Positions 1 through 64,000 of a stretch of 64,000 bases of DNA are shown here, piece after piece (position 1 is the first letter of the stretch; the number at the start of each line of letters is the position of its first letter). The stretch is from positions 248,001 through 312,000 of the forward strand of contig NZ_JAYMGZ010000004.1 in assembly GCF_037078405.1 (NCBI RefSeq). The letters run 5' to 3'. The notes beneath the pieces are model-generated. The model was not told the DNA's origin. It did no database searches and was given only the letters and a program-made list of their open reading frames with translations. Made by a program: the position numbers and the translations under genes. This DNA comes from Haloarcula sp. DT43. GTDB taxonomy: Archaea; Halobacteriota; Halobacteria; Halobacteriales; Haloarculaceae.

Positions 1-2
1 AC

Positions 3-1973
3 GGCGACGACGTGACCGTCGTGAAGGTCTGGCCGGCCGACGACGACGGCTCCTTCGTCCGCATCGACTCGGACACGCGGGCCAACGCCGGCGTCAACAT
101 CGGCGACACGGTCACGGTGACCAGCGGGTCGGTCTCCGAGGCGGCCGAAATCGCCGTCCAGCCGGTCGAACCGATGCCCGGCGGCGAGGACTACGAGAGC
201 CTGGTCGGGAAGCGCCTGGTCGACCAGATAATCCAGGCCGACGAGCGGACCCACATCGAGGGGCTTGGGACCTTTCTCGTCCGCAAGACCTCGCCGTCCG
301 GCCCGGTTCGCGTCACCGGGACGACGGCGGTGACCGTGCTGCCGGGCCTCGACGGCGGCGGTGACGCCGGCCAGTCCCCGACCGACGAGGCGACGGCGTC
401 GCCGACCACCGAGACGGACTCGGGCGTGAGCTACGAGGACATCGGTGGCCTCGACGAGGAACTGGACCGCATCCGCGAGATGATAGAGATGCCCCTCTCG
501 GAGCCCGAGGAGTTCCGCCGCCTGGGCATCGACCCCCCGAGCGGCGTCCTGCTACACGGCCCGCCCGGGACGGGCAAGACTCTCATCGCCCGGGCCGTCG
601 CCAACGAGGTCGACGCCTACTTCGACACCATCTCCGGCCCCGAAATAGTCTCGAAGTACAAGGGCGAAAGCGAGGAGCGACTGCGCGAGGCCTTCGAGAC
701 GGCCGAGGAAAACGCCCCGGCTATCCTGTTCGTCGACGAAATCGACTCTATCGCGGGCTCCCGCGACGAGGACGCCGACATGGAGAACCGCGTGGTCGCG
801 CAACTGCTCACGCTGATGGACGGCCTCGAAGACCGCGGGCGCGTCGTCGTCATCGGCGCGACCAACCGCGTCGACGCCATCGACCCCGCCCTGCGTCGGG
901 GCGGGCGCTTCGACCGCGAAATCGAAATCGGCGTCCCCGGCGAACACGGCCGCCGCGAGATTCTGGACGTTCACACGCGTGAGATGCCGCTGGACGAGGA
1001 CGTGGACCTCGACCGCATCGCGGCCCAGACACACGGCTTCGTCGGGGCGGACCTCGCCTCGCTGACCACCGAGGCGGCGATGGCCGCGCTCCGGGCCGAC
1101 CGCGACGACGGCTCGGTCCACCGCGAGGACTTCGAGACCGCCCTGGCGACGGTCGACCCCAGCGCGATGCGGGAGTACGTCGCCGAGTCGCCGACGGCGA
1201 CCTTCGACGACGTGGGCGGGCTGGCCGAGGTCAAACAGACCCTGACCGAGACCATCGAGTGGCCGCTGTCCTACGGGGAGCTGTTCACCGCGACGAACAC
1301 CGACCCGCCCAGCGGCATCCTGCTGTACGGTCCGCCCGGGACGGGGAAGACCCTACTGGCTCGGGCCGTCGCCGGTGAGAGCGACGTGAACTTCATCCAC
1401 GTCGCCGGTCCGGAAATCATGGACCGCTACGTCGGCGAGAGCGAGGAGGCGGTCCGGGAACTGTTCGAGCGCGCCCGCCAGACCGCGCCGAGCATCATCT
1501 TCCTGGACGAAATCGACGCCATCGCCAGCCACCGCGGCCAGGGCAACGAGGTCACCGAGCGCGTCGTCTCGCAACTGCTCGCGGAACTCGACGGCATCAC
1601 CGAGAACCCCAACCTGGTCGTGCTGGCCGCGACCAACCGCCGGGACATGATAGACGACGCGCTGTTGCGGCCGGGCCGGCTGGAACAGCACGTCGAGGTG
1701 CCAAACCCCGACCGGGCGGCCCGCGAGGCGATTCTCGGGGTCCACACCGCCGGGAAACCGCTCGCCGAGGACGTGTCGCTGTCGGCGCTGGCGGCGGAGA
1801 CCGACGGCTTCTCCGGCGCACAGCTGGAGGCCGTCGTCCGCGAGGCGTCGATGCTGGCCATCCGCGAGGTCGCGTCGGCCTACGGACCGGACGCGGCCAC
1901 CGAGAACGCCGACGAGGTCGAGATTACGCCCGAGCACTTCCGGGAGGCCCTAGAGCGGGAACGCACCCGATAG
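3..1973 (+). CDS. Cdc48/VCP-type AAA+ ATPase, 5' end cut by window
   Basis: Double-ring AAA+ unfoldase of the Cdc48/p97 family, expected to extract and unfold proteins for the archaeal proteasome. About 656 residues are visible and the frame is open to the left edge, so the start codon is outside the window. A Cdc48-like double-psi barrel N-domain covers roughly residues 1-110, then an acidic Thr-rich linker. Two AAA modules follow, each with Walker A GPPGTGKT and a Walker B of hhhhDEID type ([16 protein letters not shown]). Module 1 has a standard SRH end (GGRFDRE), while module 2 ends in a less usual PGRLEQH. The N-domain is shorter than in the main CdcH paralogue, so this is likely one of several haloarchaeal Cdc48 paralogues. 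Family is certain, substrates unknown. Confidence 0.93.
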
Positions 1974-2061
1974 CGTCGGCGTAGGGGGGATAGCTCTGGC
2001 CGTCGAGTCGGTCAGAAAGGCGAGGAGAGGCGAAAGGTACCGCGCTCCGGGAGAGGAGTAA

Positions 2062-2081
2062 AAGGCTGTCCGGACAGCCTT
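2062..2081. repeat. 20-bp perfect palindrome after the Cdc48-like gene
   Basis: A perfect inverted repeat with no spacer (10 bp each side, arm AAGGCTGTCC) lies 89 bases past the ATPase stop codon. It sits between that gene and the convergent lipoprotein gene. It could be a bidirectional terminator-like hairpin or a protein-binding site; nothing in the sequence decides between these. Confidence 0.6.
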
Positions 2082-2211
2082 GGCGGACGAGCGACGCCGA
2101 GTGGCCGAGCAGCGAGACGGGCGTTAGCGCCGGCATCGACGTGAAAAGCGCCTTGCCGGCAGCTACCCGTAGCGAGTGCACACGCAAAAAAGGCCCGGTG
2201 TCGGGCCGCGG

Positions 2212-3213
2212 CTACGCGTCGTCGTCGGGCGACTCCGCGTCCGGCCCGTCAGCGGCGTCCTGCCGGTCGTCGCCGTCGCTGTCCGCCGCCGTCGACTCCG
2301 ACCGACTCCGTCCCACTAGCGGGAGCGACCGCCCGCGGAGGAGTCGCCGGCCGCCGACGACCGGGACGGCGAGGACGGCGAGCCACGGCGCGAGGCTCGC
2401 TACGGTCACGAGCAGGCCGCGGGTGAACACGTACACGTCAGTCACCGACGAGAGAAACGCCGAGACCAGCGACCGTTCGTGGTACGGTACCTGCTGGGCC
2501 CCCGGCTCCGGTGCCGGCTCGTGCATCTCGACACGTAGCGTCGAGTAGGCGACCCGCTGTTCGAGCGAGCGCTTCTGTGCCTCCAGGCGCTCGATGTCGC
2601 GCTGGACTGACGACAGTTCCTCCTCGATGCGGAGCAGTTCCGCCGTGCTGTTGGCCCGCTCGTAGAAGGTCCGAAGCCTGTCGCGGCGCTCCCGGAGGTT
2701 GGTCAGTCGAGCTTCGAGGTCGACCAGCTGGTCGGTCACGTCCTTTGTCGTGGTTTCCTCCGAGCGGACCGTCCCCTGCTCGTCCACCATCGACTGCATC
2801 GGTCCGTACTCCTCGCTGGGTACTCTGACGACGATGTAACCGGTGTACCAGGTCTCGCCGTCGTCGCGGTGGAGCCGGCGGTTGGAATCGCTCACGTACC
2901 CGCCGGACGCACGCGCCCGAGCGGCGATGGCGTCGGCCGTCGTCGAGTAGTTCTCTACCTCGACGACCATCCGCCCGTTGCGGACGATGGCCCGGTCGGC
3001 CGCCGCGTCGCCGACCTGGACGGCCCCGCCGTCGCCGGAACTCGCCCCGGCGTCCGCCGCTTCGGGCTGACTCGACCCGCCATCGCTGCCGGCCATCTGT
3101 GCGCCGTCGCCGCCTTCTCGTGCCCCGCCTGCGTCGCCGCCCCCGCCCATGCCGGCACAGCCAGCGAGGAGGAGGAGAGCGACGACAGCGAGGACCCTGC
3201 GTCGCGTTGCCAT
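2212..3213 (-). CDS. DUF4349 domain lipoprotein
   Basis: Exported lipoprotein of 333 residues. The chosen start gives MATRRR followed by a hydrophobic stretch and a lipobox (LLLAGC); a further upstream start would add 16 basic residues before the signal and is less likely. After a Gly-rich linker comes a DUF4349 domain (about residues 75-250) with a central coiled coil (LEARLTNLRERRDRLRTF and following). A transmembrane segment lies near residues 265-285, and the tail is acidic. DUF4349 proteins are widespread envelope proteins of unknown function. It converges on the Cdc48-like gene across a 238-base gap. Confidence 0.85.
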   Translation of the reverse strand: MATRRRVLAVVALLLLAGCAGMGGGGDAGGAREGGDGAQMAGSDGGSSQPEAADAGASSGDGGAVQVGDAAADRAIVRNGRMVVEVENYSTTADAIAARARASGGYVSDSNRRLHRDDGETWYTGYIVVRVPSEEYGPMQSMVDEQGTVRSEETTTKDVTDQLVDLEARLTNLRERRDRLRTFYERANSTAELLRIEEELSSVQRDIERLEAQKRSLEQRVAYSTLRVEMHEPAPEPGAQQVPYHERSLVSAFLSSVTDVYVFTRGLLVTVASLAPWLAVLAVPVVGGRRLLRGRSLPLVGRSRSESTAADSDGDDRQDAADGPDAESPDDDA

Positions 3214-3291
3214 ACGGGACGAACTCGTCCTGAGAGGGGCATAACGACGGCGAACGCTCAAAAGCCGCTTTTTGTGAAACGGCCATTGCAG

Positions 3292-4110
3292 TTACGACCA
3301 GTCCGTCCGGCGGTCCGCGAGCGCCGGGAACTCCTCGCGGACCCGGTCGACGCGGGCGGGGTCGAGCGTGGCGGTCACCAGCGCCGGGTCGTCGTCGGCG
3401 CTGGCAAGCGTCGTCCCCCAGGGGTCGTACACCGTCGACCGGCCCAGCAGTTCCGCGTCCTCGAACTCCCCGACGCCGTTAGCCGCGGCGACGTACAGCT
3501 GGTTCTCGACGGCGCGGGCGCGGCCGAACAGTTCCCAGTGCTCGACGCGCGGGTAGGGCCACGCGCTGGGCACGAGCGCCAGCGTCACCCCGTCGTCGAC
3601 GAGCCGGCGGTACAGCTCCGGGAACCGGAGGTCGTAACAGGTGGTGATGCCGACGGTGAACCCCTCGAAATCGACGGTCGGCACCCTCTCGCCCGGTTCG
3701 AGCAGCCGGGACTCCGCGGAGTCGTAGCCGAACAGGTGATGCTTGCGGTACACCGCTCGGCGCTCGCCGTCGCGGTCGAAGAACACGGCGGTGTTTGCCA
3801 GTCCCTCCTCCGTGGGCACGTCGAACCCGCTGTCGGCGCTGGCCGCCAGGTCCTCGACGACGCTGCCGGCAAGCACCGCCACGTCGTGGTCCGTGGCGAC
3901 GCTGCGAATCCGGCCGAGCGTCTCGCCGTCGAGTCCCTCCGCGTTCCGGGCGTAGCGGTCGAACGCGAAGTAGCCGACGTTGAACAGTTCCGGAAGGACG
4001 ACGAGGTCCGCGCCGTCCGCGGCCGCGTCCCTGATAGCGGTCGTCGCGCGGCCGACGTTCTCGGCGACCGAGGCTGACGAGACGTCGACCTGGGCGAGCG
4101 TGACCTTCAT
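3292..4110 (-). CDS. Carbon-nitrogen hydrolase (nitrilase superfamily)
   Basis: Cytoplasmic amidohydrolase of 272 residues, the normal length for the Nit1/omega-amidase-like branch. The Glu-Lys-Cys triad is visible as E41 (LPELFN), K123 (YRKHHL) and C158 (TTCYDLRFPELYR). Enzymes of this type hydrolyse or transfer small amides (omega-amides, deaminated glutathione, N-carbamoyl compounds); the exact substrate cannot be read. The start codon overlaps the stop of the upstream SRPBCC gene by ATGA, so the two are probably one transcript with coupled translation. Confidence 0.88.
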   Translation of the reverse strand: MKVTLAQVDVSSASVAENVGRATTAIRDAAADGADLVVLPELFNVGYFAFDRYARNAEGLDGETLGRIRSVATDHDVAVLAGSVVEDLAASADSGFDVPTEEGLANTAVFFDRDGERRAVYRKHHLFGYDSAESRLLEPGERVPTVDFEGFTVGITTCYDLRFPELYRRLVDDGVTLALVPSAWPYPRVEHWELFGRARAVENQLYVAAANGVGEFEDAELLGRSTVYDPWGTTLASADDDPALVTATLDPARVDRVREEFPALADRRTDWS

Positions 4111-4538
4111 GCTTCTACTTCGAGGTCGTCCCGCAGTGCCTGTTCGAGGTTCCGCATCTCGCCGTCGAGGTTCCGCTTGAAGAACCGCTCGACGCCCGGG
4201 AGCTTCCCGTCGACGATGAACCGGTTCGTCAGTTTCGTGCCGCCGTCGGCCGTCTCTTCGAGTTCGTGCTCCCCCTGGACAGTCATCACTTTCGAGCGGC
4301 CGACGAAGCGGGCGTACTCCGGGCGGCGCTGTTCGACGTCTTCGGTCTTCACCGTCATCGTCTGGTTGACGACCGGTATGGGGAGCTTGATGGACCAGTT
4401 CGCGTGCGTGTCGTCGATGATTTCCCAGTCGGTGACGACGCTGATCGGCCGGGCCCGTTTATCCGGGTCGGTGATGAATTCCCAGACACGCTCCGGTGTG
4501 GCCGGCACAGTCATCGTTCGCTCGACCCGGACAGTCAT
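4107..4538 (-). CDS. SRPBCC family lipid-binding-like protein
   Basis: 143-residue protein of the [11 protein letters not shown] (polyketide cyclase/CoxG-like) fold. The N-terminal pattern VPATPERVWEFITDPDK and the alternating hydrophobic strands through residue 110, followed by a final amphipathic helix, are typical. These proteins bind small hydrophobic ligands in a deep cavity; haloarchaea encode several. It is the first gene of a two-gene unit with the nitrilase-family gene, which suggests but does not prove a shared substrate. Confidence 0.8.
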   Translation of the reverse strand: MTVRVERTMTVPATPERVWEFITDPDKRARPISVVTDWEIIDDTHANWSIKLPIPVVNQTMTVKTEDVEQRRPEYARFVGRSKVMTVQGEHELEETADGGTKLTNRFIVDGKLPGVERFFKRNLDGEMRNLEQALRDDLEVEA

Positions 4539-4605
4539 GGAAGGTACTGGGGACTACTGGCCGATGAATCCACCGATTGTCGCAGTGCGCAAAACCCGAC
4601 GATGG

Positions 4606-4833
4606 CTATCCTGTCGTGGTGACGCGCCACGTCGTCGACCTGGCGCGGCCCCACTTCTCGATTTCGACTTCGTCGGCCTCTTCAGCTAAGCGCGGGAGCC
4701 GCGCTCCCACCTGCTTCGACGAGAGGCCGAGCTGTTTAGCGATGTTCTTCGCGCGGAAGTAACTCTCCCCACGCGAGACGCTGTCCCGGAGATACTCGAG
4801 AATGCGTCGGTCTTCCTCGCTGTAATCGGCCAT
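4606..4833 (-). CDS. Small winged-helix protein (haloarchaeal conserved, DUF7123-like)
   Basis: 75-residue basic/acidic mixed protein with a winged helix-turn-helix: helix 1 EEDRRILEYLRDSV, then AKQLGLSSKQVGARLPRL as the helix-turn-helix. It ends in a short beta wing (WGRARSTTWRV). It resembles a small protein found throughout haloarchaea (DUF7123 by memory, not verified). Regulatory target unknown. A TATA box and a 14-bp inverted repeat sit immediately before the start codon, consistent with self-regulation. Confidence 0.75.
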   Translation of the reverse strand: MADYSEEDRRILEYLRDSVSRGESYFRAKNIAKQLGLSSKQVGARLPRLAEEADEVEIEKWGRARSTTWRVTTTG

Positions 4834-4847
4834 ACCTAAGATTAGGT
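4834..4847. promoter_or_regulatory. Inverted repeat between TATA box and start codon
   Basis: ACCTAA-GA-TTAGGT is a perfect 6-bp inverted repeat with a 2-base spacer. It directly abuts the ATG of the small winged-helix gene (start at 4833) and lies downstream of its TATA box (4854-4861, TTAAAAAC on the minus strand). Because the transcript would be leaderless, a protein bound here would block RNA polymerase, so this is a plausible operator. Confidence 0.55.
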
Positions 4848-4853
4848 CTCAGC

Positions 4854-4861
4854 GTTTTTAA
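4854..4861 (-). promoter_or_regulatory. TATA box of the winged-helix gene
   Basis: TTAAAAAC on the minus strand is centred about 24-25 bases before the start codon at 4833, the spacing expected for a leaderless haloarchaeal transcript. Confidence 0.55.
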
Positions 4862-4897
4862 CGGTTCCCTTCACAGACTCTTCGCTGATACTCGGGG

Positions 4898-5128
4898 TCA
4901 GGCGTCGTAGGCGTGAATCGCCACGACGGCCACGCCCGCGGCCAGCATCGCGAGCCCGAACGCGCCGCCGGAGGTCACGAGGAGATTGCCAGTATCAAGC
5001 TCCTGTGCGTGTAAAATCGCGTAGTTGTAGCTGTTGGTTGCTGTGACCACGGCCGCACCGACGGAGACGAGCCCGAACAGCAGGGCCAGGCCCGTTCCCA
5101 TGTCGCTTTTCGACGCCTTGGAACTCAT
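4898..5128 (-). CDS. Small two-helix membrane protein
   Basis: 76-residue protein with two predicted membrane segments, about residues 11-30 (GTGLALLFGLVSVGAAVVTA) and 52-74. A short extramembrane loop containing NYAILHAQELDTGN lies between them. It resembles small conserved haloarchaeal membrane proteins of unknown role. Divergent from the LEA-domain gene with an 87-base gap. No function is claimed. Confidence 0.7.
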   Translation of the reverse strand: MSSKASKSDMGTGLALLFGLVSVGAAVVTATNSYNYAILHAQELDTGNLLVTSGGAFGLAMLAAGVAVVAIHAYDA

Positions 5129-5181
5129 GTACGACGCTTTCGGTGTTGCCCACTTAGTTCATTCGGGCTGGAGCCACAGGA

Positions 5182-5189
5182 CATATACC
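5182..5189 (+). promoter_or_regulatory. TATA box of the LEA-domain gene
   Basis: CATATACC lies about 30 bases before the ATG at 5216 and decides that start. A GTG at 5195 in the same frame would fall inside the promoter and is rejected. Confidence 0.5.
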
Positions 5190-5215
5190 TGCCCGTGCGA
5201 GAGGCATTGGAAACG

Positions 5216-6412
5216 ATGAGTCGGTTGCGAACAGTCGGTGTGGTCGTCGTCGCGGTCGTCGCTATCGCGGGCGGAAGCGTCGCACTCGGCGTGCTCGGCA
5301 CGCCCGGTGTCGCGTCCGTCGACAACCACTTCGCCGGCGTCTCGAACCAGACGACCACCGTGGTGACGGACCTGACGGTGACCAATCCCAATCCGGTCGG
5401 GGTCCAGCTGGGTGGCGTCGGAATCGACTACACCGTCTCGATGAACGGCGTGGCGATGGCCGGCGGCGACAGGCAGGGCGTCGGCATCGGGACCGGCAAC
5501 ACGACGCTGGAGTTCGCCACCGAGATGCGAAACGACCGCATCCCGCCGTGGTGGGTCACCCACATCGAGAACGGCGAGACGACGACGGTGGGCATCGACG
5601 CGACCGTCACGTCCGAGACGCTCGGCGGCCGCTCGGTGTCGTTCAGCCGTGAGCGCACCATCGAGACGGACCTCCTCGGGCAGTTCAACAGTAGCGAGAC
5701 GCGTCCAGTCGACGCGAACCAGCCGCTCGTTTCGGACCCCGTGCTCTACATCAACGAGACCCGCGGCGCGTGGGACCGGAAGAACCTCACGCGGGCCGAG
5801 ACGCCGCTTGACCTCGGCTTCGACGTGTACAACCCCAAGCCGTACCCCTACACGATTACGAAGGTCGGCTACACTATCCGGATGAACGACGTGACCGTCG
5901 GCGAGGGCGAGACGGACCGGGGCTACGTCCTCGCGCCGGGCGAGGAGACGACGCTCGAAGCGACCACCGCGATTCGAAACGAGAACCTGGACCGCTGGTG
6001 GGTCACCCACCTCCGACGAAACCAGCGGACGGACCTCTACATCGACTTCTACCTCGTGGTCGAGGGTGGCGGCGAGCAGTTCAGGGTCGACCTGGACGCC
6101 ATCGACTACCAGCGAGACATCGAGACGGACATCTTCGGCAACAAGGGGCAGTACCCGACCGGCGACGAAGTCGCGAGCGACACCGGTGCGCCCGATAGTT
6201 CGGCAGCCGACGAGTCGACGGCGACACCGACCGGAACGGAGACGGACGACGGCCTGCTGGACGGTGGGGACACAGCGACGGACGACGGCTTGCTGGACGG
6301 CGGAGGGACGCAGACGGCCACCCCGACCGAAACTGACACGGCCACTGCGACTCCGACGGAGACGGCTACCCCGACCGAAACCGAGACCGACGACGGCGGC
6401 CTCCTCGGGTAG
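5216..6412 (+). CDS. Exported protein with two tandem LEA type-2 domains
   Basis: 398 residues. An N-terminal hydrophobic segment (about 6-26) is a signal or membrane anchor. Two homologous LEA2 (water stress/hypersensitive response) domains follow, about residues 40-155 and 170-305. Each contains a T/V-x-NP-x-P strand, a YT(V/I)xMN strand and the repeated block WWVTH with an upstream MRND/IRNE segment. The two copies show an internal duplication. The C-terminal 80 residues are a Thr/Glu/Asp-rich linker with DDGLLDGG repeated and then TPTET-type repeats. LEA2 domains are immunoglobulin-like and linked to desiccation stress in plants; the function in haloarchaea is unknown. Likely a surface protein. 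Confidence 0.85.
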   Translation: MSRLRTVGVVVVAVVAIAGGSVALGVLGTPGVASVDNHFAGVSNQTTTVVTDLTVTNPNPVGVQLGGVGIDYTVSMNGVAMAGGDRQGVGIGTGNTTLEFATEMRNDRIPPWWVTHIENGETTTVGIDATVTSETLGGRSVSFSRERTIETDLLGQFNSSETRPVDANQPLVSDPVLYINETRGAWDRKNLTRAETPLDLGFDVYNPKPYPYTITKVGYTIRMNDVTVGEGETDRGYVLAPGEETTLEATTAIRNENLDRWWVTHLRRNQRTDLYIDFYLVVEGGGEQFRVDLDAIDYQRDIETDIFGNKGQYPTGDEVASDTGAPDSSAADESTATPTGTETDDGLLDGGDTATDDGLLDGGGTQTATPTETDTATATPTETATPTETETDDGGLLG

Positions 6413-6483
6413 CCGGCCGCCATCGGGGCGGGTCGCCGACATGCCGGAGTTCTCCCGAACCGCAGGCCCGGCGGCGTCGGTGC

Positions 6484-7518
6484 CTATTCGATGGTCGTGT
6501 GCTCGGACTCCTCGTTGAGCGCGAGGTTCGTCGCGATTTCGGCGCTCCGGACCGCGAACTCGGCGGTCTGCTGGAGACTGACGAGCACTTCACGCACTTC
6601 CAGCAGCGCCTCGTTGTCCATCTCCGGCAGGTCGTCTAGAATCTCGTGTTCCTTGTCGCCGATGTCCTTGTACAGCTCCCGGACCTGAATCGCGGTGTCG
6701 TAGTTGCGGTCGACGGCCGCTTGGACCGCGAGTTCGGTGATGTCGTTGACCTGGTCGGTGAATTCGCGGATGCGCCGCATCGTCGAACTGTCGACGTTGA
6801 GCGAGTGGTCCTCGGTCTCCAGGGCGATTTCGGCGATGTCCTCGGCGTTGTCGGCGGTCAGTTCGAGGTTCTTCGCAATCGAGCGGTAGCCGATGAGCGG
6901 GAAGCCGTCGTTGAGGCCGACAGCCCGCGCGAGGTTCGGGTTCTGGTAGGCCGTGAAGATGAGCCGCAACAGGAGGACGAATATCTTGTTGGCCTGCCGC
7001 TCGCGGTTGAGCGCCCGCTGGGCGAGGTCGGGGTTGCCGTGGGCGAGTGACTTCACCGCCTCGTTTCGCATCGTCGAGCCGGTCGATTCCAGCCGTTCGA
7101 GGAGGTTGTTGAGCGTGAAGTCCTCCGGGTCGACCGAACAGCGGATGGCGATTCGGTCGGGCGTCTCCTCGATGACGCCCAGCCCCATCAGCTGGGTCTC
7201 GGCGTTGTAGACGGCGTTGATGTGGGAGGATTCCAGTGTCTCGCCCTCCGGGGCTTCGACGTGGATGACGCGCCGGCCGAGCACGTACTGGGCGACGATG
7301 GCCCGCTCGACGGAGTCGGCGTCGAGGTTCTCTGCGTGGATGATGGCCTCCGACTCTTCCGTCTGCACGGACTCGGGCATGACTGTCAGTGTGCCCTTGC
7401 CGCCCATCCGCAGCGACACCTCGTCGCCTTTCTCGACGTCGTGTGCGCTGGCCCACTCCGCCGGCAACGTCATCGCGAGCGTCGACGGTCCCAATCGCTG
7501 GACTTTCCGGGTTTCCAT
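6484..7518 (-). CDS. PhoU-domain regulator with N-terminal AbrB DNA-binding domain
   Basis: 344 residues. Residues 1-50 form an AbrB/SpoVT swapped-hairpin DNA-binding domain (KVQRLGPSTLAMTLPAEWA, then GDEVSLRM). The rest holds PhoU-type helical bundles, recognised by RxxNDITELAVQAAV and the acidic metal-binding helices near residues 205-330. In haloarchaea this fusion is a known family tied to phosphate or other transport regulation. No phosphate transporter is beside it here, so the target is unknown. The start is preceded by an AT-rich promoter region (7540-7570). Confidence 0.88.
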   Translation of the reverse strand: METRKVQRLGPSTLAMTLPAEWASAHDVEKGDEVSLRMGGKGTLTVMPESVQTEESEAIIHAENLDADSVERAIVAQYVLGRRVIHVEAPEGETLESSHINAVYNAETQLMGLGVIEETPDRIAIRCSVDPEDFTLNNLLERLESTGSTMRNEAVKSLAHGNPDLAQRALNRERQANKIFVLLLRLIFTAYQNPNLARAVGLNDGFPLIGYRSIAKNLELTADNAEDIAEIALETEDHSLNVDSSTMRRIREFTDQVNDITELAVQAAVDRNYDTAIQVRELYKDIGDKEHEILDDLPEMDNEALLEVREVLVSLQQTAEFAVRSAEIATNLALNEESEHTTIE

Positions 7519-7603
7519 ATGTCCTAGTTGGGGGGTGCGATACCTTAATCTTGACTATACATGATAAAATGCCGCGAGCGATATATCATGGCTTGTGCCG
7601 CCG

Positions 7604-8674
7604 TCAGACCACTTCGACGAGCCTGCGCTCGTGCCGGCCGACGCGGACCCGTATCCAGCCGCGCAGGTCCGCGTCCAGTTCCGGGTCGCCGGTGTCGACA
7701 CGGAGCGTCCCGATGCCGTCCAGTTTCCGCCGCGAGGCGACGACTTCGAGGTCACACTGCCTGATGACCGCCGGCGACAGCTGCTGGTTCCCACGGCCGA
7801 ACACGAAGCCCTGCCCGCCGATAGGCGAGACGACGATGACGTTCCGGTCGCCGAGGGCGTCGAGGATATCCGATTCCGCGGCGTCACGGACGAGCACCTC
7901 GCCGTCGCGCCACACGTCCACGCCGAGCGTCGTCCCGTCGAACCCGAGTTCGTCCTTGATAGCGCCGACGGTGCTACCCGGACCGAGGACGTACGTGACG
8001 CCCGCCTCGACGGCGTCGGCGACGCTTTCCGCGAGCGACTCGACGCTCCCGCCGCCCAGCTGCTTGGCCGACTGGCGCTGGTCGGCGACGGGGACCGTGG
8101 CGACCGCCCGCAGTTCCGTGACGACCTCCCCGCCCCTGAACGCGTCCTCGTCGATGTCGTTGACCTCCGCCCGCTCCGTCTCCGAGAAGCGGGCGACGAT
8201 GCGGCCGGCCGCCCGCGGCGACACGCCGAACACGGAGGAGTACACCTTGACGCCCGCGGGAACGCCCAGAATCGGGACCGCCGCGTCCAGTTCGTCGAGG
8301 GTCGTCGCCACGTCCACGGCCGTGCCGTCGCCGCCGACGAACAGAATCACGTCCGCGTCGGCCTCGACGAAGGCCCGAACCGCAGCCCGCGTGTCCTCGC
8401 TCGTCGTCTCATCGGCGTTTACCGGGAACCCGACCACCACGGGGTCGAACCCCACGTCGCGGGCGAGTCCCGCCCCCATCGGGTCGCCGTAGGCGAGCAG
8501 TTCCACGTCCGCTCCGACCTCGGCGAGTGACGCCAGCGCCTGCCGGGCCCGGTCCGGTGCGCGCTGCTCCGCGCCGCGGCGGCGCGCCTCCTCGACTTTC
8601 CCGTCAGTGCCCTTGAGCCCGACGCGCCCGCCCATGCCGGCGATGGGGTTGACGACGACAGCGATACGTCGCAT
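7604..8674 (-). CDS. ATP-NAD kinase family protein
   Basis: 356 residues of the COG3199-type ATP-NAD kinase/AcoX-like family. The diagnostic NAD/diacylglycerol-kinase motif GGDGT is in LFVGGDGTAVD near residue 115, preceded by the N-terminal VVVNPIAGMGG. A PxGVKxYS substrate motif follows. The C-terminal half contains PIGGQGFVFGRGNQQLSP, typical of the family. Its true substrate is not settled; NAD phosphorylation or a related nucleotide is inferred. Single gene, divergent from the 38-residue gene on the other strand. Confidence 0.85.
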   Translation of the reverse strand: MRRIAVVVNPIAGMGGRVGLKGTDGKVEEARRRGAEQRAPDRARQALASLAEVGADVELLAYGDPMGAGLARDVGFDPVVVGFPVNADETTSEDTRAAVRAFVEADADVILFVGGDGTAVDVATTLDELDAAVPILGVPAGVKVYSSVFGVSPRAAGRIVARFSETERAEVNDIDEDAFRGGEVVTELRAVATVPVADQRQSAKQLGGGSVESLAESVADAVEAGVTYVLGPGSTVGAIKDELGFDGTTLGVDVWRDGEVLVRDAAESDILDALGDRNVIVVSPIGGQGFVFGRGNQQLSPAVIRQCDLEVVASRRKLDGIGTLRVDTGDPELDADLRGWIRVRVGRHERRLVEVV

Positions 8675-8753
8675 TCGTCGCCCCTACGCGACCCCGCGGC
8701 AAAAGCGGCCCGGGAACGTGCCTTTCAAGCCACCCCGCACAGAAGCCACTCCC

Positions 8754-8870
8754 ATGTCAGTGGTACTCCAGAGCGGCGTCCAGACAGGCATCATCAACGC
8801 GTCCGGGGCGGCCATCACGCTCGGTGGCCTCCTCCTGACGTTTCTCTGGCTGAACTACCTCTACCGGTAG
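8754..8870 (+). CDS. 38-residue predicted membrane protein
   Basis: Tiny open frame, ATG at 8754, encoding a soluble N-terminal dozen residues and one hydrophobic segment (ITLGGLLLTFLWLNYLYR at the end). A possible TATA element (CCTTTCAAG, about 8720-8728) is near the leaderless distance. It fills the gap between two minus-strand genes exactly and its stop abuts the stop of the convergent gene at 8871. Codon use matches neighbours. Probably a real small protein; function unknown. Confidence 0.6.
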   Translation: MSVVLQSGVQTGIINASGAAITLGGLLLTFLWLNYLYR

Positions 8871-9566
8871 TCACTCCGTCGCCGGCGACTCGACCCGCTC
8901 GCCGAACCACGCGGCCGCTTCCTCGACCAGGTCCTCCTCCGTCCCCTCGAACCGGACGGTCACGTAGTCGCCCGGATAGCTGCCGACCTTGACGGGGAAC
9001 TGCTCCTGTACCTCCGCCAGCCGGTCAAGCAGCGCGCTCTCGGGCTCGGCGGCGTCGACGGTGCGGACGTACCGCTGCTCGCCGGCGAACTCCTCCGCGA
9101 CCTCCTCGAACATCCGCTTCATCTCGGCCGGCACGCCCGGCAGGACGTAGCAGTTCTCGACGACACAGCCGGGGGCGACGCCCTCGTGATTGGGCAGGAC
9201 GCGGGACCCCTCGGGCACCTCGCCGGTCCCGTCGGTCAGGTCATCGCGCGTGTATCCGCCGTGTTCCTCCAGCCACGCGATGGCGTCTTCGCTCTCGACC
9301 ACGTCCCGCCCGAACGCCGCGGCGACGGCCTCGATGGTCTTGTCGTCGTGGGTCGGTCCCAGACCGCCGGTGACGAGGACGGCGTCGAACTCCGCGTGGT
9401 ACTCGTTGACCACGCGGGCGATGTCCGCGACCTCGTCGGGGACGACCGTCGTCCGGCCGACGGTGACGCCACGCTCCGCGAGCCGCTGTCCCAGCCACGC
9501 GGCGTTCGTGTTGACCGTCTCGCCACTGAGCAGTTCGTCCCCGACGGTGACTACCGCGACGCGCAT
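8871..9566 (-). CDS. Molybdopterin-binding/CinA-like domain protein
   Basis: 231 residues of the MoCF-binding (MoaB/CinA N-terminal) fold: VVTVGDELLSGETVNTNAAWLGQ at the N-terminus, then VTGGLGPTHDDKT in the middle. A C-terminal region (PGVPAEMKRMFEE) is also typical of the CinA N-domain family. The nicotinamide-mononucleotide deamidase domain of full-length CinA is missing, as usual in archaea. The start at 9566 is preferred over one nine codons upstream because a TATA-like TATTTGTA lies about 27 bases before it. Exact activity is uncertain (molybdopterin binding or ADP-ribose pyrophosphatase-like). Confidence 0.82.
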   Translation of the reverse strand: MRVAVVTVGDELLSGETVNTNAAWLGQRLAERGVTVGRTTVVPDEVADIARVVNEYHAEFDAVLVTGGLGPTHDDKTIEAVAAAFGRDVVESEDAIAWLEEHGGYTRDDLTDGTGEVPEGSRVLPNHEGVAPGCVVENCYVLPGVPAEMKRMFEEVAEEFAGEQRYVRTVDAAEPESALLDRLAEVQEQFPVKVGSYPGDYVTVRFEGTEEDLVEEAAAWFGERVESPATE

Positions 9567-9640
9567 ACCGCCCGGTTGGACTGGGAGGTACAAATACTGT
9601 CGGTGACCGGAGCGGCGGCTCGACGGGAAGGTTGGGAAAA

Positions 9641-9715
9641 TGCTCCGTCAGGGATTTGAACCCTAGTCATCACCGTGAGAGGGTGATATGATTGGCCGGA
9701 CTACACCAACGGAGC
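9641..9715 (-). tRNA. tRNA-Glu (anticodon CTC)
   Basis: Read on the minus strand, a 7-bp acceptor stem (GCTCCGT/ACGGAGC) with discriminator A is present. There is a D-arm, an anticodon stem TCACC/GGTGA enclosing the loop CTCTCAC (anticodon CTC, reading GAG) and a T-arm with loop TTCAAAT. No CCA is encoded and no intron is seen. An AT-rich promoter element (TATACGTA on the minus strand) lies around 9742-9749. Confidence 0.93.
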
Positions 9716-9782
9716 GTACACACGGTTGTAGCGAGGAGATACGTATAACCATTGCGTTTCGGCCCCGCCCTGTGTCGGTTTC

Positions 9783-10952
9783 TCACTCGTCGTCGAACGG
9801 CGACCCGGCGGCGTCGGGCTCCTGGCCGGCGAGGCTGATGATGTTCTCGCGGCCGACCCTGAGCTTCGAGATGTCGCCCTCCTCCTCCATGTCCGAGAGG
9901 AGCATGCTCACCTTCGATTTCGACCAGTCGGTGTTGTCGACGATGTCGACCTGCTTCATCCGGCCGCCGTTTTCCTCCAGCAGCTTGCGGACGCGGTCGC
10001 TGTCGGTGAGCAGTTCCTCGTCGGGGACGGCCGGCTCGTCGGGCGTCTCTGTCGTCGCTGCCGCGTCCGCCGTCGCCGACTCTCCCGCGTCGGCGGCCGA
10101 CGGCGTCGAGGCGGGCGGGTCGTCGCTCCCCAGCGTCCCCGGGAGCGCCCCGGACCGCCACGCGGCCGCCCCGCCGGCGAGGACGACGAGGACGACGACG
10201 GCGACCGGGAACAGCCACGACGGCCCGGCACCGGCTTCATCGGGCGCGTCGGCGGCTGCCGTGGTTCGGGCCTCCTCTCCGGCGCTCGCCTCGGGTTCGG
10301 GCGGGCGCAGTTCTACGTAGGGCCGGCGGTCGTTGAACGACTGCTCGCCGTTCCAGGTGACGCTCTCGCTGCGTTCCAGCGAGTCGGGCGCGCTCTGTGA
10401 GTCCGGGACCGGCTGGACGTCGACGAAGGTCAGTCCGGGACCGCGCTCGAAGACGAACGACTGGCTCGACCCGATGTAGAAGCCGCCCTCGAACACGTCG
10501 CTGACGACGACGGAGTCGCCGGAGACGACGGCGAAGTTGCGCCACTGGAACGACATCGTCACCGTCCCGGTGTTCTGGAGCGGGTCGACCGTCGCCGACC
10601 GTTCGTAGTCGGTCGCGCTCATGTTCCGACCGGTGACGTTCGTCCCGTACTGCGTCAGCAGCGCCGATTGCTCGACGAAGTTCCGGTACAGCGGCTGTTC
10701 GGACTGCTCGAAGTCAGCGGCGAACTCCTCGAACTGCTGCTGGTCGGTGTCGTTTTCGAGCGGCGTCCGGTGGACGATGGCCCACTCCGCGGACCCGTTC
10801 TGGTACAGCGTGACCTGGAACGTCGTCCGGTCGAACCCGTCCGGCGTCTGGACGCCGACGCTCTCGTCGGTCGGCTGTGACGCCGCCGCCGGCGCGGCAC
10901 CGCTTCCCAGCAGGAGACCCAGCACGAGACTGGCGACGACGAGGCGTTCCAT
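9783..10952 (-). CDS. Membrane-anchored HTH transcription regulator with extracytoplasmic domain
   Basis: 389 residues. Signal peptide (SLVLGLLLGSGAAPAAASQ), then an extracytoplasmic domain to about residue 235. This is the haloarchaeal type that begins FDRTTFQVTLYQNGSAEW and contains FQWRNFA (DUF7345-like from memory). A transmembrane segment follows (WLFPVAVVVLVVLAGGAAAW), then a disordered Thr/Ala/Asp linker. The C-terminal winged HTH (SDRVRKLLEENGGRMKQVDI, then WSKSKVSMLLSDMEEEG) is cytoplasmic. The layout suggests direct surface-to-DNA signalling. The TATA box at 10976-10984 fixes the start at 10952. Confidence 0.82.
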   Translation of the reverse strand: MERLVVASLVLGLLLGSGAAPAAASQPTDESVGVQTPDGFDRTTFQVTLYQNGSAEWAIVHRTPLENDTDQQQFEEFAADFEQSEQPLYRNFVEQSALLTQYGTNVTGRNMSATDYERSATVDPLQNTGTVTMSFQWRNFAVVSGDSVVVSDVFEGGFYIGSSQSFVFERGPGLTFVDVQPVPDSQSAPDSLERSESVTWNGEQSFNDRRPYVELRPPEPEASAGEEARTTAAADAPDEAGAGPSWLFPVAVVVLVVLAGGAAAWRSGALPGTLGSDDPPASTPSAADAGESATADAAATTETPDEPAVPDEELLTDSDRVRKLLEENGGRMKQVDIVDNTDWSKSKVSMLLSDMEEEGDISKLRVGRENIISLAGQEPDAAGSPFDDE

Positions 10953-11292
10953 CTGTCGTATATCATCGATGGACCGCATAAAAGCGCTGTGAATAGCACC
11001 GTTCTCCGTCGCTGTCCCGTCGATGTCCCGCGGTTTCTCTGCCGACGACGGAATCAGCGAGCCGCGTGTCGAAGCCGGCTGTGCGGGCCTCACAGCCACC
11101 CCCTCACCGCGGCGACCCCCGTGGCTGTGCCCGTCCTGGTCGAGCGCGGTCTCACCGACGGAGGATTCCGCGACGGCGGACTTCCGCCGAGCGGGTTCCT
11201 GTTCCTGGACCGGTATTTAGGCGGCTACACCGCCGTTTCGCAGGGATTTCCGGAGGGTTATTTAGAGAGGAGGGTCCAACGAACGGTAACCT
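10953..11292. other. 340-base divergent promoter region
   Basis: Non-coding stretch between the membrane HTH regulator (minus) and livH (plus). It holds the regulator's TATA box (10976-10984) and livH's TATA box TTATTTAG (11258-11265). A second TATA-like element (GGTATTTAGG, about 11211-11220) overlaps a short hairpin GGCGG-CTACA-CCGCC. No convincing gene, tRNA or repeat is seen in the rest. Confidence 0.6.
11258..11265 (+). promoter_or_regulatory. TATA box of the livHMGF operon
   Basis: TTATTTAG is centred about 31 bases upstream of the livH ATG (11293), implying a leaderless or very short-leader transcript for the whole importer operon. Confidence 0.5.
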
Positions 11293-12408
11293 ATGGGAAT
11301 TGCTGAGTTCACGAGAGACGGTCGCGTGGTGTTGGGTGACCGACCGGGGGCAGTGGCGGTGGCCGCGGTGTGTGGCTACCTCCTGCTTGACCTGGTCGCG
11401 AAGCTCGCCGGGACAACCGTGTTCTTTCTGGGAACCAAACTGCTGGGTGGGTCGCTCACCGTGGGCTCGTTGCTCTCGATGGTGGTCGACGGACTGCTGG
11501 TCGGCCTGGCCGTCGGTCTCGCCGGCATCGGCCTGTCGATGACCTACAGCATCCTCGATTTCGCTAACTTCGCACACGGTGACACGGTGACTGCCGGGGC
11601 GTTCCTGGGGTGGGTCGCCGCGTACATCGCCGCCGGCCTCGGGACCGGCGCGCCGGTCGCCGAACTGTTCATGCTCAACTCCGGCCGGCAGTTGAGTACC
11701 GTGACGACCTTCCTGCCGGTGCTTCTCGGGCTCGTCGTCGCCGGCGTCGGGTCGGTCGGCGTCGTCTTGCTCGTGGACCGACTCACCTACCGCCCCATGC
11801 GCGATGCGGACAACATCTCCCTGCTCATCGCCTCTATCGGCGTCGCGCTCGCGCTCCGGTACCTCATCGCCTTCGTCTTCGGCACCCAGACCAGCGGGGT
11901 CGCGAGCGGCGGCCTCCGGGTGACGGTGCTGTCGACCATCTCCGTCACCGACAACGAAATCACGCTGCTCGTGGTGTCGATCCTGTTGATGCTGGGCGTC
12001 CACCTGCTCCTCCAGCGGACCAAACTCGGCAAGGCGATGCGGGCGATGGCCGACAACGAGGACCTCGCGCGAGTGACCGGGATTCCGACCGAGCGGGTCA
12101 TCCGGCTGACCTGGATTCTCGGCGGGAGCCTCGCCGGTATCGGCGGCTACCTGCTCGTTCTGGAGAGCGGCACCATCGGCTTCAACTTCGGCTGGGTTCT
12201 GCTGTTGCTCATCTTCGCCGCGGTCATCGTCGGCGGTATCGGCTCGATATACGGGGCGATGGCCGGCGGCGTCCTCATCGGACTGGTCGACAGCCTGGCG
12301 CTCATCTGGATCCCGTACGGGCTGACGCGGGCCTCGGCGTTCCTCGTGCTCATCGTCGTCCTGCTGCTTCGCCCGTCCGGCATCTTCGGGGGGGTGTCGA
12401 CGGCGTGA
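11293..12408 (+). CDS. livH: Branched-chain amino acid type ABC transporter permease LivH
   Basis: 371-residue inner-membrane permease of the LivH family with roughly nine hydrophobic segments. The family hallmarks GIGLSMTYSILDFANFAHGD and AMRAMADNEDLARVTGIPTERV are clear. It forms the importer channel with LivM. First gene of a four-gene operon; its stop codon overlaps the livM GTG start. Length is above the usual 290-310 because of an N-terminal extension of about 60 residues carrying an additional membrane segment. Substrate class (branched-chain amino acids, amides or urea) cannot be told from the permease alone. Confidence 0.92.
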   Translation: MGIAEFTRDGRVVLGDRPGAVAVAAVCGYLLLDLVAKLAGTTVFFLGTKLLGGSLTVGSLLSMVVDGLLVGLAVGLAGIGLSMTYSILDFANFAHGDTVTAGAFLGWVAAYIAAGLGTGAPVAELFMLNSGRQLSTVTTFLPVLLGLVVAGVGSVGVVLLVDRLTYRPMRDADNISLLIASIGVALALRYLIAFVFGTQTSGVASGGLRVTVLSTISVTDNEITLLVVSILLMLGVHLLLQRTKLGKAMRAMADNEDLARVTGIPTERVIRLTWILGGSLAGIGGYLLVLESGTIGFNFGWVLLLLIFAAVIVGGIGSIYGAMAGGVLIGLVDSLALIWIPYGLTRASAFLVLIVVLLLRPSGIFGGVSTA

Positions 12409-13688
12409 GCGCCGCTGACGCCGTCCGGGACCGCCTCGACGCGCTCCCGGACCTGGGGCTGGTCGCCGGCTTCGTCGTCAGCATCTGGGCAGTCATGTTC
12501 GTGCTGGCGCTGGCCGTCGGCGGCCCGCAGTGGACGAACCTCGCTGTCGGCTTCATCGGCAGCGTGACCGTCCTGATGGGCGGGTACGCTATCCTCGCGC
12601 TGGCGCTGAACCTCCAGTGGGGGTACACCGGCCTGTTCAACATCGGCATCGCGGGGTTCATGGCCGTCGGCGCGTACACGACGGCGATTCTCACCGCACC
12701 GACCGACCCGGCCGCCGGGGCGGTCCCGGGGCTCGGCCTCCCGCTGTGGGTCGGCCTCATCGGCGGCATGGCGATGGCCGCCATCATCGGCGGGCTTGCG
12801 GCCCTGCCGGCGCTCCGGCTGAAGGCCGACTACCTCGCAATCGTCACGGTCGCGTTCTCCGAAATCATCCGGCTCATCGTCAACTGGGACGGTCTGTCGG
12901 AGGTCTCGCTGTTCGGGGTACCGGTCGGTACCGGCGGCGCGACCGGCATCTCGTTCAAGTCCGCCAACGAGGTCGCGTCGGGGCTCGTCAACGGCGTCGG
13001 CCAGCCGCTCGTGACCGCCGCGGAGGGCGTCGGCGTCTCCGGGCCGAACCTGGCGAATCTCACCTATGGGCTCCTCCTCCTCCTGGTCGTAGCCGCGAGC
13101 TACTGGGTGCTCGCCCGAATCACGAACTCGCCCTTCGGCCGCGTACTGAAAGCCATCCGCGAGGACGAGACCGTGACCCAGTCGCTTGGCAAGGACACCC
13201 GGCTGTTCAAAATCAAGACGTTCATGATAGGCTGTGCGCTGATGGGGCTGGCCGGCGTCCTGTTCCGCGGACAGGCGGGCTACGTCAGCCCACAGCAGTT
13301 CCGGCCGACGATTACCTTCTACGTGTTCGCGGCGCTCATCATCGGTGGTTCCGGCTCCAACACCGGGAGCATCATCGGCGCGGCGACGTTCTCGGGGCTG
13401 CTGTTTTACCTGCCGGCGCGGCTGGGCGAGACCATCTCGCTGGGCGGCTCCGGCGGCCCCGGCAACATCGTCGAGGCGGTCGCCGGGCTCGCGTCGCTCG
13501 ACCCGTTCCCCCTGCTCGCCTACACCGTCGGCAACGTCAGCACGCTCCGGTTCGTCCTCATCGGCGTCGTACTCATCTACATCATCCAGAACCAGCCAGA
13601 GGGGCTTCTGGGTCACCGGAACGAACCCGCGACGAGCGTGAGTCTGGACCGGTCGGAGTCCAGCCCAGGAGGTGAGACTGATGAGTGA
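12405..13688 (+). CDS. livM: Branched-chain amino acid type ABC transporter permease LivM
   Basis: 427-residue partner permease. The start is GTG at 12405, overlapping the livH stop (GTGA). LivM features: NLQWGYTGLFNIGIAGFMAVGAY near residue 65, RLKADYLAIVTVAFSEI and FGRVLKAIREDETVTQSLGKDT, which is the cytoplasmic loop contacting the ATPase. A final membrane helix ends in the typical QPEGLLG. A periplasmic insert of about 50 residues (roughly 155-205) sits between the conserved blocks, as seen in haloarchaeal LivM. Confidence 0.92.
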   Translation: MSAADAVRDRLDALPDLGLVAGFVVSIWAVMFVLALAVGGPQWTNLAVGFIGSVTVLMGGYAILALALNLQWGYTGLFNIGIAGFMAVGAYTTAILTAPTDPAAGAVPGLGLPLWVGLIGGMAMAAIIGGLAALPALRLKADYLAIVTVAFSEIIRLIVNWDGLSEVSLFGVPVGTGGATGISFKSANEVASGLVNGVGQPLVTAAEGVGVSGPNLANLTYGLLLLLVVAASYWVLARITNSPFGRVLKAIREDETVTQSLGKDTRLFKIKTFMIGCALMGLAGVLFRGQAGYVSPQQFRPTITFYVFAALIIGGSGSNTGSIIGAATFSGLLFYLPARLGETISLGGSGGPGNIVEAVAGLASLDPFPLLAYTVGNVSTLRFVLIGVVLIYIIQNQPEGLLGHRNEPATSVSLDRSESSPGGETDE

Positions 13689-14511
13689 GCCCGACGCCGT
13701 GGAGCGAACGGAGACCGCCGTCACGAGCGACGCCATTGACTCGCCGCTGCTGGAAGTCGACGGCCTCCGCAAGGAGTTCGGCGGCGTCGTCGCGGTCGAC
13801 GGGGCGACGTTCTCCGTGGCTGGGGGGTCCCTGACCGGCCTCATCGGCCCCAACGGGGCCGGCAAGTCGACGACGTTCAACTGCATCACCGGCATCCACG
13901 AGCCGACCGGCGGGCGGGTCACCTTCGACGGCGAGAGCATCACCGGCCTCCCGCCGTACACGCTCGCCAACCGCGGGCTGGTCAGGACGTTCCAGATAGC
14001 CCGCGAACTCTCCGACATGACCGTCCTGGAGAACGTGATGCTCGCGCCGGGCGGACAGATAGGCGAGTCGGTCGTCCGGTCGGTCACACCGGGGCTGCGC
14101 GGCGACGTCATCAGGGACGAAACCGAGGTCCGCGACCGCGCGTGGGAGACGCTGGAATTCTTCGAAATCGACCACCTCGCCCACGAGAACGCCGGCACGC
14201 TCTCGGGCGGCCAGCGGAAACTGCTCGAGATGGCGCGGGTCCTGATGACCGACCCCGAGATGATTCTGCTGGACGAGCCGCTGGCCGGCGTCAATCCGAC
14301 GCTGGAGGAGAAGCTACTGGAGCGCATCCACGAACTCCGCCGGGAGCAGGGGCTGACCTTCCTGCTCGTCGAACACGACATGGACGTCATCATGAACAAC
14401 TGCGAACACATCATCGTCATGCACCAGGGGGGCGTCCTCGCCGAAGGGGATGCGGAGACAATCAAGTCCGACGAGCGGGTACTGGAAGCGTACCTGGGGG
14501 GTGACGTATGA
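13681..14511 (+). CDS. livG: ABC transporter ATP-binding protein LivG
   Basis: 276-residue ATPase of the importer. Walker A GPNGAGKST, LivG-type insertion FNCITGIHEPTGG and VRTFQIARELSDMTVLENVM, signature LSGGQRK, Walker B MILLDEPLAG and H-loop VEHDMDVIM are all present. The ATG at 13681 is chosen because a perfect Shine-Dalgarno sequence GGAGGTGA lies at 13669-13676; an in-frame GTG at 13672 would overlap that site. Overlaps livM by 8 bases. Confidence 0.93.
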   Translation: MSEPDAVERTETAVTSDAIDSPLLEVDGLRKEFGGVVAVDGATFSVAGGSLTGLIGPNGAGKSTTFNCITGIHEPTGGRVTFDGESITGLPPYTLANRGLVRTFQIARELSDMTVLENVMLAPGGQIGESVVRSVTPGLRGDVIRDETEVRDRAWETLEFFEIDHLAHENAGTLSGGQRKLLEMARVLMTDPEMILLDEPLAGVNPTLEEKLLERIHELRREQGLTFLLVEHDMDVIMNNCEHIIVMHQGGVLAEGDAETIKSDERVLEAYLGGDV

Positions 14512-15260
14512 GCCGCGCGACGGAGTCCGAGGCTGTCACGCTCCCCAACCCGTCAGAGCGCCTCCTCGCGATTCGGAACCTCGACGCCGGCTACGGCGAC
14601 CTGCAGGTCCTCAGTGACGTCCACATGGACGTCGCCGACGGCGAGTACGTCGTCATCGTCGGCCCGAACGGGGCTGGCAAGTCGACGGTGATGAAGTCCG
14701 TCTTCGGCCTGACGACGTACATGGGCGGGGAAGTCGTCTTCGACGGCACCGATATCAGCGAGCGCAATCCCGACGAAATCATCTACGAGGGCATCAGCTA
14801 CGTGCCCCAGACTGGCAACGTGTTCGGCTCGCTGAGCGTCCGCGAGAACCTGGAGATGGGCGCGTACATCCTCGACGAAGTTCCGGAGGACCGCATCGAG
14901 GACGTGTACGAGCGGTTCCCGATTCTCCGGGAGCGGTCCGACCAGTCGGCCGGAACGCTGTCGGGCGGCCAACAGCAGATGCTCGCCATGGGGCGGGCGC
15001 TGATGCTCGACCCCGACCTGCTGTTGCTCGACGAGCCCTCTGCCGGCCTGGCCCCGGACCTCGTCGAGGACATGTTCGACCGCATCGACCGCATCAACGA
15101 CGACGGGACGGCGGTGCTGATGGTAGAGCAAAACGCCAAGGAAGCGCTCAGGCGGTGTGACCGCGGCTACGTGCTCGTACAGGGGCAGAACCGCTACGAG
15201 GACGAGGGCTCAGTCCTGCTCAACGACGAGCAGGTCCGCCAGGACTTCCTTGGCGGATAA
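14508..15260 (+). CDS. livF: ABC transporter ATP-binding protein LivF
   Basis: 250-residue second ATPase. Walker A GPNGAGKST, signature LSGGQQQM, Walker B LLLLDEPSAGLAPDL and MVEQNAKEAL at the H-loop position mark it as LivF. ATGA overlap with livG gives translational coupling. Last gene of livHMGF; 24 bases after its stop the convergent binding-protein gene ends. Confidence 0.93.
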   Translation: MSRATESEAVTLPNPSERLLAIRNLDAGYGDLQVLSDVHMDVADGEYVVIVGPNGAGKSTVMKSVFGLTTYMGGEVVFDGTDISERNPDEIIYEGISYVPQTGNVFGSLSVRENLEMGAYILDEVPEDRIEDVYERFPILRERSDQSAGTLSGGQQQMLAMGRALMLDPDLLLLDEPSAGLAPDLVEDMFDRIDRINDDGTAVLMVEQNAKEALRRCDRGYVLVQGQNRYEDEGSVLLNDEQVRQDFLGG

Positions 15261-15284
15261 GCGGAACGAACTGACCGACAGCCG

Positions 15285-16637
15285 TTACTGGTTCATCGCG
15301 CTGTTGATTTCTGACGTGTACGAGGACTGCTGTTGCTCGAAGCCGACCTGGTTGACGATGGTGCCGCCCTCGTTCTCGAACGCGGTGGCGAACGCGTCCT
15401 GGAGCGCCTGGCCGTAGCTGTTGTTGACGTACAGCGTCGAGGCGGTCTGGGCACCGAGTTCGGACATCCCGACCTGCGCGAGAACCTGGCCCTGCAGGGC
15501 GTCGCTCGGCGGGGTGCGGAAGATGTAGTCGTCGTCTTCGAGGTTGGTAATCGTCGGCGACGTGGAGGCCGGCGAGCAGCCGACCACGCCGCTGTCGATG
15601 AGCACGTTCCTGGCGACCTGAATCGTCGTCTCCGAACTGGCCGCACCGGTGATGGAGGGGTAGCCCGCGCTGACGAGGGAGTTCGCCGCGTCGATGCCCG
15701 CCTGTGCCTGGGTCTGGGTGTCGCCGACCTGATAGTCGAACTCGAAGTCGACCTCGTCTTCGAGTTGCAGGGCCGGGAGCAACGCCGCGTCACGGATGGG
15801 CCTGCCAAGCGGCCCGAGGTCGCCGGTCTCGGGCATCAACACGCCGAACCGAACCGTCCGGCCGGCATCGCTGCCGGAGCCGCTGGGTTCCGGCTGGGGC
15901 ATGTCGTCGCCGGCGCTGAAATCGACGGTGTTGAGCGACTCGATGCCGCCGCCGTCCTGGAAGCCGAAGACCTGGTACTGCGCCGAGGCCATGTCCCCGT
16001 TGCTGTCGAAGTTGACGGCGCTCGATGCGCCCTCGTACTGGATGTTCTCGCCGGCGGCGGCCGCTTCGACGGCCGCTGGTAGCTCCGAGGGGCCGTACGA
16101 GTCGCCGCCCGGGTTGGCGACGACGCGCATGTGGTCACGGACGGCCTGCCCGTCGTTTTCGCCGGCCAGCACGTTCGCCAGAATCTGGACCGCCGTCGCG
16201 TCGTAGGCCTGGGACGTGAACACGCCGGCCTCGTCGTAGTCGAACTGGGACGTGAACTGCTCCGTGAACGTGTTGACGCCGGGCCCGGCCGCCGACGGGG
16301 CCGTGCCGCGGACGTTCGACATGTCGTTGCCGACGTTGCTGGGGAGTTCGCCGTCCTGCAGCCCGTCGGTCACGAGGATATCGGCGGCGTCGTCGCCGTA
16401 GTCGGCGTAGTAGTCCTTGAACAGTTGGACACCGCTCTGTGGGTAGCCGACGACCATCAGCACGTCGGGCGAGTCCGCACCGCCGTCGCCGCCCGACTCG
16501 GTGCCGGTCGTTCCGCCGTCGCCGCCGTCACCGCCGGTCTGTTCGGTCGAACAGCCCGCCAGTCCGCCGAGCAGACCGACTGTGCTTACCGCCCCAGTGC
16601 GCTTCAGAAACGTTCGTCGGCTGGTATCGCGACTCAT
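15285..16637 (-). CDS. Substrate-binding lipoprotein of the Liv importer, halves circularly permuted
   Basis: 450 residues, intact frame. Tat signal (SRRTFLKR) and lipobox LAGC (Cys29), then a Gly/Asp linker. The Peripla_BP_6 fold that follows is in the wrong order. Residues about 55-247 are the usual C-terminal half (PDVLMVVGYPQSGVQLFKDY, TDGLQD, FTSQAYDATAV, QYEGASSAVNFD). Residues about 261-450 are the usual N-terminal half (FGVLMPETGDLGPLG, GAASSETT ligand loop, YIFRTPPSDA). The protein stops at SEINSAMNQ, exactly where the fold would normally run on into PDVLMVVGY. The old C- and N-termini are joined by a Pro/Gly/Ser linker (about 247-260). Membership of the livHMGF system is inferred from convergence, 24 bases apart. 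Start fixed by the TATA box at 16661-16669. Confidence 0.9.
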   Translation of the reverse strand: MSRDTSRRTFLKRTGAVSTVGLLGGLAGCSTEQTGGDGGDGGTTGTESGGDGGADSPDVLMVVGYPQSGVQLFKDYYADYGDDAADILVTDGLQDGELPSNVGNDMSNVRGTAPSAAGPGVNTFTEQFTSQFDYDEAGVFTSQAYDATAVQILANVLAGENDGQAVRDHMRVVANPGGDSYGPSELPAAVEAAAAGENIQYEGASSAVNFDSNGDMASAQYQVFGFQDGGGIESLNTVDFSAGDDMPQPEPSGSGSDAGRTVRFGVLMPETGDLGPLGRPIRDAALLPALQLEDEVDFEFDYQVGDTQTQAQAGIDAANSLVSAGYPSITGAASSETTIQVARNVLIDSGVVGCSPASTSPTITNLEDDDYIFRTPPSDALQGQVLAQVGMSELGAQTASTLYVNNSYGQALQDAFATAFENEGGTIVNQVGFEQQQSSYTSEINSAMNQ

Positions 16638-16660
16638 AACAGTTACCACTGATTCGGCTC

Positions 16661-16669
16661 TTATAAAAG
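16661..16669 (-). promoter_or_regulatory. TATA box of the binding-protein gene
   Basis: CTTTTATAA on the minus strand is centred 28 bases before the ATG at 16637, giving a leaderless transcript. It shows that the permuted gene has its own, apparently functional, promoter. Confidence 0.6.
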
Positions 16670-16818
16670 TGTATCCTCCCGCAACGCTGTTGTCCAGCGG
16701 TCTGATACGGTCACGGCGACATTTTGGCCGTGGTCACGGCGAGGGCGGACCGGCCGCTACCGAGACGGTTGCGTCCGGACTCTCAGCGCGTCCGCGAAAA
16801 AATTTCGGGTGTTGCCCC

Positions 16819-17430
16819 TTATTCGACGCGACCGACGACCTTCTCGTACTCTTCGGCGACCTTGTCCCAGTTGACGACCTCGAAGAACGCGTCGATGAAG
16901 TCACCGCGGGCGGGGCCGTAGTCGTAGTAGTAGGAGTGCTCCCAGACGTCGAGCGCGAGGATGGGATGGGAGCCCCAGAGCGCGCCCTGGTCGTGCTTGC
17001 CGACCGGGACGTTGCGCAGTTGCTTGGCGACGGGGTCGTACACGAGCAGGGCCCAGCCGCCGGCGGCCGAGGCCGCGGCCTCGAACTCGCCCTTCCAGCC
17101 CTCGTAGGAGCCGAAGTCCTCCTCGATGCGGTCGAGGAGGTCCCCCTCCGGCTCGCCGCCGCCGTTGGGGTCCATGTTCTCCCAGAACAGCGTGTGGAGA
17201 TAGTGTCCACTGCCGTTGTGGGTGACGTTGCCCATCGCTCCGGCGCTCGAACCGAACTCACCGGCGTCGCGGTTCTCCGCGAGCGTCTCCTCGGCCGACG
17301 CGAGGCCGTTTACGTAGCCCTGATGGTGGGTGTCGTGGTGCCAGGTGAGCACCTGTTCGGAGATGTGAGGTTCCAGTGCGTCGTAGTCGTACGGGAGCGG
17401 TGGCAGCTCGGGGTCGGAATGTTCGGACAT
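16819..17430 (-). CDS. sod: Superoxide dismutase (Fe/Mn type)
   Basis: 203-residue cytoplasmic enzyme that dismutates superoxide. The four metal ligands are visible: H22 (EPHIS), H79 (HYLHTLFW), D161 and H165 (DVWEHSYYYDY). Haloarchaeal enzymes of this type are usually manganese-dependent. Length is normal. Transcribed alone; the photolyase gene on the same strand lies 176 bases upstream. Confidence 0.96.
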   Translation of the reverse strand: MSEHSDPELPPLPYDYDALEPHISEQVLTWHHDTHHQGYVNGLASAEETLAENRDAGEFGSSAGAMGNVTHNGSGHYLHTLFWENMDPNGGGEPEGDLLDRIEEDFGSYEGWKGEFEAAASAAGGWALLVYDPVAKQLRNVPVGKHDQGALWGSHPILALDVWEHSYYYDYGPARGDFIDAFFEVVNWDKVAEEYEKVVGRVE

Positions 17431-17606
17431 ATGAAAACGCCTCCATCAGTATCTGTCGCGCGGCTGCCTGTTAAACGTTTAGGAGCCATTCGTTAGCGCC
17501 CGACACGGACGGCCGGACGGGACCACGACCACGCGTTATCATGGGGGCCACAGGGCGGCGCTCGCTCGTGTGTAAGCGTTCGGGAGAGTTCAATGAGCGG
17601 GAACGA

Positions 17607-19004
17607 TTAGTCGTCGCCCCGTGCCCGCTCGAACATCGCCAGGGCCTGTTCGCGGCGCTCGCTGTGGTCGACGACGGGGTCGGGGTAGTCGGGCGCGGCC
17701 GACCGCCGCTGGGTGAGCGACGCCTCGTGCCAGTCGTGGATAATCTCCGGGCCGGCGTCCCGCAGTTCGGGCACGTACTCCTTGATGTACTCGGCGTCTG
17801 GGTCGTAGTCCTCGCCCTGGGTCATCGGGTTGAAGATGCGGAAGTACGGCTGGGCGTCGGTCCCGGTGGAGGCGGCCCACTGCCAGCCGCCGTTGTCGTT
17901 GGCCGTGTCGTGGTCGACCAGTTTCTCCCGGAACCACTCGTAGCCGTGTCGCCAGTCGACGAGCAGGTCCTTCGTGAGGAAGGAGGCGACTATCATCCGG
18001 ACGCGGTTGTGCATGTACGCTTCTTCCCGGAGCTGGCGCATCCCGGCGTCGACGATTGGATAGCCGGTCTCGCCGTCCTTCCAGGCCTGCAGGAGGTCTT
18101 CGTCGTTCTCCCACTCGAGGGGGTGCTCGTAGGACTTGTAGTTCGAACTGACGACGTTCGGGTGGGCAAACAGCACCTGCGTGTAGAACTCCCGCCAGGC
18201 CAGCTGGGACTGGAACTCCCGTACTGACTCGCGGCGGTCGCCGCCGGTCCCTGCCTTGGCGTCCTCGGTGCGGTCGTACACCTCCCTGATGCCGATGGTG
18301 CCGAACTTCAGATGTGGCGAGAGTCGGGACGTGCACTCGTCGGCCGGGAAGTCCCGCCGCTTTTCGTACTCGTAGACGTTCCCGTCGAGGAACGCATCCA
18401 GCAGCCCCCGCGCTTCTTCGGTCCCTGCTGGGGGCACGTCCGCTTCCGGCTCCTCGAAACCGAGGTCGACGAGCGTCGGGAGCGGGGCGCCGTCGACGGC
18501 GGCCAGCGCGTCGGCCGACGGCGGTTCGTAGGGGGCCGCCTTCTCGCGGTCGTGCCACTTCCGGCCGAAGTAGGTGAAGACGCTGTAGGGGTCGCCGTCG
18601 TTCGTCGTTATCTCGCCGGGCTCGTGCAACACGGCGTTCTGGACGGCCTCGCGGGCCACGTCGACGTCGTCGAGTGCCTGCCGGACGGCGGCGTCGCGTT
18701 CGCGGGCGAGCCCGGAGTAGTCTTTCCCCCAGGTGACCCGCTCCGCGCCGTACTCGGCGGCGAGGGCCGGGAGGACGGCAGTGGGGTCGCCCTCGGCGAC
18801 GACGAGGTCGCTGCCGCGGTCGCGGTACCACTCCCGCAGGCTGTCGAGCGCGTCGAGCATGAACGCGACCCGCGGCGGGCCGGCGTGGTCGAGGACGGCC
18901 CTGTCGAAGACGAACACCGGAACGACGGGGTCTGACGGGGTCGCTTCGGCGAGGCCGGCGTTGTCCGCCGCCCTGAGGTCACGGCGATGCCAGTGCAGGC
19001 GCAT
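17607..19004 (-). CDS. Deoxyribodipyrimidine photolyase (class I)
   Basis: 465-residue light-dependent DNA repair enzyme that splits cyclobutane pyrimidine dimers. N-terminal Rossmann antenna domain starts at LHWHRRDLRAADN. The C-terminal FAD domain contains SRLSPHLKFGTI, the substrate/FAD helices ending WQWAASTGTDAQPYFRIFNP, and WREFYTQVLF. The start at 19004 is chosen from the conserved N-terminus; the frame stays open far upstream only as antisense of the next gene. Fits a sunlight-exposed brine organism. Confidence 0.93.
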   Translation of the reverse strand: MRLHWHRRDLRAADNAGLAEATPSDPVVPVFVFDRAVLDHAGPPRVAFMLDALDSLREWYRDRGSDLVVAEGDPTAVLPALAAEYGAERVTWGKDYSGLARERDAAVRQALDDVDVAREAVQNAVLHEPGEITTNDGDPYSVFTYFGRKWHDREKAAPYEPPSADALAAVDGAPLPTLVDLGFEEPEADVPPAGTEEARGLLDAFLDGNVYEYEKRRDFPADECTSRLSPHLKFGTIGIREVYDRTEDAKAGTGGDRRESVREFQSQLAWREFYTQVLFAHPNVVSSNYKSYEHPLEWENDEDLLQAWKDGETGYPIVDAGMRQLREEAYMHNRVRMIVASFLTKDLLVDWRHGYEWFREKLVDHDTANDNGGWQWAASTGTDAQPYFRIFNPMTQGEDYDPDAEYIKEYVPELRDAGPEIIHDWHEASLTQRRSAAPDYPDPVVDHSERREQALAMFERARGDD

Positions 19005-19110
19005 ACCTAGTGCACGTGCCAGCCCGGGCAAAAGGTACTGCCCAACGATGTTGGTCTGGCAGGCGGTGACGGACACCACTGTTATCTCTCCGCCGGGCGA
19101 GCGTACGCGC

Positions 19111-19905
19111 ATGGACGACACGACCGTGACGGCGTCGACGGACGGGGCCGTAGCCACAGTGACGCTGAACCGACCGGACGCGAGAAACGCCCTCTCGAAG
19201 GCGACCGCCGAGGCGCTCACCGACCGGTTCGAGTCGGTGGCCGACGGCGACGCCCGGTGTGTCGTACTCGAAGGTGCGGGCCCCGCGTTCTGTGCCGGCG
19301 GCGACATCAACGCGATGCTGGAAGGGGTCGACGGCGACCAGCCGCCGGCCGAGCGGGTCGAACAGGTGGTCTCGTCGCTCCACGAGGCCATCCGGACCGT
19401 CCACAGCTGTCCGCTCCCGGTCGTCGCCGAGATAGACGGCCCCGCTTTCGGCGCGGGAGCGGGGCTCGCGCTGGCCTGTGACCTGCAGGTCGCAAGCACC
19501 GACGCCCAGATAGGCTTTGGCTTCCGCCGGGTCGGCCTGGCGAGTGACTCCGGGGTCTCGTACTTCCTCCCCCGAATCGTCGGCCCGAACAAGGCCAAGG
19601 AGCTCCTGTTTACCGGCGAGTTACTGGACGCCGAGGCCGCCCACGAACTCGGGCTGTTCACGCAGGTGTTCGACGCAGAGTCGTTCGACTCGGCGGCTTC
19701 GGCGCTCGTCGAGGACATCGCGTCGGGGCCGACGGTCGCACTCGGTCACGCGAAGCGACTGGTCGACCGGAGTCTGGACAGCTCCCTGGAGCAGGCGCTG
19801 GAGAACGAGGCCACCGCGCAGGGCCTCGTCTTCACGACCGACGACCACGAGGAGGGCGCGACCGCCTTCGTCGAGAACCGCGAGCCGGAGTTCCGGGGCC
19901 AGTAG
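19111..19905 (+). CDS. Enoyl-CoA hydratase/isomerase family protein
   Basis: 264-residue crotonase-fold enzyme. Visible landmarks are LNRPDARNALS, the oxyanion-hole segment AGPAFCAGGDINAM, and GPAFGAGAGLALACDLQVAS with the catalytic-loop region GFRRVGLASDSG. The Glu pair typical of true hydratases is not both evident, so isomerase or another crotonase activity is possible. Start ATG at 19111 matches the family N-terminus. Divergent from photolyase. Confidence 0.87.
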   Translation: MDDTTVTASTDGAVATVTLNRPDARNALSKATAEALTDRFESVADGDARCVVLEGAGPAFCAGGDINAMLEGVDGDQPPAERVEQVVSSLHEAIRTVHSCPLPVVAEIDGPAFGAGAGLALACDLQVASTDAQIGFGFRRVGLASDSGVSYFLPRIVGPNKAKELLFTGELLDAEAAHELGLFTQVFDAESFDSAASALVEDIASGPTVALGHAKRLVDRSLDSSLEQALENEATAQGLVFTTDDHEEGATAFVENREPEFRGQ

Positions 19906-20001
19906 CCTGCGTGGCGGGTACCGGTCACCGAACCGGGCAGCGACTCCGCGATGGAAGAGGAAAAAGACGAGACGAAAGACGAGAGCACTCGACGGCGTCG
20001 A

Positions 20002-20283
20002 CTACAGTTTCCGCTCGGCGTCCTCGGCCAGCTCCTTCATCCGCTTGCTGACCCGGCCTGCATCGGAGAACTCGTCTTCGCTCATCGCCGTCGCCAGGGA
20101 GTTCCCGAGCACGAAGACGGCGTGTTTGTGCTCGCTCTTCGACTTGTGCACGTCGGAGGGGCGCACGTCGAGTTCCTGGTAGGTGTCGAACAGGTCGGGG
20201 TCGACCGAGTCCATGTCGTCGCGGAAGTACTCCATAATCGTCACCATCTGCTCGTGTAGCTCGAGAAGCTCGTCTTTGTGCAT
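20002..20283 (-). CDS. UPF0058 family protein
   Basis: 93-residue archaeal UPF0058 protein, all-helical: MHKDELLELHEQMVTIMEYF at the N-terminus, then SKSEHKHAVFVLGNSLATAM. Highly conserved in haloarchaea, function unknown; a bundle-forming, nucleic-acid-related role has been guessed at for the family but is unproven. The ATG at 20283 is preferred over one nine codons upstream because it matches the family start. Confidence 0.85.
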   Translation of the reverse strand: MHKDELLELHEQMVTIMEYFRDDMDSVDPDLFDTYQELDVRPSDVHKSKSEHKHAVFVLGNSLATAMSEDEFSDAGRVSKRMKELAEDAERKL

Positions 20284-20354
20284 AGCTACAGTACGTAGCG
20301 GCACGTCCATAAGAATTGCTTGAGAAGGGATACCAGACTCTCACGCCTGCATTT

Positions 20355-20570
20355 TCAGAAGACGTACTCGTCGTCGTGACCCATCATGCCGTCTTCTTCG
20401 AACCCTGGCTCCTCGTCTTCGTCCTGTGGTCCGGAGGTTTTGTACGCCTTGAGCCCGGTCGACAGGAGGTCCTCGATGGCTTCCTCGCGGTTGAGGAACT
20501 CGCCTTTCTCGACGAGCTGCGCGATCTGCATCTCCAGGTGTTCCGGGATATTGATCTCTACCTTGGGCAT
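20355..20570 (-). CDS. Ribbon-helix-helix (CopG-like) protein
   Basis: 71 residues. N-terminal ribbon MPKVEINIPEHL, then two helices (MQIAQLVEKGEF and NREEAIEDLLSTGLKAY) as in CopG/Arc-type DNA-binding dimers. The tail is acidic and disordered, with a Met-rich end (DGMMGHDDEYVF). Conserved small haloarchaeal type (DUF7120-like from memory). An inverted repeat next to its TATA box may be its own operator. 71 bases upstream of the UPF0058 gene on the same strand. Confidence 0.78.
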   Translation of the reverse strand: MPKVEINIPEHLEMQIAQLVEKGEFLNREEAIEDLLSTGLKAYKTSGPQDEDEEPGFEEDGMMGHDDEYVF

Positions 20571-20581
20571 CGCAACATAGG

Positions 20582-20606
20582 GGGCTTCGACTAAGCCCTA
20601 TTTAAA
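20582..20606 (-). promoter_or_regulatory. Promoter with inverted repeat before the RHH gene
   Basis: TTTAAATA on the minus strand (20599-20606) is a TATA box. Immediately downstream is GGGCTT-5 bases-AAGCCC (20582-20598), a perfect 6-bp inverted repeat. It sits between the TATA box and the start codon at 20570, where bound RHH dimers would block transcription. Confidence 0.5.
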
Positions 20607-20828
20607 CTTGACGGGGGTGTGTTCGTAGATTGCAGAATTAAACTTGTACAACTGAGAGCCGAGATTTGTGAACGGAAAGATTAATCTCACCGAAGCGAAA
20701 CGATTCGTCGCTGCGGCAGTTACCCGGGCAAAATCGGTGTCGCGGCCTCCATGGACGGCCGTCCGGACTCGCCAACGGAATCGAGCGTATAGTTAGGCTC
20801 AAAGGTGCGGAATCCTAAGGCGTGGGTG

Positions 20829-22166
20829 ATGGAACCACTGCGTGGTGACGAGACGACGGTTGGTGAGACAACGGTCGTCGCACGCGGGTGTCGCCTCGAC
20901 GACGCACCGGTGCGGGCGGTACTGGAAACGGACGCTCGCCCCCGGTTCTTCTGGGCGGCCGGTACCGAGTCAATCGCGGCCCGCGGGAGCGCGGCGACCG
21001 TGACCGCCGACGGGCAGTCGCGGTTCGACGACGTTCAGGCGGCGGTCGCGGCGCTGTTCGAGGACTGTTCGATCCCCGAAGGGCTCCCGAGCGCCGCCCG
21101 ACCGCGGGCGTTCGGCGGGTTCGCCTTCCACAACGGGAGCCACGAGGGGGACAACTCCCCCTGGGGCGGGTTCCCCAGTGCGGCGTTTTTCCTCCCCGAG
21201 GTGCAGGTGACCGCGAGGGCCGACGACGCCTGGCTCACGACGGCCGCGACGGGACCCGAGGCCGCCGCGGAGGCGGAGCGGCTGCTCGCCGAGTGGCGCG
21301 ACCGCCTGGCCACGCTCTCGGAGCGCGAGCCGGGCGTCCCGCCGGGAATCTCGCGCCGGGAGCGCACGCCCACACAGGCGGGCTGGCGCGAGCAGGTGTC
21401 GGCCGCCCTCTCCAGCGTCGACTGCGGCGACCTCCAGAAGGTCGTCCTCGCACAGAGTCTCAAGGTCGCGCTGGAGGCCGACCTGTCGGTCCCCGACGTG
21501 ATGGCGCGGCTGTCCCGGACCTACCCGGACTGCTACCGGTTCATGCTGTCGCCCGAGGCCGGCGGCACCTTCTTCGGGGCCACGCCGGAGCGGCTGGTGT
21601 CGGTCCGCGGACGGACGGTTCGGACGGAGGCGCTCGCCGGCTCGACGGGCCGGGGCGACACGCCCGCCGAGGACGAGTGGCTCGCCGCCGAACTCTTGGA
21701 CAGCGAGAAGGACCGCCACGAGCAGAAGCTCGTCGCCGACGCGATACGCGACCAGCTGGAGCCGTTCGCCTCGACGGTCCGCATCGGCGACCGGACGATC
21801 CGCCGGCTCGCCACGGTCCAGCACCTCCGGACGTCGATTACGGCCGAACTCGACGACGACGAGCACGTCCTCTCGCTGGTCGAGGCGCTCCACCCGACCC
21901 CGGCCGTCGGCGGCCTGCCGCCGGACGCGGCGCTTCGGACCATCCGCGAGACGGAGGCGTTCGACCGCGGGTGGTACGCAGCCCCTATCGGCTGGGTCGA
22001 CGCGGCCGGCAACGGGACCTTCGCCGTCGGCATCCGCTCGGCCGTCGCCACGGAGCGGGAGGCGACCCTCTTCGCGGGCGCGGGCATCGTCGCGGACAGC
22101 GACCCCGACCGCGAGTGGGACGAGGTCCAGCTCAAGTACCGGCCGATTCTGGACGAACTGGAATGA
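20829..22166 (+). CDS. menF: Isochorismate synthase
   Basis: 445-residue chorismate-binding enzyme converting chorismate to isochorismate, the first step of menaquinone synthesis. C-terminal catalytic core: DLQKVVLAQSLKV, ATPERLVSVRGRTVRTEALAGST, VQHLRTSI, HPTPAVGGLP and GAGIVADSDPDREWDEV. An acidic DNSPWGGFPSA segment lies in the N-terminal domain. ATG at 20829 is preferred to a GTG eight codons upstream, given a TATA-like GTATAGTTA around 20788. Its stop overlaps menD. Confidence 0.94.
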   Translation: MEPLRGDETTVGETTVVARGCRLDDAPVRAVLETDARPRFFWAAGTESIAARGSAATVTADGQSRFDDVQAAVAALFEDCSIPEGLPSAARPRAFGGFAFHNGSHEGDNSPWGGFPSAAFFLPEVQVTARADDAWLTTAATGPEAAAEAERLLAEWRDRLATLSEREPGVPPGISRRERTPTQAGWREQVSAALSSVDCGDLQKVVLAQSLKVALEADLSVPDVMARLSRTYPDCYRFMLSPEAGGTFFGATPERLVSVRGRTVRTEALAGSTGRGDTPAEDEWLAAELLDSEKDRHEQKLVADAIRDQLEPFASTVRIGDRTIRRLATVQHLRTSITAELDDDEHVLSLVEALHPTPAVGGLPPDAALRTIRETEAFDRGWYAAPIGWVDAAGNGTFAVGIRSAVATEREATLFAGAGIVADSDPDREWDEVQLKYRPILDELE

Positions 22167-23941
22167 CGGCTCCGAACGTCAACACGCTGTGGGCCGAGAC
22201 GCTCGTCGAGGAGCTCGTCGCCGGCGGCGTCGACGCGGCGTGTCTCTCGCCCGGCAGTCGCTCGACGCCGCTGACGGTCGCGTTCGCCGAGCATCCCGAC
22301 ATCGAAGTGTTCTCCCACCTCGACGAGCGGTCGGCGGCCTTCTTCGCGCTGGGACGCGCTCGACGAACCGGCGAGCCGACGCCGCTGGTCTGTACCTCCG
22401 GGACCGCCGCGGCGAACTACCACCCGGCGGTCGTCGAAGCGAACCAGTCGGGCGTCCCACTCGTGCTCCTGACGGCGGACCGCCCGCCTGAACTCATCGA
22501 CAGCGGCGCGAATCAGACCGTCGACCAGGAGAAGCTGTACGGCGACGCCGTCCGGTGGTATCGGGACATGCCCGAACCCGAGGCCGAGCCACGCAAGGTG
22601 CGGATGCTCCGAACCACGGCGGCCCGCGCGCTGGCGGAGAGCACCGGAGCCGACCCGGGCCCGGTCCACCTGAACTGTCGGTTCCGGAAGCCGCTGGAGC
22701 CGACACCGACGCCCGAGGACGCCCCGGCCGGCGTTCCCGACGACTGGGCGGGCGGCGACGACGCGGCCGAAGCCGGCCGCGACGGCCCGTTCGTCTCGAC
22801 CAGCGAGGGCGTCGCCGAACCGGACGAGCGGACAGTGCGCCGGGTTCGGGAGTCGCTCCGGGCCGCCAAGCGGGGCCTCATCGTCGCCGGGCCGGCCGAC
22901 CGGGGGCTCAGCGCCGACTCGCTGGCGCGGCTGGCGTCCGCGACCGGCTTCCCCGTCTTCGCGGACCCGCTGTCGGACCTGCGGTTCGGCCCCCACGTCG
23001 ACCGCCTCGACGTGCCGGTCTGTGGCGGCTACGACGGCTACCTCGGCAGCGACGGCGTCGAGGAGTGGGGCGACCCCGACGTGGTCGTCCGCTTCGGCGC
23101 GTCACCGACCTCGAAGCCGCTGCGGCACTACCTCCGGGACGCCGACTGCCGGCAGTTCGTCGTCGACCCGAGCGGCGGCTGGCCGGAGGCGGAGTTCACC
23201 GCGACAGACCTGCTCGTCGCCGACCCGGACGCCACCGCGGACGCGCTCGCGGCGGCACCGCTGGGTAGCGTTTCGGAGTCGTGGCGCGAGCGGTTCGCCA
23301 GGGCGGAACGGGTCCACTGGGAGGCCGTCGACGATACTGTCGCCGAAACCTACTGGGAGGGCGGCGTCCTCGCGGACGTGGCGGCGCTGGCCCCGGACCC
23401 GGCCACGCTGTTTGTCTCGAACAGCATGCCAGTCCGCGACGTGGACCGCTTCGGCCGACCCCGCGACGCCGACCTGACCGTGCTCGGAAACCGCGGGGCC
23501 AGCGGCATCGACGGCATCACGTCGACAGCACTCGGAGCCGGGAGCGCGACGGCGGACCCGCTCGTGCTCGTCACCGGCGACCTGGCCTATTACCACGACA
23601 TGAACGGCCTGCTCGCGCTCGGTCGCTGTGGCGTGGACGCGACGGTCGTCCTGATAAACAACGACGGCGGCGGCATCTTCCACATGCTTCCCATCGAGGA
23701 CCACCCCACCTTCGAGGACCAGTTCCGGACGCCACATGGGCTGGATTTCGAGCCGACGGAGGCGCTCTACGCGCTGGATTTCGAACGCGTTGCCGACCGT
23801 CGGGAGTTCCGCGAGCGGTTCGCCGAGTCGGTCCGGGCCGACGGCACGCAGGTCATCGAGGTCCAGTTCGACGCCGGCGACAGCCACGCGGTCAGGGACC
23901 GCCTCGCCCAGCAGGTCGCCGACGCCCTCGGGGGCGACTGA
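22163..23941 (+). CDS. menD: SEPHCHC synthase (MenD)
   Basis: 592-residue thiamine-diphosphate enzyme joining isochorismate and 2-oxoglutarate in menaquinone synthesis. Features: LSPGSRSTPLTVA at the N-terminus, catalytic Glu in HLDERSAAFFALG, GTAAANYHPAVVEA, and NSMPVRDVD. The ThDP-binding stretch runs from GDLAYYHDMNG to NNDGGGIFHMLP. An acidic linker near residues 190-220 is haloarchaea-like. ATGA overlap with menF shows coupling. Confidence 0.95.
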   Translation: MTAPNVNTLWAETLVEELVAGGVDAACLSPGSRSTPLTVAFAEHPDIEVFSHLDERSAAFFALGRARRTGEPTPLVCTSGTAAANYHPAVVEANQSGVPLVLLTADRPPELIDSGANQTVDQEKLYGDAVRWYRDMPEPEAEPRKVRMLRTTAARALAESTGADPGPVHLNCRFRKPLEPTPTPEDAPAGVPDDWAGGDDAAEAGRDGPFVSTSEGVAEPDERTVRRVRESLRAAKRGLIVAGPADRGLSADSLARLASATGFPVFADPLSDLRFGPHVDRLDVPVCGGYDGYLGSDGVEEWGDPDVVVRFGASPTSKPLRHYLRDADCRQFVVDPSGGWPEAEFTATDLLVADPDATADALAAAPLGSVSESWRERFARAERVHWEAVDDTVAETYWEGGVLADVAALAPDPATLFVSNSMPVRDVDRFGRPRDADLTVLGNRGASGIDGITSTALGAGSATADPLVLVTGDLAYYHDMNGLLALGRCGVDATVVLINNDGGGIFHMLPIEDHPTFEDQFRTPHGLDFEPTEALYALDFERVADRREFRERFAESVRADGTQVIEVQFDAGDSHAVRDRLAQQVADALGGD

Positions 23942-23945
23942 GTTC

Positions 23946-24866
23946 TCAGAGCCGCAACACGAATGCGGTCAGCAGCGACAGCCCGAACGGGAGCCACGTC
24001 CCCGACAGCGCCAGCGCCCCGACCAGCGAGAACGCGCTGACGTTCAGCGCGACCAGGACCGCCGTCGTCGCCAGGCTCCATGTCCCGAACACCATAATCG
24101 CAATCGAGGGTTCGGACTGGAGGTACCCGACCATGCACAGGGTACAGACGCCGATGGTCACGTTGACCCACAGCGGGAACGCCGGGAGCAGGGCGCTGAA
24201 CAGCAACACTGGGTAGAGGGCGAAAGTGATGGCAAACAGCGTCAGCTCGCGGCCGCTCGGCACCTGCAGCAACGACCCGCCGGAGAGGGTATCCGTCTGG
24301 CGGACGGCGTAGGCCGACGACGAACTCCAGGTGCCAGCGCCGTCGGAACGGTCGCTGAATCCCCCTGTCGCGCCGGAACTCCAGGCAGCCCCCGGCTCCG
24401 CCGCGCTGGCGGTCTCCGTGGTCGTCCCGGACCTCCGGTCGCTGTCCGCGGCCGCATCGGCACCCGAGCGCCCGTCCTCGGCGACGCGGTCCCTGGCGGC
24501 TCGTTCGCGTCGCGTCCGGTCCCGGGTGTGCGTCCGCGACGTCGTGTTCGCGGTCCGGTCGGTCGTCGACGTAGCCCCGTCGTAGCCCGCGCGCCGCGCC
24601 GCTTCGGCCGCGTCACTGCTGCCCTCGGCCGCGTCGCTCCCGCCCGCGACGTAGGCGTCGTGGCCCAGCCGGTCGTACCGCGCCCGCTTGTCCTCGTCGG
24701 TGAGCACGTCTCGGGCCCGGATGAGCCGCTGTGTGGCCTCGCCGGCGTCGGCCGCGTCGCTCACGTCGGGATGGGTCTCCTTCAGGCGCTCCCGGTAGGC
24801 CGCTTCGATGGCCGCCGTCGACGCGTCGGTCGAAACGCCCAACACCTCGTAGAACGTCTCGCTCAT
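23946..24866 (-). CDS. Membrane-anchored J-domain protein
   Basis: 306 residues. An N-terminal J-domain (about 1-68) has the Hsp70-activating motif HPD in KETHPDVSD and ends YDRLGHDAY. A long charged, Ser/Thr/Ala-rich disordered stretch follows (about 70-215). The C-terminal 90 residues form about four closely spaced membrane segments (LFAITFALYPVLLFSALLP, PLWVNVTIGVCTLCMV and on). It lacks the Gly/Phe and zinc-finger parts of true DnaJ, so it probably recruits DnaK to the membrane. Start at 24866 from the J-domain. Converges on menD with a 4-base gap. Confidence 0.83.
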   Translation of the reverse strand: MSETFYEVLGVSTDASTAAIEAAYRERLKETHPDVSDAADAGEATQRLIRARDVLTDEDKRARYDRLGHDAYVAGGSDAAEGSSDAAEAARRAGYDGATSTTDRTANTTSRTHTRDRTRRERAARDRVAEDGRSGADAAADSDRRSGTTTETASAAEPGAAWSSGATGGFSDRSDGAGTWSSSSAYAVRQTDTLSGGSLLQVPSGRELTLFAITFALYPVLLFSALLPAFPLWVNVTIGVCTLCMVGYLQSEPSIAIMVFGTWSLATTAVLVALNVSAFSLVGALALSGTWLPFGLSLLTAFVLRL

Positions 24867-24900
24867 GGCGGGCGCAGCACCCACCGGAGACTCGGTTCGG

Positions 24901-25143
24901 TCACTCGTCCTCGACGCCTCCGTCGGTCTCCGCGCCGCGGTCCCGCGCGAGCCGTTCGAGCGCCGTCGCGATGCGTTCAAGCGTGAACACGAACCGCACG
25001 AGCAGATACAGGAACCAGGGGACGACGGCGACTAGCAGCCCGAGTAGAATCTGCTGGACAACGAGCAGGCTGTACAGGACGATAGCCACGGAGAGGGCCG
25101 CGAGTATCCCTATCGCCGCCTTTCTGTTCGGGTTGGAGGGCAT
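24901..25143 (-). CDS. Small membrane protein with C-terminal coiled coil
   Basis: 80 residues. Two adjoining membrane segments (about 10-27 and 31-53), then FTLERIATALERLARDRGA as a short amphipathic or coiled-coil helix and an acidic tail. ATG at 25143 begins MPSNPNRKAA; an alternative start five codons upstream exists. It lies 34 bases upstream of the J-protein gene on the same strand and may be co-transcribed with it. Function unknown. Confidence 0.7.
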   Translation of the reverse strand: MPSNPNRKAAIGILAALSVAIVLYSLLVVQQILLGLLVAVVPWFLYLLVRFVFTLERIATALERLARDRGAETDGGVEDE

Positions 25144-25202
25144 CGCTAGCCCGTTCACGGCCGCGGAACCAAAGCGTTTGCTCCCGCGTGGACACGAGGA
25201 AT

Positions 25203-25210
25203 CTTTTTGC
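25203..25210 (+). promoter_or_regulatory. TATA box of menB
   Basis: CTTTTTGC is centred about 27 bases before the ATG at 25233. It supports that start over a GTG at 25188 and implies a leaderless transcript separate from menF-menD. Confidence 0.45.
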
Positions 25211-25232
25211 GAGGGCCGTCCCGAGCCACGGT

Positions 25233-26183
25233 ATGGTCTCTGAGCTATTCGACCCGGACCGCTGGACCGCCGTCGACCGGTTCGACTTCACCGACATCAC
25301 CTACCACCGCTCGACGGAGACGGGCGCGGTCCGCATCGCCTTCGACCGGCCCGAGAAGCGCAACGCCTTCCGCCCGGAGACGGTCGACGAACTCGCGACG
25401 GCGCTGGACCACGCAAAGCGCCAGACCGACGTGGGCTGTGTCCTCCTGACCGGCAACGGCCCATCGTCGAAGGACGGCGGCTGGGCCTTCTGCGCCGGCG
25501 GGGACCAGAGCATTCGGGGCGAGTCAGGCTACGAGTACAGCGAGTCGCCACGCGACTCGGACACAGCGAGCGGGGAGCAAAGCGACCCGCGGGAGACGAG
25601 CGACGGGGGCGACGACGCCCCCGAGAACGTGGGCCGGCTCCACATCCTCGAAGTCCAGCGCCAGATACGCCACATCCCCAAGCCCGTCGTCGCCGTCGTC
25701 CCCGGCTGGGCTGTCGGTGGCGGCCACTCCCTGCACGTCGTCTGTGACCTCACGCTCGCCAGCGAGGAGCACGCGAAGTTCCTCCAGACGGACCCAGACG
25801 TGGGCAGTTTCGACGGCGGCTTCGGCTCGGCGTACCTCGCCCGGCAAGTCGGCCAGAAGAAGGCCCGAGAGGTGTTCTTCCTCGGCAAGACCTACAGCGG
25901 CGAGGAGGCCGCCGACATGGGGATGGTCAACGAGGTCGTGGCCCACGAGGCCCTCGAAGACACCGCTATCGAGTGGGCCGAGCGGATGAACGAGAAGTCG
26001 CCGACGGCGATGCGGATGCTGAAGTACGCCTTCAATCTCGACTCGGACGGCATGGTCGGTCAGCAGGTGTTCGCCGGCGAGGCGACCCGCCTGGCCTACA
26101 TGACCGACGAGGCCCAGGAGGGCCGGGACGCCTTCAACGAGGGCCGCGACCCGGACTTCGACGACGTCCCGTGGCACTACTGA
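25233..26183 (+). CDS. menB: 1,4-dihydroxy-2-naphthoyl-CoA synthase
   Basis: 316-residue crotonase-family ring-closing enzyme of menaquinone synthesis. Hallmarks: FDRPEKRNAFRPET, FCAGGDQSIRGESGY, VAVVPGWAVGGGHSLHVVCDL, DPDVGSFDGGFGSAY and the C-terminal FNEGRDPDFDD. It is about 30 residues longer than bacterial MenB. The excess is an Asp/Ser/Glu-rich insert at about residues 105-133, between the active-site loop and ENVGRLH. The DNA of the insert contains a perfect 8-bp inverted repeat (25541-25559). Catalytic residues are intact. Confidence 0.95.
   Translation: MVSELFDPDRWTAVDRFDFTDITYHRSTETGAVRIAFDRPEKRNAFRPETVDELATALDHAKRQTDVGCVLLTGNGPSSKDGGWAFCAGGDQSIRGESGYEYSESPRDSDTASGEQSDPRETSDGGDDAPENVGRLHILEVQRQIRHIPKPVVAVVPGWAVGGGHSLHVVCDLTLASEEHAKFLQTDPDVGSFDGGFGSAYLARQVGQKKAREVFFLGKTYSGEEAADMGMVNEVVAHEALEDTAIEWAERMNEKSPTAMRMLKYAFNLDSDGMVGQQVFAGEATRLAYMTDEAQEGRDAFNEGRDPDFDDVPWHY
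25541..25559. repeat. Inverted repeat inside the menB insert
   Basis: CGAGTCGC-CAC-GCGACTCG, 8-bp perfect arms with a 3-base loop, lies within the coding sequence for the extra acidic segment of MenB. It is followed by AGCGAGCGGGGAGCAAAGCG-type sequence that resembles the short repeats common between haloarchaeal genes. Confidence 0.6.
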
Positions 26184-26210
26184 GCCGGCGGAACGGACGA
26201 AACGGCGCGC

Positions 26211-26561
26211 TCAGTCCTCGTAGGCCAGCGTCATGACCCACTGCGAGAAGGTGTCGTCGTGGGGGTCAACCTCCTCGTCACCGATGAACGGTGAGAGCTG
26301 GTCGCCGGCCATCAGGAGCGAGAAGTCGAGGTCGCGGGCCGCGGGGGTCAGATAGTAGGTGTTGTGGCCCTCGTAGACCGTCTCCTCGCGCTGGATGAGG
26401 TCCTTCTCGAACAGGGACTCGACGATGCGACTCCCCTTCCGCGAGGAGACGTCGAGTTCCTTCCAGAAGTCGCTCTGGTGGATGCCGCCGGACTCCCGAA
26501 TCAGTTCGAGCCCGGCCCGCTCGCCCTCAGAAAGGTCCGCCTCCGACGCTGCTGAACTCAT
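26211..26561 (-). CDS. Winged-helix transcription regulator (MarR-like)
   Basis: 116 residues. Helix-turn-helix GIHQSDFWKELDVSSRKGSR with a recognition helix continuing IVESLFEKDLI and a wing ending NTYYLTP. A conserved C-terminal part (SLLMAGDQLSPFIGDEEVDP, then FSQWVMTLAYED) is shared by a haloarchaeal family. The palindrome GTGTACAC (26567-26574) sits just upstream of the start. It is convergent with menB; whether it controls the men genes is unknown. Confidence 0.8.
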   Translation of the reverse strand: MSSAASEADLSEGERAGLELIRESGGIHQSDFWKELDVSSRKGSRIVESLFEKDLIQREETVYEGHNTYYLTPAARDLDFSLLMAGDQLSPFIGDEEVDPHDDTFSQWVMTLAYED

Positions 26562-26566
26562 GTATT

Positions 26567-26574
26567 GTGTACAC
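26567..26574. promoter_or_regulatory. Short palindrome before the MarR-like gene
   Basis: GTGTACAC, an 8-bp perfect palindrome, lies five bases upstream of the ATG (26561) and downstream of a TATA-like ATTTAAG near 26590. Position fits an operator, but 8 bp can occur by chance. Confidence 0.3.
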
Positions 26575-26588
26575 CGTGAGTCGGCCGC

Positions 26589-27326
26589 TTAAATCTGACC
26601 TTCGACCGGGCGGTAGGGCGTCCGGCAGGGCGGCCCGTCCGCGTACCGATACGTCGTGTCGGTTCCCAGTGTGATGAGCGACGACGACCGCGTGCCGAAG
26701 CCGTCACCGTGGACGCAGACGCCGTACTCGTGGTCGCTGATGGCCTCGCTCGCGCGGTCGAGCCACTCGTCGGCGGACTCGCCCGGTTCCGGAGCCATGG
26801 CTTCGTGTAGCCGGGCCGCGTTGTTCGCCTGCTCCTCGCCAGCGTCGGGCCGGCGAGCGGGAATCCGGTAGTCGCCGTCCGCACCGACGTTGACGACGAC
26901 GTGGACGCCAGGCTGGAAGTTCCGGACCGCCAGTTGCCCGTCCCACTCTAGCAGGACGGCGGCGGTCTCGTCGGCCAGCAGGAGGTTGAAGCCGGCGTAC
27001 TCGGCTTCCCTGGTCGCTCGCTCGACGGCGCGGGCGGCCGATTCGGCCGTTTCGTGGCCCAGCACGTCGCGGACGAGCAGGCCGCGCGAGCGCTCGCCGG
27101 CCAGGTCAGCGTCGACCCAGCGGTTGGTCACCGCCGCCAGCAGGCCGTGCTCGTTGTACCCTATCCACGTTCCGTCGGCTTCTTCGTCGGCGGGCGCGAC
27201 GACGCGACTCCCCCAGTGGCGCTGTCGCGGCGGCTGTGACGGCCTGTCGAGTTGCTCGTCGCGGTTCGCCGCGACCGCGACCGGCGTGCCGTCGAAGACC
27301 TGCCACGCGAGGACGATTGTACACAC
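26589..27326 (-). CDS. NRDE family (TANGO2-like) protein
   Basis: 245 residues. The start is GTG at 27326, so that the mature protein begins with Cys (CTIVLAWQVF), the conserved position 2 of this family. The name-giving NRDE motif follows in VAANRDEQLDRP, and TWIGYNEHGLLAAVTNRW comes later. Related eukaryotic TANGO2 proteins have been linked to heme and lipid trafficking; the role in archaea is unknown. The N-terminal Cys and fold suggest an Ntn-hydrolase relation. Lies 27 bases upstream of the HTH gene on the same strand. Confidence 0.85.
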   Translation of the reverse strand: MCTIVLAWQVFDGTPVAVAANRDEQLDRPSQPPRQRHWGSRVVAPADEEADGTWIGYNEHGLLAAVTNRWVDADLAGERSRGLLVRDVLGHETAESAARAVERATREAEYAGFNLLLADETAAVLLEWDGQLAVRNFQPGVHVVVNVGADGDYRIPARRPDAGEEQANNAARLHEAMAPEPGESADEWLDRASEAISDHEYGVCVHGDGFGTRSSSLITLGTDTTYRYADGPPCRTPYRPVEGQI

Positions 27327-27375
27327 GGGACCACGTAGGCTACCGACGGGCAAAACGGCTTGGCTCGCGGCGACG

Positions 27376-28875
27376 TCACTCGGGCCGCTCGGTGCCGGTG
27401 TCGCCCGCTGAGAGCCGCGCTCGGACGGCCTCGCGGTCGACGGTGCCCGACGGCGTCCGCGGGAGCGCGTCGGCGACCCGGACCGTCTTCGGGACCTCGT
27501 AGGCCGCGAGCTGCCCGCTACAGTGCTCGCGGACGGCCGCGGGGGTCACGTCCCCGACGACCAGTGCGGCGACCCGCTGGCCCCACTCCTCGTCCGGCAG
27601 GCCCACCACGGCCGCGTCCTCGACGGCAGGGTGGTCCCGAACCGCCGCGGCGACCGTACCCGCGTCGACGTTCTCCCCGCCGGTGACGATGCGGTCGTCG
27701 ACGCGGCCCTCGACCCAGATGCGGCCGTCGTCGTCGCGGTAGCCGAGGTCGCCGGTCCGGAAGCCGAATTCGCCGAACGCCACGCCGTCGCCGCCCAGAT
27801 AGCCCGGCGTCACCGTCGGCCCGTCGACGACTATCTCGCCGCGTTCGCCGCGGTTGCAGGGCTGTCCGTCCGAAACGACCGTCACGTCAGTGAACGCGAG
27901 CGGCTGGCCGACGGTGCCGGCGTGCTCGAAGGCCGTCTCTGGCCGGGCCGTCGCTATCTGGGACGCCGTCTCGGTCATTCCGTAGGTGGGACAGACCGGC
28001 ACGCCCCGCTCCCGACAGCGGTCGACGAGCGTCTCGCTCGCCGGCCCGCCGCCGAGCAGGACGAACCGGAGCGCGGACGGTGGCTCCCAGCCGGCGTCCA
28101 GCAGCCGCGAGAGCATCGTCGGCACCAGCGAGACGCCCGTCGCCCCGTGCTCCGCGATGGCCCGCCGGGTCGCGTCGGCGTCGAACGACCGCTGGACGAC
28201 GACCGTCGTGCCGTACAGCGCGCTCCGGACGAACGGGGCCAGCCCGCCCATGTGGTAGGTCGGCAGGCAGACCAGCCAGCGGTCCGTCGGCAGGACGCCC
28301 AGCCGGTACGAGGACGCGACGGCGCTGGCGACGAGGTTGCCGACGGTCAGCCGGACGCCCTTCGGCTCGCTCGTGGTCCCCGAGGTGAAGACGACGAGCT
28401 GGGTGTCCGTTCGGGAGAGGGGCGCTGGCGTCACGTCGGGCTCTCGGTCGGCACCCGCTCCGTCCGGCCGAGCGGGCAGCTCCTCCACCGAGACGACCGG
28501 ACACGTCGCCGCCTCCGCGGCCAGTTCGCGCGTCGCCGGCTCACAGACCAGCAGGTCCGCCTCGACCGTCCCACACTGCGCCCGGAGCGTCGCCGCGTCG
28601 AGTTCGACGTTCAGCGGCGCGAACGCCGCTCCCAGCCGCATCGCCGCGAACAGGAGCGTCCCGACTTCGGGTCGCGTCGGCAGGAGCGCCGCGACGGTCG
28701 GGTCCGTGCCGTCGGTTCGCCGGTCGAGGTCGGCGGCCACCGCGTCGACGGCGGCGTCGAGTTCGCGGTACGTCGCTTCGTCCCCGCCCGCCGCGACCGT
28801 CGCCGTCCGGTCGGGCGTGGCGCTCGCCCGGTGGGTCACGAGGTCCCGCGTCGGCCACTCGACGGGGTCACGCAT
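27376..28875 (-). CDS. menE: o-Succinylbenzoate-CoA ligase
   Basis: 499-residue acyl-adenylate-forming enzyme. AMP-binding signatures: VFTSGTTSEPKGVRLT near residue 165, then PTYGMTETASQI and GYLGGDG. The C-terminal adenylation motifs are FRTGDLGYRDDDGRIWVEGRVDD and the catalytic-Lys region TPSGTVDREAVRARL. In the latter the usual lysine after T is replaced (SGTVDR), as often seen in haloarchaeal MenE. Overlaps menC by 8 bases, last gene of menA-menC-menE. Context makes the MenE assignment secure over other CoA ligases. Confidence 0.9.
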   Translation of the reverse strand: MRDPVEWPTRDLVTHRASATPDRTATVAAGGDEATYRELDAAVDAVAADLDRRTDGTDPTVAALLPTRPEVGTLLFAAMRLGAAFAPLNVELDAATLRAQCGTVEADLLVCEPATRELAAEAATCPVVSVEELPARPDGAGADREPDVTPAPLSRTDTQLVVFTSGTTSEPKGVRLTVGNLVASAVASSYRLGVLPTDRWLVCLPTYHMGGLAPFVRSALYGTTVVVQRSFDADATRRAIAEHGATGVSLVPTMLSRLLDAGWEPPSALRFVLLGGGPASETLVDRCRERGVPVCPTYGMTETASQIATARPETAFEHAGTVGQPLAFTDVTVVSDGQPCNRGERGEIVVDGPTVTPGYLGGDGVAFGEFGFRTGDLGYRDDDGRIWVEGRVDDRIVTGGENVDAGTVAAAVRDHPAVEDAAVVGLPDEEWGQRVAALVVGDVTPAAVREHCSGQLAAYEVPKTVRVADALPRTPSGTVDREAVRARLSAGDTGTERPE

Positions 28876-29914
28876 CGGTCCCCACCTCTGTCGGGTCGAC
28901 GCCGAGGCCAGTCTCCTGGGGGACCGACATCGCGCCGTCGGTCACCGTCGTCGGGTCCGGCGCGAGGTCGGCCGCCAGCCGGTCGCCGGTCGCCAGGCCA
29001 CAGGCCCGGACGTCGGGAATCGCAGCGGCGACGTGCAGCGCCGCGAGGCGGGCGACGACGGCGTCGACGGTCGTCGTGACGACCGGCTCGACGCCCTGCT
29101 CGCGGGCACGCAGCGCCAGGGTGTGGGCGTTGCCGGGACCGCCCAGCACCATCGGTTTCAGTATCAACACGTCGGCCGCGTCGGCGTCGAGCACGCTGTC
29201 GACACGGCGGCCGACGAGCGACTCGTCGAGCGCGATACCGACGCCCTCGCCCCGGAGCGTGGCGTGCCCTGCGAGGTCGTCGGCCGGGAGCGGCTGTTCG
29301 ACGTAGGCCACGTCCAACGAGGCGAGGCGGTCGACGGCGTTTTCGGCCTCCTTGCGGGACCACGCGCCGTTGGCGTCGACCCGGAGGGTCACGTCGTCGC
29401 CCACGCGCTCGCGGACGGTCCGGACGCGCTCTACGTCTTCGCCGACGGCCCGCGTGCCGACCTTGAGCTTACAGCAGTCGTAGCCGGCCGCGACCGCCCG
29501 CTCGACCGCGGCGGCCGTCTCCGCCGGCGAGCCGTCGCCGACCGTCGCGTTGACCGGGACGCGGTCACAGCGGCGCTCGGCGTCGAACCACCGGTACAGC
29601 GGCACGCCGTCGGCCCTGGCGTCGGCGTCCAGCAGCGCGGTCGCGAAGCCGTGTCGGGCGGCGGGGACCGACCCGGCGTCGAGCGAGAGGAGGACGTCGG
29701 TGTGGCCGCCGTCGGCCGCGGCGGCGGCCGCGTCTTCGAGTCCCCCCCGGCAGTCCGCTACGGACTCCGTCCAGCCCGGCAGCGGCGTTGCCTCGCCGAC
29801 GCCGGTTTCGCCGCGGTGGTCGTAGCGGACGACGAACCCCGAGCGCTCGCGTATCGTCCCCCGAGCGGTAGCCAGCGGGCTCGATAGCGGGAGCGAGAAC
29901 GGGTCGACCCTCAT
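28868..29914 (-). CDS. menC: o-Succinylbenzoate synthase
   Basis: 348-residue enolase-superfamily dehydratase producing o-succinylbenzoate. Enolase-fold landmarks: CCKLKVGTRAVGEDVERV (catalytic KxK region near residue 160), metal ligands LRVDANGAW (Asp), YVEQPLP (Glu) and ALDES (Asp), and the late lysine in DVLILKPMVLGG. Length and context fit. Its start overlaps menA by ATGA and its end overlaps menE, so the three are translated together. Confidence 0.93.
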   Translation of the reverse strand: MRVDPFSLPLSSPLATARGTIRERSGFVVRYDHRGETGVGEATPLPGWTESVADCRGGLEDAAAAAADGGHTDVLLSLDAGSVPAARHGFATALLDADARADGVPLYRWFDAERRCDRVPVNATVGDGSPAETAAAVERAVAAGYDCCKLKVGTRAVGEDVERVRTVRERVGDDVTLRVDANGAWSRKEAENAVDRLASLDVAYVEQPLPADDLAGHATLRGEGVGIALDESLVGRRVDSVLDADAADVLILKPMVLGGPGNAHTLALRAREQGVEPVVTTTVDAVVARLAALHVAAAIPDVRACGLATGDRLAADLAPDPTTVTDGAMSVPQETGLGVDPTEVGTDA

Positions 29915-30870
29915 AGTAGCCCCGGGACCGCGAGTCCGAGCGCGAACAGGACCGAGTGGGCGAACAGCGTCTGCCCGACCCGTTCGAGCGTCGGGTTCAG
30001 CGCGTCGCCGCCGGTCTGTGTGAGGACCGTCTTGGAGACGGCCGCTGCCAGCGGCAGCGTGAGCAGCGGAGCCAGCGCGGGTAGCCCGTACTGGCTGTCG
30101 AGGGCGAACACGACCGGGACGACGTAGGCCATCCCGACCATCAGGAGGAACTCGACGCGGCTCCACCGGTAGCCCAGATAGACGGCCAGCGTCTTCTTGC
30201 CCGCGGCACGGTCCGTCTCGCGGTCACGGACGTTGTTGACGACGAGAATCGCGGTCGACAGGCCCGCCACCGGGAGACTCGCCGCGACGGCGGCGGCCGT
30301 GACTGACCCCGGCGGGAGCGTCGTCGGGAACGTGCCGACCCCGGCGGTGCTTGCGACGGCCTGCACGTAGTAGGTCCCGGTGACGGCGACGACGCCGAAG
30401 TAGACGAACACGAACAGGTCGCCGAGGCCGCGGTACCCGTACGGGAGCGGGCCGCCGGTGTAGAGGACTCCGGCGGCGATGCCCGAGAGGCCGACGACGA
30501 CGATGGGGAGACCGCCGACGGCGACGAGGTAGACGCCGACGACGACGGCGAGGCCGTAGGTCGCTATCATCGCCCGCTTGACCTCGTCGGGGTCGATGAG
30601 CCCGCCGGCGGTCACGCGGGTGAACCCCTCGCGGTCGTCGGTGTCGGCCCCCTTCACCGCGTCGTAGTAGTCGTTCGCAAAGTTCGTTCCGACCTGGATT
30701 AACAGCGCGCCGACCAGCGCCGCCACCGCCGGCAGCGGGGCAAAGACCCCGGCGTGGACTGCCAGGCCCATCCCGACGATGACTGGCGCGGCCCCGGCGG
30801 GCAGTGTCTGAGGCCGGGCGGCCATCACCCACGCCTGCCGCTTCGAGACGTCCGCCGTCGCTGTACTCAT
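29911..30870 (-). CDS. menA: 1,4-dihydroxy-2-naphthoate polyprenyltransferase
   Basis: 319-residue integral membrane prenyltransferase attaching the isoprenoid chain to the naphthoquinone head. Eight to nine hydrophobic helices. The first Asp-rich motif is in TNFANDYYDAVKGADTDDRE near residue 65 and the second polar loop is NNVRDRETDRAAGKKTLAV. First gene of the menA-menC-menE operon; divergent from the acyl-CoA ligase gene with a 135-base promoter region between. Confidence 0.95.
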   Translation of the reverse strand: MSTATADVSKRQAWVMAARPQTLPAGAAPVIVGMGLAVHAGVFAPLPAVAALVGALLIQVGTNFANDYYDAVKGADTDDREGFTRVTAGGLIDPDEVKRAMIATYGLAVVVGVYLVAVGGLPIVVVGLSGIAAGVLYTGGPLPYGYRGLGDLFVFVYFGVVAVTGTYYVQAVASTAGVGTFPTTLPPGSVTAAAVAASLPVAGLSTAILVVNNVRDRETDRAAGKKTLAVYLGYRWSRVEFLLMVGMAYVVPVVFALDSQYGLPALAPLLTLPLAAAVSKTVLTQTGGDALNPTLERVGQTLFAHSVLFALGLAVPGLL

Positions 30871-30973
30871 TGCCGAAAACTGGGGACGCTATCCCCAAAG
30901 CGACTGCGGTTCGGCGGATACCCGAAATATGACCCGTCCACCTGACAGCAAGGAACGGGGCGTATCACAACCA

Positions 30974-30981
30974 CTTTATCA
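30974..30981 (+). promoter_or_regulatory. TATA box of the acyl-CoA ligase gene
   Basis: CTTTATCA is centred 28-29 bases before the ATG at 31006, in a locally AT-rich stretch, giving a leaderless transcript. Confidence 0.45.
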
Positions 30982-31005
30982 TAATTAAACATACGATAGC
31001 GTGAG

Positions 31006-32625
31006 ATGCAGAAGCCACTGCTTACCACGGATTTTCTCGACCGTGCGCGGGAGTACTACGGGGACAGAGAGGCCATCGTCGCCACGACCGGTGAGCGGTT
31101 CACCTACGACGAGTTCGGCGAGCGCGCCGACGGGTTCTCTGCGGCGATGGCCGCCCGTGGCATCGAGAAGGGGGACCGGGTGGCCGTGCTGGACCCGAAC
31201 ACGCACTACCAGCTCGAAGCGGCCTACGGGACCATGCAGCTGGGAGCCGTCCACACGCCGCTGAACTACCGGCTCGTGCCGGACGACTTCGAGTACATCC
31301 TCTCGGACGCCGAGGTCGACGCCGTCTACGCGGACTACGAGTACGCCGAGAAAATCGAACCTATCCGCGACGAGGTGCCGACGGAGGTCTTCGTGACCAA
31401 CGACACCGACGCCGTCGACGGCGACTGGGAGTCCTTCGACGATATCATCGAGGAGGCGGGCACGGACTACGAGCGCCCCGAGATGGACGAGAACGACCTC
31501 ATCACCATCAACTACACATCGGGGACGACCGGCGACCCGAAGGGCGTCTGCCGGACCCACCGGACGGAGACGCTCCACGCCTACATCGTCGCGCTCCACC
31601 AGGAGATTCGCGACGACGACGTGTACCTCTGGACGCTCCCGATGTTCCACGTCAACGGCTGGGGCCACATCTTCTCGGTCACCGGCATGGGCGCGAAACA
31701 CGTCTGTACCCGCGGCGTCGACGCCGAGGGCATCTTCGACGCCATCAGGACCGAGGACGTGTCCTACCTCTGTGGCGCGCCGACGGTGCTGAACATCCTG
31801 GCGGACCGCTACGACGACCACGGCGGCGACATCGAGACGACGGGTGCCAACGACGTGCGCATCGCGACGGCCGGCAGCGCGCCGCCGGAGGCCGTCATCC
31901 GGACCGTCGAGGACGAGTTCGGCTGGTATCTGAAACACGTCTACGGCGCGACCGAGACCGGCCCGCTGGTCACGACCTCCGACGCCCGCCGGTTCTTCGA
32001 CGACGGCAGCGACGCCCGGTTCAGCGTCAAGAAGCGCCAGGGCATCGGCTACCTCGGGACGGACGTCCGGGTCGTCGACGAGGACGGCAACGACGTGCCC
32101 CACGACGACGAGACGCTGGGGGAGGTCGTGGTGCGGGGCAACCAGGTGATGGACCGCTACTGGAACAAGCCCGAACAGACCGAGGAGGCCTTCTCGGACC
32201 GCGTCGAGGGCTACTACCACATGGGCGACCTGGCGACCGTCGACGAGAACGGCATGATAGCCATCCGCGACCGCAAGAAGGACATCATCATCTCCGGCGG
32301 CGAGAACATCTCCAGCATCGAACTGGAGGACACCCTCTACGACCACGACGCCGTCGCCGACGTGGCGGTCATCCCCGCGCCCAGCGACGAGTGGGGCGAG
32401 ACGCCGAAGGCCTTCGTCGTCCCGAATTCGGGCGACCCGGACGAACCGGGCGTGACGGCCGAGGACCTCCGGAACTTCACCCGTGAGCGGCTGGCGACCT
32501 ACAAGGTCGTCCGCCGCGTGGAGTTCGTCGAGGAACTGCCGACGACGGAGACCGGGAAGGTCCAGAAGTACGAACTCCGCGAGCGGGAGTGGGAAGACGA
32601 GGACGAGATGGTCGGCCAGGGGTAG
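31006..32625 (+). CDS. Fatty-acid/carboxylate-CoA ligase (AMP-binding)
   Basis: 539-residue acyl-CoA synthetase. AMP-binding motif INYTSGTTGDPKGVCRTH near residue 165, then LPMFHVNGWG (typical of medium/long-chain and acyl-CoA ligases), VYGATETGPLV, YYHMGDLATVDENGMIAIRDR and DIIISGGENISS. The catalytic lysine region is TETGKVQKYELRERE. Substrate chain length cannot be told. Stand-alone gene next to menA but not part of menaquinone synthesis as far as can be seen. Confidence 0.9.
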   Translation: MQKPLLTTDFLDRAREYYGDREAIVATTGERFTYDEFGERADGFSAAMAARGIEKGDRVAVLDPNTHYQLEAAYGTMQLGAVHTPLNYRLVPDDFEYILSDAEVDAVYADYEYAEKIEPIRDEVPTEVFVTNDTDAVDGDWESFDDIIEEAGTDYERPEMDENDLITINYTSGTTGDPKGVCRTHRTETLHAYIVALHQEIRDDDVYLWTLPMFHVNGWGHIFSVTGMGAKHVCTRGVDAEGIFDAIRTEDVSYLCGAPTVLNILADRYDDHGGDIETTGANDVRIATAGSAPPEAVIRTVEDEFGWYLKHVYGATETGPLVTTSDARRFFDDGSDARFSVKKRQGIGYLGTDVRVVDEDGNDVPHDDETLGEVVVRGNQVMDRYWNKPEQTEEAFSDRVEGYYHMGDLATVDENGMIAIRDRKKDIIISGGENISSIELEDTLYDHDAVADVAVIPAPSDEWGETPKAFVVPNSGDPDEPGVTAEDLRNFTRERLATYKVVRRVEFVEELPTTETGKVQKYELREREWEDEDEMVGQG

Positions 32626-32798
32626 CACTACGGGAACGCACACGCGACGGAAAGACGTACCCGACCGCGGCGAGTGCCCGCGGCGCGCGGTTCGAGATTA
32701 CCGGCGTCACGTTCTGCGACGGGTAGCGGCCACCGGACTCGTCGCGGGCCGACACGAGTCGTCGAAAAGAGCTACCGGCGGCGTCGAAAACGTCGGCG

Positions 32799-33230
32799 TC
32801 AGTCTTCGAGCGCGTCGGCGATGCGGTCCAGCGACCGTCGCACGTCGTGGACCTCGTCCCGGAGCTTTCGAATCTCGCGGGTGAGTTCCTCGTTGTCGCT
32901 GCCGCCCGACTCCTCGTGCTGTCCTGGCGGGCCGCCGCCCATGCCGCCGGGGCCGCCCGGGCCGGGCCCGCCGGGGCCGCCGCCCATCATGCCGCCCATC
33001 ATCTGCGCGAAGGGGTTGCCCCCGCCCATGCCGCCGGGGCCGCCGCCACCGCCCATCATCTCTTCCATGCGCTCCTCGCGGCTCATCTCCTCGCCGTCGC
33101 CCTCGCCTTCCTCGCGCTCCTCGGCGCGCTGCTGTCGGATTTCCTCGACCCGCTCGCGGAAGGACTTCTCCTCGCCGCTCTCGGTCTCGTCCGCCGATTC
33201 CTCAGCGTCTTCGGGTTCGTCGTCTGCCAT
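32799..33230 (-). CDS. Protein with Gly/Met/Pro-rich core between charged helices
   Basis: 143 residues in three parts. Residues 1-58 are extremely acidic with a charged helix (KSFRERVEEIRQQRAEEREE). Residues about 58-103 are almost only Gly, Met and Pro with one NPFAQ motif (MMGGGGGPGGMGGGNPFAQM and on). Residues about 112-143 form a leucine-heptad coiled coil (LTREIRKLRDEVHDVRRSLD). No known domain is recognised. The build suggests an oligomeric scaffold or a condensate-forming protein; that is inference. Codon use is normal for the window. Confidence 0.75.
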   Translation of the reverse strand: MADDEPEDAEESADETESGEEKSFRERVEEIRQQRAEEREEGEGDGEEMSREERMEEMMGGGGGPGGMGGGNPFAQMMGGMMGGGPGGPGPGGPGGMGGGPPGQHEESGGSDNEELTREIRKLRDEVHDVRRSLDRIADALED

Positions 33231-33307
33231 ACGACCGGGTTTGGTTGGGCCGCTGAAAAGGGTTGCCGTCCGGGGACAGCCCGCCGTGCCAGCCTCCGAA
33301 CGGTCGG

Positions 33308-34339
33308 TCAGCGAGGAACGCCGGTCCGGAGAATCGCGCCGTCCTCGGGGGACTGGTTGGCGAAGTTGCAGATGAACAGCGAGTCGGCCCGCTCGCCGCT
33401 GCCGAACAGCACGTCAGAGGGGAACACCAGTCCGTCGTCGGCCGTCGCGACAGTATCCGTGGTCCCGTCGGGGGTCACCCGGACGACGCGGTTCTGGCTG
33501 TTGGCCGCGACGTAGATGTCCCCGCCCCGGCCGGTAATCCCGTCGGCCCCGAACACCGCACCGCCCTCGAAGAACGTCGCGGCCGCTCCCGCGGCCCCGT
33601 CGGATTCGACCGGGACGCGGAGCAGGCGGCCGGTCTCGCCGGGCGCGCGGGTCACCGCGACGTAGATGTCGCCGCCGCTGCGGGTGATTCCGTTCGCGCC
33701 GAAACTCTCCGTGTCCAGCCGGTCGTCGTCGAGCCAGGTCGACCGCCCCCCGTCGGGCGTGACCGCGTAGACGACGCCGTTCTGGGACTCGGTCACCAGC
33801 AGGCGCTCCCGCTGGGCGTCGTAGTGGATGTCGTTTGGGAACCCGCCGACGCCGACGAGCCGTGTCGCCTCGCCGTCGGGCGGGACTTCCCAGACGCCCG
33901 CCTGGTCGTCCTGTGTCGGGACGGCGACGTACACCGTGCCGTCGGGTGCGGTTTCGACGCCGACCGCGCCGGGCAGCGTGGCTATCTGCTCCGTGTCCTC
34001 CAGCGAGAGCCCGGTCGCGCCGGTCTCCTCCGGGGGGACGCGCCGCACCTCGCCGGCCGTGATACCGAAGTACAGGCCGCCGTCGGGCCCGAAGGCCATG
34101 TTCTCGGGCACGCGGTCGCCGCCGACCGAGACGAGCGTCTCGACGACCGCCCGCTCCGGCGTGGTCGTCTCCGTTGCCGTCGGTCCGTCGGTCGTCGTGG
34201 GTTCGGCCCCGCCGTCGTCGGTGGGCGTCGAGTCGGTCTCGGCCGGGTCGTCGCCGCCGGTACAGCCGGCCAGGCCGGCGGCACCGAGAGCGCTACAACT
34301 CACCAGAAATCGTCGCCGTGTCGAACCTCGTCGGGTCAT
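33308..34339 (-). CDS. Secreted beta-propeller lipoprotein (SMP-30/gluconolactonase-like)
   Basis: 343 residues. Tat-type N-terminus (STRRRFLV) and lipobox LAGC, then a Thr/Asp-rich spacer to about residue 60. Six or so repeats of the form PDGxxY(V/F)(A/G)xxxxxxVxRV follow, for example GPDGGLYFGITAGEVRRV, APDGTVYVAVPTQD and SGGDIYVAVTRAPGETGRL, as in SMP-30/NHL propellers. Likely anchored outside the membrane; lactonase or sensor role cannot be chosen. Transcribed alone on the minus strand. Confidence 0.82.
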   Translation of the reverse strand: MTRRGSTRRRFLVSCSALGAAGLAGCTGGDDPAETDSTPTDDGGAEPTTTDGPTATETTTPERAVVETLVSVGGDRVPENMAFGPDGGLYFGITAGEVRRVPPEETGATGLSLEDTEQIATLPGAVGVETAPDGTVYVAVPTQDDQAGVWEVPPDGEATRLVGVGGFPNDIHYDAQRERLLVTESQNGVVYAVTPDGGRSTWLDDDRLDTESFGANGITRSGGDIYVAVTRAPGETGRLLRVPVESDGAAGAAATFFEGGAVFGADGITGRGGDIYVAANSQNRVVRVTPDGTTDTVATADDGLVFPSDVLFGSGERADSLFICNFANQSPEDGAILRTGVPR

Positions 34340-34423
34340 CGGATACCTCTCGACGTATGGCTGACAGCTGCCTGAACCCTCGGATGACTGAAGGGGCGAC
34401 TGTGGATACCTGATATGGACGGC

Positions 34424-34717
34424 TCAGGCGAGTCGCCGGACCAGCACCGAGAGCCCGAGCCCGCAAACGAGGATGACGGCGAGGTTGAACGCCGCGTTGA
34501 ACAGCGGCCGGTACCTGTCGGTGACGAACGTGTCGATGGCCGACGACGCGGAGAAGTAGAACTGCAGCGTCGCGATGAGCGCCACGAGCGTGAGGATGGC
34601 GAACACCGCCCACTGCGCGTAGAGCGCTATCGCCGGCCCCGCGTCGTCGTCGGCCTCGTCGACGGCGTCCCCGTCGACGTCCTGTGCCACTGCGTCGGTG
34701 TTGGAGGTGTCACTCAT
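34424..34717 (-). CDS. Small membrane protein coupled to the PGF-CTERM gene
   Basis: 97 residues. An acidic N-terminal 28 residues (DGDAVDEADDD) lead into two predicted membrane helices (about 31-54 and 73-94) separated by a loop with DTFVTDRYRPLF. ATG at 34717 lies inside the end of the upstream gene (overlap 8 bases), so the two are a translational unit. No known family is recognised with confidence; it may be the membrane partner of the upstream surface protein. Confidence 0.75.
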   Translation of the reverse strand: MSDTSNTDAVAQDVDGDAVDEADDDAGPAIALYAQWAVFAILTLVALIATLQFYFSASSAIDTFVTDRYRPLFNAAFNLAVILVCGLGLSVLVRRLA

Positions 34718-35723
34718 TGGTCTGTCTCCGTGCGATGAGGCCCGCGCTGGCGAGGAGTGCAAGCAGCCCCGCAAGCGCCGTGAAGCCGGGGCCGGCCGCC
34801 GAGGTCTGCGGTGGTTCTTCCATCTCCCGTTCCGCCGGCTGGTCCCGTTCGAAGTCGCTGGACTCGAAGTCGACTTCCTGTCGCGTCTCGTTGGCCCGGA
34901 GCCGCTCGGTCGGGTGGAGGTTCGCCGGGGCGCTCTCCGTCCCGACGATGACGCCGTCCGAGAGCAGCATGCCGTCGAGCCAGTAGTTGTAGCCGTCGGG
35001 CACCGTCAGTCGGGTCCTGACGACTTCCGTGCGGCCGGGTCGAATCTGCCCGACCCGCACGCTCGATTCGTCGGCGATGACGTTCGAGTCGGCCTGGCGT
35101 GCCCGAAGCCGGAGCGAGAGGTCCTCGGACGGGGTGTTGCCGGCGTTCGTGACGTACACCGAGACGTTCAGCGTCGTCCGGTTGTCCGAGACGCCGTCGA
35201 TACGGTAGGTGATGGCGTCCAGCGGGACGCCGGCGTTCTCGAACCGCTGGAAGGTCACGGCGCTCCGGGCGTACGCCGGCGTGAGCGCGTCGACGTTCTG
35301 GACCGACTGCCGGCCGGTGGCGACGCGCTCGCCGTCCTCGTAGACGATGGTGTCGATTCGGTACCCGCCAGCCCGCTCGACCGTGATGTTCGACCGCACC
35401 GATACCTCTCGGTCCCCGTCGACGTCGCCGACTGACCGCCGCGTCGTCGTCGCGACGAGGCCGGTGTCCGCGTCGACGGCCCGCGTCTCGACAGTGACGT
35501 TCTCGGCCGGACCGCCGCGGTGAGAGAGCCGGGCGTCGATGGCGAGTGTCACCGTCTGGCCGCCGACGGCGGCCGGCTCGATGGTCGTCTCGCGGAGGTC
35601 GAGGTAGCTCTCCCGAACGTCGTCTCGGGGTTCGGAGAGCGCACCGGGGACCGCTGTTGCACCGATGAGCATGGCCAGGACGACCACGACCACGCCACCG
35701 GTCAGGAGCGTTTCACGTCGCAC
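34710..35723 (-). CDS. PGF-CTERM surface protein (DUF7490-like)
   Basis: 337 residues. Signal anchor at residues 6-28, then two Ig-like extracellular domains (about 35-150 and 165-265; NVSVYVTNAGNTPSEDLSL is typical of such beta sandwiches). An acidic linker follows, and the end carries the archaeosortase A sorting signal GPGFTALAGLLALLASAGL with a basic tail (ARRQ). It is expected to be cleaved and lipid-linked by ArtA, which is not in the window. Resembles haloarchaeal DUF7490 proteins (from memory). Confidence 0.85.
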   Translation of the reverse strand: MRRETLLTGGVVVVVLAMLIGATAVPGALSEPRDDVRESYLDLRETTIEPAAVGGQTVTLAIDARLSHRGGPAENVTVETRAVDADTGLVATTTRRSVGDVDGDREVSVRSNITVERAGGYRIDTIVYEDGERVATGRQSVQNVDALTPAYARSAVTFQRFENAGVPLDAITYRIDGVSDNRTTLNVSVYVTNAGNTPSEDLSLRLRARQADSNVIADESSVRVGQIRPGRTEVVRTRLTVPDGYNYWLDGMLLSDGVIVGTESAPANLHPTERLRANETRQEVDFESSDFERDQPAEREMEEPPQTSAAGPGFTALAGLLALLASAGLIARRQTNE

Positions 35724-35798
35724 ACGGGAATGGCCAGCAGCCGCCAGTAAATGTCTTCTGCACGCTCACACGCGGATTACAGCGACACCGACGGTCGG

Positions 35799-36554
35799 TT
35801 ACCCGAACGCGCCGAGGCTCGACTGGAGGTCCCGGTCGGTCCCGCCGTCAGTGAGTTCGTACCCGACGAGCCCCCGGAGGTCGACGGCGTAGACGCTGCC
35901 GTTGTTCTCCAGCACGGCGACCCGCCCTTTCGTCCCACGGACGGTTCCCGTCGCCAGCGTCTCGGCCATCGGCCGGTCCGAGAGGGACAGGCCGTACTCG
36001 AACTCGTAGGTCGCCAGCGGGTCGTACCGCTCACACAGCGCCGCCCACCAGTCGGCGTCGACGGCCTGGTCCAGTCCCGCCACCTTCGTCGGCACTCTGA
36101 CGCGGTCGCCGAGTTCGGCGGCGATGTCGGCCTCGACCTGGCGGGCGATGCGGCCGTCGGCGACGGTCCGGAGGTGCGCGGCCCTGTCGGCCCCCTGCTC
36201 GCGGAGCCGCGTCTCCAGCCGCCAGGAGCGGGTGACGCCGACCTTGACGGTATCGGGCGCGAACGCCGCCAGGTACACCGCGTGTTCCTCGTCACAGGTG
36301 TCGAGGGGCTTGTCGCAGTCCCCGGTACAGCGGGCACACGGCCAGATATCGGTGTGTTCCGGGCAGTACGGCGCGGGTTCGTTGTCGCAAGCGTAGTGGT
36401 CCTCGCCGTCGACCGCGCCGGCGCAGTGGCGCTCACCGAGCGTGTACGAGAGGTCCGTCCCCGGGTCCAGTCGCTCCGACGTCACGCGCCCGCCCTTGGC
36501 CAGGAGGAGGGCGGCGTGTTCCTCTACCCGCGCGCGATAGCCCACGACCTGCAC
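35799..36554 (-). CDS. DUF2797 family protein with zinc-binding cluster
   Basis: About 251 residues starting at a GTG (VQVVGYRARV); the frame is open further upstream but a promoter-like AT stretch near 36600 argues against a much longer protein. A Cys/His-rich zinc cluster (HCAGAV, YACDNEPAPYCPEH, PCARCTGDCDKPLDTCDEEH) is followed by VYLAAFAPDTVKVGVTRSW. The latter is a GIY-YIG-like core where the usual first motif is VYLAAF and the second KVGVT. DUF2797 is thought to be a degenerate GIY-YIG nuclease relative; activity unproven. Exact start is uncertain. Confidence 0.78.
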   Translation of the reverse strand: MQVVGYRARVEEHAALLLAKGGRVTSERLDPGTDLSYTLGERHCAGAVDGEDHYACDNEPAPYCPEHTDIWPCARCTGDCDKPLDTCDEEHAVYLAAFAPDTVKVGVTRSWRLETRLREQGADRAAHLRTVADGRIARQVEADIAAELGDRVRVPTKVAGLDQAVDADWWAALCERYDPLATYEFEYGLSLSDRPMAETLATGTVRGTKGRVAVLENNGSVYAVDLRGLVGYELTDGGTDRDLQSSLGAFG

Positions 36555-36629
36555 GCCCGGCGGTTCGGTGCGGAGCCGCAAATGGCTGCCGGGACGACGT
36601 TTTTGTGTTCGCCTGTCATATGTGCGCAC

Positions 36630-37085
36630 ATGACGGAGCTGCAGCTCCACAGCCCGGCGTTCGACGACGGGGAGCGCATCCCCGAGGACCACAGCTACTC
36701 GGGGGCGAACACGAACCCTCCGCTCGTAGTCGAGAACGTCCCGCCGGATGCGGCGTCGCTTCTCCTGGTCGTCGACGACCCGGACGCCGAGGAGCCGGCC
36801 GGACAGGTGTGGGACCACTGGGTCGTCTGGAACGTCCCGCCCGACGTCGGGCGGATTCCGGAGGGCTGGGAGCCCGAGGCGGCCACCGAAGGGCAAAACG
36901 ACTACGGCGAGGTCGGCTGGGGCGGGCCGAACCCGCCGGACCGGGAGCACACCTACCGGTTCCTCCTGTACGCGCTGGACACCACGCTGGGCCTCTCACC
37001 GGCGGCGGCCAAGGACGACGTGTACGACGCGGCCAGCGGCCACGTCGTCGGAAAGGCGGAGTTGCGCGGGACCTACCCGGCCTGA
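36630..37085 (+). CDS. YbhB/YbcL family PEBP-like protein
   Basis: 151 residues of the phosphatidylethanolamine-binding/Raf-kinase-inhibitor-like family: FDDGERIPEDHSYSGANTNPPL at the N-terminus, then LLVVDDPDAEEPAGQVWDHWVVWNVP, GGPNPPDREHTYRFLLYALD and the C-terminal GHVVGKAELRGTY. These carry an anion-binding pocket (Asp-Pro, His). Function in prokaryotes is not settled. The ATG lies 76 bases from the divergent DUF2797 gene. Confidence 0.9.
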   Translation: MTELQLHSPAFDDGERIPEDHSYSGANTNPPLVVENVPPDAASLLLVVDDPDAEEPAGQVWDHWVVWNVPPDVGRIPEGWEPEAATEGQNDYGEVGWGGPNPPDREHTYRFLLYALDTTLGLSPAAAKDDVYDAASGHVVGKAELRGTYPA

Positions 37086-37088
37086 CGC

Positions 37089-38015
37089 TCAGAGCTCGTC
37101 GAGCAGTTCGCGGGTCGACTGGCGGACGGCGTCGTCGCTCGACTGTGCGGGCTCCCAGCCCAGCGCCGAGAGCTTGTCGACGGAGAGGCGCATCCGCGGC
37201 ACGTCGCCGGTCCAGCCGCGGTCGCCGCCGGTGTACTCGTACTCGGGGTCGATGCCCATCTCGTCGGCGACGATGCTGGCGATGCGGTCGACGGACGTGG
37301 TCGTCCGCGTCCCGAGGTTGAACACGTTGTGGGCCCCGTCGGCGTGTCCGATAGCGAACAGCATCGCGTCGAGGCACTCGGAGACGTGCATGTAGGACTT
37401 CTCCTGGCGGCCGTCGCCGAGGATGGTCAGCGTCGACGGGTCCTCGCGGAGCTTCTCGATGAAGTCGGGGATGACCGCCCCGCGCAGGCGCGGGCCGACG
37501 ATGTTGGCGAAGCGGAACACCCACGACTGGATGCCGTGACTGTGGGCGTACGTCGAGACGAGCGACTCTTCGGCGAGTTTCGTCGCGCCGTAGACGCTGA
37601 TGGGTTCCAGCGGCGCGTAGTCCTCGGGCGTCGGCCGCGGCGCTTCGCCGTATACGGTGGACGACGACGTAAACGCGAGCTTCCCGACGCCGACCTCCTG
37701 CATCCGTTCGAGGACGTTGTACGTGATGTCGCTGTTGTCCTCGAACTGGCGTCGGGGCGTGTCCGTATCGACCAGTTTCGACGCCGCCAGGTGGACGACG
37801 AGGTCGACGTCGTCCGTGATGGCCTCGGCGACGACGGCCGGGTCGGTGAGGTCCCCGTCGAGGTACGTCGCGTCCTCGTGGACCCACGCCGCGTTCCCGT
37901 TCGCCTCGTTGTCGACGACGGTCACGTCGTTGTTTGGGACGAGACGGTCGACCAGATGCGACCCGATAAAGCCCGCCCCACCGGTAATGACTACTCGCTT
38001 CTCTGATACGTCCAT
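37089..38015 (-). CDS. NAD-dependent sugar-nucleotide epimerase/dehydratase
   Basis: 308 residues, extended SDR family. The NAD-binding motif ITGGAGFIGSH is at residues 10-20. The catalytic Ser-Tyr-Lys set is visible: Ser/Thr in FTSSSTVYGEAPRP and the YxxxK motif in VYGATKLAEE. DGRQEKSYMHVSECLDA and the late R/SVDK region follow. Most like UDP-glucose 4-epimerase-type enzymes used for surface glycans, but no glycosyltransferases adjoin it. Start ATG 38015 is preferred over one at 38033 given the TATA-like GTTTTTTC near 38045. Stop nearly abuts the convergent PEBP gene. Confidence 0.88.
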   Translation of the reverse strand: MDVSEKRVVITGGAGFIGSHLVDRLVPNNDVTVVDNEANGNAAWVHEDATYLDGDLTDPAVVAEAITDDVDLVVHLAASKLVDTDTPRRQFEDNSDITYNVLERMQEVGVGKLAFTSSSTVYGEAPRPTPEDYAPLEPISVYGATKLAEESLVSTYAHSHGIQSWVFRFANIVGPRLRGAVIPDFIEKLREDPSTLTILGDGRQEKSYMHVSECLDAMLFAIGHADGAHNVFNLGTRTTTSVDRIASIVADEMGIDPEYEYTGGDRGWTGDVPRMRLSVDKLSALGWEPAQSSDDAVRQSTRELLDEL

Positions 38016-38118
38016 GGGTGCGATGCTTTCCATGCGAGAAAAAACGTTGCGGTCGCGGCAGGGACGCCCCTTCCCGGATGACAACGTCGTTTTATAGCTT
38101 CCCCTGTGAGAACCAGCT

Positions 38119-38781
38119 ATGACTCGACTCACTCGCCGCGGGCTGCTCGCGGCCACCGTCGGCACCGTCGGCGCACTCGCCGGCTGTTCCGGCGGTAGCT
38201 CGCAGTCGGACTCTGGCACTTCGACGGTGACGGCGACGCCGGTCCCGGGCCAGCCGCTGTCGACACCGGTCGCGGGCGACCCCGAGGCCGACGTGACCGT
38301 CGCGGTGTACGAGGACTACGCCTGCCCACACTGTGCGACCTACGCCGAATCCGTCTACCCGCGGGTCCGCGAGGACTACCTGGCCGACGGGGCCGTCCGC
38401 TACGAGTTCCACGACTTCCCGATTCCCGTCGACGAGACTGTCTCCTGGCAGGCCGCGAGCGCGGCACGCGCCGTCCAGGACAACGCCGGGACGGCGGCCT
38501 TCTTTACCTACTCCGACCGCCTGTTCGCCAACCAGAACCAGCTGGGGCCGGACACCTACGCCGACCTCACTGAGGGACTGGACGTCGACGGCGAGACGGT
38601 CCGTGCGGCCGCGACGGGGGAGCTGTACCGACCGACGGTCTCCGGCGACCGCGAGGCCGGCATCGACCGCGGCGTCCAGGGGACGCCGACTGTGTTCGTC
38701 GACGACGAGCCCGTCGAGTGGAGCGAAATCGCCTACGAGCCGGTCCGGTCGGCCATCGAGGCGGCACGGGGCGACGGATGA
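38119..38781 (+). CDS. DsbA-family thioredoxin-fold lipoprotein
   Basis: 220 residues. Tat signal (TRRGLLAATVGTVGALAGC) with lipobox Cys22, a short Ser/Thr linker, then a DsbA/FrnE-like thioredoxin fold. The redox motif CPHC is in YEDYACPHCATYAES, and the cis-Pro loop is QGTPTVFVDDEPV. It should form or reshuffle disulfides, or act as a thiol carrier, on the outer face of the membrane. A TATA box (GTTTTATA, 38089-38096) precedes it. Its stop overlaps the trm56 start. Confidence 0.9.
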   Translation: MTRLTRRGLLAATVGTVGALAGCSGGSSQSDSGTSTVTATPVPGQPLSTPVAGDPEADVTVAVYEDYACPHCATYAESVYPRVREDYLADGAVRYEFHDFPIPVDETVSWQAASAARAVQDNAGTAAFFTYSDRLFANQNQLGPDTYADLTEGLDVDGETVRAAATGELYRPTVSGDREAGIDRGVQGTPTVFVDDEPVEWSEIAYEPVRSAIEAARGDG

Positions 38782-39317
38782 AGGGCTCGCCGCGGGTGAC
38801 GGTGCTCCGACTGGGCCACCGGCCCGGCCGGGACGAGCGGATGACGACCCACGTGGGCCTGACCGCTCGCGCGCTCGGAGCCGACGAGGTCGTGCTGGCG
38901 AACGCCGCCCGCAACCAGGCCGACACCGTCGTCGATATCACCGACCGGTTCGGCGGCCCCTTCGACGTGACCTCGACGGAGGAGCCAAAGCGGCTCATCC
39001 GCGATTTCGAGGGCCGCGTCGTCCACCTGACGATGTACGGCGAGCCGGTCCAGGACGTGGCAGGCGACGTTCGCCGGGCCCACGCCGAGGAGCCGCTGCT
39101 GGTCGTCGTCGGCGCGGAGAAGGTCCCCTTCGAGGTGTACGAACACGCCGACTGGAACGTCGGCGTCACGAACCAGCCCCACTCCGAGGTGGCATCGCTG
39201 GCCGTCTTCCTCGACCGCCTGTTCGAGGGCCGGGAGCTGGACCGCGAGTGGGAGAACCCCGACAGGGTGGTCGTCCCGCAGGAGACGGGCAAACGGGTCG
39301 TCGACCCCGACGAGTGA
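38778..39317 (+). CDS. trm56: tRNA (cytidine(56)-2'-O)-methyltransferase
   Basis: 179-residue archaeal SPOUT-class methyltransferase that 2'-O-methylates C56 in the T-loop of tRNAs. Family features: VLRLGHRPGRDERMTTHVGLTARALGA, HLTMYGEPV, VVVGAEKVPFEVYEHADWNVGVTNQPHSEVASLAVFLDR, the knotted SAM site. Overlaps the DsbA-like gene by ATGA. Pairing with a redox lipoprotein looks like convenience rather than function. Confidence 0.92.
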   Translation: MKGSPRVTVLRLGHRPGRDERMTTHVGLTARALGADEVVLANAARNQADTVVDITDRFGGPFDVTSTEEPKRLIRDFEGRVVHLTMYGEPVQDVAGDVRRAHAEEPLLVVVGAEKVPFEVYEHADWNVGVTNQPHSEVASLAVFLDRLFEGRELDREWENPDRVVVPQETGKRVVDPDE

Positions 39318-39372
39318 TACCCACGCAGTTGTGCCGCGGGCCTTTTACCGCTCGGCGCTAACTCTCGCGCAG

Positions 39373-40725
39373 ATGTCGCGTCACAACGTGTTGCTCGTCG
39401 TCGCCGACAGCCTCCGCGCCCGGAACACCTCCGTGCTGGGCTATCGCCGGGAGACGACCCCATTCCTCGAAACCTTCGCCGAGGAGGCGACGGTGTACAC
39501 GCAGGCCCGAAGCCCGAGCAACTGGACCGTCCCCAGCCACGTCAGCATGTTCACCGGCCACGAGGTCCACGAACACGGCGTCGACCACACCGCCAGACTC
39601 GACGCCGGCCACACGGTATTCGAGGCGCTGGCCGACGCGGGCTACGACACGGGGCTGTTCTCCGACAACCCCTTCCTGACCGACCACGAGTCGGGACTGG
39701 ACGCGGTGTTCCAGACCACCGTCGGCTCGCCCGAGCAGTACGACTCGGCCTACGAGACCAACGGCTCGCTGGGCGACTGGCCGAACGGCTTCTGGTACGC
39801 CGACCGCACGCTGGAGTGGGTCTCCGAGCGGGACGGCGAGTGGGCCGCCTGCGTCAACTTGATGGACACCCACCGCCCGTACGAGCCCCTGGCCGAGTAC
39901 GACGTGTGGAGCGACGAGCGCTCGCGCGACATGCAGGAGTCGATGGGGTTCAAGTGGCACTGGGAGTTCCTCTCGGGGAATCTCTCGCTTGGCTTCGCCA
40001 GCATTCTCGAACAGATATACGACGGCGCGGTCCGGCAGGCCGACGCTATCTTCGAGACCTTGCTGCGCGGGCTGGACGAGCAGGGCGTCCTCGACGACAC
40101 GCTGGTCGTCTTCGCCGGCGACCACGGCGAGGGCTTCGGCGAACCGACGGCGATTCCCGACGAGCCGCCGGCGGTCAGCCACCGCATCGGGACCCACGAC
40201 GCGATGTATCACGTCCCGCTCGTCGTCCGCGCCCCCGGCCAGCGGCACGGCCATCGCGTCACCGACCTTGCGACGCTGTCGCGGTTCCCCGACGCCGTCC
40301 GGTCGCTCGCGCTGGGCGAGGGCCGCGCGGACGGCCCGGCGTTCGTCCCGCCGGACGGGACCGTCGTCGCGTCACAGGCCCCCATCGGCCCGGCGATGCG
40401 CGAGGAGGCCGAGCGGGTCTGTGGCGACGCCGCGCCCTTCGCAAAGCACGCCCGACTCGTCTACCACGACCGGCCCGGCGACGCGGTCCGAAAGCGGGCG
40501 GCGTGGGGCGAGAGCGCCCACGAGTCCGTCCTGCAGGGCCGCGCCGGCGCGGCCGAGGACCGCGAAATCGACGCGGCGCTCGTCCGCGAGCAGTTCGGCG
40601 ACGACCGGTACGCCGACGTGGACATCGCAACGCCCCTCGACGGCTACACCGAGTTCGAGGACGCCTCCGACACGCAGTTCGCCGGGGACCTCGACGACCG
40701 ACTGGAGGCGCTGGGGTACAGATGA
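39373..40725 (+). CDS. Alkaline-phosphatase-superfamily sulfatase-like enzyme
   Basis: 450 residues. Start metal site VLLVVADSLRARNTSVLGY and a late metal site FAGDHGEGFGE are typical of sulfatases. However, the formylglycine motif C/S-x-P-x-R is absent: the nucleophile region reads SPSNWTVPSHVSMFTG, with Thr in the likely nucleophile position. It may therefore be a phosphodiesterase, a phosphoglycerol/phosphoethanolamine transferase or a sulfatase relative. No signal peptide, so cytoplasmic. ATG at 39373 is supported by a TATA-like CTTTTACC (39342-39349). The stop overlaps the DHFR gene. Confidence 0.82.
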   Translation: MSRHNVLLVVADSLRARNTSVLGYRRETTPFLETFAEEATVYTQARSPSNWTVPSHVSMFTGHEVHEHGVDHTARLDAGHTVFEALADAGYDTGLFSDNPFLTDHESGLDAVFQTTVGSPEQYDSAYETNGSLGDWPNGFWYADRTLEWVSERDGEWAACVNLMDTHRPYEPLAEYDVWSDERSRDMQESMGFKWHWEFLSGNLSLGFASILEQIYDGAVRQADAIFETLLRGLDEQGVLDDTLVVFAGDHGEGFGEPTAIPDEPPAVSHRIGTHDAMYHVPLVVRAPGQRHGHRVTDLATLSRFPDAVRSLALGEGRADGPAFVPPDGTVVASQAPIGPAMREEAERVCGDAAPFAKHARLVYHDRPGDAVRKRAAWGESAHESVLQGRAGAAEDREIDAALVREQFGDDRYADVDIATPLDGYTEFEDASDTQFAGDLDDRLEALGYR

Positions 40726-41279
40726 CGGCTGCCCCCGACACCGAGCTGGTGCTCGTCGTCGCCGCCGACGAGAACAACGTCATCGGGCTGGACGGCGGCG
40801 TCCCCTGGCACTACCCCGAGGACGTGCGCCAGTACAAGTCCCGCATCGCGGGCCACCCGGTCATCCTCGGCCGCCGGACCTTCGACTCGATGGACCCGCT
40901 CACGGACTGTTACACCGTCGTCCTGACGAGCGACGACAGCCGTAGCGCCGACTCAGAGACCGTCGAGTACGCCACGACGCCCCGGGATGCGGTCGAGGCC
41001 GCCGCACGGGCCGGCGCGACCGAGGCCTTCGGCGGCGACGACACCGAAGCGGACGACGCCCCGCCCGTCACCTACGTCATCGGCGGCGAGGCGGTGTACG
41101 ACCTGTTCCTCCCGTTCGCCGGCCGGGTCTTCCTCAGCCGCATCCACGAGCGCAACGAGGGCGACCGCTACTTCCCGGACCTGGGCGAAGAGTGGACGGA
41201 ACTGTCCCGTGAGTCCTACGAGGGGTTCGACGTCATCGAGTACGAGCAGGCGTCGCCGCGGCCGCTCGATGAACTCTGA
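40722..41279 (+). CDS. folA: Dihydrofolate reductase
   Basis: 185-residue NADPH-dependent enzyme reducing dihydrofolate. Landmarks: VAADENNVIGLDGGVPWHYPEDVRQYK (active-site strand and helix), PVILGRRTFDSM (cofactor site), YVIGGEAVYDLFLP and the final beta hairpin. An acidic insert of about ten residues lies at 108-118 (GGDDTEADDAP). Overlaps the upstream gene by ATGA. Confidence 0.94.
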   Translation: MTAAPDTELVLVVAADENNVIGLDGGVPWHYPEDVRQYKSRIAGHPVILGRRTFDSMDPLTDCYTVVLTSDDSRSADSETVEYATTPRDAVEAAARAGATEAFGGDDTEADDAPPVTYVIGGEAVYDLFLPFAGRVFLSRIHERNEGDRYFPDLGEEWTELSRESYEGFDVIEYEQASPRPLDEL

Positions 41280-41382
41280 CCGCACGAACGCGCCGCCCGG
41301 TCGGACTGGTGGAGGTGTCACCGGCTTGGAAATCATAGCCATTAAAGTAATTCAAGTGACTAGTATACCGCAACAACTTGTG

Positions 41383-41607
41383 ATGCTAGACAAAATCAAA
41401 GAATCCGTCTCTGACGTTCTCTCGGGTGGGAAGCGGCGGTCGGACGGCAGACGCCAGTCCGACACGGGCGACGGTTCCGGGGGCGAGGCGGCGGCCGACG
41501 AGTCGGAGTCGAACCTCTTCGAGTGTCCGTCCTGCGAGTCCGTCTTCGTCGCCATCGACAAGGAGACCTGTTCGGCCTGCCAGACCCCGGTCGAGCGAAT
41601 CGACTAG
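41383..41607 (+). CDS. Small zinc-ribbon protein
   Basis: 74 residues. N-terminal amphipathic segment (LDKIKESVSDVLSGG), a charged disordered middle, then a C-terminal zinc ribbon FECPSCESVFVAIDKETCSACQTP with two CxxC knuckles. Such tiny zinc-finger proteins are numerous in haloarchaea; partner unknown. Upstream lies an AT-rich promoter (AGTATACC, 41363-41370). Confidence 0.78.
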   Translation: MLDKIKESVSDVLSGGKRRSDGRRQSDTGDGSGGEAAADESESNLFECPSCESVFVAIDKETCSACQTPVERID

Positions 41608-41709
41608 CGGGCCGCGGCGACCGAGTCCGGGACGGCGAACCGGGACAGCGACCGTTCGAGAGAGGACGACCCGATGGTTTTAACCACGTGACTCCCGGAT
41701 GTGCGGGTA

Positions 41710-42240
41710 ATGGCTTTTGAGGAACTCTTGGAGGACCCCGTCATACAGAAGTACCTCCACGAGCTGGTCGGACCGAAAGGGATGCCGGTCGCCGCCGCGC
41801 CGCCGGACGGCGAAGTGACCGACGAGGAACTGGCCGAGGAGCTCGGACTCGAACTCAACGACGTGCGCAGGGCGCTGTTTATCCTCTACGAGAACGACCT
41901 TGCGACCTACCGCCGGCTCCGCGACGAGGACTCGGGGTGGCTCACCTACCTCTGGACGTTCCAGTACGAGCAGATTCCCGAGCAACTGCAGGAGGAGATG
42001 TACCGTCTGCTCGACGGCCTCGAGGAGCGCCGCGAGTACGAGCGGGAAAACGAGTTCTACCTCTGTGAGCATTGCGGCATCCGCTTCGAGTTCGGTGAGG
42101 CGATGGAATTCGGCTTCGAGTGCCCCGAGTGCGGGAACCAGGTCGAGGCGATGGAGAACACCCGCCTCGTCACTGCGATGGAGAACCGCATCGAGGAACT
42201 CAGGGACGAACTGAACGCCGACGTGGACGTGGAAGCCTGA
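41710..42240 (+). CDS. tfe: Transcription factor E (TFE, TFIIE-alpha homologue)
   Basis: 176-residue general transcription factor that helps open the promoter with TBP, TFB and RNA polymerase. N-terminal winged helix (about 1-85: EELAEELGLELNDVRRALFILYENDLATY) and C-terminal zinc ribbon (CEHC, then CPEC). An acidic helix ends the protein. ATG 41710 is chosen as the family start; a GTG three codons upstream exists. The stop overlaps the DUF2110 gene start (TGATG). Confidence 0.95.
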   Translation: MAFEELLEDPVIQKYLHELVGPKGMPVAAAPPDGEVTDEELAEELGLELNDVRRALFILYENDLATYRRLRDEDSGWLTYLWTFQYEQIPEQLQEEMYRLLDGLEERREYERENEFYLCEHCGIRFEFGEAMEFGFECPECGNQVEAMENTRLVTAMENRIEELRDELNADVDVEA

Positions 42241-42911
42241 TGGTCGTTCTCGGTACAAAGGTGTACGTCGCCGGCGACGCCCGGGACCGTACGCTCGACG
42301 GACTGCGCTCGATGGTCGGCAACGAACTCGGCGACCTCGACGTGGCGTACGACATCGGCCTCCGCGACGACGAGTTCCCGTCGGTGACCGTCGACGGCCC
42401 GGACGAGACCGTCGCGCGGAACCTCCTCCGCGAGGAGTTCGGCGAGATGGTCGCCGACCACGAGGACGGGGAGACGTACGTCGGAACGCTCGACTCGTGG
42501 GACGATGACGGCTTCGTCCTCGACGTCGGCTTCGGGCGGACGGTCCGGATTCCGGCCGACGAGCTCGGTCTCGGACAGGGGACGCCGACCCAGATACGCA
42601 AGCGGTTCGGACTGGTCCAGCACCTCCCGCTCCGGTTCGTCGCCGGCGACCCACCGCGGCTGGCCGACGCGGAGCGGGACCGCCTCTACGAGTGGACCCG
42701 CGGCAACGGCCGCATCAACGCGAACAGCGTCACCCGCTCGGAGGCGCGTGCGACGGTCAACCGCGCCGGCCACGCACAGGACATCGTCACCGTCGAACGC
42801 ATCGGCCTGCTGGAACAGAGCATCGTCTGCAACCCGGACACCGACCCGCCAGGACTGCTCGCCGACATCGGGCAGTACATGCCGTCGGAGCTGCTGGCAA
42901 TCGTGCCCTGA
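42240..42911 (+). CDS. DUF2110 family protein
   Basis: 223-residue archaeal protein of unknown function. The N-terminal VVLGTKVYVAGDARDRTLDGL and a central beta barrel (YVGTLDSWDDDGFVLDVG) look RNA- or nucleic-acid-binding (S1/OB-like). The C-terminal half has NRAGHAQDIVTVERIGLLEQ. It is coupled to tfe by a TGATG overlap, suggesting a transcription- or RNA-related role; this is inference from context. Confidence 0.82.
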   Translation: MVVLGTKVYVAGDARDRTLDGLRSMVGNELGDLDVAYDIGLRDDEFPSVTVDGPDETVARNLLREEFGEMVADHEDGETYVGTLDSWDDDGFVLDVGFGRTVRIPADELGLGQGTPTQIRKRFGLVQHLPLRFVAGDPPRLADAERDRLYEWTRGNGRINANSVTRSEARATVNRAGHAQDIVTVERIGLLEQSIVCNPDTDPPGLLADIGQYMPSELLAIVP

Positions 42912-42921
42912 CTTTCGAGCC

Positions 42922-43704
42922 ATGAAACGCCGCCACCTCCTGCTGGTCGCCGTCCTCGCACTGGTCGCCCTCTCGGGCTGTACCGGCTTCTTCGGCTCCG
43001 AAGAGGTCGACCCCGACCGGCTGAACGAGAACGCGAGCTACGACTGGAACACCTCCGCCGACGGGACCATCGTCATCGAGGAGTCGAGGTACACCGCCGT
43101 CTACGCCGTCGAGAACGAGACGACGTTCGACGTCTACACCGTCGACGGCCTCGGCCGCGAACGGAGCGTCCCCATCAGCGCGCTCCGGTTCCGGTACGAG
43201 AACGGGACGGTCGTCAGCGCCGCCGAATCGTCGCTGAGTGCCTCGGAGAGCCGCCAGCGAACCACCGTCTCCTTCCCCGGCAACGTCTCCGGGAAGGTCG
43301 GGTACTCGGTCGCCCGGACCGGGAAGCGCTTCGCCTCGCCGACGCTCGTCGAGGACGGGTCGTACACGGTCGTGCTCCCGCCCAACACCGGGGCGGGCAT
43401 CCCGTTCCTCTCGCGCATCAGCCCCGGCGGCTACGAGTCCGAGACCGTCGACGGCCAGCAGGCCATCCGCTGGGACGAGGTGACCTCCGACCAGATTATC
43501 GTCCGGTACTACCTCGACCGCGACCTGTGGCTGTTCGGCGGTCTGTCGGCCATCGCCGCCACTATCGGCGTCGTGGGGACGCTGTATTACTACCGACAGC
43601 TCCAGGCGACCATCCGCCGGCGCAAGGAAGCCGGCATCGACCTCGAAGAAGAGGAGGAGGACGACGACCCGCGGGACCGCGGTCCGCCGCCGGGAATGCG
43701 GTGA
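42922..43704 (+). CDS. DUF5803 family lipoprotein with C-terminal membrane helix
   Basis: 260 residues. Lipoprotein signal (RRHLLLVAVLALVALSGC), a beta-rich extracellular domain (about 30-195) and a membrane helix near residues 200-222 (WLFGGLSAIAATIGVVGTLY). A cytoplasmic Glu/Asp-rich tail ends GPPPGMR. It follows the DUF2110 gene by 10 bases, a neighbourhood I believe to be common in haloarchaea. Function unknown. Confidence 0.8.
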   Translation: MKRRHLLLVAVLALVALSGCTGFFGSEEVDPDRLNENASYDWNTSADGTIVIEESRYTAVYAVENETTFDVYTVDGLGRERSVPISALRFRYENGTVVSAAESSLSASESRQRTTVSFPGNVSGKVGYSVARTGKRFASPTLVEDGSYTVVLPPNTGAGIPFLSRISPGGYESETVDGQQAIRWDEVTSDQIIVRYYLDRDLWLFGGLSAIAATIGVVGTLYYYRQLQATIRRRKEAGIDLEEEEEDDDPRDRGPPPGMR

Positions 43705-43750
43705 CGACGGCACGAGTCGGCAGTGACGGCCGAGAGACGCTAACCGCGTC

Positions 43751-43758
43751 ACTTTTTC
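43751..43758 (+). promoter_or_regulatory. TATA box of nop5-flpA
   Basis: ACTTTTTC is centred about 27 bases before the nop5 ATG at 43782. It separates the RNP operon from the tfe group and implies a leaderless transcript. Confidence 0.45.
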
Positions 43759-43781
43759 GGGTCGGACGTGCACACACGGCT

Positions 43782-44621
43782 ATGAGCAACGGCTGGTTCG
43801 CCGGGCTGGACCCGGACGACGACGCGGCCGCAGTCGAACGTATTCAGGCCGGTCGAGCCGACGCGCCTGACGACTGGCCCCGACGGGCCGTCGACGCGGG
43901 GTTCGCCGCCGACGAATCGACGTACTACGAGCGCCTCCACGAGATGACGATGACCGCCACCAGGGCCGCGGTGCAGGACCGGGAGCGCGCAGACGACCAG
44001 CAGCTCGTCCACGCGGTCCGGGCGATGGCCGACTGCGAGCGGACGGCGAACGAACTCGCCGAGCGGGTCGCCGAGTGGGGCGGGAGCCGATACGGAGACA
44101 GCGGAAGCGGCGTCGAGTACGCCCGCTCGCTGGCCGAGAGCGACGCCGAAGACGAGGGCGACCGCGCGCTGCGGTCCCTGGCCGAGCGGACGGCGACACT
44201 GGCCGACGAGGCCGACGCGCTACGGGCGTACATCGAGCGGACCGCCCCCGCCGTCGCGCCGAACCTCTCGATGCTGGCCGGGCCGGTGCTCGCGGCGCGG
44301 CTGGTCTCGCTGGCGGGCGGGCTCGAACAGCTGGCGAAGAAGCCCAGCGGAACCGTCCAGGTGCTCGGCGCGGAGGACGCGCTCTTTGCCCACCTCAAGG
44401 GGTCCGCGCCGTCGCCCAAGCACGGCGTCATCTTCACTCACGAGTACGTCCGCGGCACGCGCCGCGAGGACCGCGGCTCGGCCGCACGGGCGCTCGCCGG
44501 CAAGCTGTCCATCGCCGCCCGTGTCGACCACTACAGCGGCGACCGCCGGCCGGAACTGCAGGCGGAACTCGACGAGCGCATCGAGCGGATTCAGGCACGC
44601 GCCGAGGAGGGTGAGGCATGA
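43782..44621 (+). CDS. nop5: NOP5/NOP56 core protein of C/D box sRNPs
   Basis: 279-residue scaffold of the archaeal C/D box guide RNP that directs 2'-O-methylation of rRNA and tRNA. The coiled-coil middle is long. The Nop domain carries IERTAPAVAPNLSMLAGPVLAARLVSLAGGLEQLAKKPSGTVQVLGAEDALFAHL and then GVIFTHEYV, the RNA/L7Ae binding surface. Shorter than non-halophilic archaeal Nop5, as usual for haloarchaea. Coupled by ATGA to fibrillarin. Confidence 0.95.
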   Translation: MSNGWFAGLDPDDDAAAVERIQAGRADAPDDWPRRAVDAGFAADESTYYERLHEMTMTATRAAVQDRERADDQQLVHAVRAMADCERTANELAERVAEWGGSRYGDSGSGVEYARSLAESDAEDEGDRALRSLAERTATLADEADALRAYIERTAPAVAPNLSMLAGPVLAARLVSLAGGLEQLAKKPSGTVQVLGAEDALFAHLKGSAPSPKHGVIFTHEYVRGTRREDRGSAARALAGKLSIAARVDHYSGDRRPELQAELDERIERIQARAEEGEA

Positions 44622-45250
44622 CGCTCCCGACGGGCGTCCAGCGCCACGGCTTCGGCGGCGAGACGAGCCTCGCGACGCGGGGCCAGCCGGTGTACGGCGA
44701 GCGGACCGACGGCGACTGGCGGCGGTGGGACCCCCACCGCTCCAAGCTCGGCGCGATGCTCGAAGCCGGGATGGACACCGGCCTCGACGGCGGCGAGACG
44801 GTGCTGTACCTCGGCGCAGCGGCCGGGACGACCGTGAGCCACGTCGCCGACTTCTGTGGCCCGACCTACGCCGTCGAGTTCGCGCCGCGGCCGGTGCGCG
44901 AACTGCTCGACGCCGCCGAGAGCCGTGGGAACCTCTTTCCGCTGCTCAAAGACGCCCGAAAGCCCGAGCGGTACGCCCACGTCGTCGAACCGGTCGACGT
45001 GGTGGTCCAGGACGTGGCGACCAGGGGACAGGCCCGCGTGGCAGGGCTCAACAAGCAGTTCCTCACCGACGACGGGCGGTTGCTTGCGGCCATCAAGGCC
45101 CGGAGCGAGGACGTGACCGCCGACCCCGACGACGTGTTCGACAGCGTGCGCGAGGAACTCCGGGCAGAGTACGAACTGCTGGAAACGGCGCGGCTGGACC
45201 CGTACCACGAGGACCACCTCGGCGTCGTCGCCCGCCCCCGAGAGGACTAA
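44618..45250 (+). CDS. flpA: Fibrillarin-like rRNA/tRNA 2'-O-methyltransferase
   Basis: 210-residue SAM-dependent methyltransferase of the C/D box RNP. SAM site [17 protein letters not shown] near residue 65, then [15 protein letters not shown]. The catalytic-fold strand is [14 protein letters not shown] and the end is [13 protein letters not shown]. Translationally coupled to nop5, its obligate partner. Confidence 0.95.
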
Positions 45251-45327
45251 CCGGGTCGGGCCGGTGATTCCGGCCCCCGAGAACCACCCTCGCCCAGTCG
45301 TGCGGGCCCAGCGGGCGGGGACGGAAG

Positions 45328-45335
45328 GCTTTAGC
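45328..45335 (+). promoter_or_regulatory. TATA box of gshA
   Basis: GCTTTAGC is centred about 28 bases before the ATG at 45360, supporting that start over longer in-frame alternatives. Confidence 0.4.
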
Positions 45336-45359
45336 GGGTCGATTCCGATGTGCCCATCA

Positions 45360-46436
45360 ATGGACGCGACGGGTTCTGCCGAGCATTTCACCCGGATGGG
45401 GACGCTCGGCATCGAAGAGGAGTTTTACGTCGTCGGCGAGTTCGGTCGCCCCACGTCTGGCACGGACGAACTCGTGTACGAGACGGAGCCGCCGGAAATC
45501 CTCGACGGCCGGCTCGACCACGAACTGTTCAAGTGCGTCATCGAGACGCAGACGCCGCGTATCGACGACCCGGCGGACGCCCGGGAACAGCTGGTCGCCG
45601 TGCGGGACGCGCTGGTCGAACACGCCGAGACCAACGGGTTCGGCATCGCCGCCGCGGGCCTGCACCCGCTGGCGAAGTGGCGCGAACTCGAACACGCCGA
45701 GAAGCCCCGATACAGGTCACAGCTGGACCGGATTCAGTACCCACAGCACCGCAACACGACGGCCGGCCTGCACGTCCACGTCGGCGTCGACGACGCCGAC
45801 AAGGCCGTCTGGGTGGCGAACGAACTCCGCTGGCACCTCCCGCTGATGCTCGCGCTGTCGGCGAACTCGCCGTACTGGAACGGCTTCGACACCGGCCTCC
45901 AATCGGCCCGCGGGAAGATATTCGAGGCCCTGCCCAACACCGGAATGCCGACGGCGTTCGACGACTACGACGCCTTCGAGGCCTACGAGCGGCGGATGCT
46001 CGAAACGGGCAGCATCGACGACCGGGGCGAACTCTGGTTCGACGTGCGGCCCCACTCCGGCCACGGCACCGTCGAGGTGCGGGCCCCGGACGGGCAGGCC
46101 GACCCGGACCGGGTGCTGGCATTCGTCGAGTACGTCCACGCGCTCGTCGTTGACCTCGCCGAGCGCTACGAGGACGGGGAGTCCGGCCGCCGGCTCCGTC
46201 GGGAGTTCCTCGACGAGAACAAGTGGCGCGCGATTCGCCACGGCCAGTCCGCGGACCTGCTGTCTCGGGACCTCTCGACCACGCGCTCGGTCGAGGAACT
46301 GGTCGAACTGGAGAGCGACCGTCTGGACGTCGACGGCCTGTGGGAGATTTACGACCGCGAGAGCGGGGCCGAGCGCCAGCGCCGACTCCGAAACGAGGAG
46401 GGCGTCGCGGCGCTCGCGGACTCGCTGCGGTTGTAG
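45360..46436 (+). CDS. gshA: Glutamate-cysteine ligase (gamma-glutamylcysteine synthetase)
   Basis: 358-residue enzyme of the YbdK/GCS2-like family making gamma-glutamylcysteine, the main low-molecular-weight thiol of haloarchaea. Features: [11 protein letters not shown] at the N-terminus (metal/ATP site), [32 protein letters not shown], and [21 protein letters not shown] 45360 from promoter distance. Stands alone between flpA and the HTH gene. Complements SOD in oxidative-stress defence. Confidence 0.92.
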
Positions 46437-46506
46437 CGGTTCGGTCGCGGGGACCGGGCCAAGGGTTTTTATTCAGCTGTAGCTTTTGTCCTCACAGAGA
46501 CAACGC

Positions 46507-47019
46507 ATGTCTGCAGACGACACCGACAACGACGAACCCGAGGACACAGGCGATGTCCGTGGCCGAATCGAGCAGGAGGCGGACCGCGCGGTCGAGCAGT
46601 TCGACGAGGGTATCGTCGACCTGCTGGCGTGGGTGCTCGACACGGAGACGCGAGCGCGCATCTACGTCCACCTGCGACAGCACCCCGACAGCACCAGCGA
46701 GGAGATAGCCGAGGGGACCGGCCTGTATCCGAGTACTGTCCGCGAGGCCCTGGCCGCGCTCACCGAGGAGGAAGTGGTCACCCGGCAGAAACGCGAGAGC
46801 GACGGCGCGGGCAACAACCCCTACGAGTACAGCGCCATCCCGCCGAGCGACCTCGTCAACACCATCGTCGGCGACATCCAGTCGGAGCTGAACACGGTGT
46901 TCAACCTCGACGACCACATCGGCGGCGGGACGACGCTCGAACCAGACGACGAGCCCGTGACGATTTCCGTCGAAGACGCCGACGACGCCGAGGACGGCGA
47001 CGACGAGGCAGACGCGTAA
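46507..47019 (+). CDS. Winged-helix transcription regulator
   Basis: 170 residues. An acidic N-terminus and a charged helix (GRIEQEADRAVEQFDEGIVDLLAW) are followed by a winged helix: TRARIYVHLRQHPDSTSEEI, then GLYPSTVREALAALTEEEVVTRQKR as recognition helix and wing. The C-terminal half (IPPSDLVNTIVGDIQSELNTVF) may dimerise, and the tail is acidic. Conserved haloarchaeal type; targets unknown. Start ATG 46507 follows two TATA-like stretches (46465-46472, 46482-46489). Confidence 0.82.
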   Translation: MSADDTDNDEPEDTGDVRGRIEQEADRAVEQFDEGIVDLLAWVLDTETRARIYVHLRQHPDSTSEEIAEGTGLYPSTVREALAALTEEEVVTRQKRESDGAGNNPYEYSAIPPSDLVNTIVGDIQSELNTVFNLDDHIGGGTTLEPDDEPVTISVEDADDAEDGDDEADA

Positions 47020-47085
47020 CCGAACCCCGCACGGGCCGTTCCGTGAGTCGATATTACTAAACCCGCTCGTGCCGTTGCCCGGGAT

Positions 47086-47574
47086 ATGAATGTCGCGCTG
47101 GGGGGAACGTTCGACCCGATTCACGACGGACACCGCGCGCTGTTCGAACGCGCGTTCGAACTCGGGGACGTGACTGTCGGCCTCACCAGCGACGCTCTCG
47201 CGCCGAAGACGCGACACGACCAGCGCCACGTGCGGTCGTTCGCCGAACGGAAGTCCCGCCTCGCCGACGAACTCGCGACGCTCGCCGCCGACCTGAACCG
47301 CGAGTGGGAGGTCCGGGAACTCACCGAGCCGACCGGCATCGCTACGGAACCGCAGTTCGACGCCCTTGTCGTCTCGCCGGAGACGGAGACCGGCGGCCGC
47401 CGCATCAACGAAATCCGCGAGGAGCGCGGGCACGACCCGCTCGAAATCGAGGTCGTCCCGCACGTCCACGCCGAGGACGGCGACATCATCTCTTCGACCC
47501 GAATCGTCAAAGGCGAAATCGACGAACACGGGAACCTCACCCCGGAGCGCACCGGCCGCGAGAACATCCCGTAG
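47086..47574 (+). CDS. coaD: Phosphopantetheine adenylyltransferase (archaeal)
   Basis: 162-residue nucleotidyltransferase making dephospho-CoA. Class motifs: GGTFDPIHDGHRALFERAF at the N-terminus (HxGH-like DGH), LAPKTRHDQRHVRSFAERK, VVSPETETGGRRINEIREERG, and EDGDIISSTRIVKGEID (the ISSTR motif). Length is normal. With panB at 51.4 kb, two coenzyme A pathway genes lie in the window but not together. Confidence 0.94.
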   Translation: MNVALGGTFDPIHDGHRALFERAFELGDVTVGLTSDALAPKTRHDQRHVRSFAERKSRLADELATLAADLNREWEVRELTEPTGIATEPQFDALVVSPETETGGRRINEIREERGHDPLEIEVVPHVHAEDGDIISSTRIVKGEIDEHGNLTPERTGRENIP

Positions 47575-47883
47575 CTACCAGCCCGGCGCTTCCAGCCCCG
47601 CCGTCTCGAGCAGGTCCTTCCAGCGCTGCTGAACCGTCAACCGTGAGACGCCCGTCGCCGCCGCGACGGCGGACTGGGACCGCTCCTCGCCGGCGACCAG
47701 CGCACCGACGTACACGCTGGCCGCCAGCGTCGCCTGCTTCGACCGGTCCTCCTCCGGGACGGTCGAGAGGAACAGGTCGACCGCGTGGGACCGCGCCTCG
47801 GTGCCGAGGTCAAGCCGGTCCGACGCCGCCTCGATATCCGAGAGCCACTCGTCGTGCTCGATTCGGTCGCTGGCGCGGTACAT
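47575..47883 (-). CDS. TFB-like single cyclin-fold protein
   Basis: 102 residues forming only one cyclin repeat, as in the second repeat of transcription factor B. AVDLFLSTVPEEDRSKQATLAASVYVGALVAGEERSQ gives helices 2-4, and AAATGVSRLTVQQRWKDLLETAGLE gives the last helix-turn-helix, which in TFB reads the BRE. The zinc ribbon, B-finger and first repeat are absent. The frame begins with MYRASDRIEHDEW and its stop abuts coaD's. It may be a short regulator that competes at promoters, or a remnant; codon use and acidity argue it is intact. Confidence 0.75.
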   Translation of the reverse strand: MYRASDRIEHDEWLSDIEAASDRLDLGTEARSHAVDLFLSTVPEEDRSKQATLAASVYVGALVAGEERSQSAVAAATGVSRLTVQQRWKDLLETAGLEAPGW

Positions 47884-47969
47884 ACGGCTCCGTTGGACCC
47901 CACCGCACCTAAACCTTCGTCGCCTGCAAGCGAAGGGTTCTTGACGCCAACGCGGATACCGACGGGTGC

Positions 47970-48054
47970 GCGCGGGTTGCCGAGCCAGGCCAAAGGCGTA
48001 GCGCTTAGGACGCTATCCCGTAGGGGTCCGCCGGTTCGAATCCGGTCCCGCGCA
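47970..48054 (+). tRNA. tRNA-Leu (anticodon TAG)
   Basis: 85-nt class II tRNA. Acceptor GCGCGGG/CCCGCGC with discriminator A, D-arm, anticodon stem TAGCG/CGCTA around loop CTTAGGA (anticodon TAG, reading CUA). A long variable arm (CCCGTAGGGG) and a T-arm with TTCGAAT are present. No intron, no encoded CCA. Its last 24 bases are repeated 123 bases downstream. Confidence 0.95.
48031..48054 (+). repeat. Attachment-site-like direct repeat, copy 1 (3' end of tRNA-Leu)
   Basis: The last 24 bases of tRNA-Leu(TAG), from the T-arm through the discriminator A, are present again without mismatch at 48154-48177. Duplication of a tRNA 3' end is the classical footprint of tyrosine-recombinase integration. 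Confidence 0.7.
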
Positions 48055-48348
48055 TATTCTGTCCGAACAATAGTGAGGACGAATAGCGGCCGGAACGAAT
48101 TCGAACCCTGCAAGGAACGCGCAGCGAACTGCCGTGAGCGAGCATTTCTTGCTCCGGTTCGAATCCGGTCCCGCGCACTCCTCGACGAAGGGCTCCCAAG
48201 AGCCGTGAATGCGGCCCGAGCGAACGAAGCGAGCGCTCCCGCCCGGCCGAGCCGTCGGTTCGCAGCCGCCGGGCAGATTCTCACGGGCCAGGAATCACGA
48301 CCGCTCCTTATGGGGCGTGTCCCCGACGTACTACGTGAGGGACCGACG
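48055..48348. other. Non-coding scar region downstream of tRNA-Leu
   Basis: No convincing gene. 48055-48153 is a 99-base remnant enclosed by the two tRNA-end repeats and contains TTCGAACCCTG, a degenerate T-arm-like string, at about 48104-48114. 48178-48348 contains GAGCGAACGAAGCGAGCG-type short repeats common between haloarchaeal genes and the promoter of the small acidic gene. No integrase or other mobile-element gene is present. Confidence 0.6.
48154..48177 (+). repeat. Attachment-site-like direct repeat, copy 2
   Basis: Exact 24-base copy of the 3' end of tRNA-Leu(TAG), not preceded by the rest of a tRNA. The neighbouring bases are GAGCGAGCATTTCTTGCT on the left and CTCCTCGACG on the right. 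Together with copy 1 it marks a past site-specific integration or a partial tRNA duplication. Confidence 0.7.
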
Positions 48349-48537
48349 ATGTCAGTGTACGACCCACTCCGTGACGTGTCTGCTCGCCCCGCAGGACCGG
48401 CCCGTTTCGACTACGCGGTCGACGACGCGGAGAACCCGACGGAGCTCACCGTCTTCAGCGACCGGGACGAGGAGCTCCCGACCCACTGGATTTCGGTCGA
48501 CATCGACCACGCTATCGCGCTCGACGAGCTGCGGTGA
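48349..48537 (+). CDS. Small acidic conserved protein
   Basis: 62 residues. Hydrophobic/acidic pattern ELTVFSDRDEELPTHWISVDIDHAIALDEL resembles a haloarchaeal small-protein group that ends in a T-x-WI and L-x-x-(M/L)R pattern (DUF7511-like from memory, unverified). ATG at 48349. It follows the attachment-site scar and precedes tRNA-Leu(GAG). Function unknown. Confidence 0.58.
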   Translation: MSVYDPLRDVSARPAGPARFDYAVDDAENPTELTVFSDRDEELPTHWISVDIDHAIALDELR

Positions 48538-48626
48538 GCGAGGCGTCGGCTCGCTCGGTGCTATCGGTTATCGCCGGCGGACAGACTACGGTCTGGAAGC
48601 GTCGCGTCCGAAGTAAGTTTGCGTGG

Positions 48627-48648
48627 GTGCAGTCCCAAGGGAATGCAC
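48627..48648 (-). terminator. Hairpin after tRNA-Leu(GAG)
   Basis: GTGCA-G-TCC-CAAG-GGA-A-TGCAC forms a stem-loop 14 bases past the 3' end of the minus-strand tRNA gene. It may be a terminator or a processing signal; no T-run follows, so this is tentative. Confidence 0.35.
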
Positions 48649-48662
48649 CTGCACTCAGAGAG

Positions 48663-48747
<85 letters not shown>

Positions 48748-48878
48748 GCGCTCTCGCTTAGTGCATTCAATCGTTCCCGGTGGGTCAATAAAAGCGCTTT
48801 CGTTTGGGCGCGCCCCGAGAGGGTGTGTCACTCTCTCGAACCGGACGTTTGAAATACGACGAAACCGCTACGGGGGGC

Positions 48879-49382
48879 ATGGCCAAATACTCGACCGGCA
48901 GTGGCGGCGACAGCGCCGGCGGGAGCTGTGAGCTCTGCGGTAGCGACGGCGGCGACCTCCAGACCGCTAACGTCGCTGGTGCGACCCTGCAGGTGTGTGA
49001 GAGCTGTGCGCGGGACCACGGGGAACACGACCGAGCGACGGGGAGTGACAGTTCACGCGACGGGGAGAACCGGAAGCGCAAAGCCGCACAGAACGCGGCG
49101 AAGATGCAGGACGCACAGAAGGCCGACACCTCTCACTGGGAGGACGGTGCCGACTACGACGACGACCAGCTCCCGTACCTGGTCAGCAAGTACGGCGAGC
49201 GCGTGACGGAGGCGCGCCAGGCGGCGGGCCTCCAGACGGAGGAACTCGCCGAGGAACTCGACCAGGCAGAGGCGGACATCCTCGCCGTCGAGCAGGGCCG
49301 GGCGACGCAGGCGAACGTCGGCGGCTCGACCATCAAGGCCCTGGAGGAGTACCTCGACGTCGACCTCGTCGAGTCCAACTGA
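48879..49382 (+). CDS. Archaeal multiprotein bridging factor aMBF1
   Basis: 167 residues. N-terminal zinc ribbon ([20 protein letters not shown] and CESC), a charged linker, and a C-terminal Cro/CI-type HTH (about 105-160: [23 protein letters not shown], then [13 protein letters not shown]). In eukaryotes MBF1 bridges activators to TBP; the archaeal protein associates with ribosomes and transcription. Start at 48879 is the conserved MAKYSTG. Gene in a run of core information genes. Confidence 0.92.
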
Positions 49383-49419
49383 CCCAGAACATTTTGCCGG
49401 CTCCGACCTAACGGCCGGT

Positions 49420-50547
49420 ATGGACCTCTCCGCCGAGCAGCGCGCCATCCGCGACACCGTCCGTGAGTTCGCCGTCGAGGACGTCCGTCCAAGCGCCGCC
49501 GACGCAGACCGCGAGCAGTCCTTCCCCGAAGACTGCTGGGACGGCCTCGCGGACATCGGCGTCACCGGGCTGACGACACCCACCGAGTACGGCGGTTTCG
49601 ACGCGGACGAGACGACCTACGCGCTCGTCAACGAGGAACTGGCCCACGGCTCGCTGGCGGTAGCGACGGCGCTGTCGGTCCACTGCCTGGCGACCGCCTG
49701 TATCGCGCAGTTCGGCTCCGAGGCGGTCCGGGACGACTGGCTCCCGGAGATGGTCGACGGCCGCCCGGTCGGCGCGTTCGCGCTCTCGGAGCCACAGGCT
49801 GGGTCGAACCCGCGGGAGCTGTCGACCACCGCCCGCCGCGACGGCGACGGGTACGTCATCGACGGCGAGAAGCAGTGGATAACCAACGGCCAGCGCTCCG
49901 GCGTCGTCATCGTCTTCGCGAAGACCGACCCCGAGGACCCCGACTCGATAACGCAGTTTCTCGTCCCGAAAGACGCCGCGGGGCTCACCGCCGGCGAGAA
50001 GGAGGACAAGCTCGGCCTCCGCGCGAGCGACACGACGCCGCTCCAGTTCGACGGCGTCCGGGTCCCCGAGCGCTACCGGCTGACGGCCGAGGGAGAGGGG
50101 CTGGCCGCGGCGCTGTCGGTCCTGACCACCGGCCGGGTCGCCATCGCCGCACAGGCTGTCGGTCTCGCCCAGTCGGCGCTCGACGAGGCCCTCGACTACG
50201 CCGAAGAGCGCGAGCAGTTCGACCGCCCCATCGGCGAGTTCCAGGCGATTCGGCACAAGCTCGCGGACATGGCGACGGACGTGCAGGCGGCGCGGCTGCT
50301 GACGCGGGACGCCGCCGAGCGGCTAGAGCGGGGGGAACAGGCGAGGGCGGCGGCGAGCATGGCGAAGTACTTCGCCAGCGAGGCGGCGGTCGAGGCGGCA
50401 AACGAGGCGGTTCAGATTCACGGCGGCTACGGGTACACGACCGACTACCCCGTCGAGCGACTCTACCGCGACGCGAAGGTGACGACCATCTACGAGGGGA
50501 CCAGCGAGATACAGCGGAACATCGTCGCGCGGGACCTGCTGGAGTGA
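49420..50547 (+). CDS. Acyl-CoA dehydrogenase
   Basis: 375-residue flavoenzyme of fatty or branched-chain acyl-CoA oxidation. Signature strands: [60 protein letters not shown], and [35 protein letters not shown]. The latter carries the catalytic-Glu region (IYEGTSE). Chain specificity unknown. With the enoyl-CoA hydratase, acyl-CoA ligases and Acd it points to an active acyl-CoA oxidation route. Confidence 0.94.
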
Positions 50548-50589
50548 CGGGGCGAAGCGGTTTTGCGGGCGTCGGCCCTACTACGCCGT

Positions 50590-51132
50590 GTGACTCACGA
50601 CGCCGTCATCTACGACCTCGACGGGACGCTCGTCAGGCTGGCCGTCGACTGGGAGCGGGTGACCAGCGACGTTGCGACGGTCCTGCGGGACCGCGACGTC
50701 GACCCGGAGCGCCGCGACCTCTGGGAGATGTTGCGGCTGTCCTCGGAGGTCGGTCACCGCGAGGCCGTCGAAGCAGCGATTACCGACCACGAGCGGACCG
50801 GGGCACACGAGTCGGAGCGGCTCCCGCTGGCCGACGGCCTCCCCCACACCGTTCCCGTCGGCATCTGTTCGCTCAACGCCGAGGCGGCGTGTCGGGTGGC
50901 GCTGACGGTCCACGACCTCGACGACTACGTCGGGCCGGTCGTGGGCCGCGATACCGTCGGGTCGTCGAAGCCGGACCCGGAGGGGCTGCTGGCGATTGCC
51001 GCGGAACTCGGCGTCGACCCGGCCGCGGCGGTGTTCGTCGGCGACTCCGAGAGCGACGCGACGGCCGCCCGGCGGGCCGGGATGGCGTTCGAGTGGGCGA
51101 ACGAGTTCGATCAGTCCCGGTACCGGGCGTAG
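50590..51132 (+). CDS. HAD-superfamily phosphatase
   Basis: 180 residues, GTG start at 50590. HAD motif I DLDGTLV (AVIYDLDGTLV) with both Asp residues, motif II near GICSLNAEAAC, motif III Lys in VGSSKPDPEGLL, and motif IV FVGDSESDATAARRAGM. A small helical cap follows motif I. Phosphoglycolate phosphatase- or nucleotidase-like; substrate not identifiable. Its last 22 bases overlap the end of the convergent small membrane gene. Confidence 0.87.
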   Translation: MTHDAVIYDLDGTLVRLAVDWERVTSDVATVLRDRDVDPERRDLWEMLRLSSEVGHREAVEAAITDHERTGAHESERLPLADGLPHTVPVGICSLNAEAACRVALTVHDLDDYVGPVVGRDTVGSSKPDPEGLLAIAAELGVDPAAAVFVGDSESDATAARRAGMAFEWANEFDQSRYRA

Positions 51133-51338
51133 GCGTAGACGCAGACGGCCGTCAGGAACCAGACGAGCGCGCCGACGCGGACCGCGAACGTCGCCCGCGC
51201 GGTCCAGGTCGGGAGCGTGACCGCGGTCGACGCGAGGACGACGAGCGGCGACCCGACGAGAATCGTCGTCACGAACGTGACCTGCATCACCCACCCGAAG
51301 TCCACGCCGTCCGGGTCCGTCTTCTCGACTGTTGGCAC
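51111..51338 (-). CDS. DUF5822-like small membrane protein
   Basis: 75 residues starting at GTG (51338). Conserved N-terminus EKTDPDGVDFGWVMQVTFV, then two membrane helices (about 15-37 and 50-70, AVRVGALVWFLTAVCVYAYA). Matches a small haloarchaeal membrane family (DUF5822 from memory). Overlaps the convergent HAD gene by 22 bases and is divergent from panB. Function unknown. Confidence 0.78.
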   Translation of the reverse strand: MPTVEKTDPDGVDFGWVMQVTFVTTILVGSPLVVLASTAVTLPTWTARATFAVRVGALVWFLTAVCVYAYARYRD

Positions 51339-51426
51339 GGCCGATGTTACTTCTAGCTGGGGCAAGCACCTTGCGGTTTCCCGCACAATCCGAACAGGTA
51401 AGTCGCCGGCGCGCCCCCGCACGGAT

Positions 51427-52236
51427 ATGCCAACGGTCCGGGACCTGCAGGCGATGGCTGGCGAGGAGCCGATAACGATGCTGACGGCGTACGACGCTGT
51501 CACCGCGAGCATCGTCGACGACACCGGTGTCGACGTCATTCTCGTGGGCGACAGCATGGGCAACGCCGTCCTCGGCCACGACGACACGCTCCCGGTCACG
51601 CTCGACGAGATGGCCTCCCGGGTCGGCGCGGTGGCACGCGGCGCAGACGACGCCCTCGTCGTCGCCGACATGCCGTTCCTCTCTTTCGGCGCGGACGAGG
51701 GCGAGAGCGTCCGGAACTGCGGGCGGATGCTGAAAGAGGAGGGGGCGAACGCGGTCAAGCTCGAATCCGGCCCGCACACGGTCGACCTGACGGAGCGGCT
51801 GACGGACCTGGGCATCCCGACGATGGCCCACCTCGGGCTCACGCCCCAGAGCGTGAACCAGACCGGCTACACCAGACAGGCGACCGACCGCGCCGAGGCC
51901 GAGGAAATCCTCGACCTCGCCCGCGAGCACGAGGCCGCCGGCGCGTTCGCGCTGGTACTCGAACACGTCCCGGCGAACCTCGCCGGCCAGGTCACCGAGG
52001 CCGTCGACATCCCGACAATCGGCATCGGGGCCGGCGGCGACTGCGACGGCCAGGTGCTCGTGTTCACCGACGTGGTCGGCCTCTCGGCGTCCAGCCCGCC
52101 CTTCGCCGAGCAGTTCGGCGACGTCCGCGGCGAGGTCGCCGACGCCGTCGACGAGTACATCGACGCCGTCGAGTCCGGCGCGTTCCCGGCGGAGTCCCAC
52201 AGCCACACCGAGGACGAACTCGACGACCTGTACTGA
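51427..52236 (+). CDS. panB: 3-methyl-2-oxobutanoate hydroxymethyltransferase
   Basis: 269-residue enzyme making ketopantoate for pantothenate and CoA. Features: ITMLTAYDAVTASIVDDTGVDVILVGDSMGNAVLGHDDTLPVTLDEM (metal and substrate site), AVKLESG, AHLGLTPQSVNQTGYTRQ, VLEHVPANLAGQVTEAVDIPTIGIGAG. In archaea PanB serves the pantoate kinase route. Start ATG 51427. Stand-alone gene. Confidence 0.95.
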   Translation: MPTVRDLQAMAGEEPITMLTAYDAVTASIVDDTGVDVILVGDSMGNAVLGHDDTLPVTLDEMASRVGAVARGADDALVVADMPFLSFGADEGESVRNCGRMLKEEGANAVKLESGPHTVDLTERLTDLGIPTMAHLGLTPQSVNQTGYTRQATDRAEAEEILDLAREHEAAGAFALVLEHVPANLAGQVTEAVDIPTIGIGAGGDCDGQVLVFTDVVGLSASSPPFAEQFGDVRGEVADAVDEYIDAVESGAFPAESHSHTEDELDDLY

Positions 52237-52248
52237 GCGCGGGGAGAC

Positions 52249-52971
52249 TCAGCCCGCCGTGGCCGTCTGGTTCGCCAGCCAGGCGTCGTAGGCCGATTGG
52301 TTCTTGACGACGACGGTGGCGTCCATCTTGCTGTGGCCGGCCCCGCACATCTCGGCGCAGTACAGCCGGTACTCGCCGGGCTCGGTCGCGCGGGTTCGGG
52401 CCGTCATCGTCCGGCCGGGGAAGATGTCCTGTTTGACGCCCAGTCGGGGGATGTAAATGGCGTGTATCACGTCCGTCGTCCGCAGCCTGAAGGTGACGTT
52501 CTCGTCGGCCGGGACGACGAGGCGCTCCTCCGTCGTGACGTTGGCCTCGCCGTAGGAGAACTCCCAGCCCCACTGGTAGGCGAGCACGTCTATCTCCGTA
52601 TCGTCCGCGAAGGCGTCGGTCCCGTCGGCCGAGGCCTGAGCCGCCGCGGGCGTGATGTAGGGGTTCGCCATCACCACGAACGCCGAGATGCCGACGAAGA
52701 CGAGTATCGCGCCGGTCGCGGCCGTCCAGGTCACCTCCAGGGCGGGGTCGTCGACCGTCGGCCGCGGGTCGTCGTTGTCCCGGAACCGGTAGATGGCGTA
52801 CACGAGCGTGAGTTCGACGAACAGCGTCAGCGGGAGGGCGACGTAGAGGAGCTGGGCGTTGAGTTCGTCGATGGCCGCCCTGTTGACCGACTGCGCCGCG
52901 ACCGGCGCGGCCAGCATCACGAGCCCGCCGACGAGGAGAGCCGCGCGAACGAGGCGTCGTCGGAGACGCAT
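52249..52971 (-). CDS. coxB: Cytochrome c oxidase subunit II
   Basis: 240 residues. Signal peptide (ALLVGGLVMLAAPVAAQ), two membrane helices (about 40-60 and 88-108), then a cupredoxin domain. It has an intact binuclear CuA site: His in TTDVIHAIYIP and CxxxCxxxHxxM in YCAEMCGAGHSKM. Typical WEFSYGE aromatic motif for electron entry. ATG 52971 is preferred to a GTG two codons upstream. Divergent from coxA with a shared 167-base promoter region; TATA-like AAACTATTT near 53000 on the minus strand. Confidence 0.94.
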   Translation of the reverse strand: MRLRRRLVRAALLVGGLVMLAAPVAAQSVNRAAIDELNAQLLYVALPLTLFVELTLVYAIYRFRDNDDPRPTVDDPALEVTWTAATGAILVFVGISAFVVMANPYITPAAAQASADGTDAFADDTEIDVLAYQWGWEFSYGEANVTTEERLVVPADENVTFRLRTTDVIHAIYIPRLGVKQDIFPGRTMTARTRATEPGEYRLYCAEMCGAGHSKMDATVVVKNQSAYDAWLANQTATAG

Positions 52972-53052
52972 TGTCACAGCGTACCAATCCCCATGTCAAA
53001 TAGTTTGCCCAAAGCCGGGCGGTCGGCCGGCGACCGCACCCGGCCCAGCGTA

Positions 53053-53060
53053 GTTTTATG
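53053..53060 (+). promoter_or_regulatory. Probable TATA box of the coxA transcript
   Basis: GTTTTATG predicts transcription start near 53082, about 55 bases before the coxA ATG at 53139. The transcript therefore has a leader, which contains a 16-codon upstream frame (53095-53145) overlapping the coxA start. Confidence 0.4.
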
Positions 53061-53138
53061 GCCGTGGGCGTGTCAGTGGTTGGTAACGTATCGCATGACG
53101 GACCGAGCACTCGTCCCGGCACGCCGAGTCACAGACAG

Positions 53139-55421
53139 ATGCTGAACAGGGCTATCGTCGAGGGGTCCGCCCTGGCCGTGCTGGCGCTGGCAGTGGGTCT
53201 CGTGTGGGTCCGGGAGCGGCGGGCGGCCCGCCCGGAGAGCGACGGCGGGTACACGACGCGGGAGGAAATCGAGTTCGAAATCGGCCGGGTGCAGTCCGAG
53301 GTGTACCGCTGGCTGACGACGACGGACCACCGGGACATCGGGCTGTTGTACATCTTCTTCGGCACGGCCGCCGGCCTGTGGGGCGGCGTCGACGCGATGA
53401 TGCTCCGGACGGAACTGCTGACGCCGCCGGCGGACATCTGGACGCCGGAGACCTACAACGCGCTGTTTACCACCCACGGCCTGACGATGCTGATATTCTT
53501 CGTCCTGCCGGTCTTCTTCGGCATCGGGAACTACGTCCTGCCGCTGCTCATCGGGGCCGACGACATGGCGTTCCCGCGGGTCAACGCCGTCGGGTTCTGG
53601 CTCCTGCCCCCGGCGCTCATCCTCGTCCGGATGGGGCTCCTGATTCAGGTGCTGGGACAGGTGCTGAACCTGATGCTCCCGGCGGAGGCCATCCGGTTTT
53701 TCCTCACGATGCGGGAGGTCAGCGTCGGCTGGACGCTGTACGCCCCGCTGTCGGTCCAGCAACCGAACCCACAGATTGACCTGCTGTTGCTCGGCCTGCA
53801 CCTCTCCGGCATCGCCACGACGGTCGGGGCCATCAACTTCATCACGACGGTGGTGTACGAGCGCGGCGAGGGCGTCACCTGGGCAAACCTCGACATCTTC
53901 TCGTGGAACATGGTCGTGACGAGCGGCATCGCGCTGTTCGCGTTCCCGCTGCTGGGGAGCGCGCTCGTGATGCTCCTGCTCGACCGGAACCTCGGGACGG
54001 CCTTCTTCGCCACTGAGGGCGGCGGAGCCATCCTCTGGCAACACCTGTTCTGGTTCTGGGGCCATCCCGAAGTGTACATCCTCTTCCTCCCGGCGACGGG
54101 GCTGATGAGCCTCATCCTGCCGAAGTTCGTCGGCCGCAAACTGTTCGGCTACCAGTTCATCGTCTACTCGACGCTCGGGCTCGGCGTCCTCTCCTTTGGC
54201 GTCTGGGCTCACCACATGTTCACGACGAGCGCGGACCCGCGGGTCAAGCTCTCCTTCATGGCCGTCTCCATCGCCATCGCCGTCCCCAGCGCCATCAAGG
54301 TGTTCAACTGGATTACGACGATGTGGGAGGGAGACATCCGCCTGACCGCGCCCTTCATCCTCTGTGCCGGCGGCATCGGGACGTTCATCGTCGGGGGCGT
54401 CACCGGCGTGTTCCTCGCGGTCATCCCCATCGACATCCTCTACCACGGGACCTACTACGTCGTCGGCCACTTCCACCTCATCGTCGTCGGCATCATCCCG
54501 TTCCTGATGATTGCCGCGAGCTACTACTGGTACCCGCTCATCACCGGTCGGTGGTACGACACGCGGCTGGCGCGGTTCCAGTCCCTGCTCATCGTCTTCG
54601 GCTCGTTCGTGACGTTCATGACGCTGCTGGTCATCGGCGGGCTGGGACTGCCGCGGCGACAGGCCATCTACCCGCCGGAGTACCAGTTCGCCCAGCAGAT
54701 TGCGACGGTGGGCGGCTACGTCATCGGGCTGAGCGCCCTGCTGTGGCTGTACAACATGCTCGTCTCGTACTGGCGGGGCACGCCCGTGACGACGACGGAC
54801 CCGTGGGGCCTGAAGGCGACGAACCAGTTCACCCGCGAGTGGCAGTGGTTCGAGCGGCGGATGGTAGAGAAGTACGACGTGGAGCCGACAGAGCCCGAGA
54901 CGACGCGGCGCTCCTACGCGCCGGAGGGGGAACCGACCGGACTCGCCGGCGGCGTCGGCACCGTCGCCCAGACCGTCTCGCGGAACGCCTGGATGGCCGC
55001 CGCGGGCGGGTTCGTCGGGACCGTCCTGATGTCCGGCGGCCTCGGCACCGCGATACTCATCGGCGTCCTCGACCCCGTCTCCTTCGGCGAAATCGCCGAA
55101 CTGGTCGGGCTGCCCGCGAGCCCCGCCCTCGGCGCGGTCCTGTTCCTCGTCGGGGGCACTGTCACCTGGCCGCTGCTGTTCCTGGCGTTCTCGGAGTATC
55201 TCCCCGGCCGCCTGCTGTTCGAGACCGGGCTGGTGTTCGCCACGCTCATCTCAAGCGGGTTCGCCATCGCCTTCTACACCGGCCAGAGCGGGCTCGCGTT
55301 CGTCGGATACCTCACCTTCGTCGTCGTCTCCCACTGGGCGTACGGCATCGGGCTGACCGTAACCTTCCAGTACCTCAAGTCCGACGAGGCGCTCCGTAAC
55401 CGCGGGGGCTCGGACGGATGA
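53139..55421 (+). CDS. coxA: Cytochrome c oxidase subunit I
   Basis: 760-residue heme-copper oxidase core. An N-terminal extra helix (12-26) is followed by 12 canonical helices beginning YRWLTTTDHRDIGLLYIFFG. Heme and copper ligands: TTHGLTMLIFF (His), FWFWGHPEVYILFLPATG (CuB His, Glu of A1-type, cross-linked Tyr), and YYVVGHFHLIVVG (two His). The C-terminal third adds an extension of about 200 residues with more membrane helices (about 590-750), longer than simple CoxI. ATG 53139 is chosen since an earlier in-frame ATG (53058) overlaps the TATA box. Terminal step of aerobic respiration. Confidence 0.92.
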   Translation: MLNRAIVEGSALAVLALAVGLVWVRERRAARPESDGGYTTREEIEFEIGRVQSEVYRWLTTTDHRDIGLLYIFFGTAAGLWGGVDAMMLRTELLTPPADIWTPETYNALFTTHGLTMLIFFVLPVFFGIGNYVLPLLIGADDMAFPRVNAVGFWLLPPALILVRMGLLIQVLGQVLNLMLPAEAIRFFLTMREVSVGWTLYAPLSVQQPNPQIDLLLLGLHLSGIATTVGAINFITTVVYERGEGVTWANLDIFSWNMVVTSGIALFAFPLLGSALVMLLLDRNLGTAFFATEGGGAILWQHLFWFWGHPEVYILFLPATGLMSLILPKFVGRKLFGYQFIVYSTLGLGVLSFGVWAHHMFTTSADPRVKLSFMAVSIAIAVPSAIKVFNWITTMWEGDIRLTAPFILCAGGIGTFIVGGVTGVFLAVIPIDILYHGTYYVVGHFHLIVVGIIPFLMIAASYYWYPLITGRWYDTRLARFQSLLIVFGSFVTFMTLLVIGGLGLPRRQAIYPPEYQFAQQIATVGGYVIGLSALLWLYNMLVSYWRGTPVTTTDPWGLKATNQFTREWQWFERRMVEKYDVEPTEPETTRRSYAPEGEPTGLAGGVGTVAQTVSRNAWMAAAGGFVGTVLMSGGLGTAILIGVLDPVSFGEIAELVGLPASPALGAVLFLVGGTVTWPLLFLAFSEYLPGRLLFETGLVFATLISSGFAIAFYTGQSGLAFVGYLTFVVVSHWAYGIGLTVTFQYLKSDEALRNRGGSDG

Positions 55422-55939
55422 GCGCCGGTGCCGACTCGTTCGTCTTCCAGTACCTCGCGCCCTTCGTCGGCGTCCTCCTCATCGCGGTCGGCATCGCCGG
55501 AGCCGTGCCCGGCGGGTACGCGCTCGTCGAACCGGACCTGGAGAACTGCGGGAACCCGACTATCGGCGTCGAATCGCCGGCGGAGACGGCCGAGCGGTTC
55601 GGCGGGGACGAGCGCCCGCGGCTCCCGCGACTGGCCTTCGCGGACCTCTCGACCGCCGAACAGGAGGGGTTCCGGGCGGCGATAGCCGACCCGGTCGGCG
55701 AGGAGCAGGTCGTCGGTAGCGTGCCCAACGCCGACGCCTTCCGTCGCGGGGCGATTGTCTCCTACGAGGGCGAGGAGTACTACGTGACCATCGTCGCCGA
55801 GAACACCTGTTTCGCGGCCGCGCCGCTGCAGTTCCCGCTGGGCGTGTTCGCCATCGCACTCGGGTTCCTGGGCGTCCTGGCCCCCCCGCTGTACCGGCGG
55901 CTGGTGCGGCTGGAACAACGGGCCGGTCGGTCGGAGTAA
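55418..55939 (+). CDS. Oxidase-associated membrane protein of unknown function
   Basis: 173 residues, translationally coupled to coxA (ATGA overlap). Two membrane helices at the ends (about 10-33 and 137-156). The extracytoplasmic domain between carries NCGNPTIGVESP and LPRLAFADLSTAEQEGFRAAIADP. That FxxLS..EQxxFxxAIxDP pattern I recognise from other haloarchaeal envelope proteins but cannot name. Cys at C45 and C132 could pair. Its place inside the cox locus suggests assembly or stability of the oxidase. Confidence 0.75.
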   Translation: MSAGADSFVFQYLAPFVGVLLIAVGIAGAVPGGYALVEPDLENCGNPTIGVESPAETAERFGGDERPRLPRLAFADLSTAEQEGFRAAIADPVGEEQVVGSVPNADAFRRGAIVSYEGEEYYVTIVAENTCFAAAPLQFPLGVFAIALGFLGVLAPPLYRRLVRLEQRAGRSE

Positions 55940-55946
55940 CGCCGGG

Positions 55947-56762
<816 letters not shown>

Positions 56763-56828
56763 GCGAACGCGTAGCACCGGGTCCGGTAAAACGGTACCCC
56801 CGGACCGACACCGCCACCCCACCCGAAT

Positions 56829-56836
56829 CTTTATCC
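56829..56836 (+). promoter_or_regulatory. TATA box of the biotin operon
   Basis: CTTTATCC is centred about 27 bases before the GTG at 56860. This makes the bioB message leaderless and decides between the in-frame GTG and an out-of-frame ATG two bases earlier. Confidence 0.5.
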
Positions 56837-56859
56837 TGTCGTCAACCGACACCGGAAAT

Positions 56860-57981
56860 GTGGTTTACGAGACGGGCAACCGAACGGTAGACGACGCCGT
56901 CGCCCGCGTGCTGGACGGCGAGCGCCTCGACCGCCGGGACGGGCTGGCACTCATCGCACAGCCGGTCGACGACCTGGCGGCCGGGGCCGACTACGTCCGC
57001 ACGCGACTGGGCGACGACACGGTCGACGCGTGTTCAATCGTAAACGCCAAAGCCGGCAACTGCGCGGAGGACTGTGGCTTCTGCGCCCAGTCGGTCCACT
57101 TCGACACCGGCATCGACAACTACGGCTTCCTCGGCCCGGAGAAGATACTGGAGGCCGCACAGCGGGCCGAGCGCGACGGCGCACAGCGGTTCGGTATCGT
57201 CGTCGCCGAGAAGGGCGTCTCGAAGGAGAACCGCCCCGAGGAGTGGGACGAAGTCCTCGAAGCCATCCGCCTCGTGCGCGACGAGACGGACGTAGAGGTC
57301 GACGCCAGCCTCGGCATCCTCACGGAGGAGGAGGCCGCCATCCTGGCAGACGAGGGGCTCAACCACTACAATCACAACATCGAGACCTCGCCGCGGTACT
57401 TCCCGGAGGTGGTCCAGACCCACACCTTCGAGAAGCGGGTCGAGACGCTCCGGGTAGCCAAGGCGGCCGGCATGGACCTCTGTGCCGGGGTCATCCTCGG
57501 CATGGGCGAGTCGCCGACCGACAGGGTCGACGCGGCGATGGCTCTGCAGGACATCGGCATCTCCTCGCTTCCGGTCAACATCCTGAATCCGGTGGCGGGG
57601 ACACCGATGGCCGAACGCGGGCTTCCCGACATCACGACCGAGGAAGTCGTCGAGACCATCGCCGTCTATCGGCTCCTCCACCCGGAGGCCCGCGTGCGCC
57701 TGACAGGCGGGCGCGAGGTGAACCTCGACACGGACGGGCAGGTGGCCGCGCTGGAGGCCGGCGCGGACGGCATCCTCACCGGCGACTACCTCACGACGGA
57801 GGGCCAGACGGCGGCCGACGACCTCGAAATCGTCGAGGCGGCCGGACTGGAGCCCAACACCGAAGCCAACGACTTCGACCCCGAGGCGGTCAAGGAACGA
57901 GCGAGCGACGAGGCAGAGACCGAGACGGAGACAGCTGCCGGCTCGGCACAGAGCAACGCGGAACTCAAATCCGACGATTGA
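56860..57981 (+). CDS. bioB: Biotin synthase
   Basis: 373-residue radical-SAM enzyme inserting sulfur into dethiobiotin. The SAM cluster CxxxCxxC is in NAKAGNCAEDCGFCAQS, and NHYNHNIETSPRYFPEV, CAGVILGMGE and NILNPVAGTPM follow. The C-terminal 40 residues are an acidic extension (ASDEAETETETAAGS) beyond the normal end. GTG start at 56860. First gene of bioB-bioU-bioF-bioD. Confidence 0.95.
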   Translation: MVYETGNRTVDDAVARVLDGERLDRRDGLALIAQPVDDLAAGADYVRTRLGDDTVDACSIVNAKAGNCAEDCGFCAQSVHFDTGIDNYGFLGPEKILEAAQRAERDGAQRFGIVVAEKGVSKENRPEEWDEVLEAIRLVRDETDVEVDASLGILTEEEAAILADEGLNHYNHNIETSPRYFPEVVQTHTFEKRVETLRVAKAAGMDLCAGVILGMGESPTDRVDAAMALQDIGISSLPVNILNPVAGTPMAERGLPDITTEEVVETIAVYRLLHPEARVRLTGGREVNLDTDGQVAALEAGADGILTGDYLTTEGQTAADDLEIVEAAGLEPNTEANDFDPEAVKERASDEAETETETAAGSAQSNAELKSDD

Positions 57982-57982
57982 T

Positions 57983-59065
57983 ATGGACGACATACGCTTT
58001 GCGGTGCTCGGAACGGGTGGCATCGGCCGACGAACGCTCGACGTGTCGCGACACAAGGACGGGCTCACGCCGGTCGCGGCGTGTGACCGCAACGGCGTGG
58101 CCGTCGACCACGACGGACTCGACGTGGACGAGTTGCTGGAAGCCACGGAAGGTAATATTGCGAGCGGGCCGCGAGACGACGGCCCCGACGGCGACGTTGC
58201 GACCGACGGCGGCGCGGCCGCCGCCAAAGCCGACGGCGTCAAACAGCACGGGGAACAGGACGGCGTCGTCGCCAGCGAACAGGGCGAACCCACGGAGACG
58301 CCCATCGACGACGTCATCGCGGAGAGCGACGCTATCGACGCCGTGCTCGTCGCGCTCCCGAACCTCGAACACGACTTCATCCCGCGCGTCGCCGAGCGGT
58401 TCGCCGAGGCGGACTACGAGGGCGTCCTCGTCGACGTGCTCAAACGCTCCCGCGTCATCGGGATGCTCGACGACCGCGAGGAGACACTGAAAGAGTCGGG
58501 CATCACGTTCGTCTGCGGGGCGGGCGCGACGCCTGGCTTCCTGACCGGCGCGGCCGCGCTGGCCGCCCAGTCGTTCGTCGAGGTCGAGGAGGTCGAAATC
58601 TGGTGGGGCGTCGGTCTCAAGTCCGGTTACGAGGACAACCGCGGGACCGTCCGCGAGGACATCGCTCACCTGGACGGCTACGACATCGAGACGGCCCGCG
58701 AGATGAGCGAAGACGAGATCGAAGCGCTGATCGACGAGCACGACGGCGTGCTGGAGTTCCACGACATGGAGCACGCCGACGACGTGTTGCTGGAGCGGGC
58801 GGGCATCTGCGACGCCGAGGACGTCCACGTCGGCGGCGTTCTCGACGTGCGCTCCGACGAGAAGCCGACGACCACGACGGTCAGCGTGACGGGGACGACC
58901 TTCGACGGAGAGCGGGGGACGAACACCTTCCAGCTCGACGACGCGACCAGCATGGAGGCGAACGTCAACGGCCCGGCGCTTGGCTACCTGGAGGCAGGCG
59001 TCCGCAACAACCGCGCGGGCCACTACGGCGTGTTCGGCCCCGCCGACCTCATGCCAGGGTTCTGA
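57983..59065 (+). CDS. bioU: BioU-like (S)-8-amino-7-oxononanoate synthase/dehydrogenase replacing BioA
   Basis: 360 residues. N-terminal NAD(P) Rossmann motif VLGTGGIGRRTLD, domain continuing to VLVDVLKRSRVIGML (K154), FVCGAGATPGFLTGAAALAAQSF and WWGVGLKSGYEDNRGTVREDIAHLDGY. This is the family usually called saccharopine dehydrogenase-like. Cyanobacterial BioU belongs to that family and supplies the amino group of DAPA from its own lysine, replacing BioA. No bioA is present here and the gene lies 1 base after bioB and 13 before bioF, so the BioU assignment is strong. An insert of about 40 residues (60-105) is unusual. Whether it acts once or catalytically cannot be read. Confidence 0.8.
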   Translation: MDDIRFAVLGTGGIGRRTLDVSRHKDGLTPVAACDRNGVAVDHDGLDVDELLEATEGNIASGPRDDGPDGDVATDGGAAAAKADGVKQHGEQDGVVASEQGEPTETPIDDVIAESDAIDAVLVALPNLEHDFIPRVAERFAEADYEGVLVDVLKRSRVIGMLDDREETLKESGITFVCGAGATPGFLTGAAALAAQSFVEVEEVEIWWGVGLKSGYEDNRGTVREDIAHLDGYDIETAREMSEDEIEALIDEHDGVLEFHDMEHADDVLLERAGICDAEDVHVGGVLDVRSDEKPTTTTVSVTGTTFDGERGTNTFQLDDATSMEANVNGPALGYLEAGVRNNRAGHYGVFGPADLMPGF

Positions 59066-59078
59066 GCCGGCCGGTGCC

Positions 59079-60278
59079 ATGACGCACGGCTTCGACCTCG
59101 AACGGCGACTCGACCAGCGCGAGGACCGCGACCTCCGGCGGCATCTGGAGGTCGCCGAATCGGTCGCCCCACAGACCCGGTTCGCCGACGACCCGAAAGG
59201 CGGAGCTCCGGCCTTCGGCGACGAGATGCTGGTCTTCGCGTCGAACAACTATCTCGGACTGGCCGACGACGCCCGGGTCCAGCGAGCGGCTGAACTGGGC
59301 GCGCGGACCGTCGGCACCGGCGCGGGGGCCTCACGGCTAGTCATCGGCGACACGCGCGTCCACCGGGCGCTGGAGCGGGACCTCGCGACCTGCAAGGGGG
59401 CGGAGCGCGCGCTCGTTTTTTCCTCGGGCTACGCCGCGAACGTCGGGACCATCGACGCGCTGGCCCCGGACGTGGTCTTTTCCGACGAACTGAACCACGC
59501 CTCGATTATCGACGGCTGTCGCATCGGGGCGAGCGAGACGGTGGTGTACGACCACTGCGACGCCGACGACCTGCGGGCGGAGATGGAACGGCGGGCGGCC
59601 GGCGCGGACGAGAGCGAACAGTGGCTCGTGGTCACCGACTCGGTGTTCTCGATGGACGGCGACGTCGCGCCGCTGTCGGCCGTCTGTGACGCCGCCAGGG
59701 AGTTCGGCGCGTGGGTGATGGTCGACGAGGCCCACGCGACCGGGCTGTTCGGCGCGGGCGGCGGAATCGTCCAGCGCGAGGGGCTGAGCGACCGCGTCGA
59801 CGTGCAACTGGGGACGCTCTCGAAGGCGCTGGCGAGCCAGGGCGGCTACGTCGCCGGCGACGAGGCGCTCGTGGAGTACCTGCTGAACGCCGCCCGGTCG
59901 TTCGTCTTCTCGACCGGGCTGTCCCCGCCCAGCGCCGCGGCGGCCCGCGAAGCGCTGCGCATCGCCCGCGAGACCGACCGCGCCGACGACCTCTGGGACA
60001 CGGTGGCGACGCTCCGTGACGGTCTGGAGACGATGGGCTACGAGGTGTTCGGCGAGACGCACATCCTGCCGGTGGTCGTGGGCGACCGCGGGGACGCCAT
60101 CGAACTGGCCGACCGATTGCGCGACCACGGCGTCGTCGCCCCGGCCATCAGGCCGCCGACGGTGCCGGAAGGGGCCTCACGTCTCCGGGTCGCGCCGATG
60201 GCGACCCACACCGCCGACGACATCGCGCAGTGTCTGGACGCCTTCCGGGCCACGGGCAGGGAGGTGGGCGTGCTGTGA
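59079..60278 (+). CDS. bioF: 8-amino-7-oxononanoate synthase
   Basis: 399-residue PLP enzyme condensing pimeloyl thioester with alanine. Features: FASNNYLGLADD, GTGAGASRLVIGDTRVHRALE, FSDELNHASIIDGCR, VVTDSVFSMDGDVAPL, DEAHATGLFG and the PLP lysine in TLSKALASQGGY. Start ATG 59079, 13 bases after bioU. Overlaps bioD. Confidence 0.94.
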   Translation: MTHGFDLERRLDQREDRDLRRHLEVAESVAPQTRFADDPKGGAPAFGDEMLVFASNNYLGLADDARVQRAAELGARTVGTGAGASRLVIGDTRVHRALERDLATCKGAERALVFSSGYAANVGTIDALAPDVVFSDELNHASIIDGCRIGASETVVYDHCDADDLRAEMERRAAGADESEQWLVVTDSVFSMDGDVAPLSAVCDAAREFGAWVMVDEAHATGLFGAGGGIVQREGLSDRVDVQLGTLSKALASQGGYVAGDEALVEYLLNAARSFVFSTGLSPPSAAAAREALRIARETDRADDLWDTVATLRDGLETMGYEVFGETHILPVVVGDRGDAIELADRLRDHGVVAPAIRPPTVPEGASRLRVAPMATHTADDIAQCLDAFRATGREVGVL

Positions 60279-60994
60279 GCGAGCGGCCGGCCACGGAGCG
60301 CGCGACCGGGCACGTCGACGAGGACGGCGTGTTCGTCGTCGGCACCGACACCGGCGTCGGCAAGACGGTCGTGACCGCCGGGCTGACGGGCTGGCTGCGG
60401 GCGGCGGGGACCGACGCGGTCGCGGTCAAGCCCTGCCAGACCGGGTATCCGCCGGACGACGACGCGGCCTACGTCGAAACAGTCTGTGGCACACCCGGTG
60501 CCGCGGTCTGTCTGGAGCGGCTCTCGCCGCCGCTGGCTCCCGAGGTGGCCGCGAGGGAATCCGACGCCGCGCTCTCCTACGAGACTATCCGGGCCGGCGT
60601 CGCCGACGCCGTCGCGGAACGCGAGACGGCGGTCGTCGAGGGCATCGGCGGGCTGTGTGTCCCGCTCGCGGACGGCCGGGAGGTTATCGACCTCGTCGCG
60701 GACGTCGGCCTCCCGGCGCTGGTCGTCGCCCGCTCGGGGCTGGGGACGCTCAACCACACGGCGCTGACGGTCCGGGCGCTCCGCCGACGAGGAGTTCCGG
60801 TCGTCGGCGTCGTCCTCAACGAGTACGAGGGCGCGACGACCGCCGAGCGGACGAACCCAGCCGCCATCGAGCGGATGGCCGACTGCGCCGTCTGGCCCGT
60901 CCCGCCGCTGGACACCGATTCGGCAGACAGCGTGGTCGACGGCGTCAGAACGCACCTCCCGGCGTCGGTCTTGCGGCCGGCTATCGAGCGGTAG
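60275..60994 (+). CDS. bioD: Dethiobiotin synthetase
   Basis: 239 residues, GTG start overlapping the bioF stop. P-loop VVGTDTGVGKTVVTA near residue 21-35, substrate segment VKPCQTGYP, and VEGIGGLCVPL, then RSGLGTLNHTALT. It carboxylates DAPA to dethiobiotin. Last gene of the biotin operon; followed by two hairpins. Confidence 0.94.
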   Translation: MSERPATERATGHVDEDGVFVVGTDTGVGKTVVTAGLTGWLRAAGTDAVAVKPCQTGYPPDDDAAYVETVCGTPGAAVCLERLSPPLAPEVAARESDAALSYETIRAGVADAVAERETAVVEGIGGLCVPLADGREVIDLVADVGLPALVVARSGLGTLNHTALTVRALRRRGVPVVGVVLNEYEGATTAERTNPAAIERMADCAVWPVPPLDTDSADSVVDGVRTHLPASVLRPAIER

Positions 60995-61187
60995 CTGTCG
61001 GCGTGGAACTAAGGGGATAGAACGGGAGTCTCCTCCCGTCGTGTGACACTACGGAGCCAGTGAGGCTCCATCCGACAGTTGATTACCGACCACTAAAATA
61101 GTAGGGCACGTTTCAGCTGGAGATTTCGGGCTGCTGCGGTGGTGTGCATCGTTAGGAACGGGCTACTGCCCAGCCGAAACGAGGGTG
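60995..61187. other. Intergenic region with several inverted repeats
   Basis: 193 bases between convergent bioD and the DRTGG gene. It holds GGGAG-TCTC-CTCCC at 61024-61037 and GGAGCC-AGTGA-GGCTCC at 61053-61069. A larger imperfect stem pairs about 61124-61133 with 61171-61180 (TTTCGG.CTG with CAGCCGAAA). No protein frame stands out. Confidence 0.5.
61024..61069 (+). terminator. Two hairpins downstream of the biotin operon
   Basis: Two short stem-loops in tandem (5-bp GGGAG/CTCCC and 6-bp GGAGCC/GGCTCC) lie 30-75 bases past the bioD stop, in the position of a terminator. No clear T-run follows. Confidence 0.35.
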
Positions 61188-62264
61188 CTACAGGTCGATT
61201 GACAGCAGCGATTCGACGTCGACGCCGTCGTCGAGTAGCGTCCGCATACGCTCGACCGTGGCCTCGTTGCGCGTCTGCCCGGTCCGGAGCACCTCCTCGA
61301 CCCGGTCTATCGTGGTCCGGGTATCCGACTGCACCGACAGGACCGGGATGTTCCGGTCGGCCGCCTGCCCGATGACCGCGCTGGCGGGCTGGAACCCGCC
61401 GGTGAGGAGTAGCGCCTTGATACCGGACGCTTCGAGGGCCGCGGTCTGGACCTCCGAGCGGTCGCCGCCGGTGACGACGACGGCGTCGCGGGTGCGGCGG
61501 AAGCGTTCCAGCGCGCTGCTGCCGCTCATCGCGCCGACGCTGAACCGCTCGACGTGGACGTCGGTGTTGGCGTCGCCGGTGAGGATGTCCGCGCCGAGGC
61601 TCCGCGCGAGGTCGGCGACGGTAACGCCGGCCAGCGAGCGGTCGCGGGGCAGGATTCCGTGGACCGGTATCCCCTCGCTTTCGAGGAACGGGACCACGTC
61701 GTCGGCGAGTTCGTCCACCGTCGCGTCGGTAATCCCGTTGAACAGCACCCCGTCGAGCCGGTCGCCGATGGCCCGGGCCGTGGACAGAATCTCGTCGGTG
61801 TCGCTCGGCGTGTCGTAGCCGGTGACTAACAGCACGCGGGCGTCCAGCAGCTCCGCGATGTCGACATCGGTGAGGTCGACGATGCTCCCGGTCGCCAGGT
61901 CGCTGCTCCCCTCGACGAGGAGCAGGTCGTTTCCGTCCGAACACGTCTCGATGCTCTCTTGCAGTCGCTCACGGAGGTCGTCGGGGTCCTCGCGCCCGCG
62001 GATGGCCTCCTGGATGAACGTCGGCGAATAGACGATGGGCTCCATCTCGTGGAGGTCGGTCTCGAGGCCGAGCAGTTCGCGGGCGAGCATCGGGTCCTCG
62101 TCCCGCGTCTTGCCGACCGCGCTCCGCAGTCGCGTCCCCTTGGGCTTCATGTAGCCGACGTCGTAGCCCGCGTCGTGGGCGCGTGTCGCCAGCGCGAGCG
62201 TGATTGCCGTCTTGCCGATACCTTCCTCCGTTGACGTGACGAGTAGCGTGTTCGTGTCGGTCAT
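61188..62264 (-). CDS. BioD-like ATPase domain plus DRTGG domain protein
   Basis: 358 residues. The N-terminal half is a dethiobiotin-synthetase-like P-loop domain (VTSTEEGIGKTAITLALATRA, then GYMKPKGTRLR). The C-terminal half is a DRTGG domain (about 215-325: LTGDANTDVHVERFSVGAMSG, then AVVVTGGDRSEVQTAALE). This layout equals the N-terminal regulatory part of long phosphotransacetylases, without the catalytic part. The stop of the Acd gene upstream overlaps its start by ATGA, so it is tied to acetate/acetyl-CoA metabolism, probably as a nucleotide-sensing regulator. Function inferred. Confidence 0.83.
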   Translation of the reverse strand: MTDTNTLLVTSTEEGIGKTAITLALATRAHDAGYDVGYMKPKGTRLRSAVGKTRDEDPMLARELLGLETDLHEMEPIVYSPTFIQEAIRGREDPDDLRERLQESIETCSDGNDLLLVEGSSDLATGSIVDLTDVDIAELLDARVLLVTGYDTPSDTDEILSTARAIGDRLDGVLFNGITDATVDELADDVVPFLESEGIPVHGILPRDRSLAGVTVADLARSLGADILTGDANTDVHVERFSVGAMSGSSALERFRRTRDAVVVTGGDRSEVQTAALEASGIKALLLTGGFQPASAVIGQAADRNIPVLSVQSDTRTTIDRVEEVLRTGQTRNEATVERMRTLLDDGVDVESLLSIDL

Positions 62265-64000
62265 AGTTGCTCCTGGTCGAGGGTTAGCCGCAGGTCGACC
62301 GCCTGCACCCCGTCGGGCGTCGCGACGAGGGGGTTGATGTCCAGTTCGACGATAGCGGGGAAGTCAGTGACGAGTTGCGAGAGCCGCTGGATGGTCTCGA
62401 CCAGCGTGGCCTCGTCGACTGGGTCGCGGCCCCGCGCGCCGCGCAACAGCGGCGCTGAGTCGATGTCGTCGAGCATCCCCTTCGCCTCGTTCTCGCTGAC
62501 GGGGGCGACGCTGACCGTGTTGTCTTCGAGCACCTCGACGAAGATGCCGCCGAGTCCGAACAACAGCAGCGGGCCGAACTGCGGGTCGCGGTTCATCCCG
62601 AGAATCGTCTCGACGCCGGCGTCGAGGTCGACCATCTCCTGCACCTGGACGCCGAGAATCGTCGCGTCCTCCTGGTAGTTTCGCGCTCTGACGACGAGGT
62701 CCTCGTAGGTGTCGCGGACGTCCTCGACCGGGACGCCGACCTCGACGCCGCCGATGTCTGACTTGTGGAGGATGTCCGGGCTGACGATTTTCATGACCAC
62801 GTCGTCGCCGACCTCCTCGGCGACAGCCTCCGCCTCGACGGGCGAGGAGACGACCTCGCCTTGGGGCGTCGGAATCCCGTAGGCGTCGAGCAGTTCCATC
62901 GCCTCAACGCCGAGCCGGTTCGACCCCCGCCGGGCACCGGATTCGAGCACCTCGCGGGCGCGCTCGCGGTCCACGTCGAAGGTCGTCGGCTCGTCGTATT
63001 CGGTCGCCTTGATTTCCCGGTAGCGCCTGAGCGCGTCCAGGCCCCCGACGGCCCGCGCCGGGTCGAAGTAGTTCGGGACGCCCGCTTCGCTGAGGACCGA
63101 CGCGCCGGCATCGACCGACTTCCCGCCCATCAGCGTCGCCGCGACGGGCTTCCCGAACCGCTCCTGTTGTTCGACGACGCTCTCGGCGAGCTCCTCGAAG
63201 GACAGCACCGCCGTCGGACAGGCGACGACCACGGCCATCGAGACGCCGTCGTCGGCCAGCACCGTCTCCAGCGCCGTCTCGAACCGCTCCGCCGGGGCGT
63301 CCCCGATGATGTCGACCGGGTTGTAGATGTTCGCCTCGTCGGGCATCTCCTCGCGGAGCCGGGAGAACGTCTCGTCGCCGAACTGCGCGAGGTTCAGGCC
63401 CGAGTCCCCGACGGCGTCGGTCGTCATCACGCCGGGCCCGCCCGCGTTCGTGACGATGGCGATGTCGTCGCCCTCCGGGAGCGGCTGGCCGGCGAGAATC
63501 TGGGCGTAGTCGAACAGCTCCTGGACGGACTCGACGCGGAGCGTCCCGGCCTTGTCCAGGCCCGCTTCGTAGGCCCGCTCGGACCCCGCCATCGCGCCGG
63601 TGTGGGAGGCCGCCGCGCTCGCGCCCGCGTCCGTGCGGCCGGACTTGACGAGGACAATCGGTGTGTCCTGTGTCACTTCACGGGCCGTCTGGACGAACGA
63701 GGAGCCGTCGTTGATGTCTTCGAGATAGCCCAGAATGACGTCGGTGTCGGGGTCGTCGCCCCACTCGGCGACGAAGTCGCTCTCGTCTAGCACCGCCTTG
63801 TTCCCCAGGGAGACGATGTCCTTGAACCCCACGTCGCGCTCGGCGGCCCAGTCTAGCACCGCAGTGATGAACGCGCCCGACTGGCTCATGAAGGAGATGT
63901 CGCCGTCGTTCGCCATCTCGTTGCCGAAGGTGGCGTTGAGTCCGACGGGCGTCGACATCACGCCGAGGCTGTTGGGACCGACCAGGTTCAGGTCGTACTC
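62261..64000 (-). CDS. acd: Acetate-CoA ligase (ADP-forming), N-terminus outside window
   Basis: 579 residues visible; the frame is open to the right edge. Catalyses acetyl-CoA + ADP + Pi to acetate + CoA + ATP, the archaeal acetate-forming route. The visible part starts inside the CoA-ligase alpha portion (LVGPNSLGVMSTPVGLNATF, MSQSGAFITAVLDWAAE, SHTGAMAGSE with the phosphohistidine region, TNAGGPGVMTTDA). It continues into the fused ATP-grasp beta portion (TPQGEVVSS, VVMKIVSPDILHKSDIGGV, LVVRARNYQEDA, LLLFGLGGIFVEVL, DINPLVA). A single-chain alpha-beta fusion, as in haloarchaea. Confidence 0.93.
   Translation of the reverse strand, partial: EYDLNLVGPNSLGVMSTPVGLNATFGNEMANDGDISFMSQSGAFITAVLDWAAERDVGFKDIVSLGNKAVLDESDFVAEWGDDPDTDVILGYLEDINDGSSFVQTAREVTQDTPIVLVKSGRTDAGASAAASHTGAMAGSERAYEAGLDKAGTLRVESVQELFDYAQILAGQPLPEGDDIAIVTNAGGPGVMTTDAVGDSGLNLAQFGDETFSRLREEMPDEANIYNPVDIIGDAPAERFETALETVLADDGVSMAVVVACPTAVLSFEELAESVVEQQERFGKPVAATLMGGKSVDAGASVLSEAGVPNYFDPARAVGGLDALRRYREIKATEYDEPTTFDVDRERAREVLESGARRGSNRLGVEAMELLDAYGIPTPQGEVVSSPVEAEAVAEEVGDDVVMKIVSPDILHKSDIGGVEVGVPVEDVRDTYEDLVVRARNYQEDATILGVQVQEMVDLDAGVETILGMNRDPQFGPLLLFGLGGIFVEVLEDNTVSVAPVSENEAKGMLDDIDSAPLLRGARGRDPVDEATLVETIQRLSQLVTDFPAIVELDINPLVATPDGVQAVDLRLTLDQEQL

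Follow-up and report, generated by a model that had tools for sequence, protein, structure and literature searches.

The substrate-binding protein (SBP) encoded beside a livHMGF operon in Haloarcula sp. DT43 carries its two halves in swapped order. We consider it highly probable that this is a genuine, selected circular permutant acting as the lipid-anchored SBP of the adjacent liv-type (HAAT) importer, that the conventional order is ancestral, and that the order has changed repeatedly. The gene lies on the minus strand of a 64,000-nucleotide stretch of DNA (contig NZ_JAYMGZ010000004.1, positions 248,001 to 312,000), hereafter the window, to which coordinates refer unless another locus is named. 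It had been singled out in a reading of the sequence alone, which described a LivJ/Peripla_BP_6 lipoprotein with its N- and C-terminal halves exchanged.

Results

The gene and its neighbours

The locus comprises the following features:

16662-16667, minus strand: TATA-like element TTTATA, 30 nucleotides 5' of the ATG (from sequence)
15285-16637, minus strand: circularly permuted SBP lipoprotein gene (order CP1), 450 residues; intact reading frame, order present in most genomes of the genus and in 159 of 392 Halobacteriales genomes
16551-16637, minus strand: Tat signal peptide and lipobox (RRTFLK ... LAGC29; from sequence)
16470-16550, minus strand: N-terminal tether rich in Gly, Ser and Asp, residues 30-56 (from sequence; pLDDT below 50 in the modelled part)
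15918-16469, minus strand: B half (residues 57-240), C-terminal in the original fold and beginning with the lobe-2 strand PDVLMVVGYP
15867-15917, minus strand: linker between the two original termini, about residues 241-257, SAGDDMPQPEPSGSGSD
15288-15866, minus strand: A half, the original N-terminal half, residues ~258-450, ending in TSEINSAMNQ (PF13458 positions 1-188; Foldseek matches to LivJ/LivK)
14508-15260, plus strand: livF-type ATPase, convergent with the SBP gene
13672-14511, plus strand: livG-type ATPase
12413-13688, plus strand: livM-type permease, start approximate
11293-12408, plus strand: livH-type permease

The SBP reading frame runs uninterrupted from an ATG at 16637 to a stop codon at 15285-15287 (an alternative GTG start at 16649 would give 454 residues), which, together with the TTTATA upstream, bears out the intact frame and TATA box reported from the sequence. 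The spacing of this element is that expected of a leaderless haloarchaeal transcript and suggests that a transcript from this ATG would be leaderless. The retained signal peptide and lipid anchor are likewise supported, with the PF10518 (TAT_signal) profile matching the signal region at E=0.098 only, as is the neighbouring livHMGF. Just upstream of the SBP gene, the minus-strand gene at 16819-17430, which we take from its sequence to encode superoxide dismutase, remains adjacent in the closest relatives.

Two halves in swapped order

The window protein belongs to Peripla_BP_6 by profile (81.9 bits against a cut-off of 31.7), the match falling into two stretches that depart from the conventional N-to-C order: PF13458 positions 1-188 match residues 261-449, so that the family's N-terminal half stands C-terminal here. 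Conventional relatives give two split matches, the one to query residues ~253-448 coming first on the chromosome and the one to ~55-242 following it, and the C-terminal half of the window protein, its A half beginning with AGRTVRFGVLMPETGD, aligns with residues 14-202 of Thermotoga LivK (PDB 3td9), later 3td9 residues aligning with the N-terminal half. By profile and split alignments, the blocks proposed in the sequence-only reading (55-247, then 261-450) are correct within a few residues, and the halves, compared separately, do align to LivJ-type proteins in exchanged positions. The cut site is a three-residue loop preceding the 'PD' of PDVLMVVGYP, and the old ends are joined, much as that reading had it, by a flexible linker, of 16 residues.

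Using AlphaFold2 on the mature window protein and 57 rows of permuted relatives only, we obtained one compact fold (pLDDT 86.4, pTM 0.83; a conventional relative, L146 of Halomicrococcus, gave 92.5 and 0.88), predicted to be of the two-lobe type I kind of Peripla_BP_6. The elements of the A half are modelled as E-H-E-H-E-H-E-H-E-H-E-H-E-H and those of the B half as E-H-E-H-E-H-H-H-E-H-E-E-E, and after rotation 27 of 27 agree between the permuted model and that of L146, so that the halves are indeed predicted to rebuild a single fold. Foldseek, which aligns in sequence order, matched the conventional model to 3td9 over 380 columns (TM by target 0.84) and the permuted model to the same top hit over 195 columns only (TM by target 0.42), the A half covering about 185-195 columns of LivJ/LivK structures. 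The model and a comparison of the junctions also support the proposed cut, which separates a helix from a strand of lobe 2 and falls, on the LivJ lobe boundaries, after the second helix of that lobe and before its third strand.

Distribution and selection

Most genomes of Haloarcula contain a full-length, co-linear match in the permuted order at 73-93% identity, and other genera of the same family have co-linear permuted matches at 48-74%. A profile built from 26 permuted proteins gave a single strong match (E below 1e-140) in 159 of the 392 Halobacteriales genomes sampled, across nine GTDB families, the matches listed being full-length. Looking for the swapped order in other haloarchaea, as the sequence-only reading had proposed, thus reveals not a one-off but an old and widespread haloarchaeal feature. 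CP1 is carried, among others, by Haloarcula, Halorubrum, Haladaptatus, Halorussus, Haloferax, Halobellus, Halogeometricum, Haloquadratum, Natrialba, Natronorubrum and Halospeciosus, with Haladaptatus and Halospeciosus among those that have it on finished chromosomes. No permuted homologue was found outside Halobacteriales at E<=1e-60 in 295 genomes sampled from the phylum, and a pattern scan of genome contigs covering bacteria left one bacterial hit, L169, which has the conventional order. One CP1 gene from a metagenome-assembled genome (MAG; L125:6435-7817) has a C-terminal end that diverges from the family, as if frameshifted.

The window genome contains eight other well-matched Peripla_BP_6 genes, all conventional, and no conventional orthologue of the SBP at E<=1e-110, making the window SBP the sole member of its group there. 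Compared with near relatives, dN/dS over the whole gene is about 0.09 (0.08-0.11) and is low in both halves; the gene is under purifying selection.

Three orders at one locus

In all 103 loci where livF could be scored (69 CP1, 30 conventional and 4 CP2), the SBP gene and livF converge tail-to-tail, and the window SBP is genetically linked to livHMGF. When the domain was represented by three profiles (A1, A2 and B) and every locus was scored for their arrangement, only three complete orders emerged: A1-A2-B (conventional), B-A1-A2 (CP1, that of the window) and A2-B-A1 (CP2). CP2 (L058, L059, L060 and L154/L171) occupies the same locus as CP1; its cut falls after helix 1 of lobe 1, giving the layout A(42-end)-B-linker-A(1-41), in which the A|B junction is seamless.

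Both CP1 and the conventional form occur in Halomicrococcus gelatinilyticus (L143 and L146, respectively), each with its own liv operon. A conventional SBP gene in MAG QH_7_65_31 (L067:5644-7212, the same as L147 and L223) has an in-frame stop soon after the A/B junction, its halves being otherwise intact; the stop may reflect a sequencing error, a pseudogene or a split protein.

Repeated changes of order

In a tree rooted with an outgroup and built after the halves had been restored to one order, conventional genes branch off at the base, whereas permuted genes fall into five separate groups: a Haloarcula clade that includes the window (Har), a clade containing Halorubrum (Hrr), g3, g5, and a large clade (big) in which CP2 genes occupy two separate spots. 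In a more careful tree the number of order changes was constant across bootstraps. A single clade of all permuted genes is rejected (AU p 0.005, dlnL 78), as are Hrr+big (p 0.019) and Har+Hrr (p 0.035), whereas Har+big is not (p 0.075); these AU values are optimistic because the groups were named after the first tree had been seen. An independent tree of LivHMGF likewise rejects all permuted loci as one clade (AU p 1.7e-62, dlnL 158), Hrr+big (p 5e-9) and Har/g3+big (p 9e-5), and the A-half and B-half trees, each alone, recover the same permuted clades. Conventional relatives are up to 61-65% identical per half, and the g5 protein (L040) is 72% identical to the conventional L063/L196 as against 66% to its nearest permuted relative.

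Given that permuted genes do not form one clade on either the SBP or the LivHMGF tree, the order appears to have changed more than once within Halobacteriales, from an ancestral conventional state and with CP1 arising in several clades. At least two changes are supported and there were probably three or more. The fuller scenario, in which CP1 arose by at least three independent permutations at the same loop and a second type arose at another, with all forms functional beside the same transporter, strikes us as evenly balanced between true and false.

Linkers and the likely route of permutation

All CP1 clades share the cut to within about 3 residues, in the same loop. Linkers were compared by motif and by an alignment test that is decisive only for the large CP1 clade against CP2, where spacer similarity reaches z = 13.5. 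A weak resemblance links the spacers of g3, g5 and CP2 (p 0.01-0.03), and that of the Halorubrum-containing clade bears no likeness to the others. The shared cut and the weak g3/g5/CP2 likeness would fit a smaller number of fusions than is implied by the trees. Since CP2 has the same linker as the large CP1 clade and a seamless A|B junction, the simplest reading is that both orders were trimmed from a single A-B-linker-A(-B) fusion.

The likely route would run from tandem duplication through fusion to trimming of the outer parts. A tandem origin, as suggested in the sequence-only reading, is plausible; we found no surviving intermediate (A-B-A or B-A-B) in 230 loci and no half-gene remnants beside the SBP gene in the loci examined. 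Duplication does occur at this locus, as tandem CP1 copies in Haladaptatus attest (L110:4819-7766 and L112:4967-7778); these copies fall in separate clades and hence reflect an old duplication. Further tandem pairs lie at G227:C1:890849-893629 and in other f17/g46 genomes.

Discussion

What would the permuted protein do? It would play an ordinary part, as the lipoprotein that binds substrate for a liv-type ABC importer, the ligand most likely being branched-chain or related amino acids. From the third strand of lobe 2 the chain continues to the original C-terminus, where the 16-residue linker leads back to the original N-terminus, and it finishes after the second helix of lobe 2. It would fold into an ordinary two-lobed clamshell, bind its ligand in the cleft and deliver it to LivHM. 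Held on a flexible lipid-anchored tether, the clamshell would close on an amino acid and then dock on LivHM, its attachment point being a lobe-2 loop and not the lobe-1 N-terminus. Residues S335, S355-P356-T359 and D91-G92, which would correspond to those lining the amino-acid pocket of LivJ, are invariant among CP1 proteins. The gene is presumably expressed, and the protein would dock as an ordinary SBP does. The change in docking raised as a possibility in the sequence-only reading may not follow: the flexible 27-residue tether may leave the point of attachment irrelevant and function unchanged. Tat lipoproteins of all three orders are found beside the same operon, which suggests that the position of the tether is nearly neutral, rather than that permutation suits anchored SBPs, the idea that Brautigam et al. 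raised for TpMglB-2 (PMC4990184).

The most serious challenge to repeated permutation is a single ancient event whose products only appear polyphyletic, owing to half-by-half conversion or recombination with conventional paralogues and to transfer between species. That every CP1 clade is cut in the identical loop would fit, as would the weak similarity of the g3, g5 and CP2 spacers, the survival of Har+big in the AU test on the SBP tree and the existence of genomes with both forms. However, the halves of L143 and L146 are only 48% and 54% identical, giving no sign of recent gene conversion, the A-half and B-half trees concur on the clades, the LivHMGF tree, which is immune to SBP conversion, also separates them, and the spacer of the Halorubrum clade is dissimilar. 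We therefore regard a single event as possible but rather unlikely. Less probable again, to a degree that we would call slight, is that the permuted order is ancestral in Halobacteriales and reverted several times. Counts of changes on the tree carry no direction, which leaves room for this reading, but the outgroup-rooted tree bears conventional genes at its base, solved bacterial relatives are conventional, and every return to the conventional order would require a seamless A|B loop to be restored. At the C-terminus of conventional genes, where a reversion could have left linker sequence, no such remnant was obvious.

Permutation could also reflect a change of partner, the protein having become a sensor or scavenging lipoprotein that no longer serves transport. 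Judging from the models, a tether on the other lobe could affect the docking faces; against this, the convergent place beside livF is kept in all forms and the putative pocket residues are invariant in CP1, and we think such a switch very improbable. An artefact, finally, is scarcely conceivable. The window comes from one unfinished assembly of 19 contigs, but the same order in the genus, the family and 159 sampled genomes, finished chromosomes included, excludes misassembly, while the intact frames and the low dN/dS reject a decaying pseudogene.

Glycine-betaine-binding and molybdate-binding proteins have the type II fold. Circular permutation relates the former to the latter and to CysB (PMC2395249, with OpuAC in its references), a parallel to the present case in that natural SBP-fold proteins are involved; unlike the haloarchaeal forms, these are very distant relatives (<24% identity) and not orthologues at one locus (PMC2395249). 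Closer is TpMglB-2 (Tp0684) of Treponema pallidum, assigned to 'Type Ic/Cluster Bc', a lipid-anchored and ABC-linked natural permutant of a type I SBP (PMC4990184), whose permutation, Brautigam et al. suggested, may suit anchored SBPs (PMC4990184). The window protein resembles it in being a type I SBP that is circularly permuted, lipid-anchored and linked to an ABC importer. TpMglB-2, however, belongs to a sugar-binding family, is cut in the N-lobe sheet with its three leading strands transferred to the C-terminus, and represents a type with a poorly conserved permuted part that is found in spirochaetes and Gram-positive bacteria (PMC4990184); in place of the N-lobe cut with a fourth hinge crossing that marks Type Ic, the window protein is cut in lobe 2, between helix and strand. 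With LivJ/LivK-type SBPs (PF13458; PDB 3td9, 4gnr and 1z15) it shares both halves, the pocket motifs, the liv context and the predicted elements, and differs in having the halves reordered, both termini in a lobe-2 loop and the old ends joined by a linker. Its CP2 relatives (L058, L059, L060 and L154) share the locus and the linker of the large CP1 clade and differ in cut site.

In the literature that we searched, which lay outside most subscription journals, we found nothing on permutation in LivJ-type proteins or in haloarchaea. The view that no natural permutant of this family had been described, put forward in the sequence-only reading, accordingly holds for Peripla_BP_6/LivJ in that literature; for the fold class, TpMglB-2 is a published precedent (PMC4990184). 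Natural circular permutation of SBPs is thus already known, from TpMglB-2 and OpuAC-like proteins; new are the Peripla_BP_6/LivJ family, the cut site, the recurrence and the second cut site, and this is the first archaeal case that we found.

As a rule, natural circular permutations are inferred by comparing remote relatives, when the event lies far in the past. The conventional and permuted forms described here share 55-72% identity, occupy the same locus and accompany orthologous permeases, so that natural pairs can be used to test how permutation proceeds, which cut sites are tolerated and how the position of the tether affects docking to the permease. Public annotation calls the relatives simply 'ABC transporter substrate-binding protein', and profile searches and standard annotation overlook permutations in well over a hundred genomes. 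In this one transporter gene, the chain has been re-cut repeatedly and apparently still works.

Follow-up and report, generated by a model that had tools for sequence, protein, structure and literature searches.

We tentatively propose that positions 48055-48177 of the Haloarcula sp. DT43 DNA analysed here (64,000 nt in all, referred to as the window) are one unit of a group of haloarchaeal repeats, "tRNA-tail cassettes", tandem hairpins that would recombine on the 3′ ends of tRNA genes. Units of this architecture each carry a copy of the 3′ end of their own tRNA, with sharply bounded block edges. They are present at some tRNA genes and absent from the same site in related genomes, and their cores are common to several tRNA species. 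The features of the DT43 unit and its neighbourhood are given in Table 1.

Table 1. Features of the repeat behind tRNA-Leu(TAG) in Haloarcula sp. DT43, in positions of the window.
Feature	Positions	Strand	Basis
tRNA-Leu(TAG), array anchor	47970..48054	+	ARAGORN; Rfam RF00005
Repeated block, tRNA nt 52-73 (T-loop to discriminator base)	48033..48054	+	Repeat search; edges by identity profile
Hairpin A: stem with internal GAAC...GTGA (tandem G-A) loop	48055..48085	+	Folds; loop statistics
Imperfect antisense of tRNA nt 73-52 (acceptor strand and T arm)	48086..48107	+	Inverted repeat I3; position-57 covariation; cognate duplex rank
Core hairpin between antisense and copy, exchangeable	48108..48153	+	Core clusters common to several tRNA species; folds
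Direct copy of tRNA 3′ end (22-nt block 48156-48177)	48154..48177	+	Repeat and genome pattern searches
tRNA-Leu(GAG), convergent; no full unit in DT43; units at 3/7 parsed Haloarcula loci	48662..48747	-	ARAGORN; relatives' loci

An earlier note on this DNA had reported that the end of tRNA-Leu(TAG) recurs downstream, and this was confirmed: CCGGTTCGAATCCGGTCCCGCGCA stands at 48031-48054 and again at 48154-48177, with 0 mismatches, a spacing of 123 and 99 bases between the copies. With up to two mismatches allowed, the 24-mer was found at 3 places in the whole 3.75 Mb genome, the third being the 3′ end of the convergent tRNA-Leu(GAG) with 1 mismatch; the reversed control pattern gave 0 matches in the same 3.75 Mb, and duplication by chance is excluded. 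The sequence between the copies had been called unrelated, which was wrong. This is because 48086-48107 is a rough reverse complement of the tRNA-Leu(TAG) end (inverted repeat I3) and the interior folds strongly, with z values of -2.7 for the RNA fold of 48055-48200 and -3.9 for the DNA fold of 48055-48177, the latter giving two hairpins. In an Rfam 15 scan of 47500-49000, no RNA family other than the two tRNAs scored above the gathering cut-off. Nor is the second copy what is left of a tandem tRNA gene in decay, an alternative raised in the same note, as identity to the tRNA begins only at nt 52 and ARAGORN found no second tRNA there.

Near the unit, we noted two further features. On the minus strand behind tRNA-Leu(GAG), at 48618-48661, a GC-rich hairpin, GTGCAGGTGCATTCCCTTGGGACTGCAC, is followed by CCCACGCA, an 8-nt copy of the acceptor end of that tRNA. 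The hairpin and CCCACGCA recur in Haloarcula relatives, and in Natrinema zhouii another, unlike hairpin also ends in CCCACGCA; the DT43 hairpin with its CCCACGCA is possibly a minimal unit. Between the convergent tRNA-Leu genes there is a 62-codon ORF (48349-48537, plus strand, MSVYDPLRD...ALDELR) that is apparently kept in several Haloarcula relatives.

Comparison of units behind many tRNAs revealed a common order: hairpin A, an antisense of the last 22 tRNA nucleotides (nt 73-52), a core hairpin, and a direct 22-nt copy of nt 52-73, in a total of ~100-125 nt with no gene inside. For these unit sets, units >190 nt and ARAGORN calls without a recognisable T-loop were excluded, and duplicate downstream sequences were counted once. 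In 60 non-Leu units the identity between tRNA and copy was 0.88-1.00 at nt 53-73, and outside the block it was 0.12-0.47 at nt 44-51 and 0.28-0.42 from nt 76; the block edges of 129 Leu units were like those of the non-Leu set. The duplication is fixed in length (nt 52/53-73) and sharp at both edges, and these edges favour the cassette reading.

Hairpin A was detected automatically in 115 of 184 non-redundant units. Most of its loops were GAGC...GCGA (29) or GAAC...GTGA (28), which covary and contain tandem G-A mismatches, and a strong strand bias was seen for GAAC/GTGAG loops (327 v 55; 151 v 10). The antisense and the copy formed a hairpin with a variable tip. At position 57, the base of the copy covaried with the antisense base opposite it (G-C 58, G-T 7, A-C 9, A-T 48) in the 122 of 221 units with an anchorable antisense, a count drawn from related species whose p-value is not to be taken at face value. 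RNA folding of 60 units gave a mean z of -3.43 for the sense strand and -2.54 for the antisense strand, compared to -0.22 for control stretches.

The relationship of the antisense to its own tRNA was less pronounced than that of the copy. By ungapped identity the cognate signal was weak, and the own tRNA mostly did not rank first. By duplex energy over nt 52-68 there was a cognate bias, with mean ranks of 0.27 (17 units; KS p 0.015) and 0.19 (8 units; KS p 0.0006), and none over nt 61-73 alone (p 0.34 and 0.55). Where tRNA and copy differ, the antisense paired with the copy only at 95 positions, with the tRNA only at 95 and with neither at 104. Within positions 53-68 it sided with the tRNA at 27 and with the copy at 16, which weakens the cassette reading. 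We also considered that the units are H/ACA guides, because no H/ACA RNA is reported to have been identified in Haloferax volcanii (PMC2584109). This idea was dropped since the contiguous antisense appears unlike a two-part guide pocket.

To what extent a genome carries such units varied between the two species in which all tRNA records were compared. With a strong copy defined as one having at least 18 of 22 bases matching the tRNA end, DT43 had a strong downstream copy at 8 of 41 parsed tRNA records (Leu-TAG, Gly-TCC, Val-TAC, Lys-CTT, Ser-GGA, Asp-GTC, Leu-TAA and Arg-GCG) and N. zhouii at 18 of 45. For every strong copy, the best-fitting tRNA of the genome was its own (18/18 in N. zhouii, 8/8 in DT43), and it is in part because all 26 are cognate that we favour cassettes. 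Cognate acceptor copies of 8 nt also followed unit-less tRNAs more often than expected, at 10 of 33 (expected 3.3) and 5 of 28 (expected 1.9), and these are probably decayed or minimal units.

A generic unit pattern, GATTYGAAN{25,55}GTTCRAATC, was searched in 245 genomes of the phylum. It matched in 55 of 56 Halobacteriales, with no control match, as opposed to 8 of 189 genomes elsewhere in Halobacteriota, where the control matched in 3 and the hits were at chance level. Genome G142 was the sole one of the 56 without a match. In 20 fetched regions from three genomes, all 26 sense-strand matches lay 19-281 nt behind a tRNA on the same strand, a placement that favours the cassette reading. A Leu-specific double-copy pattern had at least 119 matching stretches, from named genomes across many haloarchaeal genera. 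The DT43 region itself was matched, at least in a tRNA, in 41 of the 41 genomes searched (its own included), and many same-genus matches stopped exactly at the second copy; the unit itself is therefore shared among relatives. Among Haloarcula tRNA-Leu(TAG) genes, 20 of the 24 parsed had 1-3 downstream copies; of the remaining four, three run straight from the tRNA into foreign DNA and one is truncated where its contig stops. Loci found through the double-copy pattern were preselected for their first copy, so Leu-TAG counts that include them are biased. At the three tRNA-Leu(GAG) loci with units, the copies have that tRNA's own base at nt 69.

Presence and absence at one site were compared at Haloarcula tRNA-Arg(GCG), for which 30 loci were fetched and 25 had a parsed tRNA. 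A unit was present at 16 of the 25 genes, and five loci (L272, L273, L275, L288 and L297) were clean empty sites with the same flank. The four others were decayed, chimeric or without a recognised copy. Filled sites read tRNA, unit, 22-nt copy, flank, and in most of them the flank was that of the empty sites. Such same-site presence and absence favours recombining cassettes. Against this, deletion between direct repeats would explain the empty sites equally well, and haloarchaea are reported to delete between direct repeats (PMC3119063).

Tandem arrays of 2-6 copies were found in 82 cases. In 47 of them the first copy was the better match to the tRNA, in 14 the last copy was, and in 21 the two were equal. 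This polarity is biased for the Leu loci, whose search pattern favours a good first copy; in the 16 non-Leu arrays alone, the first copy was better in 12 and worse in 2. This distal decay is a further point in favour of cassettes.

Of the 23 core clusters with at least two members, 12 spanned at least two tRNA isoacceptors, each member with its local copy. Near-identical cores were common, for example, to Leu-TAG, Leu-GAG, Val-TAC and Pro-TGG, and to Gly-TCC and Ala-GGC, and were also present in different genera. No intact whole unit had moved between tRNA species in the sample, a point against cassettes, the best whole-body 7-mer overlap between isoacceptors outside the Leu pair being 0.49, and hairpin A was apparently bound to its locus (Gly-TCC in L036, L240 and L242; Val-TAC in L047 and L314). 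As cores are common to several tRNAs and whole bodies are not, the exchangeable piece is the core between antisense and copy, and exchange is demonstrated for the core only. Core exchange with retention of local copies favours the cassette reading. At L242 and L318, tandem units behind one tRNA had like hairpins A and unlike cores, and cores have therefore been replaced independently.

We hypothesize that whole units are gained or lost between the 22-nt direct repeats. The core, flanked by near-universal T-loop sequence (antisense to its left, sense to its right), would be swapped between tRNA genes and between species, and the 22-nt copy would go on matching the local tRNA. The T-arm/acceptor block would be the site of recombination, most likely at the DNA level and possibly via the folded sense strand. 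We infer this action on DNA rather than RNA, and likewise whether any one event was a gain or a loss. Candidate enzymes would be a tRNA-targeting tyrosine recombinase, another integrase with a 22-bp duplication, or general recombination. No recombinase linked to the units was found, which we count against cassettes.

A narrower version of this mechanism, which we consider unlikely, is that of integron-like arrays anchored at haloarchaeal tRNA genes. Hairpin cassettes would then recombine as folded single DNA strands, the stem of antisense and T arm would rebuild a double-stranded T-loop site, insertion would be beside the tRNA, and decay would be at the far end.

The main rival to cassettes is a functional RNA trailer, which we regard as possible but on balance doubtful. 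The unit would be co-transcribed with the tRNA, and its folded tail would control 3′ maturation or the fate of the tRNA, acting like the RtT repeats behind E. coli tyrT. In one variant of this proposal, the acceptor/T-arm copy would resemble a tRNase Z substrate; in another, the antisense would be a competitor for the tRNA's own 3′ end. A trailer of this kind is consistent with the near-universal occurrence of units in Halobacteriales and with the presence of a unit at every Haloarcula tRNA-Leu(TAG) gene that was neither followed by foreign DNA nor cut by a contig end (20/20), which suggests retention and speaks against cassettes. The strong structure, the better folding of the sense strand and the strand-biased loops are likewise what an RNA function predicts, and they weaken the cassette reading; the covarying loop pairs also count for a trailer. 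The first 8 nt were T-rich behind tRNAs and behind last copies alike. Further along, at 15-75, T-rich tracts were rarer in units (0.01-0.02 per 15-nt window) than behind unit-less tRNAs (0.06-0.11), which fits a transcribed tail.

In silico, the first 65 nt of a tRNA's own unit cut the mean acceptor-stem probability to 0.17, as opposed to 0.61 with shuffled and 0.49 with non-cognate units, which counts for a trailer. That argument is weak, however, because unit-less tRNAs with their native trailers also lose acceptor pairing (0.78 to 0.47). In the fold model the copy restored tRNA folding in only 6 of 70 cases, which is unfavourable to a trailer, and the idea that the copy is an "antidote" rescuing the tRNA was dropped on that count. 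The clean absence of units from many orthologous tRNAs also argues against a trailer. In addition, stems of the units showed no excess of G-T over A-C mismatches (47 v 60; 20 v 10 in tRNAs), and thus no excess of G-U, which favours cassettes and argues against constraint on RNA alone.

We also weighed a neutral origin, which appears improbable. Template switching at the T-arm palindrome would have given rise to the direct and inverted copies, gene conversion in polyploid cells would keep the copies like the tRNA, and nothing would be mobile or selected. The T arm and antisense are indeed palindromic, and chimeras such as L293 occur. Correction of quasi-palindromes can create covariation. Repeat-mediated deletion as reported for haloarchaea (PMC3119063) is in favour of this explanation as well. 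On the other hand, cores that are nearly identical behind unrelated tRNAs and between genera need transfer, and neither the restriction to Halobacteriales (55/56 v 8/189) nor the recurrent loop motifs would be expected of a general mutational process.

The distribution of larger insertions bears on both cassettes and the reading given in the earlier note, that of a scar of an integrated element. Foreign DNA stood directly 3′ of tRNA-Leu(TAG) at 3 of 24 Haloarcula loci (L014/L299, L023/L305 and L026/L304), in agreement with that note's view of the site as an integration hotspot in relatives. One such island, of 5.76 kb in genome G016 (L299 423-6100), was examined by family search and encodes a PF00589 tyrosine recombinase together with a DDE transposase, an HNH nuclease, an HsdR_N protein and a restriction enzyme of AspBHI/Mrr type; its restriction-type genes (AspBHI/Mrr, HsdR_N, HNH) make up a small defence-like cargo. 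At its right-hand copy only the last 24 nt match the tRNA, which is the block of the units. The expectation that islands are bounded by the same 24-mer held for this one of the four compared. The others had longer matches: 54 nt in common with the tRNA in G024 (whose left end was similar to that of G016 by eye), 44 nt in the Arg-GCG island of G019, and an imperfect longer match in the 1.35-kb Leu-TAG island of G019 (L306, G019:C3:327500-330500). This last island lies not in the tRNA but in the second unit copy, and by this one case unit copies seem able to act as integrase landing sites. Use of the 24-nt block by the G016 integrase island and the position of the 1.35-kb island both favour the cassette reading. 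For the island in G002 (L304), a second copy or far end was not found within the stretch fetched.

The duplication does have the form of an attachment site, as attL and attR would, and no integrase was seen among the ORF translations inspected at 43000-53000, as had been stated; it was the interpretation as the scar, or very small remnant, of one element that did not stand. Cognate copies in this architecture occur at many tRNAs of a single genome, the unit pattern is matched in all but one of the 56 Halobacteriales, and tandem arrays reach six copies. A halovirus or plasmid origin of the interior also found no backing, as a 147-base stretch had no blastn match in a phage or a plasmid collection. 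The 22-nt Leu end had 0 matches in IMG/VR; the generic pattern had at least 120 there, regarded as chance in so large a collection and left unused. The repeat is thus probably not the scar of one lost virus, and loss of a single tyrosine-recombinase element is very improbable despite the foreign DNA at three loci and the island with the same 24-nt block, because units are distributed across the order and their interior is structured, modular and common to several tRNAs.

In the open-licence papers searched we found no description of such tRNA-tail arrays, and the Rfam library likewise had none. As many as 40% of a genome's tRNA genes (18/45) are followed by this structured, cognate-specific element, which is present in nearly every haloarchaeon sampled. 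If the units recombine, they would be a new class of tRNA-anchored repeat, able to mislead attachment-site and island callers and, as in L306, to give integrases substitute landing sites. If they are transcribed, they would be a tRNA trailer of a new type, with a possible role in controlling tRNA maturation.

Closest in layout are the RtT repeats (E. coli tyrT, RF00391), tandem units behind a tRNA that each have a copy of the tRNA 3′ end. The haloarchaeal units differ in having cognate copies at many tRNA species, an antisense and two hairpins, and the RF00391 covariance model found none in 21 haloarchaeal genomes (0/21) with a positive E. coli control. The likeness to tRNA-targeting integrative elements with tyrosine recombinases is in the direct repeat of the tRNA 3′ end and in islands at the same sites, and the T stem-loop is given as one of three known tRNA target regions of archaeal tyrosine recombinases (PMC8371274, a review of the archaeal families). 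The units are distinct from these elements in being ~100-125 nt, gene-free and tandem, with an antisense of the tRNA end. Casposons also make a uniform target duplication at a tRNA 3′ end, in the case described one of 14 bp made up of the last 4 bp of tRNA-Leu and 10 bp beyond, and CRISPR spacer integration resembles the units in its head-to-tail arrays anchored at one end (both PMC6977970). In comparison to the casposon duplication, that of the units is 21-22 nt and wholly inside the tRNA, and no inverted ends were noticed; the DT43 genome had only one Cas1 match, on another contig. In integrons, each of the tandem cassettes ends in an imperfect attC hairpin whose outer arms are conserved and whose tip varies. 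The haloarchaeal units are anchored by a tRNA gene and are without a cassette ORF; they resemble integrons in being tandem and anchored at one end, and their antisense/copy hairpin may be comparable to attC.
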